DNA of 43,841 nucleotides from assembly GCA_010015675.1 (NCBI GenBank), contig ML976994.1, forward strand, positions 48,232 through 92,072, given 5' to 3'. Each line of letters begins with the position of its first letter. Position 1 is the stretch's first letter. A program made the translations under genes and the position numbers. Below are positions 1-43,841 of the stretch, one piece after another. Under the pieces are notes generated by a model that was given only the letters and a program-made list of their open reading frames with translations, searched no databases and was not told the origin of the DNA. The DNA is from Byssothecium circinans. Its lineage: Eukaryota > Ascomycota > Dothideomycetes > Pleosporales > Massarinaceae.

Positions 1-227
1 GTATTAGCCTTTCTATATGTATACTCCCCTATAATTTCCCCTTCTATTACCTACTAATTTTAACTTCCTTACGTACTATCACTATTCCTATTTCTCACTT
101 TTACTATTCTTATTTCTTACTTTCACTTTCACTGTTAATGTTATTAGTTTTCCATCTATTTTCTAACTAAAAAGTAGTTAGTTTACGTCTACCTTATTTT
201 CTTTCATATACCTTACAACATACCATC

Positions 228-974
228 ATGGCCGCTAAGAAGAATTAAGGCAAGCTGCCTACAAAGGCTCCTCATGGTAGAGCTAGTAAGGGTAATAGCG
301 CCTAAGGTAGGCTAGGTATTAGTCTTAGTATTAGCTATATGTTAACTGTGTCTAGCTTTAGGTCCTTATAAGAAAGGCTAGAAGAAGCTTCCTACTAATA
401 CTAGCACGAACCTATATAAGGGTCGCAAGAAGAAGGGAGGGTCGCTGCCGCTAATACGGAAGCTAATAAGCTACGCCATGTAGAAGGAGCGTGCTCCTAT
501 CTATAAAGGCCCTAGCAAGGGAAGCCCTTGCATTAGGCGTTATAAGCCTAGTAGTAAGTTTTTAACCTATATTACTATAGCTAGACTAATACTAGTATTA
601 GCCTTTACTCTAGTAGAGATCCATTTCTACTAGAAGACTCTAGGTAACTTGATTCTAGTAGCGCCATTTAAGAGATTAGTTTATAAGGTGCTATAGAATA
701 ATTAAGAGGGAAATAGTGACCCTATGTCCCATTTCTAGTCTAGGGCTTTAGACGCCTTATAGGCTACTACTAAGGCCTTCCTAGTAGATATCTTATAAGG
801 TATTAGTCTAATTCATATGGTATTAGCCTCTACTAATAATAGTGCCTAGCTATAAACCTTAGTACTATCCATAGGAAGCGCGTTACTATTCAAGCTAAGG
901 ACGTTAAGCATGTCATTAGTGTTAGCAAGATTCTTGCTCTATACAGTAAGATTCTGCAGGACTTGCCTGCCTAA
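228..974 (+). pseudogene. Histone H3-like (histone-fold) pseudogene, RIP-decayed
   Basis: Starting at an ATG in context catcATGgcc, translation gives a short Lys/Gly-rich tail-like start (MAAKKN, stop, GKLPTKAP). From about 535, in another frame, it gives an H3-like fold: RRYKPSS resembles H3 RRYRPG, FY*KTLG resembles RYQKSTE, APFKRLV resembles LPFQRLV, and HF*SRALDAL*AT resembles RFQSSAVMALQEA. At 867-902 the one-base-shifted frame reads IHRKRVTIQAKD, matching H3 IHAKRVTIMPKD. Most stops replace expected Gln codons (CAG/CAA to TAG/TAA), as RIP would produce. About 20 extra residues lie between helix 2 and the KRVTI motif, and at least two frame changes are needed. It could derive from a diverged H3 variant or a mobile-element passenger; it is not canonical H3. 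Confidence 0.6.
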
Positions 975-1270
975 TACTGTATCTCACTATGCTACCTATC
1001 TCCTACATGTCAAGCTTAAGGGTATTAGGCGGTATGAGGCATGACTACTAGCGTTAAATAGATATTATCTGCAAAGTATAGCTTTCTATACTACTCAATT
1101 TGAGGAGTTATAATAGACTGGAACATGGAAGGTTTCTAGCATACTAGCTAGGATAGGTAGCTCAACTATCTGAATGAAAAAGCTTTATTGCGTAACTACT
1201 CTTCTTCTCTACCCTAAGTGATAAATCGCTCCGCAAATTCTAATTCCCATTTACGAAAATTGGAAGGATC

Positions 1271-1519
1271 TTATTTAAATTGTTATTAAAGGTTGAATCT
1301 TTGATTTTCCGCTAAGCTAAAAGTGGCCGCTTCGGTGGTATGGCCGCTTTAGTGGTGGAATACGTTATAGAATATTCCTAAGTAATAAGTATAGTAGTAA
1401 AAGTAAGTAGAGATAATTACTTCTAACGTAAAGCACTACTAAACCGTGCACACCACTAAACCACGCAGAAATGCTTGGCGGAAAATCAAATATTCAACCC
1501 TTAATAACAATTTAAATAA
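1271..1519. repeat. Inverted repeat, two repeat ends facing each other
   Basis: Bases 1271-1317 and 1473-1519 are near-perfect reverse complements (47 nt, about four mismatches) sharing ttatttaaattgttattaa and gattttccgc. The symmetry continues imperfectly inward: 1322-1371 ends in ggtggaatacgtta, and 1424 onward begins taacgtaaagcac. This is best read as two copies of the same repeat end in opposite orientation about 50 bp apart. Confidence 0.7.
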
Positions 1520-2480
1520 TAGAGCTATTAAGCTGAAATTTTAAATACAGCTATATATAATATAGATCTAAAAGATTATAAAAAAATATTCTAGGATTTC
1601 TAATATCTTAGTAAGCTATATAAGTATAGAGAATATTAGGTCGCTTAAGCTCTATACCCTACAACACCTAATAAACTAGCTTAATAAATTATAATAACTT
1701 TAGAGCTAGTACATATATATATAATATACCTATTAGTACTAAAATTATAGCGTGCAGCCTAGACCTATTAGAGAACTAGCGTAGGGAGGGTAGAGATACC
1801 TAAAATTAGAAAAACATAATTAAAAATTTTATATAGCTAGATATTCTTACTTTTTATCTATAGATATACTTTATATATATATATAGAAGTTATATAAATA
1901 GTTAGCTACTAGAAATTAGCTTATATAAGCTTTATAATAAGGCAGTGTCTAAATTTTTTAAAAACTTATACTTCCTAAGCTAGATCTTATAGTTTTAGAG
2001 GTATTTACTTACTTTAAACTTTATATATAGCTTTATTTAATATATACAATCCTCCTCCTAAGAAGAAAGTAGAGATATCTAATGTATATAACTTTATTTA
2101 GAAGGTTTTTTAACTTTTCTTCTCTCTTACCTTACACCTACTATTATAGTATTAAACCTAGGCTGCACGCTATAATAACTTAATAGCTACTAACTAATAT
2201 ACTAATAAGTAAGGCCTAAAAGTTATAGAGTATATTACTAACGTTTAGCTATTAATCTATAGGTAAAGGTAGGTTTTACCTAAGATTTCCTTTTTTACTA
2301 ATAACTATTTTATTACGTAAGCTATAGCTATAAAATTTTAATAGCTATTAGTTTATATATATATCTATCTAGGTTTAAAATTTTAAAAGAAAATATTAAG
2401 ATTTAGCTTTATTATTAAGATAATACTAGTTAATGTTCCTTGCTAAGCATTTCTGCGCGGTTCGGTGGTGCTTTACGTTA
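1424..2480. mobile_element. Non-autonomous TIR element (MITE-like), nested insertion
   Basis: The left end reads TAACGTAAAGCACTACTAAACC and the right end GGTTCGGTGGTGCTTTACGTTA when both are taken as 5'-3' on the plus strand. They are imperfect inverted copies, and both continue inward with aGAAATGCTT / AAGCATTTCT. The ends begin and finish with TA, compatible with a TA target duplication of the Tc1/mariner type. No transposase frame is visible. A second inverted-repeat element (1744-2176) sits inside. Superfamily assignment is inference. Confidence 0.6.
1744..2176. mobile_element. 433-bp inverted-repeat element nested in the TIR element
   Basis: A 19-bp sequence attatagcgtgcagcctag at 1744-1762 recurs as an exact reverse complement at 2158-2176. 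The interior is AT-rich with no credible frame. The outermost bases (TATA) allow a TA target site. The perfect ends in otherwise RIP-decayed DNA suggest this insertion is younger, or that the termini escaped mutation. Confidence 0.6.
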
Positions 2481-3085
2481 TCTAAAAGCTAGTCTTATTA
2501 AAGTTATATATATTATTATTGTATATGCCGTACTTTGCTTTAGTATCCTATATAAGCTTAAACTACATACTAACTACCTTAGGAACTTTTTATAGTACCC
2601 TCTAACAGTCCTTTAAATAGTTCTAAACTATTTATAACTATTCTAAACAGTCTATAAACTATACTATCTAGTTAATGCCTACTTGCTTACTACCCTACTT
2701 ACGCAGTAGTTTATTCGCTATATCTAATACTTCGCCTAATATAGGCGCGAATCCTCATAAATTAAGGTTAAAGATGTATTAGACAAGCGTATCCTCTTTA
2801 GTTAAGGATAGTTTTAAACAGTTTAGTACTATTATTAGTTAAAAGGTAGTTCTATTAAGGCATATAAAGAGTCTTTAATAACAAACGTTAAAAGCCTTAG
2901 CAGTGCATTAGAGGCTTATAAATTAGCCTAATTAGTAAGCTTGAAAGGTAAGCTTAATTCTACCTTCTTATTAAACAAGTATTACGTTTGTTAGTTAAGG
3001 CATTTTGTGATAAGTATAGTAATAGTATTGCTAAGGAAAAGTAGCTACTTTAGTAGTATAGCTGCTTTAGTAGTAGAATATATTA
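2481..3085 (+). repeat. Repeat unit, copy A of diverged duplication
   Basis: It starts with aaagctagtcttattaaag just after the preceding element and ends near ttagtagtagaatatatta. It aligns over its whole length with 3206-3790. Copy A keeps more G and C, for example tatgccgtactttgc where copy B has tatactatactttac. Confidence 0.75.
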
Positions 3086-3205
3086 CTATTTAAATATATA
3101 CTTTAGATCTTTATTACTTATTCTTTATTACTTAGCTAAACTATTATAGGCCTTGCTTACTTTTCTAAACTAGTAACTACTTTTATAGAGCTAATAATAC
3201 TTATT

Positions 3206-3790
3206 TAAAAGCTAGTCTTATTAAAGTTATATATATTATTATTATATATACTATACTTTACTTTAGTATCCTATATAAGCTTAAACTACGTACTAACTAT
3301 TTTAGAATCCTTTTATAGAACTCTCTAATAGTCCTTTAAATAGTTCTTAGCTATTTATAATAGTTCTAAATAGTTTATAAACTATTCTACTTAATTATAG
3401 CTAACTTTCTTTCTACTTTACTTACCTAATAGTTTATTTATTATATCTAATACTTTACCTAAGGTAGGCGTAAATCCTTATATATTAAAATTAAAGATAT
3501 ATTAAATAATTATCTTTTCTTTAGTTAAGGATAGTTTTAAATAGTTTAAAACTATTTATAGTTAAAAGGTAATTCTATTAATATAGTTAAAGAAGCTCTA
3601 ATAATAAATATTAAAAGCTTTAGTAGCGTATTAGAGGCTTTTAAATTAGCTTAAATAGTAAGCTTAAAAGGTAAGCTTAATTCTACTTTCTTATTAAATA
3701 AGTATTTTATAATAAGTATAGTATTAGTATTACTAAGGAAAAGTAGCTATCTTAGTAGGTTAGCTATCTTAGTAGTACTTTACGTTATAC
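3206..3790 (+). repeat. Repeat unit, copy B of diverged duplication
   Basis: This is the second copy of the unit at 2481-3085, offset by about 724 bp. Differences are mostly transitions towards A/T. Its right end, ttagtagtactttacgtta, carries the CTTTACGTTA terminus of the dispersed family. Confidence 0.75.
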
Positions 3791-4085
3791 TTAATAGATA
3801 GTTTAGTAAAAGCTTAAATACGTATACTATAATTATTAGTTATAGAGTAGGTAGGGTAGAGAAGAAAAAGATTATTTTAATACTTCTAGTAAGAAAATAT
3901 AGCCTTACACTAGTCCTTACTTAATTTTTTAGCGTGTATTAGCGTCGATTAGAACGTTACGGTGAGTTTGGAAGTACCTTAGCTGCCCGCCGCTCACAGA
4001 ACACGGAACACGAAGGCCCGCACGTATTTTTGTTTTATTTAGACCCACCAAATAAACATTAACGCTGCACCTTAAATCTTTCAAT

Positions 4086-5011
4086 ATGACAGGAGACCAA
4101 GGTTCTCCACGGAATTACGGTGGGACTCCTCGTACTTCGCAGACCACCCCTTCCAACGCGGCGCTACTGGTTCATTCCATTGGGGATTTGCATACCCTCT
4201 GCGATGTATACGATATCGACGAAAACGGAGATGGTAGCTATGTGTTCCAGCGTTCGACCTTTTCCTTCATCGACTCTGACGACAATGTTTATTACGGTCA
4301 GGCGCCTATTAAAAGGACTTCGTTGAGCATCGAGGATGCGAACAAATACCTCGAGCGAATTCCGGACGAGGTTATCTATCCCGAATCGTCTTCGCGGGTC
4401 ACTGCAGTGTTCGATCCAGCAACTATAGACGGTTACATCAAACGTCCGAAGCTGACAAACTTCCGAGTTGAAGACGCACCGCTGTTCCATCAGCTACTGC
4501 TCGAAGAAGCTGATGTATTCGAACATCTTCGCCAGCATCCGCATTCAAACCTCGTCGGATACCATGGTTGTTTCGTAAAACGGGGCCGTATCATAGGCCT
4601 TGTACTTGATCGATGTTCCATCACGCTAGAACACAGGATGAAGGGGGGGGGGGGGGGGTTATAACGCATATCGACAAAAAATCTTGGATGGATGGTATCG
4701 AATCTGCGGTAAAGCACCTCCACGGCCTTGGTCTAGCTCATAACGACCTTAACCCGGCTAATATCATGCTCGACGAGCATAAAAAAGAAGCCATTGTCAT
4801 CGACCTTGGATCGTGTAAGGCTTTTGGTGAACAGCTGCTTTCAGCAGGCACAGAAGGATGGGTGGATGAGTTTTTCAGCACCTCGGAACGACGGCACGAT
4901 GAGGCTGCTTTGAAGAAGATATGGGCTTGGCTGGAGAGTGATGGGCGGTCACGTGGCGATATCGCTGATAGACGCGGAGACGAAGATTTGGCGACCAATG
5001 CTGGAATCTGA
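4086..5011 (+). pseudogene. Protein-kinase-like gene interrupted at a G16 tract
   Basis: Two frames together form one kinase-like protein of about 305 residues. Frame one (4086 to about 4650) supplies the N-lobe: a Lys in GYIKRPKL, an alpha-C-like LLLEEADVFEHL and the strand NLVGYHGCFV. Frame two (to the TGA at 5009-5011) supplies the C-lobe, with the catalytic-loop-like HNDLNPANIM (HxDxxxxN pattern) and VIDLG in place of DFG. The shift falls in or beside a run of 16 G at 4643-4658; one more or two fewer G would join the frames. No Gly-rich loop is evident, so activity is doubtful even if intact. Whether the tract reflects real length variation, a sequencing error or a dead gene cannot be told here. 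It converges with the P450, stops 80 bp apart. Confidence 0.7.
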
Positions 5012-5091
5012 ACGATGCGAGACCGAATATGTAATTAAGCATCTAAAACTATAACCACTCATACTGTGTGTAGATATGCTGAAAAAGCAAG

Positions 5092-6671
5092 TTACAGGTG
5101 CGAAGCAAAAGAAACAGACCTATTCCCTCTGCTGATCTCAACCTTGAGCGGCTGCTTCTCCCAAGTCCAGTAGATCTTCTGATCCGTCCACTTCCTCAAC
5201 GGTTCACCCGCGGGTACTGTGACATTGTACCGGTAGAGAAAAAGCGACATAAGTAGGCGCATTTCAAGCTTCGCCAATGGCTGGCCGAGACAATTATGCG
5301 GTCCCAACGAGAACGGATAGAATGCAGAAAGGTCGTTGTGGGACAAGGCGGAGGCGTTCGCATCTCCAGTGCGAGACTCTTTGTTGAGGAAGCGCTCGGG
5401 TTCGAAGGTCTCGGCAGATGCGAAATGCTCGTCGGACTTGAACATGGAGTAGCACGATACGGATACGGTCGTATCTGCGGGGATGACGCGTCCGGCGATC
5501 GTAGTGGGCGCTCCCTTTGGGACATCACGACGCAGCATGTCTGGGATCGGCGGGCACAACCGAAGTGCTTCCTCCAGGACGGCGTTGAGATACGGCAGCT
5601 TCGCTGCGGAGTTTGCAGTGATCTCGGACGCTGACGCAAATGACGAACGGATCTCTTTGGTCAATCGCGCGAGTTTGGGTGGATCCGCGAGGAGGTAGTG
5701 GAATGCACCGGCGAAAGTCGTAGTAAGGGTTTCGGAGCCGCCCACGATGATTGCCAGGACGTTTTGTTCTATCTCATCGTCCGTGAGCTTGTCCTCGGGA
5801 TTGGATTTCGTGTTGTGGTCGACGATATGCGAAATCAAGTCAGGATGTTCCGACTGCTGCAACTTCATGCGTGCTTGAAGGCGCTCATGGCCATCCTTGA
5901 ATATGTTTTCAAGCAGCTGGAATGCCGACTTTGGAGTAATGCCGGCTACGAACGCGGTCAGCCACGGATAGTAGCTGATACTGGCACCGACGCAAACAGC
6001 CTGAAAATGTAGAAGAACGCTCATGAAAGCGTGGCCACTACCACTGTCCAGGCACTCGTACGACTTAGACCAAGAAAGCTCGCCGATGATATCGAAGGTA
6101 GCGAAGTTGGTCCACTCCACCATATCCACTACCGCGGATTTACCGCCCTTTGCGATCAAATTGTCAAGTTGAGTCAACAGCTTGTCCAGAAACGAGCGGA
6201 CTGTGGGCTCGTAATCTTTGACGCTCTTTTCGGAAAAGGCTGGAGTCAGCGCCTTGCGAAACCGCGCATGGGATGATGCAGGCGCTGAAATGATATTGTG
6301 GGCCTCGACACCGGGCGGGCGAGCTCCCCACTGCGGAGGACGCAGCATGTCGCGCCTGTTGAAGATGTCCTTCCAGGCGCGAGGGTCATTGATGGAGAGT
6401 TCGTTGGCCGAGACTCGAACCACTGGTCCGTACTCGTCATGCAGCTTTTTGACGCGAAAGGGGAGCTGGCCGGCGTTTAAGCACACCAGGTAGGGAATTC
6501 GCGAGACAATCCATGCCTTTGGACCTGGATATTTTGAGAGTGGGTGGAGTGTGAGGTTGTAAACGGCCTTTGTAACCAGGTACTGCGATGATGAGCAGCC
6601 AGTTCTGGTACGTAGATTCAGCGGAGACTCACCAGGACGAACGATACTGCAGCTTTGAGCAGCAGACCCAT
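5092..6671 (-). CDS. Cytochrome P450 monooxygenase
   Basis: Spliced as 6633-6671 and 5092-6582 with a 50-nt intron (GTGAGT...GCAG, phase 0), giving 509 aa. The short first exon encodes MGLLLKAAVSFVL and joins YLVTKAVYNL, making the usual N-terminal membrane anchor; without splicing the frame would run into unrelated residues. A Pro-rich hinge (KYPGPKAW) follows. Later come the I-helix VGGSETL (about 293-299), ExxR EALR (about 351-354), PERF (about 408-411) and the haem loop FSLGPHNCLG with Cys444. All P450 hallmarks are present, so a haem-thiolate oxygenase of the endoplasmic reticulum is expected, using a P450 reductase. The substrate cannot be inferred: the neighbours are not a recognisable biosynthetic cluster. 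Family-level CYP naming was not attempted. Confidence 0.93.
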
Positions 6672-7090
6672 TGTTTCTCGCAATTTTTTTGGCAGAGCGT
6701 TGCGCAGCTCTCACGAAAAGGCACGGCTTGGCTGCGGCTGGAGCGTTGGAGGTGGAAACGCTGTTGTCGTTTCGCAGCTAACACGGGTGCGGGGCAGACC
6801 CCTAACGTAACGGCGCAGCTGAGGGTGCAGCCTCATGGGGAGCCTTTCGCGCGCTGCCTCACAGTGGCACAGTAGTCAGTCTGCAACTGGCAGCTGGGTT
6901 GTAAAGCTGGAGCGCCCGGCTAAAATCGTTGATAAAGATGGCATGGTAACTGCAAATGTACTCCAAGGCCCATCGACCCGGTCCAGAGTTTTCTACCCAG
7001 ACTTGATTTCGAACAAGCCCACTACACCGCATCGGCTCCTTTTCGTGGTTCAATTGCACCAGAATTATGTGAGGCTCTGGGTACCCGGAT

Positions 7091-10000
7091 TTATGCAGTC
7101 ATATCCGTCGCCTTCTTTTCTCGCTTAAAGATCTCCTTAAATTTCTTTTCTACCTTCTCAGCCTTAAATGCAACCCAGATAAGCGCCGCTGAAACAAGTG
7201 TTGATATAGGAACTGATGATTATCAGCCGAGACGTCCTCACGCTACCTTGGATTATGAGACTTACACATGATTGCCGAAACATAACCTAGACCCAGCTTG
7301 TCGTCAGTCCGCTTGTATTGATCGATGGGTAGCTGGAACATGGTGGCCATGAAGGACAGAGGAAGCTGGCACTCTCAGATTAGCTTTTCTTCTGGAAGTC
7401 AGTTAGTGGAACAGAGACTTACGAAGATAATGGTGACGACCGTGAACACCATAACCGTTCGCCCGTCTCTATCCGCTTTGATCGCCAATGCTGCCGTCTC
7501 TGTAACAGACTGTTTAGTTGCTTCGGTCGACTCGGTGATCCGAGTAGTTAACGTAGCTGTTTTTTCTGCAAGAATTACAGACTGTTCTCCGGACTCACGA
7601 ATCTGTCTTGTCAAATCTGTCGTCGTTTGAGACATGTTGAGAGCCTTTTTCGAATCAATGACGTTGTTGTGTTTGAACTTCAAATCGACCAGGAAGTTGA
7701 GCTGCCGTGATCTTCAACACAGTGTGCGGTGGTTGGATAGCTAAGAGAATACATACTGCTTTGCGTGCTTGCTTTGCCCGGTCCATCATGCCCCTAATAT
7801 CTTCGATGCTGGAATTAACGACATCAATGGGTAGACCAGTGGCTGGAATATCATGACGGCGCGCCGTCATATTGCTGAGTGGGGTGCGCTTTAGACGAGG
7901 GTACTTCCTTTTCCTGCTCTCGAGTTCTTCCTCATTGTCCGCATGGTCGTTTATTATGTCCTCTATAATTTCAGATGCTGAGTCATCCTCTTCGTCAAAG
8001 ACATCACCCACTACAGATTGTGCCGCATTTTTCTTTGATCCGCCTTCATCAGGATCTGTTTGGTATTTCGCGTCTGTTTTCTGGGAATCGATGGGAGGGT
8101 ATCGGCCAACATTGATGGATTGAAGGAGGCTCTGCAACGTCTTGAAGACTCTTTTCTGATCTTGAAATAGGACCAACATTATGTTCAGTTCGTCGAGGAC
8201 ATCCTTGATTTTATACAATGATTCGATCTCGCCCTTGATTTCGGCTACATTTTCCGTTGGCAAGTTGGTGAATTCTTTGAAGGACTTAGATTCCTGTTCC
8301 GTCTAGAGAATGTTGGTCAGATGGAGAGAATCATATTGTTACTAGTGAGAAGACTCACAACGGCACCAATTGCGGCTTCATATATATCCGCAAACTGTAC
8401 GTCGTTGCCCTTCTCTGGGGTACCGAGGTTGATAGTAGTACTTGGGTCCAGATACATCCGGGAACACATAGCGGTGATTACGCCAGCCAGATCGTATACT
8501 GACCGAACTGAAGACGTCTCGGTGCGTAAGTAGTTTTTGACTCGTTCCAGGATATCTGTGTCATTGTAAGGATCAGGGTGCTCCTTATTGTGTTCTGCGT
8601 CCATTTCTCCAATGGGTGGGAAGCAGGTTAAAACAATGTCAGGACTCCCATCTGAACCAGTGAGCACCCACAGCCACAACTGGTCGACCATAGTAATTGC
8701 CTGAAAGAGGACTTTTCTGTTGTCTTGGTAACTCGTAAGTACTTGTGAGTCATCTCGATAAGCTGTGTCCAGGATCGTGTGATAGTAGTACTGATCTAGT
8801 GTTCGTCGAGTATGGAGAGAGTGGTACGTGTGGTCGGGATTATTCAGGTAGCTACGCACGAGGCTTTCTTGTGCAGTCCCTTCCGATGGCGTGGAGATGG
8901 AGTCCCAGGTCCCCGGGTTATCATCCCAATGCTTTTGCCGCTCAAGCCTCAGTCCATTGATATCCCAATGCAGGTAAGGCATCTACAGGATCATGAGCGT
9001 GGTACCCCTTCACGAAGACAGAGACCTACAAAGATAACGAGATCTGGCTGATGTGAGGGAAGTTGTGTGCCAGTAGATTCCGATGTTGCTGGAGATTTCG
9101 TAACTGAATGATCAACTCGTGCGGTGGAAGCTCACGTGATAACGCACCTGAAGAACCACTAGCAAATTCCTGACACAGAGGCCGCATGAACCTGGCGGAA
9201 GGCTTTCCAGGGGCACCTTGATGTTGGCGTCTTACCCAGCGCTCTGGCTTGAGTATCTGGTATGCTCTATTTGGGCCGCCGTAAAGCTTGACCAGAAGAC
9301 GCTGTAAATTTCTATTAGCGTGTTGGTTACTTGATGGAACGGAGCCTACTACCTCGACCCATCGCATCTAGACAACATCAGTTTCAAGCAACATGCTTCC
9401 TCAGGATATATTTACATTATTTGCTGGTAGGTGGATCCATTTGAAGCTAGAATTTTCGGATACCTCGAGATCAGAATTTCCCAGTAAAGCGTCCACAGAT
9501 GGATAACCAGATTCAAATTTTGTCAGGCCTTCTAGAATCAGAAATGAGCAGACCATGGCTTTAAAATTCGCGTCTGTATCCGGATGGGTGCCCTCGTTCT
9601 CATCAGCTAGTTTTCCTTCTTTGTCTGCTGCTCTCAACATAGTGGACAAGGTGTGGTTATCTCGCACCAGGTCGTATGGGGTACCGCAAGCACATTTCTT
9701 CCGAGTGCTGGCCCCTGAGTCGAGTAGGAGCTTTACAATGTCTGCATGGCGAGCTCGGATGCTTGCACATAGTACATTATGTACCCCCTGCGTCGCATCT
9801 GGCGGGCCGCCCGCTATAAGTAGCAGCTCGACTATACGCGTGTGTCCGTGTTCACCTGCGCAGAACAATGGATCATTGTAGGCGGAGGCTGGATTGCGGA
9901 TAACATTCGATTCCATCAGCACCCTCACATACACGAGCCAGCCTTTTTTTGCAGCGCCGATCATAGAGGACAGGACGGCTCTGAAAGAGGCGTCAGTATC

Positions 10001-11300
10001 CGGGCCACCTCTGCGTTTGATGAGCTCCTGGACCAAAACCCGTAAGACTGCGCTGTAACCTTTCTCCGCTGCCGCGAGCAACAGTTTCTCGCCTTCGTTA
10101 TCTGGAGATTCGAAGTCGATGTCTGGCCAATGTTCCAATAATAGTTGGACAACAAAAGCATGCCCACACTCAGTAGCCCACCAGAGTGGCGACCGGCCTT
10201 GATTATCCTCAGCAAGTGTAGCGTTACTACGTAGAAGCATGTCGACGGTCTCCTCGTGGCCATTCTCTGCTGCCCAGGAAAGAGCAGTCCTTCCTTGGTT
10301 ATCCTTCAAATTGGCGTCCGTTCTGTCAATGAGTAGTCGAGTCGTGTCGACTTGTCCGTTTCCAGAGGCCCAGGATAATGCGGATCTTCCTTCAGAGTCT
10401 TGCAATTGATCGTCTTGGTGCGCTTCACCGAGCAGCACCTTCAATGCAGCCAACCATCCATTTCCCGCCGCAAAACCACTTGCCGAGGGCCCTTTTGTTC
10501 CCACATTCTCGTTGATCTCAACCCTTCTTTCTGCTATGGCTTGTGTCATAGAGGTCCCAACCCGAGCTTTAATGCTAAGTTGACAGCTTTTGCAGCGCAA
10601 CATGAGGGCTATGCCGCTCCCGTATGCTAGAATTTGGATGGCACAGCGGGCTCGTCCAGGCTCAAACCAATCACCTTTTTCTCTTCCGGCGGCCTCTTCC
10701 TCGCCAAATCCTCGGACTATGTTGAAGGTGCTGTGTTTCGCTTGGAAACGAAGCCGCGCATCACCGTCGTGATATGCATTCTGGATGTGGGAATCGCCAT
10801 CAACCTGTTCGTCGATTGGTATATGGGAAGATTGTACGAGTAAAAACGAAGCGACGTGCATGAACTTAGTGCCCTCGTTCAACGAGGTCTTGTCCACAGA
10901 GAATTCTACGTCTAAAAGCTTGACCCTCCCGGACAGAGCGCTGAAGCTGACAAAGGCAGTCCAATACGCATTGGTTTCAGTTGAATCGCCAGGTCCTCCA
11001 GGAATAGCGTCGCGGAACAACTGGACATGTACACTGCCGGCAGGCGTTTCTCTAATCGGTAGATCCAAGTTCCTCCCCTCCCATGCCTTCTTCCCCATCT
11101 GGCGCACCATGACCGAGGACCAAGATATTTTCAAGTCCTGGAGCCGCCTTGTTGTGTATCTCTGGGGATTGGCGTTACAAATTGCTATGACCGAGTTGTC
11201 GCCACAGGATTACCTAGAGGTATGCGAATTATCGTATACACCCCAGCCTGCCGTTGTTGGTGTCTGCCCACTGGTCGACAGAATATGAGGCCTTTGGCAT
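7091..11300 (-). CDS. Ankyrin-repeat protein with C-terminal CorA-like membrane domain
   Basis: Nine exons: 11240-11300, 9416-11184, 9148-9367, 9030-9103, 8359-8982, 7757-8302, 7423-7701, 7266-7365, 7091-7212. All eight introns are 44-57 nt, GT-AG and phase-consistent, giving 1264 aa. Residues 1-250 are unrecognised. Ankyrin repeats occupy roughly 255-540 (EGRSALSWASGNGQ, NQGRTALSWAAENGH). A linker ends WIHLPANN|MRWVE, a motif usual in fungal ankyrin/CorA proteins. The CorA-like part runs from MPYLHWD (709) through RRTLDQYYY and MVDQLWLWVL, then a helical region, to two membrane helices (about 1182-1202 and 1226-1245). The CorA pore signature GMN is absent; MATMFQLP stands in its place. Mg transport is therefore unproven. 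A 26-bp poly-T lies just upstream of the start on the coding strand. Read as separate pieces this gene would be split into several false ones. Confidence 0.85.
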
Positions 11301-11316
11301 GTAAGACAGGTTCTTT

Positions 11317-11318
<2 letters not shown>

Positions 11319-11344
<26 letters not shown>
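11319..11344. repeat. A26 homopolymer
   Basis: Twenty-six consecutive A on the plus strand lie 19-44 bp upstream of the ankyrin/CorA start on the minus strand, so they form poly-T in its promoter or leader. Poly(dA:dT) tracts are common in fungal promoters and exclude nucleosomes; a role here is inference. Confidence 0.9.
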
Positions 11345-11347
<3 letters not shown>

Positions 11348-11623
11348 TTGCGAAAGACTCCGGCGGGGCGGGGGCGGGGTGAATTTCAGTAGCTGCAGAG
11401 CGGAGCTGAGGAAGATGTGAGGAGGGCAGCCACTGAGGCACAAGAACACGGCCAGCTCGCTTACCGTACCGTGTGCGTGCGCGTGATGCGCCCATTCGCG
11501 TGACGCGCCACGAACACCATTTCCACTCCACCCAAAAACGAGGCTACAGAGCCATCCTCAATGGCCATAATAGGGGGTTTCCCAAGCCTGATATGATAAT
11601 ATAAAACTCGCTAACCTCCTAGC

Positions 11624-11781
11624 TAACGTAGGATAGATAGGGCGTTAATAAGTAATTAAGCCTAGTTAGAGTTATTTTCACCTATATTGTTAAGGCATTT
11701 CCGCGTTAAAGATAGTATTAGTGTTGCTAAGGAATTTTATGCGGTTTGATAGGGTGGGTGGTTTAATGGTGCTTTACGTTA
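11624..11781 (+). mobile_element. MITE-like relic with CTTTACGTTA end
   Basis: The right end, ggtgctttacgtta, and the adjoining gttaaggcatttccgcg...gttgctaaggaa match the right ends of the repeat units at about 2998-3085 and 3709-3790, but with less C-to-T decay. The proposed left end, taacgtaggatag, is only a partial inverted match, so the left boundary is uncertain. It lies between the two divergent CorA-like genes. Confidence 0.55.
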
Positions 11782-12337
11782 AGGCTAAGTATTTATAGTT
11801 AGATTGTCGCGAAGGCGGGATAGTTCAGTTGACTGCTACCTACGTGGCTGTTCTATAATTGCTCAAAGCTAGAGCAGGTTAACTCCTCTCTGCGCATACC
11901 CCGCACCAGCAACCAAAAGAAAGGAAAAGATCACGTTCCGAGATTATCACGGAGTACCGGAAATGGAAAATGGTGTGCAATAATGCATATGCAAGGCCTC
12001 AGCTGTCCACACTTTCACCTCGACCACCCCTTCCGGGCTTGGTCCTGCAACTGCAGCACCTCCGAGACCCCAACGAACCCCCGTTTATCAATATTTCTTT
12101 AGCCTGAGATGATTTTCGACCAATCTTACCGTTCGACTTTATCGGCATGAATGAGCAGCGCCTCTTCACAGAACACCTCAAACTTGGCACACTGCACCTT
12201 AGCGCTGCCGAGCCGAGCCTTCGATGGATGCCGGCCCGATGCGGCTCTGCAGGCTCAAATCGCGTATGAGTCCTTTATCATGTCGCTGTTTTCGAAAGGT
12301 TCAGAGGTAAGCTCCTTGTGGCATTGGCTGTGCGAAG

Positions 12338-14100
12338 ATGTCGAAAGTCATCGATCCTAACAAATACCCGTATCTAACTCGGGTCAAACGTCTACAGTAC
12401 GACTATCCGGCCTTAAAGTCTTTCCTTGACAAGCTCCTAAATACTAGGGACGCCGGACGTGTTGTTGTGGAAGAGGAATTCCATAAGCGCCACGGACGCA
12501 CACCTGGACGTTGCTGCGTCCTCGAGTATCGCAATACAGACGTCAAGCCGACAGTGTTTGACTCAGCCGAACACGTTCGCGACTACTTTTTGAAAGCCCC
12601 TGCCACTGAGGGGCATCAACGTCGACTTTTCGTGCTTGAAGATCTGGAATTGGAGTACGTTGAAGTTTTGGGCCATTTCCTCGGCGTGGATCCGCTTGTC
12701 TTTGCCGAACAGATGAATACATGGAATTATTGCGACGTTCATTCCATTGGCCACCGACCATTGCCTTCCTTGACCAGGCCCCAGAAGTCATTTACGACCC
12801 GATATTATGAGTTGCGAACACTACCTGGCCTTCACCAGGGGCTTGATGTCCTGGGTTGCTACATGACGTTTGCCGTCAATCGACGACTATATCAACCGTG
12901 GCGGGATATTGACGGCCCAAGCATCAAAAGCGATCGCCGCGTTGGATTTATCCGACGCTGCTACTCTTTCTGGACGTCGGACATCCCAGATGAGAACACG
13001 TCCTGGAATTGTAAGTTGCGTCTAGAGGCGATAAGCAGACTCCACTGACAGCCTTAGCTTTGCTTCTCGTAGACCCACCGATTGATTCCATTCCGACTAA
13101 TATCCGCTCTGCGTCAGATCGCAACTCGCTGTTGCTACAGAACCCGCAAGAGCATCTCATCCTTCAAGATCCGCGTACCTACCGTTCCAGGAACGAACTA
13201 TGGAATGCAAAAGCAGGGAGTGGAGTCCACCATTTGGAGGCTACTACTCATAGTAGTTCACCTTACCATGGTGGTGTACCCGCTGCAGCCCCTCTCTCCC
13301 TTGACTCGACCACACAATTATCAAGGCTTGAGCGGCGAGAATCGTATCGCTATCGCAATCGCTCCTCTGTCTTCGACGAAATCCTCTTCTCTTGGACTCA
13401 TATTGCCGAGCCTGATCTCATAACAGCCACTAAGAAGCATCCCGTCAATGCCACGTATTTCATGACCAAGCACGTCGGCTACCATTGGGTTAATCTACTC
13501 GAACTCATCTCATTTGCGCTCGCCCAGTGCGAGTACTTCGCCGATGATAATGAGGCGTCGGTAGACTCACACCTGTCGGCTCACAGATGGAAAAGCCAGC
13601 TTAGAAAGGTTACCCGCACCGCGAAGGATATCAATTACTTCCGTCGACAAATGGTGCATTTCGAGAATGTCTTGAATCTCAATCTTGAGCGGCTCGGTAT
13701 CAATCTTGATCAGCCCGAAGACCCCAAATTGCTCCCGACCACTCTCCGCGACGCCCAAAAGGATTTTCTCACTATCGCTCCACGCCTGCGCTCGTACCGG
13801 GAACGCGTCGACAATCTCTCTGGCATTGCAGATCAGCTATCATCAGTCCATGCAGCATTCAAAGGTATCGACGACGGCGCTTTCGGTCTGCGCCTTTCCA
13901 TCTTCGCTGCCATAGTATTTCCGGTTACTCTCGTTGCTACAGTGCTCTCCATGGGGGATGAATTTCTGCCTGGAAAGAGCAGATTCTGGATATTCTTCGC
14001 TACGTCAATACCGCTCAGCTTGCTTTTTGGAGGCTTCTTGCACTACGGAGAACCACTCTTTAAACTCTTTTCGCGGGGCGATAAGATCGATCAGAAGTGA
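12338..14100 (+). CDS. CorA-like magnesium-transporter family protein
   Basis: Two exons, 12338-13010 and 13058-14100, are joined across a 47-nt intron (GTAAGT...CTTAG, phase 1) and give 571 aa. The N-terminal half is soluble. The second half is rich in helices and ends with two close membrane spans, LRLSIFAAIVFPVTLVATVL (about 502-521) and FWIFFATSIPLSLLFGGFL (about 534-552), the CorA/ZntB-type layout. The loop after the first span reads SMGDEFLPG, so the GMN signature is missing, as in many fungal relatives. It is divergent from the ankyrin/CorA gene with about 1 kb between the starts. Ion transport is a family-level inference; a sensing or incompatibility role is equally untested. Confidence 0.8.
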
Positions 14101-15403
14101 GAAACCTGGTGAGGAGAGATTCCATGGCGTTTGAACCCGAAGCCAAAGCAAGTCATCAAAACATCCATAAGCCTTCTACGAAGATCCATTTGTAACTAGA
14201 ATCAATGTTGCTATCCAAATTATTTCCGTCGCCGAAACCTTCCATTTCCTGCCCACGGGAACCACTCTTTGAGCGGTACAAAATAGTTCGTAGACCACAA
14301 TAGACAGTCGTTGATTAAATCCAGTGACCTTGGTACGCTGGATTTGATTCTTCTTGTTGCTTATGAGGCACGGCTTATATTTGTCGCCTTCACCTTCGAC
14401 CTCATCCCGTACCATTCAATACACGATATCATTCTCTTCCCTGGTAAGATTATCGGTCAGAACGAAGTTGTTCGACATTGCACAATCCGAGGTTCAAGGC
14501 GCGCAAGCCGAGGTTTGTGATTAAAAGCCCAATGAAATGACAGAAGCTAAGGCTGATGGAAAGTACAATAGAAGGATAAGAGTGGCGTATTCAGCCCCTA
14601 CCTAGTAGTTCTCATGGTATTTAGCTCATGCATCCAGCATGAGTCCCCTCGTTACACTATATATATAACACTCCGCTCCCTCGAGTCTGGTGGGCTGCCA
14701 ATATTGCTACCTTTAGTATATAAACCAGTCATGTGAATCGGCATTTTAATCTCAGTGCTGCAGGGCTTCCGGCCTAGCGAAAGGGGAAGAAGAAGCCGTC
14801 GTCAGCCTTGTAGTATAGACCCTGTCTCACCAAGTAACTGGGTATAACTCTTGTGCAGTGAGGGAATCAGTGGGTCTGTAAAAGGACATATGTCTGATGC
14901 ATGTCTGCCCTCAGAGAAGAATACCCTGACACCGCAAGGTAGACACCCGGATGTCCGACTTCGACTGCCCGGAAGCAAGTCTATCATTAAGGACCGGGAT
15001 TTCCTCATGTACTCGGTTCGAAATGGATGCGGGACAAAATATCCCAAGAGGACTCCGCTTCGCCGATCAAAAGAAGGAGCGGCATTTAATTTTATGCACG
15101 CAGTTACTTTCATTTCCTGCATCGAGCATGATTTCTCTGACTTTTTAAGAATATAGGGAAGACGAAATTGCGACCACATGAACCAAAGTCCATCATCTTA
15201 GACACCTTGCGCTGTCGCTAGATTTACCCAAATCCGGCGATTATAGTGACACAGACTATGAAGGTTGTCATGGCATAGGTCCCGAATGGATGGCTGTATA
15301 CGAGCTGACCGCCACAACAAGGGTTCCTGATTTTCTCCAGCCTGATGGCAAAATAACTCGGACGACTTAGGGAATTGAAAGTTGAGTAACCTTAGACAAC
15401 ACC
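14101..15403. other. Intergenic stretch, no supported gene
   Basis: About 1.3 kb between the CorA-like gene and the HET pseudogene. Overlapping frames of about 100-125 codons on both strands (14802-15179 and 14851-15156) show no motif, splice structure or family resemblance, so no gene is called. There is no clear repeat or RNA signature. Confidence 0.6.
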
Positions 15404-17398
15404 ATGGGCGAACTACATCCAGGAGGGCCTTCACACAAATGTCCGCACCATGGTACGCTCAATTCGCATTATCTAAGCATAAAGAACCCCGAAATAGGGA
15501 GGGTAGAAGGATGCATCTACTGCGCCATTGTCTCAAACTTCTTCGCTCAAGCGGAACTGGAGAAGTCTCGCAACTCTATCACGAACGCGACATGGATCCC
15601 CGAGGCCGAATTTCGTCTGTATCTTGTTCACGACCCATGCAACAGCTGGGCTCTATATGCCCTCAACGGCCATCAGCTGCCGTGGCCGCAGTTCCCTACC
15701 AAGGAAGAGGATGCTCTGCCGGACTTTGATCCGTTGTCGAGGTCCTCTTTTGAGTTTTTGAAGAACGAGCTTGCGAATTGCGTGACTAACCATCCTAAAT
15801 GCCGAATCCAAGCTCCGTTCACCCCGACTAGGCTTCTTTGGCTCGTCGATGAGTTGACATTCCGAATCACAAAGCTGCCAAATACCAATACCGTCAACTA
15901 CATAGCATTGAGCTACTGCTGGGGCAAGGACCAGGCCTTGAAACTCAAGGCAGCGAACACAGAACAGCTGGAACAAGGACTCCCGATATCAAACCTCCCT
16001 ATCGTCTTCCTCGATACGATCAAGGTCGCTCGAAAGATCGGCGTTCATTACCTGTGGATCGACTCGCTTTGTATCTTGCAAGATTCCATTGTCGACTGGG
16101 TGGCGGAGTCTGCGGTCATGCCACAGATTTATAAGAGCGCATACCTGACTATTGCGGCATCGTCCTCGTCGTCGACAAGCGAATCATATCTCAATCCAGA
16201 TCCGGCGAAGACAGCGGAGTTTGTCAAACCCTTGAAGTTCGTGGTTCGAAACGTACAGGGGGAAAGCATACGCCTCGTAGCAATCCCCGAAAAAAAAAAC
16301 CAGTCGACACGGGTGGCCGTGTTCGAGTCACCATCCTGAGCCCCTGCTAAAGCGAGGATGGACGTTGCAGGAGAGGCTGCTCTCCACGAGAATGATCTCC
16401 TTCGGCGTCGGTGAGCTCGAGTACCTCTGTGCAACAACGACATCGTGCGAGTGCGGAGCTGGCACGGCAACAAACGACTGGTTTGACGAGCATGGCCTGA
16501 ATATCTCGGCTCACGCTGTCGATTCCCGCGAGCAGGCGCTGCACTTCTGGTACGCCCAGGTGTCCTTGTACTCGGAGCGGGACCTCTCGAAGGGTCATGA
16601 TAAGTTCCCGGCGGTTAGCGGCCTCGCCCGGGCGCTCGCGCCGAAGATCGGGTTGAGGTACCTTGCCGGCATCTGGGAGGGCGATTTGGCTCGGGGCCTC
16701 TCTTGGTTGCGGCGGAAGAACCCGAGGTACTTTGACCTCAGGATCAAGTGCGCCTACCGCGCGCCGACCTGGTCCTAGGCTGCTATTGACGGTGGGTTCG
16801 GTTACGTTAGCATGCGGGACCATTACGTGTCCTTGCTAAAAGCTCCAGAGTGCGCTGCGGCCCCAAAAGACGGCGACCCGTACGGCGAGATCTGCGATGG
16901 AAGGCTTAGAGTCTATGGTGCACTGTTCTAGGTGACTCTGTGTTACGACGACGGTCTCAAGTGCTGAGTGGAACCCCCTCGCCTAGAACCGGACTTCGCA
17001 CACCTGTTCAACGTCGACTTGGACGGGATGCTCGATGCTCGCTCGGTCCCGTCCTCATCGAGCAGCGGTGAGAATAAGGCCATTCGTTCGACCGAGGCTT
17101 ACAATGACGAGCTTCTGAAATCCCGCGTCAGTGAGGGCCTGTATGCATATATCCTCCCTCTCGCCTATGTCCCATATGCGCGCCGCCCTGGGATTTTTGC
17201 AACTATTGACGGCACGTACAACCCACTAGTGCTCGTTGAGTCTCTCACACGGCCTGGCTGTTTTGAGCGAATTGGCTTCTATCTATGCAGGGCACAAACA
17301 CGCAACTTGCTGAAGGTATTGTAGAGAATTTCGTTAACGAGGAGGACAGTGTTGTACCATGGTCGGACGAGGACTATAGAGAAGTCACAATCGTCTAG
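15404..17398 (+). pseudogene. HET-domain (heterokaryon incompatibility-type) pseudogene
   Basis: The first 311 codons read as a HET protein: a Cys/His-containing N-terminus, then the domain start YIALSYCWGKD (about residue 165), TIKVARKIGVHYLWIDSLCI and QIYKSAYLTIAAS. The frame then ends at TGA 16337-16339. One frame over, the family motif EPLLKRGWTLQERLLS resumes, so a frameshift lies near there, perhaps at the A10 run 16290-16299. The resumed frame has stops at 16776 (APTWS*A, where TGG to TAG is the simplest change), 16929 and 16965. A last shift near 17310 restores the family-like tail DYREVTIV ending at 17398. No introns explain these breaks. HET proteins trigger cell death on non-self fusion in fungi; this copy cannot make a full product. 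Confidence 0.85.
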
Positions 17399-17671
17399 AA
17401 TCTAGCCCTTTATAACACACAGTGCCGCGAATAATGCACTACTGCTTCCCCACTCTCTTTGAATTGACGATATTGTAATAGAAGTAGGTGGTAATAACAA
17501 CGGGATTGGGAATCATAGCATAGAACGCTCCAACTTTCCGTACCAATGGCCTAATAATCTACCGTGTATCTCTAAACAATAAAGGCAGGAGTATGTGAAC
17601 TTCTGCTTAAGATTGCAATATGCAGAGCGTATTGATGTCTGAGGTTAAGCTGCTAACAAGAACTATATTTC

Positions 17672-17797
17672 TAACGCAAAGCGCTATCAAGTTGTACACT
17701 TTTACTAAGACTCACTATACCTACTATTACACGGAATGTCTTATTACGCAATGTCGTTATCTTTGTAGTATAACTGTCGTAGTAGTGCTTTACGTCA
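17672..17797. mobile_element. 126-bp MITE-like element
   Basis: The left end TAACGCAAAGCGCTATCAA and the right end TAGTAGTGCTTTACGTCA are imperfect inverted copies of the terminus seen at 1424-2480 and 11781. The short AT-rich interior is non-coding. It lies just 3' of the HET pseudogene. Confidence 0.6.
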
Positions 17798-18029
17798 AGG
17801 GTATTTAATTAAGAGGGATAGTCTAGTAATATAAGTACCCTTGTAGTCCTACAGGATCTTCTAAGCTATTCTATAAGGATCCCTCACAAAGGCTATCCCA
17901 CTATAGCACATCTTTCAGATTTTAATCCAAGATGATAGCCCTACTGTGCGCATGAAAGCTTTTGACCAGAGAGTAGCCACAGGCGAGTAGAGGTAATGAA
18001 ACTATTCACTTTAGGTCCACGACTTCATC

Positions 18030-19168
18030 TCACCCCTGCGGTACTTGTCTGTCCAGCTTCTTCCGCTCCGGCACAGGTCCCACGCCCACGAAGATGATAT
18101 CATCGTCTCCATCACCCAAGATCCCGTTGTCTCCAACGACGGTTACTGATTCTAAGCGTTCACGCTTGACGCGCATGCAAATCTCCTCTTGGCGTTTCCA
18201 ATGGGCGAACATGCGGCGATGTCGGCACGGTTCGATCGGTGGATAATCTCTTCATCGCAGTCTTCTAGATCGAGCGAGTCAGGCGTGCACGGGACAACGT
18301 GGAGAGCTTGGAGGGCGTCTGATATTGGAGGTTAACAACCGTAATATCAAGACTTGTGATCGTAAATTGCTGGGAGGGGCGAAGGAATATTCATACCAAG
18401 AGAACGATAGTGGAAAGGGAAGGTGGCGATGGGCTTTTTATCGTCTGCAGACGCAGCATCGGAGAACTCAACATTGTCAGTTAGTTCTGCCTGCGCAAGA
18501 CTGGACTGCATTAGTACACTTACTCCGTATGCGAAGTAAGTCCTGTTTACCTGACCGTGTGCGAGAGGGCATCTCCCTTCTTATTAACTGTGCCTAATGC
18601 CTCCAAGTTTCTTCCCTCCTGTTCCACCGTCGAATTACGGCGCGGGTTCTCGAGGAAGCGAAAGCGTAGTAAGATTGTGCCGACGGGTTCGAGCTTTAGC
18701 TTCAAGGCTTCTGGGACTGGCATGTCGTCACTTTCCTCTGCGACGCATCAGACTAAACGGTACTTTGTTATAAACATTCAAACCCATGAAGAGCGCTTAC
18801 CAACGTCAAGGGACGAGAGCTTGTACTTCTGCAGAAAGAAGTCGGAGCTGGTATTCGCGATCGAGCCAGCGCTGACATGGCCATCCTTGTCGTATAGCTC
18901 ATGTGGCCTGACGAGTGGCTCGTCACGTTCTGACCGTCAACCGTGACAATCATGGAGACAGCACGGCGGCTTGGAAAAGGACGCGTGAAGTTGTACCGGA
19001 TCTCGAAGTTGGCGCCTGTGTTAGCCTCCACGAAGCGCTTTACAGTGTGGGTGAGAGATGATTTTGACTGTGGTTTAGACCGTGCGGTGCGGTCTTCATA
19101 TTCCATCAACTCGTGGTCATTGACAAAGAAGGCGACTTCGAGCCGAGGGCGTCTGCGTTAATAGCCAT
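18030..19168 (-). pseudogene. DUF7918 family pseudogene, paralogue of 19590-20699
   Basis: The inferred exons are 18801-19168, 18551-18737, 18397-18500 and 18030-18318, with good splice signals. Family-typical text includes LEVAFFVND, THTVKRFVEANTGANFEIRYNF, the segment PLVRPHELYDKDGHVSAG in another frame, FPFHYRSL and a charged C-terminus. Reading it needs three separate single-base shifts, near 19146, 18918 and 18212, each as though one base were missing. The first exon then matches the intact neighbour's plan, with an intron after SLDV like its intron after SDLKT, and both have an intron after YRS. One extra intron (18501-18550) is not in the neighbour. Either a dead tandem duplicate or, less likely, repeated sequencing gaps. 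The function of the family is unknown. Confidence 0.75.
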
Positions 19169-19190
19169 GATAATCTGTCGCTTTTCACGC

Positions 19191-19203
19191 GGGTTAGGGT
19201 TAG
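19191..19203 (-). repeat. Short telomere-like motif (telobox)
   Basis: GGGTTAGGGTTAG on the plus strand (CTAACCCTAACCC on the minus) lies about 25 bp upstream of the DUF7918 pseudogene start. Teloboxes occur in fungal promoters, but two units can also arise by chance. Confidence 0.4.
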
Positions 19204-19589
19204 TGGTCGTCACCTAGTTATTCAGAAGACAAGGTAGAATAGGGAAAGGAGTGTTCTGGCTGAAAGATGGGCTACTAACGACCTGGAGTGCAGGCTAGCA
19301 AGGAAGTATTTTGAGTTTTGGTGTCAGATTTTGAATTTGCAGTTCGATAGCTCGAAAGTTTGGATGGTGAATACATCACTTCCTTCATGAAGAATCCTTG
19401 ATTTCGATTTCAATAATTCTTGTTCAAGATAGGGAGGAAACAATTCGACAGCACCACCACTATAAATGGCCCAGCGCTAATGACACCATGCCCATCAAGC
19501 TCGGCATGAATGAGGAGTAACCATTACAGAAATCCCCATTGAGCGAAATGTAGCGTATTGAGATCCGAGTGTGTACCTGATCGAGAGGC

Positions 19590-20699
19590 TTAGGTCAGAT
19601 CGATTGTCTCCACTCCGCTCTCGTCAATCGAGACGTTCAACTTCCGGCGCTTCTCGGAGACGAAGGAAACTTCGCTATCATCGTCGCCCCCTAGCATGGT
19701 GTCGCTCCTATCATTGGCGTGCTCCCTCTTGACCCTGCCCTCAATCTTGACTCTGCGCGCGGCTTCATCTCGTTCCTAGAAAGAGTTAGTACGGGCCCAG
19801 GTGCGGTCGCCATTCGATGTCGAAGCGTACCTTCTGACGCTTTAGAAGCTCTCTCATCTCCTCTGGGCTGAGACTGTCAACATCTCGCTCCTCCAGGGGG
19901 ACGGGGGAGGGGCTTCGTGGGAGGATGAGTAAAGACTGCAGGTCTTCTATGAAATAACGTTAGATCCGCTATGGGTAATGGAGATGTGGCTGCCACGTAC
20001 TTTTGGAACGGTACTTGAAGTTGAATGTTGCGAAGAATGTGTTGCCATACACATCGCTCGTCTCCACAGAATTGACAGCGTCAATTGGCTCTCGTACTCC
20101 CAGAGATACTTGATTTGAAAGCGCGCGTCCTTTCAAAGCCTTTTCCGGGACTGCACCAACATCGGCTATGTCACTCGAAGGCTTTCTACTCCGATGACTC
20201 GGTCCGTGGACTGTGATCCACTTGAACTTCATAGTGATGATGCCGATGTTCTTGAGCTGCTTCATGAGCGCATCAACATCGTTCCTCGACCCGCTGTCGT
20301 CTGGAGACCGTCAGAGTGTTGCACCAGACAAAACAAGGAACAATTACCTGTTTTGAGATCAGAGAAGCAGAATTTCCTCATAGCATACGTCGTGCCCGTT
20401 GCCTCCCTGACTCCTCGCATAATTTGCTGCGCACCCACCCAGTCGCGTTCATCAGCGTGAAGCACGTGCGAATCGCAGTACTTGCCATCAACGTAGACCT
20501 GAGCTACAACGGCATGCTTAACTGGGAAAGTGGTGCTGAAGGTGTAGCGACAATCGAAGTTTGCTCCTGTGGTAGCCTCGATGTACTTGGTGACGGTCGT
20601 AGGCATATCCGCATCTTCATCATCATCGTATTCTCGCAGTGGGGCACCATTGACGAAGACCTCGGCTTTAAGCTGCGGATGCTCTTTCGTGATGGCCAT
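19590..20699 (-). CDS. DUF7918 domain protein, unknown function
   Basis: Four exons, 20348-20699, 20001-20300, 19831-19946 and 19590-19775, with introns of 47, 54 and 55 nt and matching phases, give 317 aa. The start MAITKEHPQLKAEVFVNG is chosen because family members begin the first beta strand there; an upstream in-frame Met would add 13 residues. Features are TKYIEATTGANFDCRYTF, the second strand set AQVYVDGKYCDSHV, FFATFNFKYRSK and a Lys/Arg/Glu-rich helical tail ending ETIDLT. The family is widespread in filamentous fungi and basidiomycetes, without an assigned activity as far as I know. It sits head-to-tail with a broken paralogue 420 bp downstream, evidence of local tandem duplication. 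Confidence 0.85.
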
Positions 20700-21531
20700 G
20701 GTCGTGATGGTGCAGTCGAGCCGCGACCGAGTGGGCAACGACCGCCGGAGCTTCCAGGTCCACGCTTACGAATGAGAGGATTGGAGACAAAGCTGCAAGT
20801 TACATAAAGTGAGATACTTGAAGGCAGAGGTGAGGTGAGAGTAAGGAGCGAAGGAAGACACAGAGCCCTGAGACCAAACTGTCGAGCCTTGGAAGTCGCG
20901 CTAGTGGGAAAGCGCATGCGTAGGCATGTTACTTGCTGGCTAACCAACCTTGGAACAGCAGCACACCCAATGTCGCCGAAGGAGCATCTCGGCAGCTTAT
21001 ACGAGAACCTTTTCTCGTAAAATACCACAAGACTCTTTCATCACACATCAATGCATATGGAAGAACATATACGAAGAATATCGTCTGATGGGAAAGAAAT
21101 CTATCCTTGAAGTAAGAGCCTCCCTCCCAGAACCACTAGTCCTCCACCCATCGAGGCCGGCCCATCGCCCCCAATACCGCACTAGAAATGATAACATTAT
21201 GCCGAAATTGGCAGGGAAAGATGGGCAGAGATGGGACTACGATGATTCCCCCATGACAGATCCGAAAGCGACTCCGCCTGAGAACTCCGAGTGAAAGACC
21301 AAACCCGCCAATGCTCGTTTAAGTGCTGGAACAAAGCCGATCAGACGCTATGCAGTGTATGCTAAGTCGTTATCGTGAAAGCTCCTTCACCACCAATACT
21401 TGAATAAGATGTGCTTTCGGGCGCCACGCGACTTGCAGCCGTGGGCAGGGTATCGTACTGCTGTAGGAAACGGATTGTAGCAAAGATGTGTGCTGCCAAG
21501 GCAGTATGCAGATGTATCGAAGCGACGAGAT
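20700..21531. other. Intergenic stretch, no supported gene
   Basis: This is promoter-side DNA of the DUF7918 gene and 3' flank of STS1. Frames such as 20504-21028 on the minus strand overlap the DUF7918 first exon out of frame and show no motif. No repeats or RNA genes are seen. Confidence 0.6.
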
Positions 21532-22527
21532 CTACCATGCCCCGACGCCTGCAGTGTTCATGCCGTAAGTTCCATTCAGAAGCTGGTCACGGACCGACAC
21601 GTTACTGGACGTGTTACCCATTCCAGGTTGCAATTGCTGTGGCTCGCTTCCCATCCATCCCAAACTTCCCCGCAGCACGTTGACTGCCTCTTGCATGCGA
21701 CCACCGGATATCTCATTGTGCTTGGAAATTTTCTGATCCCATCCGCCGTACTGCAGTTGAATCCCTCCGGCCTTCTTGGCTGCCTCACGGATCACGGCCG
21801 CCCAGGCCTTGGCCATCTCTTCGTAGGCCTCTTGCTTGTGTCGGTTTTGTTGGAAATTGTCCCAGTCGGGGAGTCGATGGATAAAGTCGGTAGCGCCATC
21901 AAGAAAAGCGAGGGATGTGGCAGGCTGGGATTCGTTGGGAGGAAGGAAGTGGGGAGTGAAATCTTTGAGCGATTCGAGCATCTCCATGAGATGTTGGCGC
22001 ACACGGTTGTAAGCGTAGTCTGACGAAGCCCGTCCGCCGAAGGGAAAAGCGGCTTCAAAATTTCTAAAGTATTTTGCCAGGACATCCAGTGTTGATTGTA
22101 CGCTGGGACGTGGTGCCGTGTTGACAACCTCGTTGCCGATGGCCGGGTGGCGGTCGCAGATGGACTGCAGCACGGTCCGCATCTCGTCGGCGCTCAGCGT
22201 CTCCAACAGTCGAGGTAGGGGTAACGGACGCCCGGAAATATTCGTTCGCATACGCTTCTGCTGCCGTGGAAGTGGGCGGTTCATGACGGCTGGAGAGCCC
22301 GAGGGTGAAGCCGACATGCGGTCGTCGTCGCCACCACTGCTGCCCTCGTCGTCGGCTTTTCGCTTGCGGCTGGACATACTGGGCTGCGAGAGAACTGGAT
22401 GGGAGAAGATGTTAGCCATGCTGCTGTGTGGATGAGGCTGCAGAGGCAGATGGCGCAGAGACGTACGGTTTCGGGTGGGCGAGAGTCTATGAGGGGGCAC
22501 GGCGAAGTGGCTGTTGATGACATTCAT
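21532..22527 (-). CDS. STS1: Nuclear proteasome tethering factor Sts1/Cut8
   Basis: Exons 22467-22527 and 21532-22394 are joined over a 72-nt intron (GTACGT...CTAAC...CCAG, phase 1) and give 307 aa. The N-terminus MNVINSHFAVPPHRLSPTRN followed by SSRKRKADDE matches the Sts1/Cut8 plan of a short basic start with a nuclear signal; the unspliced frame upstream would add an unrelated hydrophobic leader. The body has the conserved helical bundle: LLETLSADEMRTVLQSICDRHP, AFPFGG, YNRVRQHLMEMLESLKDFTPHFLPP and LDGATDFIHRLPDWDN. Sts1/Cut8 anchors proteasomes at the nuclear envelope and supports degradation of nuclear substrates. A G13 tract at 22830-22842 lies in its upstream region. Confidence 0.9.
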   Translation of the reverse strand: MNVINSHFAVPPHRLSPTRNRTSLRHLPLQPHPHSSMANIFSHPVLSQPSMSSRKRKADDEGSSGGDDDRMSASPSGSPAVMNRPLPRQQKRMRTNISGRPLPLPRLLETLSADEMRTVLQSICDRHPAIGNEVVNTAPRPSVQSTLDVLAKYFRNFEAAFPFGGRASSDYAYNRVRQHLMEMLESLKDFTPHFLPPNESQPATSLAFLDGATDFIHRLPDWDNFQQNRHKQEAYEEMAKAWAAVIREAAKKAGGIQLQYGGWDQKISKHNEISGGRMQEAVNVLRGSLGWMGSEPQQLQPGMGNTSSNVSVRDQLLNGTYGMNTAGVGAW

Positions 22528-23151
22528 GCTGAGGCCCACGACGTGCCACAAGCCGCCAGAAGGGTTCACTGGTTTGTCAAAATAGGCGGGGCGTGAAGGC
22601 ACTGGACGACGTTGTGTCGGTAAAGGGCCGTTGATGTGTTGTTGTGGGTGGAGTGTGAGGGAAGTGAGGTAAAGGGCAAGAGCGCTAGCCACGGCAACTG
22701 CGACCGCAAGCACGAGCCACACGTGTCCACCAATCACCATAACGCTCACCCCGACATTTCTGCTTTCACTGTCATCACCACATGGAAACGCCACATAGAC
22801 ACACAAATACAATGGCAAGAGATGAAGTCGGGGGGGGGGGGGTCTGCCGACTGCGCGGCGCTGCAGCGACTGACCTAGTGAATTCTATTATTGAGGCCGC
22901 ATCCAGAGGGCAGCCCACGCTGCTTTGTGCTCGATTTGTCGCATGAACCGAACAACATGCAGCACCTACCTTGAATACCACAGACTGAATGACGAGCAGA
23001 GCCTGATTTTCCATACCAAACGCCAAAATGCAGTCGCACATGTGGCTTTGCGCCGATTGCTGGGGGCATTTGATGTCTGAGAGCACCTAAGCAATCCTAG
23101 ACCATCACATGCCTGATGGCAGCCGTTGCAAAACCGTTGCAATACCCGTTC

Positions 23152-26100
23152 TTACAGATACAGTGATTGGGCGGCAATCTAATAGAAGAGTTAGCACAAT
23201 ACGACGGGTTTGGCATTTGCTTCTTTGGGGCTTACGATGTCGCGCCTGATGAGATCGAGCGCTGCCGTGAACTTCTTCTCCAGATCTTCGCTGCCCATGA
23301 CCTTGGCGGCTTGTGCAGTCTGCCGAAGGAGCTCTTCAAGTCGTCGGAACAGGCGGATGAGACTGCCCTCGTAGACATCGGTCATTTTGCTACCACCGAA
23401 TTAGTTTTTGTTCACCCAGACAATGAAGTACTAACCAAATGTCCGCAAAGGACGCTCCCTTTGACCAAGCATACACAACTTCCATAAGCTCAGACTTGAA
23501 AGTCTGCAGGTATTCTTCCTCGTTCACTAGCAGCTTGCTCTCTTGTGAGATCTTGGCGACAACCCTCGCCTGCGCTTGGATGTCGGAGAAGGGCTTCCTA
23601 AGATCTTCCCTCAGCGCCGGAGATTCTTTGCACTTCTCTTCGAAGATGAAACAGCTCAAGCAAGCAGCACATTGCTCGGGAGTCAGCTCGTTGAAGAAGC
23701 GGTTGAATAGAAGTTCGCTCAGGACCAGTTCGTCGCCGGTGCTGATCTCGCAGGCAACTCGTGCTTTGATCTGGACCACATCTGCCTCATCGATGAAGCC
23801 AAGCCGGCGAAGAACTCGCTTGCGACTCTTGAGTTCGTCGAGCTGTATTATCGACAGCGCATTCGCAATGTCCTTCTTGAGAGCCTTGATCTGGTCGCCG
23901 TAGTCCACCTTCTTCTTGTATTGACTGTAGAGTTCGGGCAGCCTCGGCGAGTTGTGGAGAGGGTTGGCGAGGAGCCGCGATTCCAGAACTTCGATTTTCT
24001 TGCCTGTCTTAGCTTTATAATCCCGCGGTAAACGGATTTTACTCACCCTCAGAAGTTTCTTGAAGCTCTCGTCGTTGATGCCCATATTTTCAATTGGGTC
24101 CAAGATGGCCATACCGTCGGGGAATCGTTTCTTAACCTCCTCCATCGTCTTACGCACAGTATTCTTCTGCTCGGTTGACTTGACTTCATTTGGCAAGAAC
24201 ACGCGCAGGTGACCAAACGATTCGATGGTGTTTAGGAGTAGAGGAACAACTTCCATCTTGCCCTTGTCCCCGGGCGCAGGCGGTCGAACTCCAGGGGGCA
24301 GATCACCGTTGAACTGTGGCGTGTGCTTGACATTGCTGGCGACTAAGACCAGGGCGTTGACGATGTACATCTCCTGCGGTGCAAGAATTTCACCCTTATT
24401 GGGTTTACGCTGGATGAAGTCGAGCACAGCACCCCAACCGAAGTCATAATCCTTGTACTTGATTTTGATCAGGCGCCCGTTCTGCAAAAATGGGAGGCAG
24501 TAGTTCGGATGGTTAATGACGTCGCGCATATCCTTGGTATGACTGTCCAGCTGCTGCCGCACCGAGTAGTACTCCCTAATCGCCCCTTCATCGGTGATAG
24601 TCATCTGCGCTCGTTCGCTCTCAAGTTCCTGGAGCTTCTTCTCGAGGCTGGAGACGCTTGCAGTATTCTGGAACTGAAAGAAGCAGCGCTCCAGCATGAA
24701 CTCGGGGGAAATACCCTCGACCCTCATCAGATTGAGGATCATGTTATAGCCGAGATGGAAGGCGGAGTTCAGGTTGTCTTGTTGCCCGCGTACAATCTCC
24801 TTTGCGACTGCAGGCTCCATAGCCTCGTTTATCATCATGATAACGATGCCACGTTCGTCGAGACCGCGACGACCAGCACGACCAGACATTTGGATGAACT
24901 CAGATGGCGTAACCCAGCGCTGGGATACGCCATCAAATTTGCGCACGCTTGTGAAGACGACTGTCTTTGCCGGCATGTTCAATCCGATGGAGAAAGTCTC
25001 GGTCGCAAAGAGCACCTTGATCAGACCCTCTTGAAACAGGATCTCGATAGTTTCCTTGAGGATTGGGAGCAGACCAGAGTGATGGACGCCTATACCTCGT
25101 CGGAGCAGAGGGAGGATATGCTTGATCTGAGGCAAGTCCCGGTCCTCTTCAGAGAGGGATGCAATGGCGCTTGAGAAGACCTTGGACACCATCTCTTTCT
25201 CCGAGTCGTCGTTGAAGGCGAGCGAGCTCATGGCGAGGGCGTAGTTTTCACAATCGCGCTTGCTAAAGCTGAAGACGATGACGGGGTTGTAGCTCTTCAT
25301 CATGATCATCTTGACAATCTTATAGATGTCAGTGCCCTCTTTGTTGCCGCCTGTGTTGGTCTTCTTGTCCTTGCCTTTCCCCTTGCGCCTCGCCAGGAAG
25401 TCGGCGGCGTCCGTTCCGGACTTGTCGGCGATGGTGGCCATGGCCTTCTGGAAGTTCTCCTCGCGAAAGACGCCCTTCTCATCGACGATCAGGTGGATGC
25501 CATCGGCACCTTGAGGGAAGAAGTAATGCTGCAGCGGCGTCGGACGGAAATCGGTGTACACGACATGGCAGGGTTGGCCGTGCGTCTTGACTATCCACTC
25601 GGCGAACTGCATGGCGTTGGGGATGGTGGCGGACAGAAAGACATAGCGGACCTTGTCGGGGAGCAAGATGATGGTCTCCTCCCACACGACGCCGCGCGAC
25701 TTGTCTCGTAGGTAGTGCACTTCGTCGAACACAACCCAGGCCACTTCGCGCATGATTTCGGAGCCGCGGTAGAGCATGGAGCGCAGAATTTCAGTCGTCA
25801 TGACCAAGCACGTCGCCGTGGGGTTGATGGTGACGTCCCCTGTCATGAGGCCGACATCGCCGAAAATCTCCAGAAATTCGCGGTACTTCTGGTTGCTCAA
25901 CGCCTTGATGGGGCTTGTGTAGATGACGCGCTGGTTGTTGTTGAGACATTGCGCAATGGCATACTCTGCCACGACCGTCTTTCCGGCCGACGTGTGCGCC
26001 GAGACCAGAACGCTCTCGTTGCGCTGTATCGAAGCGATGGATACTTGCTGGAAGGGATCGAGGGTGAAGGGCCACGTCCGCGCAGGCTCTTCGGGTGGGC

Positions 26101-26491
26101 GGTGCTCGGAGATAGGCACGTAGTCGTAGTCGGGCGGGAGGGCGACCTGATGGCGCACCTGATGTGAAAGCACAACAGCCTGTCCGTCCTGCGCTGCCTG
26201 GCCCTGCAGTCCCGCGGCGGCAGCGACCTCGCGCGACTGCTCTGTCTCGAAGGCGTCCGTCACTACTGGATCCTCGACGTCGCGCTTCCGCCGCTTCGGT
26301 CGCGCGCCGTTCTCGAGGGGTGTATTGTCGTCTTTGGGCGTGGCCGTGGCCGTGGACGCGGACGCGCCAGGTGTGGGTGCAGGTGCTGGTGCTTTCACAC
26401 TGCCGTTGGCCTGGCGCTTCTTGCTCCTCTTGCTCTTCTTGGGCACGTCATTGCCCGCCGGCTGCTCGAAAACGTCGAACAAGTCGTCCAT
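23152..26491 (-). CDS. MTR4: ATP-dependent RNA helicase Mtr4/Dob1 (exosome cofactor)
   Basis: Three exons, 23436-26491, 23236-23389 and 23152-23178, with introns of 46 and 57 nt give 1078 aa, the usual Mtr4 length. After a Lys/Pro-rich N-terminal tail come Walker [10 protein letters not shown] (GKT about 170-172), [19 protein letters not shown] (about 256-259), FLSATIPN and the second RecA domain with SGRAGRRG. Then follow the arch/KOW region and the C-terminal helical domain. The last two small exons supply [15 protein letters not shown] and the terminal IIAAQSLYL; without them the protein would stop early. Mtr4 is the helicase of the TRAMP complex and feeds RNAs to the nuclear exosome in rRNA, snoRNA and tRNA surveillance. 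It is divergent from COX8, 297 bp apart. Confidence 0.96.
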
Positions 26492-26788
26492 GTTGTCGTA
26501 TTGCGCCGTCAGCGTTGTTGTCGATCGTGGTGGGGGTTTGGAGGTCGACGAGAAAAGTGCGAGCTTTGATGTGAAAGGTTGGTCGTCGGTGGACTAATAC
26601 GGTTAGCTCGTCGGGCTGGCTTAGTCATCCCCGGGCCCGGCCAGCAGCCATGCAGGCACTGTGCAGGTCGTTCGATCAAGCACGGCAAGCATCATACACA
26701 CCGTGACACCTCCAAACTCTCCACTCCCCACAGCCAACGTATGTAACCCTCCCACGGACTCACCAATTGACTCCGCTCACAGCCCAAG
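26492..26788. promoter_or_regulatory. Divergent MTR4/COX8 intergenic promoter region
   Basis: 297 bp separate the MTR4 start (minus) from the COX8 start (plus), so both 5' leaders and promoters must lie here. No TATA-like box is obvious on either side; the right part is C-rich (ccctcccac, ctccactcccc). Boundaries are the two start codons only. Confidence 0.6.
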
Positions 26789-27137
26789 ATGCTCGCCCGC
26801 ACTGCTTTCCGTGCCACCGCCGCCCCATCGCGTGTCGCCCGCCGCGGCTTCCAGTCGACCCGCGCCCAGCTCTCCTCTCCCTACCACTACCCCGAGGGCC
26901 CACGCAGCAACCTGCCGTTTGACCCGCTCAAGAAGGGTTTTGCGTTCAAGTACTGGGGCTTCATGGGTAAACTCGGACGCGCCTCAATGGCTTGCAATGG
27001 CTAACAAGTACAGGCGTGGGCTTCGCTCTCCCATTCGGCGTGGCCGGTGAGTCCTTGTGCTCCGCAATGCTCTTCCTAAACGCACTTCTAACCGTCATAT
27101 CCACCCAGTTTGGCAAACAAAGAAGAACAAGCCGTAA
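26789..27137 (+). CDS. COX8: Cytochrome c oxidase subunit 8 (COX7C type), mitochondrial
   Basis: Exons 26789-26966, 27014-27046 and 27109-27137 (introns 47 and 62 nt, with CTAAC branch sites) give 79 aa. The N-terminus MLARTAFRATAAPSRVARRG is a mitochondrial presequence. The mature part begins near SPYHYPEGPRSNLPF, continues KYWGFMGVGFALPFGVAVWQ as the single membrane helix and ends TKKNKP. This matches fungal Cox8/COX7C, a small inner-membrane subunit of complex IV. The 33-nt middle exon makes the gene easy to miss in frame-based calling. Confidence 0.92.
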
Positions 27138-27466
27138 GCGGGTCGCAACGAGATGCGGAGGAGAACATCAGGCGACATGGAGAAGAACTTGTAGAATAAG
27201 TGGACGTTCTCGAGAACAACTGTACTGCACAACCAGCATCAATTTCATTGGCATTTTATTCCATACGCACGTACAACTAAAGTGCTCTCCTGCATTCTTT
27301 TGCTTCGTGTTGTACTTGTATCTGTCGTAATATATCCGGTGAAAGCTCGGCTATTTAAGCTCTGATCGAAATTTCGACCAGTGGTAGCTGACCCAGACCA
27401 ACACTGAATCTTCAACAGCCGAAATCTTCCAATGCGAAACCCACCAAAACCGTCCACACGCTCGCC

Positions 27467-30400
27467 ATGCGCAACCTGAGAATCGTCGGTCGGTCGCTGT
27501 TGCGCTTTGCCGGCGAGGATCCGCTGCCCCTCACTGCTACCGCTTGGGATGCCGCCTCGAATGCACTCATATGCGCCTTTGGGCCATCTGAATCACGTGC
27601 TGTCGTCGAGCTCAAGAGGCTGCATCACGATCACAACGGTGCAGAAGAGCGACTCGAAAGCATTGCCTCCTGGGACGCACCGTGTCCGCTAGCTTCCCTT
27701 GCCCATGACTCCATCGTGAACCTCCATCACTTTTCGGACTCTTCGACGTCATGCCTAGTTCTGGCTGGAGGAGACATTGTTTTAGTGCGGCAGTATCCTG
27801 AAAATGGTGAAGAGCTAGTCGAAATCGTTGGATCCGTAGATGCCGGCATTTCGGCTGCAGCCTGGTCACCAGACGAGGAGCTACTGGCCATCACCACCCA
27901 AGTCGGCATCCTACTGCTCATGAGCCATGATATCGAAAATATCGCTAGTATCACACTCTCTCCGGAAGATGTCAATGTATCGAGCCATGTCTCTGTCGGC
28001 TGGGGAAAGAAGGAGACGCAGTTCAAAGGCAAGCGAGCAAGAGCCTTGCAGGACCCTACAATGCCAGAGTCTGTTGATGAGGGTGTCCTCAGCGCGTTCG
28101 ATGACAGTTCGGTGACTGTCAGCTGGCGTGGCGATGGTGCATATTTTGCTGTCAACAAGGTCGAAGAAAAACGTCGGCGGATGATCCGCGTTTATTCAAG
28201 AGAAGGACAACTCGATAGCGTTAGTGAGCCGGTGGATGGTCTCGAGGGCGCACTCAGCTGGAGGCCTTCTGGAAATCTTATTACAGGTATTCGCCGCTCA
28301 AATGATCGCATAGAAGTAGTTTTCTTTGAGCGGAACGGACTCCGGCATGGTCAATTTGATCTACGCTTCACACCCGATGAGCTGCAAGCTCTCACTACAC
28401 CACTGACGCTCCGATGGAATAGCGATTCCAATGTACTCGCTGTATCGTACCAGGAAAAAGTACAGCTATGGACGATGAGCAACTACCACTACTACCTTAA
28501 GCAAGAGCTGGTCTTTCCCGAGCAAGACATTCACAATGTACAGTGCACGTGGCACTCAGAACGGCCACTATCAGTAGCTCTATCGACTAGAGATGCGCTT
28601 CAGATCGTCGAATATGCGTCTGTCGTTGCCCATGGCTCAGTAGCGCCTCCAAACGACTTTGGTATCGTCGCATCGATAGATGGAGCGACTTTGAAACTCA
28701 CACCTTTGAGGATCGCCAACATCCCACCGCCCATGTTTTTACAACGGCTACCCTTGGAGAAAAAAGTCGTTGATGTTGCGTTGTCCATGTCAGGAACCTG
28801 TTTGGCTATATTATCACACTCAGACCTAGCCGTATACACACTTGATCTGAAGAAGCGACCAGTACCTGCACCCACTCTCCTGTGGAGAAGCAAGGCGCTT
28901 GCTGGTGCTTGCCCTCGACATGTCACTTTCCTTGGGGACAACCGTGTATGTGTGCTCGCCGACAGCTGGGAAGTGGAAGAAAGTTTCATATGGGTCAGTG
29001 ATAACGAGGAACTTCTCCCTAAGGGTCCGATCCTTGAATCAGGAAAGATCTCTTCTCTTACGTCAAGCGTTGACTTCCAAAAAGTATACGCCAGCTTCCA
29101 GGATGGGTCCATACACGAACTACTGCTTGGCCAGGCCTCCCTGGACTTGCCACTACAAACTTCGCTAGAAACGAAACTACACTCTTTTGCATCCGAAGTC
29201 AGGGTTACCTCATTGGAAGAAAAGGTAGGTTCTATTATATCTTGGTATCGATGAGGCTAATAAAAATCAGCCCGTAGCGTTCGGCTTGACCAAGAGTGGG
29301 GTACTGAGCGCCAATGAGCGTGTAATCGCTCGGAATTGCACCTCGTTCGGCCTGACGCCAGCACATTTGATCTTCACAACAACTCAACATCTGCTGAAGT
29401 TTGTGCATTTGACCAGTTTAGAAGGTGTGGATATCCTCCTGATTATATGGGATTAAGCTGACGCCTATAGAACTCGAGGTCCCAGCAGATGAACCGCAGA
29501 AAGACGAGAGATGTAGGAGCGTTGAACGTGGAGCGAAGCTAGTCACCGTCATGCCTACCATATACTCCGTAGTCTTACAGATGCCCAGAGGCAATCTCGA
29601 GACCATCTACCCTCGCGCTTTGGTTGTTGCGGCTATTCGTCGTAGCATTGAGTCGAGTCATTACGATGAGGCATTTATGACATGCCGCAACCAACGAGTG
29701 GATATGAACATTCTTCACGATCATGATCCAGATCGCTTCATGGCCAACATCTCGATGATTGTCAAACAAATCAAGAGGGTTGACCATCTGGACTTGCTAC
29801 TTTCGCAGCTCCGGTATGTGTCTAGTTTAAGAAGAAAGTCTACTGCTGACCCGTTTAGAAACGAGGATGTATCTGAGACGATGTACAAGGAAACGCTGAA
29901 GGCTAAGGACCTGAAGGCAAAGGTCTCAATGTCAGCGGATCAGATCAACTCAAAAGTGAATCGAATATGCGACGGCTTCCTCGCCGTGCTTCAAGACCCG
30001 CCACATAAGGAAGATCGGTTACAGAATTTGATCACCGCTCATGTGTCCAAGGTCCCTCCGGACTTGGAGTCTGGCCTAGAGATGATCGGGCGTCTTCAAG
30101 GCAAGTAATCCACTGCACAGGACGAGGTAGACCATGTGTTAATGCCATACAGCGGTACAAGATCCTCTCACCGATCGGGCTGCCGAGCACATCTGTTTTC
30201 TTGCAGACGTGAACCAACTCTATGACACATCGCTTGGAATATACAACTTGGAGCTTGCGCTTCTGATTGCGCAGCAGTCCCAGAAGGTATGTCATTCATC
30301 ACCAAAAACGTGCTACGGTGTACTAACTTCGTCGTAGGACCCGCGAGAGTATCTCCCTCACCTCCAATCGCTACAGGATCTCCCTCCTCTCCGCCGCAAA

Positions 30401-31654
30401 TTCAAGATAGATGACCAACTCGGTCGACACGCCAAAGCTCTAACCCATTTGAAAGAGCTCGAAGCCTCCGACGAAGTTCAAGAGTATGTGCAAAAGCACA
30501 TGCTATACTCTGAAGCACTCAGCATGTATCAATATGATGTTATCCATCTCAAGAAGATTATGAGACTCTACGCAGACTACCTAAGCAGCACCAACCAGCA
30601 CAAGGAAGCAGCTTTGGCCTACGAGTACCTCGATGACTATGCTTCAGCATGGCCCAGCTATCGCTCCGCAAATGTCTGGCGGGAAGCGCTCTCATCAGCA
30701 ATCTTAGCAGGTGTATCATCATCGGAGCTAGAAACACTTGCTATGTCCTTAGCTGAGGGACTTGCCGAGACAAAAGATTACCTCTCCGCCTCGACAATCA
30801 CCCTAGACTACCTCTCCGATCTTCCCAACGCAGCCCGATATCTCTGCAAAGGTTGCTACTTTGCTGAAGCTACGCGGATCGTTACCCTGCGCACCCAACT
30901 CTCACTCATAGAAGAAGTCATTGATCCAGGCCTCATCGAGCGTAGTGGCGACATGACAGAGTTCCTCGCCGACATGAAAGGTCAACTACAAGCACAACTT
31001 CCGCGTCTCCGTGAACTCCGCACGAAGAAAGCAGAAGATCCACTCGCCTTCTACGAAGGCATGGAAGACACCAACATCCCCGACAACATATCTCTCGCAC
31101 CCACTGACACAACATCTGGTGGCACATTCATGACCCGATACACCAACCGCACAGGGACGGTAAACACGCAAACGACACGCAAGACATCCAAGAACAAGCG
31201 TCGCGAAGAGCGCAAACGTGCTCGCGGAAAGAAGGGGACAGTTTACGAAGAAGAGTACCTTGTGAACTCCATCGAGCGCCTCATTGAACGCATAAATAGC
31301 ATGGAAGATGAAATCCAACGCCTTATTGAAGGTTTAGTACGCCGTGGGATGCGCGAGCGCGCGGACGCCGTGTCGAATGCCGTGCGGGATGTCGTTCAGA
31401 TATGTCAAGATGCTGTGCAAGAAATGTATTCACCCGCGTCACAGAAGGCACAGGGGAATGTTGAAGGAGGTGTGGAGTCCGCTAGTGGCGTAAACGGATA
31501 CGGGGCGCCGGGTGTTGGTGGAGTTGCGGCGGGGGATGTGGCGATGAAGATGAGTGGTGCCGATAGGACATTGTGGGATAGCCTTGCGGAGGTGGAGAGA
31601 AAGAGGACGGCGCCGGTTGTGAAAGCTTTCGAGAGGTTGAGACTGCTGGGGTAA
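27467..31654 (+). CDS. ELP1: Elongator complex subunit 1 (Iki3/Elp1)
   Basis: Six exons, 27467-29224, 29271-29424, 29471-29813, 29859-30100, 30153-30286 and 30338-31654, give 1315 aa, the normal length. The N-terminal half is the two-propeller WD40-like region (AAWSPDEELLAITTQVGILLL, ALSWRPSGNLI). The C-terminal half is helical TPR-like (DHDPDRFMANISMIVKQIKR, FLADVNQLYDTSLGIYNLEL, VQKHMLYSEALSMYQYD). A basic patch, KNKRREERKRARGKKG, precedes the dimerisation helices, as in yeast Iki3. Elongator modifies wobble uridines of tRNAs. The intron 29814-29858 is 45 nt and stop-free, so it can be mistaken for coding sequence. The intron 30101-30152 has a GC donor (GCAAGT). Confidence 0.95.
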
Positions 31655-32387
31655 GAATGGAGGTAGGATTTGCTTTCTTAGGGCTGGAATAGGTAGGGTA
31701 TACGTGACTATGTTGAGGTAGCATGCGCCGTATCCTTCAATACTTGTTCCTCATCCATGGGGAGGGGGCTTGTGGCTCCTTGCTGCTTCCTTTCTTCGAC
31801 CGCAAACGATACAAGTTAGATGCTAACTTGAGCTGCTGGCGACGACCACGCATGATCAACTTTGGTACGGGACCAGGCCGCGCAGCAGCACGAGCATTAG
31901 CATTGCTCCAGGTACTTTGAAATACCGGGACTGGCATGTGTTAAGCCACTGTAACTGAGATTTACAATGTCGTTCTCGAAATTCTTCGTAGATTCGACTA
32001 TAAGATGACGTACGACGGGCGTTGGAAGACGCAGAATGCTTCCTTAATCATGTAGATTACACAAGCGACATGGAGTGGGTGAGGGAAATGGAGCGAGAGC
32101 ATTCAACGTATCTAGTCCAACCAGGGTGACACTGGGTCCAGACTCCTCGATCGTTTTCTCAGCTCAGACATGCGGCCTGTTCTGGCATGTTCGATGTTGT
32201 TGATACCCAATGCTAGCCTCTCAACCGAGTCTTTCCCATTTTCGACGCCACCTCTTCGATCCACTCACGCGCCCACTGTATTACCATGGAATGCACCCCA
32301 AGTCTAGTGATCAAAAGAATGAACAAGTATTGCTACTAGTCACTAGTTAACCTCAAGACGATTCAAGCCCCCGAGCATACAGTCTCC
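31655..32387. other. Intergenic stretch, no supported gene
   Basis: This is ELP1 3' flank and the tail side of the BTB-like remnant. Short frames (for example 31723-31920) have no recognisable motif. No repeat or RNA gene is seen. Confidence 0.6.
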
Positions 32388-32785
32388 TCAACTCAGTCGT
32401 ACTCTTGACTCCAAATATCGACCCACTTCATAATTATGATAGTTGCACCTGTTAAGATCCATTCTGCGCCCATTCCAGAACAAGTGTGCAATCCGCTCCA
32501 TGACATCGACCAGGAACTCCTTCGGGTAATGTAAAAGGCCCTCTTTGAGCTCCCTGTTATCGAAGCGAGCTGTGCAGAATCCATCGACCAGCAACCTGCG
32601 CAGTGGCGAATCGCCCCCGTACAGTCATAGACGCGCTCTACCTCCGTCGGCCGAAAGGGAAGTTCGCCATGTTCGTCCATGTATGCATTGATGCAGCTGA
32701 TAGGGCGGTCGATGACGTCTACGCGGAGTTTGAGGACGTCGTAGTCTTGAGCGAATATGTAGAGGGCGACCGAGAGGTTGACCAT
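32388..32785 (-). pseudogene. BTB/POZ-like protein remnant
   Basis: From an ATG at 32785 the frame reads VALYIFAQDYDVLKLRVDV and ERVYDCTG, resembling the region after a fungal BTB domain (alphabetic pattern VYxLAxKYDVxxLK). One frame over, RRLLVDGFCTARFD and HYPKEFLVDVMERIAH continue the same family pattern to a stop at 32388. The shift coincides with a C5 run at 32614-32618. No BTB core could be recognised upstream to about 33250, although a Met-led frame exists there. It is probably a truncated, frameshifted copy. The family call is by eye and weak. Confidence 0.42.
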
Positions 32786-33364
32786 GGGTACCGTTTGTTA
32801 TCCGAGACGGTTCGAGCGGCAACAAAGAAGGATCTAGGGAGGAGCCACATCACATCAAGAACAGAAGGAAAGTGTGTATGGCCAAACAGCCCAATCTTCC
32901 GTAGCCAAAGCCCATAGAGAAACCGCCATTTCTTCACGCCGATAACGCGGATATACACGAAATAGAGCCCTCGTGACAGCATTGCAGCAGAGACTTGACC
33001 TATGGAACGCTGGTGATCTCGTCGTCGATGGAGGGAAGCATCGGGGAACACACGTCCACTGCAAAGTTTCAAGTCATCCACATGTGCACAATCTTGTTTA
33101 GCAGAACCACTAATCAGCAATCTCGCGGATATAGTGACCACCCCTTCAATGAACATGTACAATTCGTTCCAGCGAAATGCAGCCAAACCTATCTATCCTA
33201 TAATCTACGCTACAGATACTATACAATTTTCCACAAAAGAGGAAGATGAATCCCATGCGTCCAGGCTATGCACAATCCCACTCCTTCCAGGATCCAAATC
33301 TCTCTACATTAACAGCCACTTTCGAGCTCTATATCAACTTGCGCTAGTTCCGTCCCTCCTTGAA

Positions 33365-35601
33365 TCATTCCCCCGCAGCTCTGGACGGGTGTTTCCGTAT
33401 ATACGCCGCTGGGCGAGACTTCTGGATGGGTTGTTCGCAATCCCCGCTATCATCCAAATGCAGCTTCAATGGATGCAAACTCTTAACGACCGGTCTCCCT
33501 TTGGTCCTGGCTTCCACAATACGCGCCTTACCCTCAAGCCGGGTATTAGCACGTGGGTAGACAATGCTTGGCCGATGCGGATCAGGTCTTTCGAGCCTTT
33601 GATCGTCAGCTGGGCTGTGGAATGGCTCTGCGGACTTGTAGTCTTCCATCTTCTGGGGCTTTCCTTCATGCATGTGGTATCGTACACGCGGTCTTTCCGC
33701 GCCTCGGAGAATGGCATCTGTATCGGCACTGGGCTCACGCTTGTAGATAAATGGGCGGAGGTCGTTGGTTGGAGATAGCTCACTGGTGCCGAGCGAGGGG
33801 GGAAGCTGTTCTAGTTGTGTTCGTATGTCTTCGAAGTCCCTGTAAAACTTCGCTTTGGCGGACATTGTACCATCCCCTTCGGCAGATGGAGGAGCAGGAG
33901 GAGCAGAAAGACTGCTTGCCGCATCAGATACAGGGCTAGTGGAGGACAGCGACCGTGCCCGCCGAAGACGTGTCTCTTCCACCTCGAGCGATTGCATTTC
34001 GCGGTCCAGCATCTCGATCTCCGCTTCGAGCTTTCGCTTCTCGGCTTCAATGCTAGTCGCGTCTGATTCTGGCTTTGCATCATAGAACGTGGCTTCTGTC
34101 CCTTTGCTGAGAAAGGTATTTACTCGGTTGCGCGCCTCCTTGTCCGCCAACGAAGTATCCAGAATGGTGGGATCCTTGGTGTATTCGCCTCTCAAGCGTA
34201 AGAAATCGCTAACCAGGTACAAGCTTCCCGTTATGACGATTAATTGCTCACGACCTGCAAGGTACTTGGCTGTGCATAGGGCTCGGAACGTTCCCGGAAG
34301 AGGAACGTCAATACTTGTGACTCCAGGTTCAACATCCTGCACAATCTTGCTCAACTCTTTGGGATCCATGGGCTTGACCCACGGCATACCGTCCACAGGG
34401 CCAAAGGTTGTGGTCACGACGCTGTCTCCAGGCTCCAGGATGGTCTCAAGGTACTTGCGTGCGTCTTTTCCTTCAGTCATGGCAAGCACCCAAGTAACGC
34501 TACGCTTCCATGTCATCTGGCTCTCTCCGTCTGATGATTCCGTTAATTTTGCTACGCGGTAATCCCGGCTCGACATTTGCTTCTTCCTAGTGTTTCTTCT
34601 GTAATGCCTGCGAATCCACTCCGCCAACACCTTCCCTGCATCTGGGTTATGGGCGCCGTCCACAACCAAACGGCGCCGCATGCTGTGCTGCGTGCCCAAG
34701 ATGGGATCAAAGCCTACCTCTTGAAAACGTCCGGGGATTGTTTTGGACCTCAAGTGAACTAGAAGCCTGCTGGCTTTTTGGGTATTTTCGCGTAGGCTAT
34801 TGAGTGCTTCTAGAAATGCGAGATATGCCAACACCACGTTGTCACGTTGGAAAGGCAGCAGCCTCTCGGCCACTTTTGTCCAGTCTTGTTTCTTGAATAA
34901 AGTTTGACGAAGTTCTGGGGTGTCGGGGAGGATGCGCGGCCCGGCTCCGATCTCTTTGGCGTAGTGGTCAATGACGTCGTGGATGTTCCATTCGTTGACA
35001 GGATTGACAATATAGGGGACATTGGGTCTTAGGATCCCCGCCTTGTGCCGAGCAATGTCTTCGAGCGTGTTTCCAAGGAAATTCTGATGATCGTGGGCAA
35101 TTTTGCTAATGACGGATACGATTTGGTTGTTGAGTATGTTGGTGGCATCAAGCTTGCCGCCCATGCCGACTTCAACCACGCCTATGTCAATTTTGTTGTC
35201 ATTGAAGAGTTGGAAGGCGGTGGCAGTGAGGAGTTCAAATTCAGACGCGCCGATGTTTTCTCTTTGATTGAGCTGAGTGAAGTGGTTCTCGACTTTGCGG
35301 AAGTCCCTCTCCGACACGGGCTCTCCGTTAACTTGTATGCAGTCCCATCTGGCACGGGTCAGTCCCGATGCCGTATCAATGATGCATGTGTGCGAAAAGT
35401 CAGGGCACGTGATCAGGCGTACCTGTCTATAAGATGAGGCGACGTGAAGCGGCCGTGACGGATGTGTCTGCGCGTCAGCAAGGACGACGCGTACGCGCAG
35501 ATGGATCCCTTGCCATTGGTACCGGCAACATGTATGGATTTCCACGGGAAGTGGATATTTTTGAGGAGTTGGCCGATCCGCTCGAGGCCTGGCTGGATCA
35601 T
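33365..35601 (-). CDS. FOL3: Dihydrofolate synthase (folylpolyglutamate synthase family) with long C-terminal extension
   Basis: Exons 35423-35601 and 33365-35348 are joined over a 74-nt intron (GTACGC...CCAG, phase 2), giving 720 aa. The start [15 protein letters not shown] matches family N-termini; earlier in-frame codons have no ATG. Motifs are the ATP loop GTNGKGS (about 27-33), [18 protein letters not shown], the active-site Lys region ARHKAGI and [11 protein letters not shown]. The catalytic protein normally ends around [13 protein letters not shown] (about 447). Here about 273 further residues follow in frame: a coiled-coil-like segment ([20 protein letters not shown]), a Ser/Ala/Pro-rich linker and a charged tail ending PSRAAGE. 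The enzyme adds glutamate to dihydropteroate in folate synthesis. The extension has no known role and no splice pair was found that clearly removes it. Confidence 0.88.
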
Positions 35602-36198
35602 GGCCGCAGGTCGCAGGTTGTCAAAGCAACATGGAATGGACGGATGCAGGACAGGTGATGTGTTGAATGAGGTTGTTTTGAAACGGACCGTCACGGGGGT
35701 TTCCTGCAGAGGTGGTGAGTCAAGCGGTTCTTTGGGTGAAAAGTGAGATGGGCGAGCTGCTCCTATCCCAAAGCGGAAGTCGGGTCTTGGCAGCTCCGAC
35801 TACGCGCAGCCGCTGGTGGTTGTTTGGCCTCCAGGCCTCAGCGTTCCAACGTGAGAGCGGGCCTGCACATGATTGTGCGCTGTCTCGATGAGTCTATCAT
35901 ATTTTCTATGCTGAGGGCACTCGACTAGATATTCAACGGCCACGGCCTTTCGTCTAGTCCTCCAGACCACCATTTTCTACCGCGACCGACGGGTACCTTG
36001 CCGTGGTACCAGCAACACAGCGCCCAGCGCCCAGTGCACCCTCAGCCTCACTCTCTAGCGCGCGCAGGCCCCAAACATCCCCAGCCTGGTCGCATCAACA
36101 CCACCCCCTCATCATCACATCCCATCTCCTCTCCCTCCCTCACCACTCCACTCCTTTCTCCCACCCCCCCTCTCCACTCATTCCTTTCTGCCTGCACC
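35602..36198. promoter_or_regulatory. Divergent intergenic region between FOL3 and the Ser/Arg-rich gene
   Basis: 597 bp lie between the two start codons. An in-frame stop-free leader extends upstream of the right-hand gene to 35998, but its composition (Pro/Ser/His from CT-rich DNA) suggests untranslated leader. No clear TATA box or binding site was recognised. Confidence 0.5.
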
Positions 36199-37635
36199 AT
36201 GGGCCTTCCCATCTGGCGCGCGCCGTCTCCCGAGGCGGACAGGGCAAGAGACGCGCCCAAAGCCGACCCAACAGCCAATGCGCGCAGCCCCATCAGGCGG
36301 CGGCGGGGGGACACCAGGACGTCGAGGAGGCCCATGGGCGGCCACATGGGCGAGTCTGCGATACCGCCAGACTTTACGTCCTCGTCACGGCCTTCGAGTG
36401 CGGCCCGCCCGCGTCTGCCTCCGCCACCCGTCCCAGAGTCGCGCAACTACTTGCGCGCCCCTCCTCTCGAACCATCGACCCATGCGCCCGGACCATCTGC
36501 AGACGAAGACAGCTCGTCGCGCAACATGTCCCGTCTAACTGCAGATGCCCCGCGTGGGCTGTCGTTCGATGATCGCCGCTCGCTACCCGCCCTGACGCCA
36601 AACTTTGCGCCCGCCGCCGCCTTGCTCGGTGCACGCCACGACTCCGCCTACGACATCGACATGGACATTCGAGACCGCTCGTCATATCGTAGTAGGTCGC
36701 CATGGGACAGCCTTCGCGAACGAGCACCTCGCCGCATACCCCCCTACCACTCTGAAATGCTGCACTATGCGCGACAACACCGCGAAGACAGCGACGACGG
36801 CAGCAGCGACAATGCTGTCGGCTTCCCTCTGCTTCGTAGGATGGGTCGTCGCAACATCGCGGATGGCCCTCTGCCGTCGAGTTCTTTGCGCGAGTCCTGG
36901 AGCCCAGTATCTACCGTCGACGGACTCGGTGACCGTGAGCGCAGTCTCAGCCCTGTGGCCGACCACTGGGAGCCTATGTTGAGCAGCGTTGCGCCCGACC
37001 CTCTTGCGCCCACCGCAGACTCCTCCTTTACCTCTGCCGCCGCCTCTGCCTCGTTCTCGAACTCACAGCCCAGTTCGAGGTCTGGAAGCTCCAACTCGAA
37101 CTCGGCATCCTCTTCTCGCACGCATTTGACAGTTCCGTCGCGTATAGAACAATTTTCGTTTGATCAGTTCCTCCACATCTGCGATACGTCTGACGACGAC
37201 AGCGCGTCAGATACAGAAGCGGAGGAGGAAGGCGTGGAGGCACATCCCACCTCGTCGCACCCTTTCCACGCGAGGTCCGGTATTAGGAGCAGTGCGATGC
37301 GAAACCCTTACCGATACTCGCGCCGTATTCGCGATCAAGTGCTTGAGTCCACCGCAAATGTGAGGAGCTTCTACGGGGAGGTAACTACTCAAGAACCTGA
37401 GAGGCAGGTGCAGAGGCCTGCGGAGGATCAATTGGATGGGTCCGGCGAAGACCGCGCAGAGGAGCGCACCACAGACGAAGAGCTGCCGCTGGACCAGGAG
37501 CTTCGCGATGCGCGCGCTCTCTTGGAACGCCTAGTACGACGAGACGACGTTGGAGACGACTTTTGGACCTCGGTGGGTTTGCGTCGCCCGCTTGCTGATC
37601 GCGTGGAGCGGATTCAGCAGCGCGAGCGTTTGTAA
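36199..37635 (+). CDS. Ser/Arg-rich protein of unknown function
   Basis: A single exon of 478 aa. The start at 36199 is preferred because its context is caccATGggc and MGLPIWRAPSPE looks like a native N-terminus; an in-frame upstream start would add 67 low-complexity residues. The protein is largely disordered, with Arg-rich (PIRRRRGDTRTSRR), Ser-rich (SSSRPSSAARP, SSRSGSSNSNSASSS) and acidic (DTSDDDSASDTEAEEE) stretches. Only the end looks folded: RDARALLERLVRRDDVGDDF followed by WTSVGLRRPLADR. Similar endings occur in uncharacterised filamentous-ascomycete proteins, from memory and unverified. There are no membrane segments or signal peptide. Function unknown; a nuclear or scaffold role would be guesswork. 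Confidence 0.75.
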   Translation: MGLPIWRAPSPEADRARDAPKADPTANARSPIRRRRGDTRTSRRPMGGHMGESAIPPDFTSSSRPSSAARPRLPPPPVPESRNYLRAPPLEPSTHAPGPSADEDSSSRNMSRLTADAPRGLSFDDRRSLPALTPNFAPAAALLGARHDSAYDIDMDIRDRSSYRSRSPWDSLRERAPRRIPPYHSEMLHYARQHREDSDDGSSDNAVGFPLLRRMGRRNIADGPLPSSSLRESWSPVSTVDGLGDRERSLSPVADHWEPMLSSVAPDPLAPTADSSFTSAAASASFSNSQPSSRSGSSNSNSASSSRTHLTVPSRIEQFSFDQFLHICDTSDDDSASDTEAEEEGVEAHPTSSHPFHARSGIRSSAMRNPYRYSRRIRDQVLESTANVRSFYGEVTTQEPERQVQRPAEDQLDGSGEDRAEERTTDEELPLDQELRDARALLERLVRRDDVGDDFWTSVGLRRPLADRVERIQQRERL

Positions 37636-38578
37636 CGACTTATTTTGTTTCTCTATTCGACGTGCGAGGCCCGCAGGCTGGTCTAGCACCATGACATTTT
37701 TATGGATCATGTACGACCACGGCGTTATATCTTTGTTTTCTTCTTGGCACCTTGCATTATCTTGTCAGGGGTAGGTACATTCCCTTGTAATATTCGCGGC
37801 CAATTCTACAACAGCTCCTGCCACCCACCGACGACCGTTCGCGCTTCACGTCTTCCACTCTAGTTCGTCCTATCAAACATGCGGCTCGGCATATGGAGGA
37901 CGTGTAAGCTGTGGCGGGAGCGGCAACAGAAGCGTGCACACCTGCGCACAGACTTCAAGGACGGAAAGGGTCTCATCTAAAAGTTGCTGGGCAGTTCTTT
38001 CTTTTACCTTTACGGGTACATGTTTGCTTTATATTGGACTATCCAGCCTGGCGGACATGGTAGTCTTTGACAACCGATGTTCTTGAGCGATTTCTGTTTC
38101 CTGAGAGATGGGTATTATGTATTCTATCTACTTCGTCATGTCCAAGGCCTGTGAAAGGGCCGGGTTGACTGCAACACAAAAGGAATGGAAAAGTGTTGGC
38201 ATATCCGCGGATATGCTTTGCCTGTTCACTTGCCTGCCTTTCGCTTTCGTGTTCAAGTGTGATGACTGTATGATAATCTCTCGAGATCTGAGCTTGGTAT
38301 AGCTATCCGTTGTGATGTGGCAGTGGTTGTTGTGTTGCTGCGCCCATGCATTCCGCACGGCCTAGCTGCGTGGTGGGGATTTCTCAGTGTCCGCGCCTCA
38401 CCGTCCCTTGCCATAGATTTGAACAAAGACTCTCGCAGGCAAGAAAGAAAGACGGCTCTTTCGCTTTTCTCGGGGAAAAATTAATATTAGGGGTTCAATG
38501 TTCCTGGGTTTGTGCACCAGCCGCGGACATGGCCATGGCTCGCAGCTCCACACAGCCCTACCTCGAACCTAAAAAGAC
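37636..38578. other. Intergenic stretch, no supported gene
   Basis: Between the Ser/Arg-rich gene and the tRNA gene. Only short unrelated frames are present on both strands, and no repeat structure is evident. Confidence 0.6.
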
Positions 38579-38584
38579 AAAAAA
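38579..38584 (-). terminator. RNA polymerase III terminator of the tRNA gene
   Basis: Six A on the plus strand give TTTTTT on the transcribed minus strand, 12 nt after the tRNA 3' end. A second run of five T follows (38571-38575). Runs of four or more T are the normal Pol III stop. Confidence 0.75.
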
Positions 38585-38632
38585 GAAGACGGAGAACATC
38601 TCAGGTGGGGCTCGAACCCACAGCCTTCAGAT

Positions 38633-38651
38633 TTCGGCGAAAGAAAGTTTC
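38633..38651 (-). other. tRNA intron 3: canonical anticodon-loop intron
   Basis: 19 nt after position 37, of the kind cut by the tRNA splicing endonuclease. The exact edges can slide by a base or two without changing the UCU anticodon. Confidence 0.7.
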
Positions 38652-38662
38652 TAGAAGTCTGA

Positions 38663-38716
38663 CTGCCATGTGCATTAGTATAGATTTAGATAGCACCAGG
38701 CGATGGGAAAACATAC
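38663..38716 (-). other. tRNA intron 2: spliceosome-like GT-AG, 26/27
   Basis: 54 nt, starting GTATGT, with TACTAAT at intron position 37-43 and ending GGCAG. Length, branch site and spacing to the acceptor match the protein-gene introns of this window. It is the same length as intron 1 but without clear sequence similarity to it outside the splice signals. Confidence 0.78.
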
Positions 38717-38724
38717 CGCGCTAC

Positions 38725-38778
38725 CTGAACAGGAATTAGTACACGGTTAAGAACCGGTGCGGATGTGGAGTGACTTGC
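38725..38778 (-). other. tRNA intron 1: spliceosome-like GC-AG, D-loop
   Basis: 54 nt, starting GCAAGT, with branch-like GTACTAATT at intron position 37-45 and ending GTTCAG. GCAAGT is the preferred form of spliceosomal GC donors, and the same donor begins the ELP1 intron at 30101. Removal closes the D-loop to a standard seven bases. Confidence 0.75.
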
Positions 38779-38795
38779 CATTGCGCCACTGAGAC

Positions 38796-40365
38796 GGTGG
38801 AATTTATCGGACAGTCTCTATAAGGATTTTACCAGAAATTGTGGGTTAGAAAATATATATGGTAGGCGTCAAAGTGGAGCGCTGACACAAAGGCGGTTTG
38901 GTGGCAATGAGGGGTACGTTGGGCTGCAAACGAGGGGCTGTGAGGTATGACTGGGTTGGTGGCATGCGTCATGCAAAGGGCGGTGGCATGGGGGACGAAT
39001 GGGAGGGCAGTGTTTCGTGGGACGGTGGGACGGGCGCGGGTGGGGACGGGGAACTTCAACTTCGTTTTAGAATAGGGAAATGGGGATGTTGGTGGAGATA
39101 AGTTGGCATCACGTTGGATTTATTTGAAGTATTTGGGAAATAATTTGGAATAGCCGGGTGGCTATAGGCGTGCTGAAAGTGTGCAGTGTCGGGTTGAAGG
39201 CTGGCTGCTGCGAACACGCATGGTATTAGGCATGAAACTTTGAGTAGTTGGCTGCACTCCGTAATAAGCATGTGAATCAAACAGAGCTTGATAGTAGTTC
39301 AATTCATATCGTGCGTCATTTCTTTTTGAATGGTAGAGGCCTCTGAAATCTGTACTTCTTGTTGCATTTCAGACCTTAACCTCGATTAACGCTTTTCCAA
39401 CACAAACAGGGCTTTGGGAAACGACCAAGTTTGTATGTGTAATAGGTCCACATCCAGATTTCGGTTATTCAACCCACATTTACCTCTCTAGCAAGTGCAC
39501 ATATGGGAGAATTGAGATATACACCGAAAGCATCCGGCAAAGACGTCAAGAAAGAACTAGATAAACCGCTTCTAGATGACATGCAAATAGCAAGACGTAG
39601 GGAAAAGGTTCTAATTGCCGGTGAAATGTTAAATTCGTGTGACACTCGTTGTCGTGTGAACTCTTTTCTGGTGGCTACAGGTCCAACTCGTGGTCAAGAG
39701 GAGTTCGGGCAAATAACCACTACCGACGATACATGAGCTCTATAGTGCATCTTTGCAACTGTCTTGCTAATAGTAACAATCCCATGCAAAGATCTGCGTT
39801 AAAACCCGGGAATAGCGTTTTAAACTATTTTTGCAATGAAAGCTACTTGACTCCAAGCGTGCATCCGTAGTGCCAACTCTTCTAACTATGAAAGTGTCTC
39901 GCCTTGAATACTCACAATCATGGCCGAGTATTGCTATATCGATATACCTTCTATCACTGCCTTTACGCGCTTATACCAGACTGTAAGGAAAGTCCAAAGC
40001 ATGCTGCGCGATAAAGCTGTCATTGTTGTTTATCACGTAGAAAATAAAGAGACAGTTTACCGAAAGTAGGATTTCCGTAACACAATTGCGCTGAATGTTT
40101 GAGGAGGGAAGTTTTCGATCTATGGGGCATTAAAACAGATGTATCTCCAGTGTCTGGAATACGTTACGTCACTGATTGTGGGGAAGAAGTCGAAGCGGGG
40201 TGACTAGCGAGGAACATGGGGAGCATTTCCACCGCGTTTTGGGACAGAGTTGATCACATAAAAAAGCCTGCATCAATCCATTACCTAGGTCAGGTAAGGA
40301 TATCCTACATAACTAACTGTACGTGAATCCTTTGAGCGATAATGCTTTAGTAACAGTTCCGCAAC
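38796..40365. other. Intergenic stretch, no supported gene
   Basis: About 1.6 kb. The part 38880-39050 is purine-rich (many GGG and GTGG words). A 77-codon frame at 39503-39736 has no motif or splice context. No RNA gene or repeat was recognised. Confidence 0.6.
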
Positions 40366-41582
40366 ATGGCGACTCTCGATCCGCCGCCTCCCACAAAACC
40401 ATTGAAGGTCCAAGAACAGGATTTAGAAGGCAAGGTTGCATTAGTAACGTAGGTTATTTTTAACGCACAAGCTAGTTAGTCAAATTACAAAAAGAATAAG
40501 AGCAGGAAATGTGTGATGGGATGGTTGCACTTCCTCCAAATCTTTCCGTCACACGTAGCTCAAGGCTCTCGAAAACCGTCATGTACAGCAGCTAATATCT
40601 TCCCACAGAGGAGCAACAAAAGGCATTGGCCGTGCCATCAGTATCGAGCTCGCCACGCGCGGCGCCTCCATCCTTGGAACATACTCCTCCCCGGACTCCG
40701 CCCACCATTTCGACACCCTGACCCACAGCCTAAATACTCTCTATTCCACCTCCTACCCCTTAGAGACGTCCCAGCATACCCCAGTGCCATCAGCCCCAAA
40801 GCTCGTCGGCATCGCTGCCGATATCAGCAAGCCAGGCTCTTCCGTGCCGCTCATCCTCGACGCTATCCGGAGACACTTTGACGGCCATGCTGACATTGTA
40901 GTATTAAATGCTGCCTTCATGGGGCTCGGGAGGATGGGGAACGGGACTGTGACCGAAGAGTTTCTCGATGCGGCGTTGGCGGGGAATGTTACGTTTCCTA
41001 CCCTTTTGATGGAGGGGTTTGTGGCATCTGGTGTGATGAAGAAGAATGGGAGAGTGGTTGCTATTAGCAGTGAAGGTGTCCGGGCGAAGCGACCAGCAGG
41101 CGGGTGAGATGCATCCCCCTCGCTGAACCTTCTGTTTAGCTTATTGACCGTATGTCAGGGCTGTGTATGCCGCAACCAAAGCTGCGCTTGAGTGCTTGAT
41201 GAGGTTGTTCACTCCTCGTTGTTACCTCGTCCTTTTGGGTACTGACGACTTTGTAGGAAATGGGCAGATGAGCTGGGAACTTATACGGGCATGGAAGGCA
41301 CTACCTTTAACTCAGTGAGCGTCGGCTTCACCAAAACGGAAGCGTACCAGAGGATCCCGCCCGAGGTCCGAGACAGGCTTACTGTTGCCGATGCGGGGGA
41401 GGTTGCGGTTGGGAATCGTATAGGCGAGGTGGAAGATGTGGCGGGCGTTGTCGGTTTGCTGGTTAGTGAGAAGGCAAGGGTAAGTCGACGTTGAATTCTT
41501 GATTTTCTTCGGTGCTGACGGTTGGTAGTGGATTAGTGGAAGTGTGATGGATGCCTCTGGAGGGAAGGCGAAGATTATGTGA
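40366..41582 (+). CDS. Short-chain dehydrogenase/reductase
   Basis: Five exons, 40366-40448, 40609-41103, 41159-41203, 41257-41479 and 41529-41582, with phase-consistent GT-AG introns of 160, 55, 53 and 49 nt give 299 aa. The Rossmann cofactor motif TGATKGIG (28-35) is formed across the first junction. LNAAF fits the NNAG-like position, ISSEG supplies the catalytic Ser (about 181-182), and the active-site YAATK (Tyr196, Lys200) is formed from the 45-nt third exon. The C-terminus MDASGGKAKIM matches the SDR ending GxxxxVDGG. Classical SDR, NAD(P)-dependent oxidoreductase; the substrate is not predictable. No signal peptide. No neighbouring genes suggest a pathway. Confidence 0.9.
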
Positions 41583-43070
41583 GGCTCGTGTTACATGGAA
41601 GACCAGAAGGTTCTTGTGGTCTGATGGTGGTATGGAATTTCGACAGTGAGGTCCGAAGGAAGGCTTCTGCAGCTCATGCGAATACACGGCGCCCCAAACT
41701 TTTGATTGTGATCCTTTCATGCCAAGCAGCGATTTCCAGCGTTTTCGTAGTGCATAGGACTGAGGAATGCCCCACTACCGTCTACTCCGAACGTGAGACA
41801 ACGGAGGTACGATTGAATCGACACCCACATGATTTCCGTCCATATAGTGCCAAGGGTCCACCGATGGATCTCAAACGTACGTCTTGGCTAATATTCAGTA
41901 CCGGGCTCGGGTAAACACTAATGTTTATCGTGACCCGGGAACGATGATACATGCGAAGACTATGACGTTGACATCGACATTGACGGAGATCGAGTGGTCA
42001 GAATCAGAGGGTGGATGGGGGGAGGAGGGTGAGGAAGCGCTATCAGGAGTTAAATTTGGCATACTAAATAGTAGTGGTAGCTTGTTCGGACACTCGCCTT
42101 GTGGCTAGCCAGTCGTACCATGGCACGAAGCGTGGTGATTCGTCTCTCGTCTCCCCTTCCCTTGAAAAGCGATACGCTGCAGTGGCAGAGGCGGTATGCT
42201 ATGGCGTAGCAGCGGTGATGATTCCGCCATGCATGCGGGAAAGCCGGATATGTAAGCAAGCACGAGGGGAGCCAGCCTCAAAGGTACAATCAATCCTACT
42301 ATCCAAGGTTGCCATCGGGCGGTTACAGAGCAGTAGGAACGGTAGCAGTCAGAGGGGGGGGCTAAGCTAGCTAGTTGCCGCCTTCACTTTGCTACCTTCC
42401 AGCGTAGGCGATAGGCGTGCATTTCAACATTTGCAACCCATGCCAACCGGAGGCAAATCTTCCCGGCGTAGTTGCGTCCTCGTGGCTACACCCTAGCTTG
42501 CTTCATTGGGCAGTTATGAGGAGGTTTCTGAAAACAGTAGTGGTCAGGGGGGCTAAGCCCTAGGTGGCACAGCAGCGGGTCAAACGCAAACGTTACTATC
42601 GTAGTGGTAGCTACCGGCAAGGCGCTCACAGCCACTCGAACCAGCCGAGGGAAGGTGAAGAGGGGGTACAGTAGGGCATCTCAACCTATTAACACGCTCA
42701 GCTCGGTACTCGCCAGCCCTGCTGACGTTGGGCAAAACCGTGCCGCAGGAAGTTCTTGCTACTAGAGTGACCTGCGTAGGCTCTCATCAATTGGATGAAA
42801 TGTAACGGTTAGGGAAAGGAATGGGCGATGGGAGAGACACATTTGTCTGAGTACGCGCTCTTCAATAGGTTTCGTAACTGGTCTGGCACAAAGATTCTAA
42901 TATAAATATGGGCATAGTGGACTGGAATCCGTGAAAACACTTCTAAGCTAAATCTTTCTCCTGCTTTGCAATAACAGCAATCTTTTCCTACAACACTTAA
43001 CTTACCATTTTGTTACCAATACCAATCTCGACCTACCACTATTCTACGCGAAGGAAAGCAATTTCCCATC
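41583..43070. other. Intergenic stretch with a repeated G-rich motif
   Basis: About 1.5 kb without a supported gene. Two similar words, GTCAGAGGGGGGGGCTAAGC (42348-42367) and GTCAGGGGGGCTAAGC (42543-42558), lie about 195 bp apart in the same orientation and may be remnants of transposon ends. Confidence 0.5.
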
Positions 43071-43199
43071 ATGTGCACCACATACACCACCTTCAATGGC
43101 TGCGGCCACAGGTCTTCTTAGCGGGTGGGCGGTTGCCCCTGTTCCAACTCAATTGACTGCGGATCTGTCGACGGTGTGTGCCCCCAATGCTGCCTTTAA
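43071..43199 (+). pseudogene. Small Cys-rich ORF with an in-frame stop
   Basis: From ATG at 43071 one frame reads MCTTYTTFNGCGHRSS, a TAG at 43119-43121, then RVGGCPCSNSIDCGS and VCPQCCL to TAA at 43197-43199. In total it has 42 codons including the internal stop, with Cys at codons 2, 11, 22, 24, 30, 37, 40 and 41. The dense, regular cysteines on both sides of the stop suggest a small zinc-binding-like or disulfide protein interrupted by one substitution; CAG to TAG is one possibility. There is no signal peptide. It may alternatively be a chance frame; no homologue can be checked here. Confidence 0.4.
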
Positions 43200-43636
43200 T
43201 CATAAGTGTGCGGCAGACTCTTGTACGTAATACGAAAAACCTACCCTACCACTCTTCTTCCCCGCCCGCCCTAAAACCAGCCCCACCCATATAGAGTAGT
43301 AACAATAAAGGCTGACCATGTAGGGTATACAGCCACTATCCTATGTCTTCATTGCTTTCCAATCGATGTCGACGACGGCACGGACGGGCTTTGTTTCAAA
43401 TACCGATGGTACAGGCGGAGAGAGCAGTGAGGATATAGAGGAGGATGTGTCGTGTTGTTTGGTTTCCTTTTTAAGACTTTGACAACGACGGTCGTGTACA
43501 ATACGCTTGTTCGCAATATCAAACATTCATTTCCCCCTCGCAGAATGTATGTTGTCTACTTGCTTTGCCTTTGCCGTGCATGGCCGTTGCCTCACTAGCC
43601 GCTTTCTACCATGGTATGCTACGCTGCTAGTGGAGT
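43200..43636. other. Intergenic stretch, no supported gene
   Basis: AT/CT-rich flank with a 61-codon minus-strand frame (43341-43526) that lacks any motif. Nothing else was recognised. Confidence 0.55.
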
Positions 43637-43748
43637 CTAGCCAATTATACCGTGTTTAGTCAGCCAACGCGCGGTTTCGGCCAACGCGCACCCTGCTCTG
43701 TTTCAGCTGATTTCACCCTCAACTTTAATCCCTTGTATCTCAACCAAT
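43637..43748 (+). mobile_element. Probable 5' terminal region of the pogo/Fot1-type element
   Basis: Between about 43637 (ccaattataccgtg) and the transposase ATG lie two copies of GCCAACGCGC separated by seven bases, in GC-richer DNA than the flank. They are likely transposase binding sites in the left end. The exact terminus and the TA target duplication cannot be set because the other end is outside the window. Confidence 0.5.
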
Positions 43749-43841
43749 ATGGATCCAATTAATGAAGCGATTGAAGAAATTAACTCCCTGGGACCAGGCG
43801 AAACTTTCTCGTACACAGCAATTGCAGAAAAATATGGTGTT
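43749..43841 (+). CDS. Pogo/Fot1-type transposase, N-terminus (runs off the window)
   Basis: The frame begins MDPINEAIEEINSLGPGETF and continues SYTAIAEKYGV to the window edge, 31 codons. This is the usual start of fungal pogo/Fot1-class DDE transposases, where a Psq/CENP-B-type helix-turn-helix binds the element ends. Upstream, GCCAACGCGC occurs twice (43663-43672 and 43680-43689), a pattern seen at ends of such elements. Whether the rest is intact cannot be seen. Confidence 0.75.
   Translation, partial: MDPINEAIEEINSLGPGETFSYTAIAEKYGV

Follow-up and report, generated by a model that had tools for sequence, protein, structure and literature searches.

The window, by which we mean the whole 43,841-nt stretch of contig ML976994.1 of Byssothecium circinans that was analyzed, carries on its reverse strand a tRNA-Arg(UCU) gene whose 199 bp, read directly from the sequence, resolve into 72 nt of tRNA, two inserts of 54 nt each, and one of 19 nt (72 + 54 + 54 + 19). 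The shortest insert is an ordinary tRNA intron at position 37/38, and the two longer ones, in the D-loop and at 26/27, bear the signals of spliceosomal introns. The parts of the gene and its surroundings, all on the reverse strand, are as follows:

38854..38859, reverse strand: TATATA, a possible TATA element, starting 64 nt upstream of G1
38597..38795, reverse strand: tRNA-Arg(UCU) gene, 199 bp, with G1 at 38795 and G73 at 38597
38779..38795, reverse strand: exon 1, 17 nt, acceptor 5' strand and D-stem 5' strand, ending at G18
38778..38788, reverse strand: A box TGGCGCAATGG, 10/11 against the consensus; its final G is the first base of intron 1
38725..38778, reverse strand: spliceosomal-type intron 1, 54 nt, GC-AG (GCAAGT ... 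TTCAG), in the D-loop between G18 and G19
38735..38741, reverse strand: TACTAAT, putative branch site of intron 1, with 11 nt after the branch A
38717..38724, reverse strand: exon 2, 8 nt, GTAGCGCG
38663..38716, reverse strand: spliceosomal-type intron 2, 54 nt, GT-AG (GTATGT ... GGCAG), at 26/27
38674..38680, reverse strand: TACTAAT, putative branch site of intron 2, with 12 nt after the branch A
38652..38662, reverse strand: exon 3, 11 nt, TCAGACTTCTA, holding the anticodon TCT
38633..38651, reverse strand: ordinary 37/38 tRNA intron, 19 nt, as called by ARAGORN
38597..38632, reverse strand: exon 4, 36 nt, anticodon stem 3' strand, T arm, acceptor 3' strand, and G73
38608..38618, reverse strand: B box GGTTCGAGCCC, unsplit, 10/11 against the consensus
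38579..38584, reverse strand: run of six T, the presumed Pol III terminator, 12 nt past the gene end

Removal of all the inserts leaves a cloverleaf in which, by our own count, the acceptor (7/7), D (4/4), anticodon (5/5), and T (5/5) stems pair throughout, i.e., 21/21 stem pairs with a G-U at 1:72. When the two 54-nt inserts are removed, ARAGORN with the intron fixed at 37/38 returns Arg(tct) with a 19-nt intron, and if it may place the intron anywhere it puts the anticodon in the wrong spot (tca); the raw window yields no tRNA with either ARAGORN (bacterial settings) or Rfam. An earlier note, made from the letters of the window, had described the two 54-nt inserts with their donors, TACTAAT, and CAG, and this anatomy proves correct to the base (exons of 17, 8, 11, and 36 nt); its claim that a full 72-nt cloverleaf results once these and the 19-nt intron are taken out is borne out by both the stem pairs and the ARAGORN call. 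The protein genes nearby include those for MTR4, the exosome helicase (23155-26491, reverse strand), and ELP1, a component of Elongator in tRNA wobble modification (27467-31654, forward strand); their nearness to the tRNA gene is probably due to chance. Apart from two gaps, the encoded MTR4 is identical to the B. circinans protein (two stretches totalling 1061 residues), as expected for DNA of this species (Pleosporales, Massarinaceae) or of one barely distinguishable from it; by the same protein, Periconia macrospinosa is the nearest other named relative.

That earlier suggestion of spliceosomal-type introns in a nuclear tRNA is supported and extends well beyond the window gene: searches of the assembly (48.4 Mb, 109 contigs) recovered, in all, 20 tRNA genes with 21 such introns and 37 genes without one (20/57 interrupted), counts that are lower bounds and leave room for further intact copies. 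The RF00005 covariance search returned 50 matches (46 above the cut-off), among which inserts with like signals are seen in Lys-UUU, three Lys-CUU, His-GUG, Thr-UGU, Arg-CCU, and Ser-GCU genes. A pattern combining an intact B box with a T-run gave 98 rows as against 21 in a reversed-pattern control (150 against 29 in its first form), and the reading of 40 of its sites added Arg-CCG, Val-CAC, Ala-CGC, two Asn-GUU, and Pro-CGG, with about a dozen sites set aside for 3' ends that are not tRNA-like. A pattern for an intron internal to the T-loop hit two places, both Lys genes (control 0), and one for the initiator T-arm followed by a T-run hit three (control one row); initiator genes account for two of the three. 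Thr-AGU (L058), Thr-CGU (L043), and another Arg-ACG gene (L051, hereafter Arg-ACG-b) were recognized on closer inspection. The material examined thus comprises 50 RF00005 matches, 40 pattern sites, and three initiator-pattern places.

The uninterrupted set, sorted by hand, consists of 36 ARAGORN rows plus L015, a separate locus identical in sequence to L014; the 49 ARAGORN rows divide into these 36, seven interrupted genes, and six tRNA-like sequences, and L053 and L094 are one gene. Left out of the comparison of 20 with 37 genes were the tRNA-derived repeats L040, L041, L044, L045, L047, L052, L054, and L055, the tRNA-like L037, L048, L049, and L063, the pair L065 and L090, and sites with no visible tRNA. 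Neither the covariance search nor the B-box search yielded a gene for Phe, Tyr, Trp, elongator Met, or Val(AAC/UAC), and these may be interrupted too. Several of the sequences met in these searches have features of their own. The repeats L040, L041, L045, L047, L052, L054, and L055 are dispersed and SINE-like, with the sequence GGTGGGATGGCTTAGTGGTAGAGTGCTGCAGCC. The tRNA-like pair L065 (C4:183626-184126) and L090 (C18:251986-252350) reads GCCAGCG...CGCTGGCA and has good D and T arms. L064, L081, and L096 resemble one another in their core, AGGGCTGCCG, also contain T-runs and the B-box-like GGTTCGANTCC, and are perhaps a family of Pol III RNAs. As to an assembly or sequencing artefact, nothing was seen in its favour, and the spread of the 20 loci over many contigs and the difference of all 21 introns from one another reduce its probability to a negligible one.

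The 21 introns are 48-64 nt long and have the make of U2-type introns. Their donors conform to GTRNGY or its GC variant: G is invariant at positions 1 and 5 (21/21 each), position 2 is T in 19 and C in two, position 3 is A in 18, T in two, and G in one, and position 6 is T in 18 and C in three. All acceptors are YAG (15 CAG and six TAG). A CTRA branch motif is present in 21/21, and in 20/21 it takes the form CTRAY with 9-12 nt following the A, the exception being Arg-ACG-b with a weak CTAAA and 5 nt after the A. The MTR4 gene of the window is interrupted by introns built in this way: one of 57 nt (23179..23235, reverse strand; GTAAGC...TGCTAAC...TTAG) and a second of 46 nt (GTTAGT...ACTAAT...GTAG), both consistent with the gene model annotated in the record; a third gap in that model, of 48 nt, does not match the intron pattern. 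Group I and group II introns are much longer than 48-64 nt, a length far too short for either, and the window has no Rfam match at the gathering score.

A strict donor-branch-acceptor pattern fits 18/18 of the introns first in hand as against 1/9000 dinucleotide shuffles; it was drawn up from those same introns and so describes more than it tests. Among the three introns added later, that of Thr-CGU fits, that of Thr-AGU fits if G is allowed at donor position 3, and that of Arg-ACG-b fails. In bulk window DNA the pattern has 20 starts, as against a shuffled mean of 13.4, with one of ten shuffles reaching 20. The weight of the evidence lies in the coincidence of the pattern with exact restoration of a tRNA, the pattern being weak in bulk DNA when taken alone; a chance origin of the splice-like signals was rejected.

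Exact excision restores the host in every case: with introns fixed at 37/38, ARAGORN assigns the expected isotype to 20/20 spliced genes (17/17 and, for those added later, 3/3). When the program may place the intron anywhere, the expected isotype comes out for 12/17, and the five misplaced anticodons all belong to genes with a 37/38 intron. On the unspliced genes it gives the right anticodon in 1/17 (Lys-CUU-b) and 0/3. Intron-less counterparts confirm junctions independently: spliced Thr-AGU L058 is identical to the intron-less L011 over its first 37 nt and spliced Arg-ACG L051 to the intron-less L024 over its first 38 nt. In addition, the D-loop AATGGCAAGGCGC of spliced Arg-CCG equals that of Arg-ACG. 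Comparisons of related genes are as follows:

Lys-CUU b and c: spliced identity 103/105, introns 38/54
Asn a and b: spliced identity 79/89 (the gap being 37/38 intron length), T-stem introns 36/59
Initiator a and b: spliced identity 61/82, introns 37/61
Lys-UUU and Lys-CUU-a: spliced identity 60/117 (the 37/38 introns being very unlike), introns 37/64

Splice signals are retained while the interiors of the introns drift. With ends trimmed, the interiors reach an identity of 0.64 at best (Lys-CUU b and c), with a median of 0.51 over all pairs, so that no intron family is seen; on these values a single spreading, introner-like element was rejected.

For several amino acids and for initiation, interrupted genes are the only ones found: both initiator genes, all four Lys genes, and both Asn genes carry introns, as does the one gene found for each of Arg-UCU, Arg-CCU, Arg-CCG, Val-CAC, Ala-CGC, Pro-CGG, Thr-UGU, Thr-CGU, and Ser-GCU. 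For Thr-AGU, Arg-ACG, and His-GUG, one of two genes is interrupted in each case. The initiator anticodon stem-loop GGGCTCATAACCC has no match in the assembly. As a query of the genome, spliced Arg-UCU returns two matches, one being its own exon in the window and the other Lys-UUU, and the unspliced gene matches the window only, both results being lower bounds. A count of other Arg-UCU genes, which the earlier note had proposed as a check, accordingly stands at none in the searches with the spliced and unspliced queries and the B-box pattern, all of them again lower bounds. These results bear on the possibility that the interrupted genes are decaying copies, which gained introns after losing their importance while intact genes elsewhere do the work. 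Such a reading could appeal to the lower-bound nature of the genome-wide searches and to the existence of some decayed tRNA-like copies (L048 and L063); it is hard to reconcile with sole essential genes, and the folding of all 20 spliced genes to the expected isotype and the retention of splice signals amid drifting interiors likewise oppose it. We therefore regard it as very unlikely, and the same holds for the relic in a dead copy that the earlier note had listed among three options for the window gene, since the searches brought up no second Arg(UCU) gene and no Lys, Asn, or initiator-Met gene free of such an intron.

By our own count of tRNA positions, the introns are inserted as follows:

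Acceptor stem: 3/4 in Pro-CGG and Thr-CGU, 4/5 in Arg-ACG-b
D-loop: Arg-UCU, Arg-CCU, Arg-CCG, Val-CAC, Ala-CGC, and Thr-AGU
26/27: Arg-UCU
Anticodon stem: 29/30 in both initiator genes
Variable arm: Ser-GCU
T-stem: 50/51 in Thr-UGU; 52/53 in two Asn, two Lys-CUU, and His
T-loop: 57/58 in Lys-UUU and Lys-CUU-a

Both initiator introns have the form CCG/GTAAG(T or C)...ACTAAC...ATCAG/GGCTCATA, with slashes at the exon-intron junctions; the same two genes, L132 and L137, also hold tiny inserts at 37/38, of 5 nt (GAGTT) and 10 nt.

None of the 21 introns lies at 37/38, where the 19-nt intron of the window gene is found. One might suppose that the tRNA endonuclease or a relative of it cuts them as well and that their GT-AG look is incidental; several introns per tRNA at odd places are known in some archaea and red algae, and the window gene does carry a 37/38 intron besides. 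Endonuclease introns need no donor, branch site, or YAG, though, and the full set is present in all but one of the introns here. In our own test, restricted to the strict register, a bulge-helix-bulge with a 4-bp central helix paired 4/4 is formed at 0/21 junction pairs, and bulge-helix-bulge splicing was rejected on this count. Cutting by the endonuclease is, in our estimate, slightly less probable even than decay of the copies.

The interrupted genes retain the signals of working Pol III tRNA genes, i.e., A and B boxes and a terminal T-run. A run of at least four T lies within 40 nt downstream of 20/20 genes and a run of at least five lies inside none of the 20. For eight of them (Arg-CCG, Val-CAC, Ala-CGC, both Asn, Pro-CGG, and both initiators) the search pattern itself asked for a T-run and an intact T arm, and in those eight neither feature counts as independent evidence; the T-runs are independent of discovery for the other 12/20. 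TTTT occurs inside two introns (window intron 2 and that of Arg-CCG) and in the exons of two further genes (Ala-CGC and Lys-UUU), and constitutes a mild hindrance to Pol III. TATA-like sequences lie upstream of 15/17 genes. The intron of Arg-CCU cuts the A-box match from 10/11 to 9/11. The B box is unsplit in 15/17 genes; introns at 52/53 end in AG ahead of GTTCGA, so that the B box reads through.

In the other two genes the intron splits the B box and itself holds a B-box-like stretch: GGTTCGAATCA in the T-loop intron of Lys-UUU (L140), with 10/11 matches (equalled by 4/2000 shuffles), and AGTTCGAATCA in that of Lys-CUU-a (L141), with 9/11 (48/2000 shuffles), which is just one above the 8/11 that three other introns reach without need of it. 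The Thr-UGU intron has a stretch matching at 10/11 (0/2000 shuffles) beside an intact B box. It is possible that the T-loop introns of the two Lys genes carry a promoter element, and an intronic B box may reflect either selection for a Pol III promoter or the trace of a T-arm duplication.

Transcription by RNA polymerase II, with the spliceosome removing the introns and the Pol III signals persisting as leftovers, would accord with the normal work of the spliceosome on Pol II transcripts and with the TATA-like sequences of 15/17 genes. The latter has a counterpart, however, upstream of the best U6 match, which we take to be a Pol III gene and which has TATATATA there. The retained A and B boxes, the B-box-like stretch in both introns that split the B box, and the T-runs that end 20/20 genes with no run of five T inside also tell against Pol II, to which we assign a probability lower again than that of endonuclease cutting. 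Among the earlier note's three options, spliceosomal processing of a Pol III transcript is the best match, since A and B boxes and terminators persist.

Invasion of Pol III genes in general was rejected: the 5S rRNA search gave 22 matches (20 above the cut-off, 18 at ≥70 bits and 120-121 nt), none with such an intron, and the best of six U6 matches is whole and intron-free, with the reservation that covariance searches may miss strongly interrupted copies. Two partial U6 copies (L083 and L084, on C14) lie within 1.4 kb of the whole U6 gene.

Given these observations, we propose that the inserts are very probably U2-type spliceosomal introns in nuclear tRNA genes of B. circinans, removed by the spliceosome from Pol III pre-tRNAs. 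Each gene would be transcribed by Pol III from its A and B boxes, mostly with the addition of an upstream TATA element, and transcription would end at the T-run. The spliceosome would then recognize the short intron via donor, branch site, and YAG and join the tRNA exons exactly, including exons as short as 8 nt, or as short as 3-4 nt of mature sequence plus leader; where a separate short 37/38 intron is present, the tRNA endonuclease would take it out. We infer Pol III as the polymerase, the splicing, and the order of these steps from the sequences, which argue strongly that the introns are actually spliced. It also appears likely, at somewhat lower confidence, that about a third of the recognized nuclear tRNA genes (20/57), including all those found for Lys, Asn, and the initiator, have acquired one or two U2-type introns in many separate gains at about a dozen sites, that the spliceosome has become an obligatory machine of tRNA maturation, and that in places an intron has taken over a part of the Pol III promoter, with the B box inside it.

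If this is true, initiation and the decoding of whole amino acids require that the spliceosome act on Pol III transcripts, and two old questions become testable, namely the tie between spliceosome and Pol II and the rise and fixation of new introns. For the latter, paralogues with and without the intron (Thr-AGU, Arg-ACG) offer near-empty sites in a host with most of its bases constrained. There is also a practical side: programs that search for tRNA genes overlook or mislabel genes of this kind, as seen from the absence of any ARAGORN or Rfam call in the window and the single right ARAGORN anticodon among 17 unspliced genes.

A 2026 review classes tRNA splicing as independent of the spliceosome and done by protein enzymes (PMC13149111), and passages of PMC11782384 and PMC1796607 contain no spliceosomal intron in a tRNA. 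Exact phrases for such introns retrieved no paper from the open-licence PMC literature. We take this to mean that such introns are undescribed in the open literature searched, the kind of intron being known and the host RNA new.

Several known systems resemble the present one in part. For ordinary nuclear tRNA introns, which likewise interrupt nuclear tRNA genes and one of which, of 19 nt, the window gene carries, position 37/38 is the rule; they differ in being without donor-branch-acceptor signals and in being cut by structure. Archaeal and red-algal tRNA genes have ectopic bulge-helix-bulge introns, similar in occupying several unusual places and sometimes more than one per gene, whereas here the strict test finds that structure at 0/21 and spliceosomal signals take its place. 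In fission yeast and certain other fungi, the gene for U6 snRNA has an mRNA-type intron and is a precedent for a spliceosomal intron in a Pol III transcript, Pol III being the probable polymerase in our case; that host is a single snRNA and itself part of the spliceosome, as opposed to at least 20 tRNA genes in a fungus whose U6 is intron-free.

The closest parallel comes from ascomycete nuclear rDNA, where spliceosomal introns are established, above all in lichen fungi (Bhattacharya et al. 2000, as cited in PMC8527467), one from Cladonia grayi being 57 bp, and where yeast is reported to splice an intron of this kind out of rRNA transcribed by Pol I (PMC8527467); the word 'tRNA' is absent from that paper. 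The two cases share short mRNA-type introns in a structured non-coding RNA not made by Pol II, and they differ in that the host here is a tRNA, presumably a Pol III product, in place of a Pol I rRNA, that two introns may flank an exon of only 8 nt, and that the promoter lies inside the gene.
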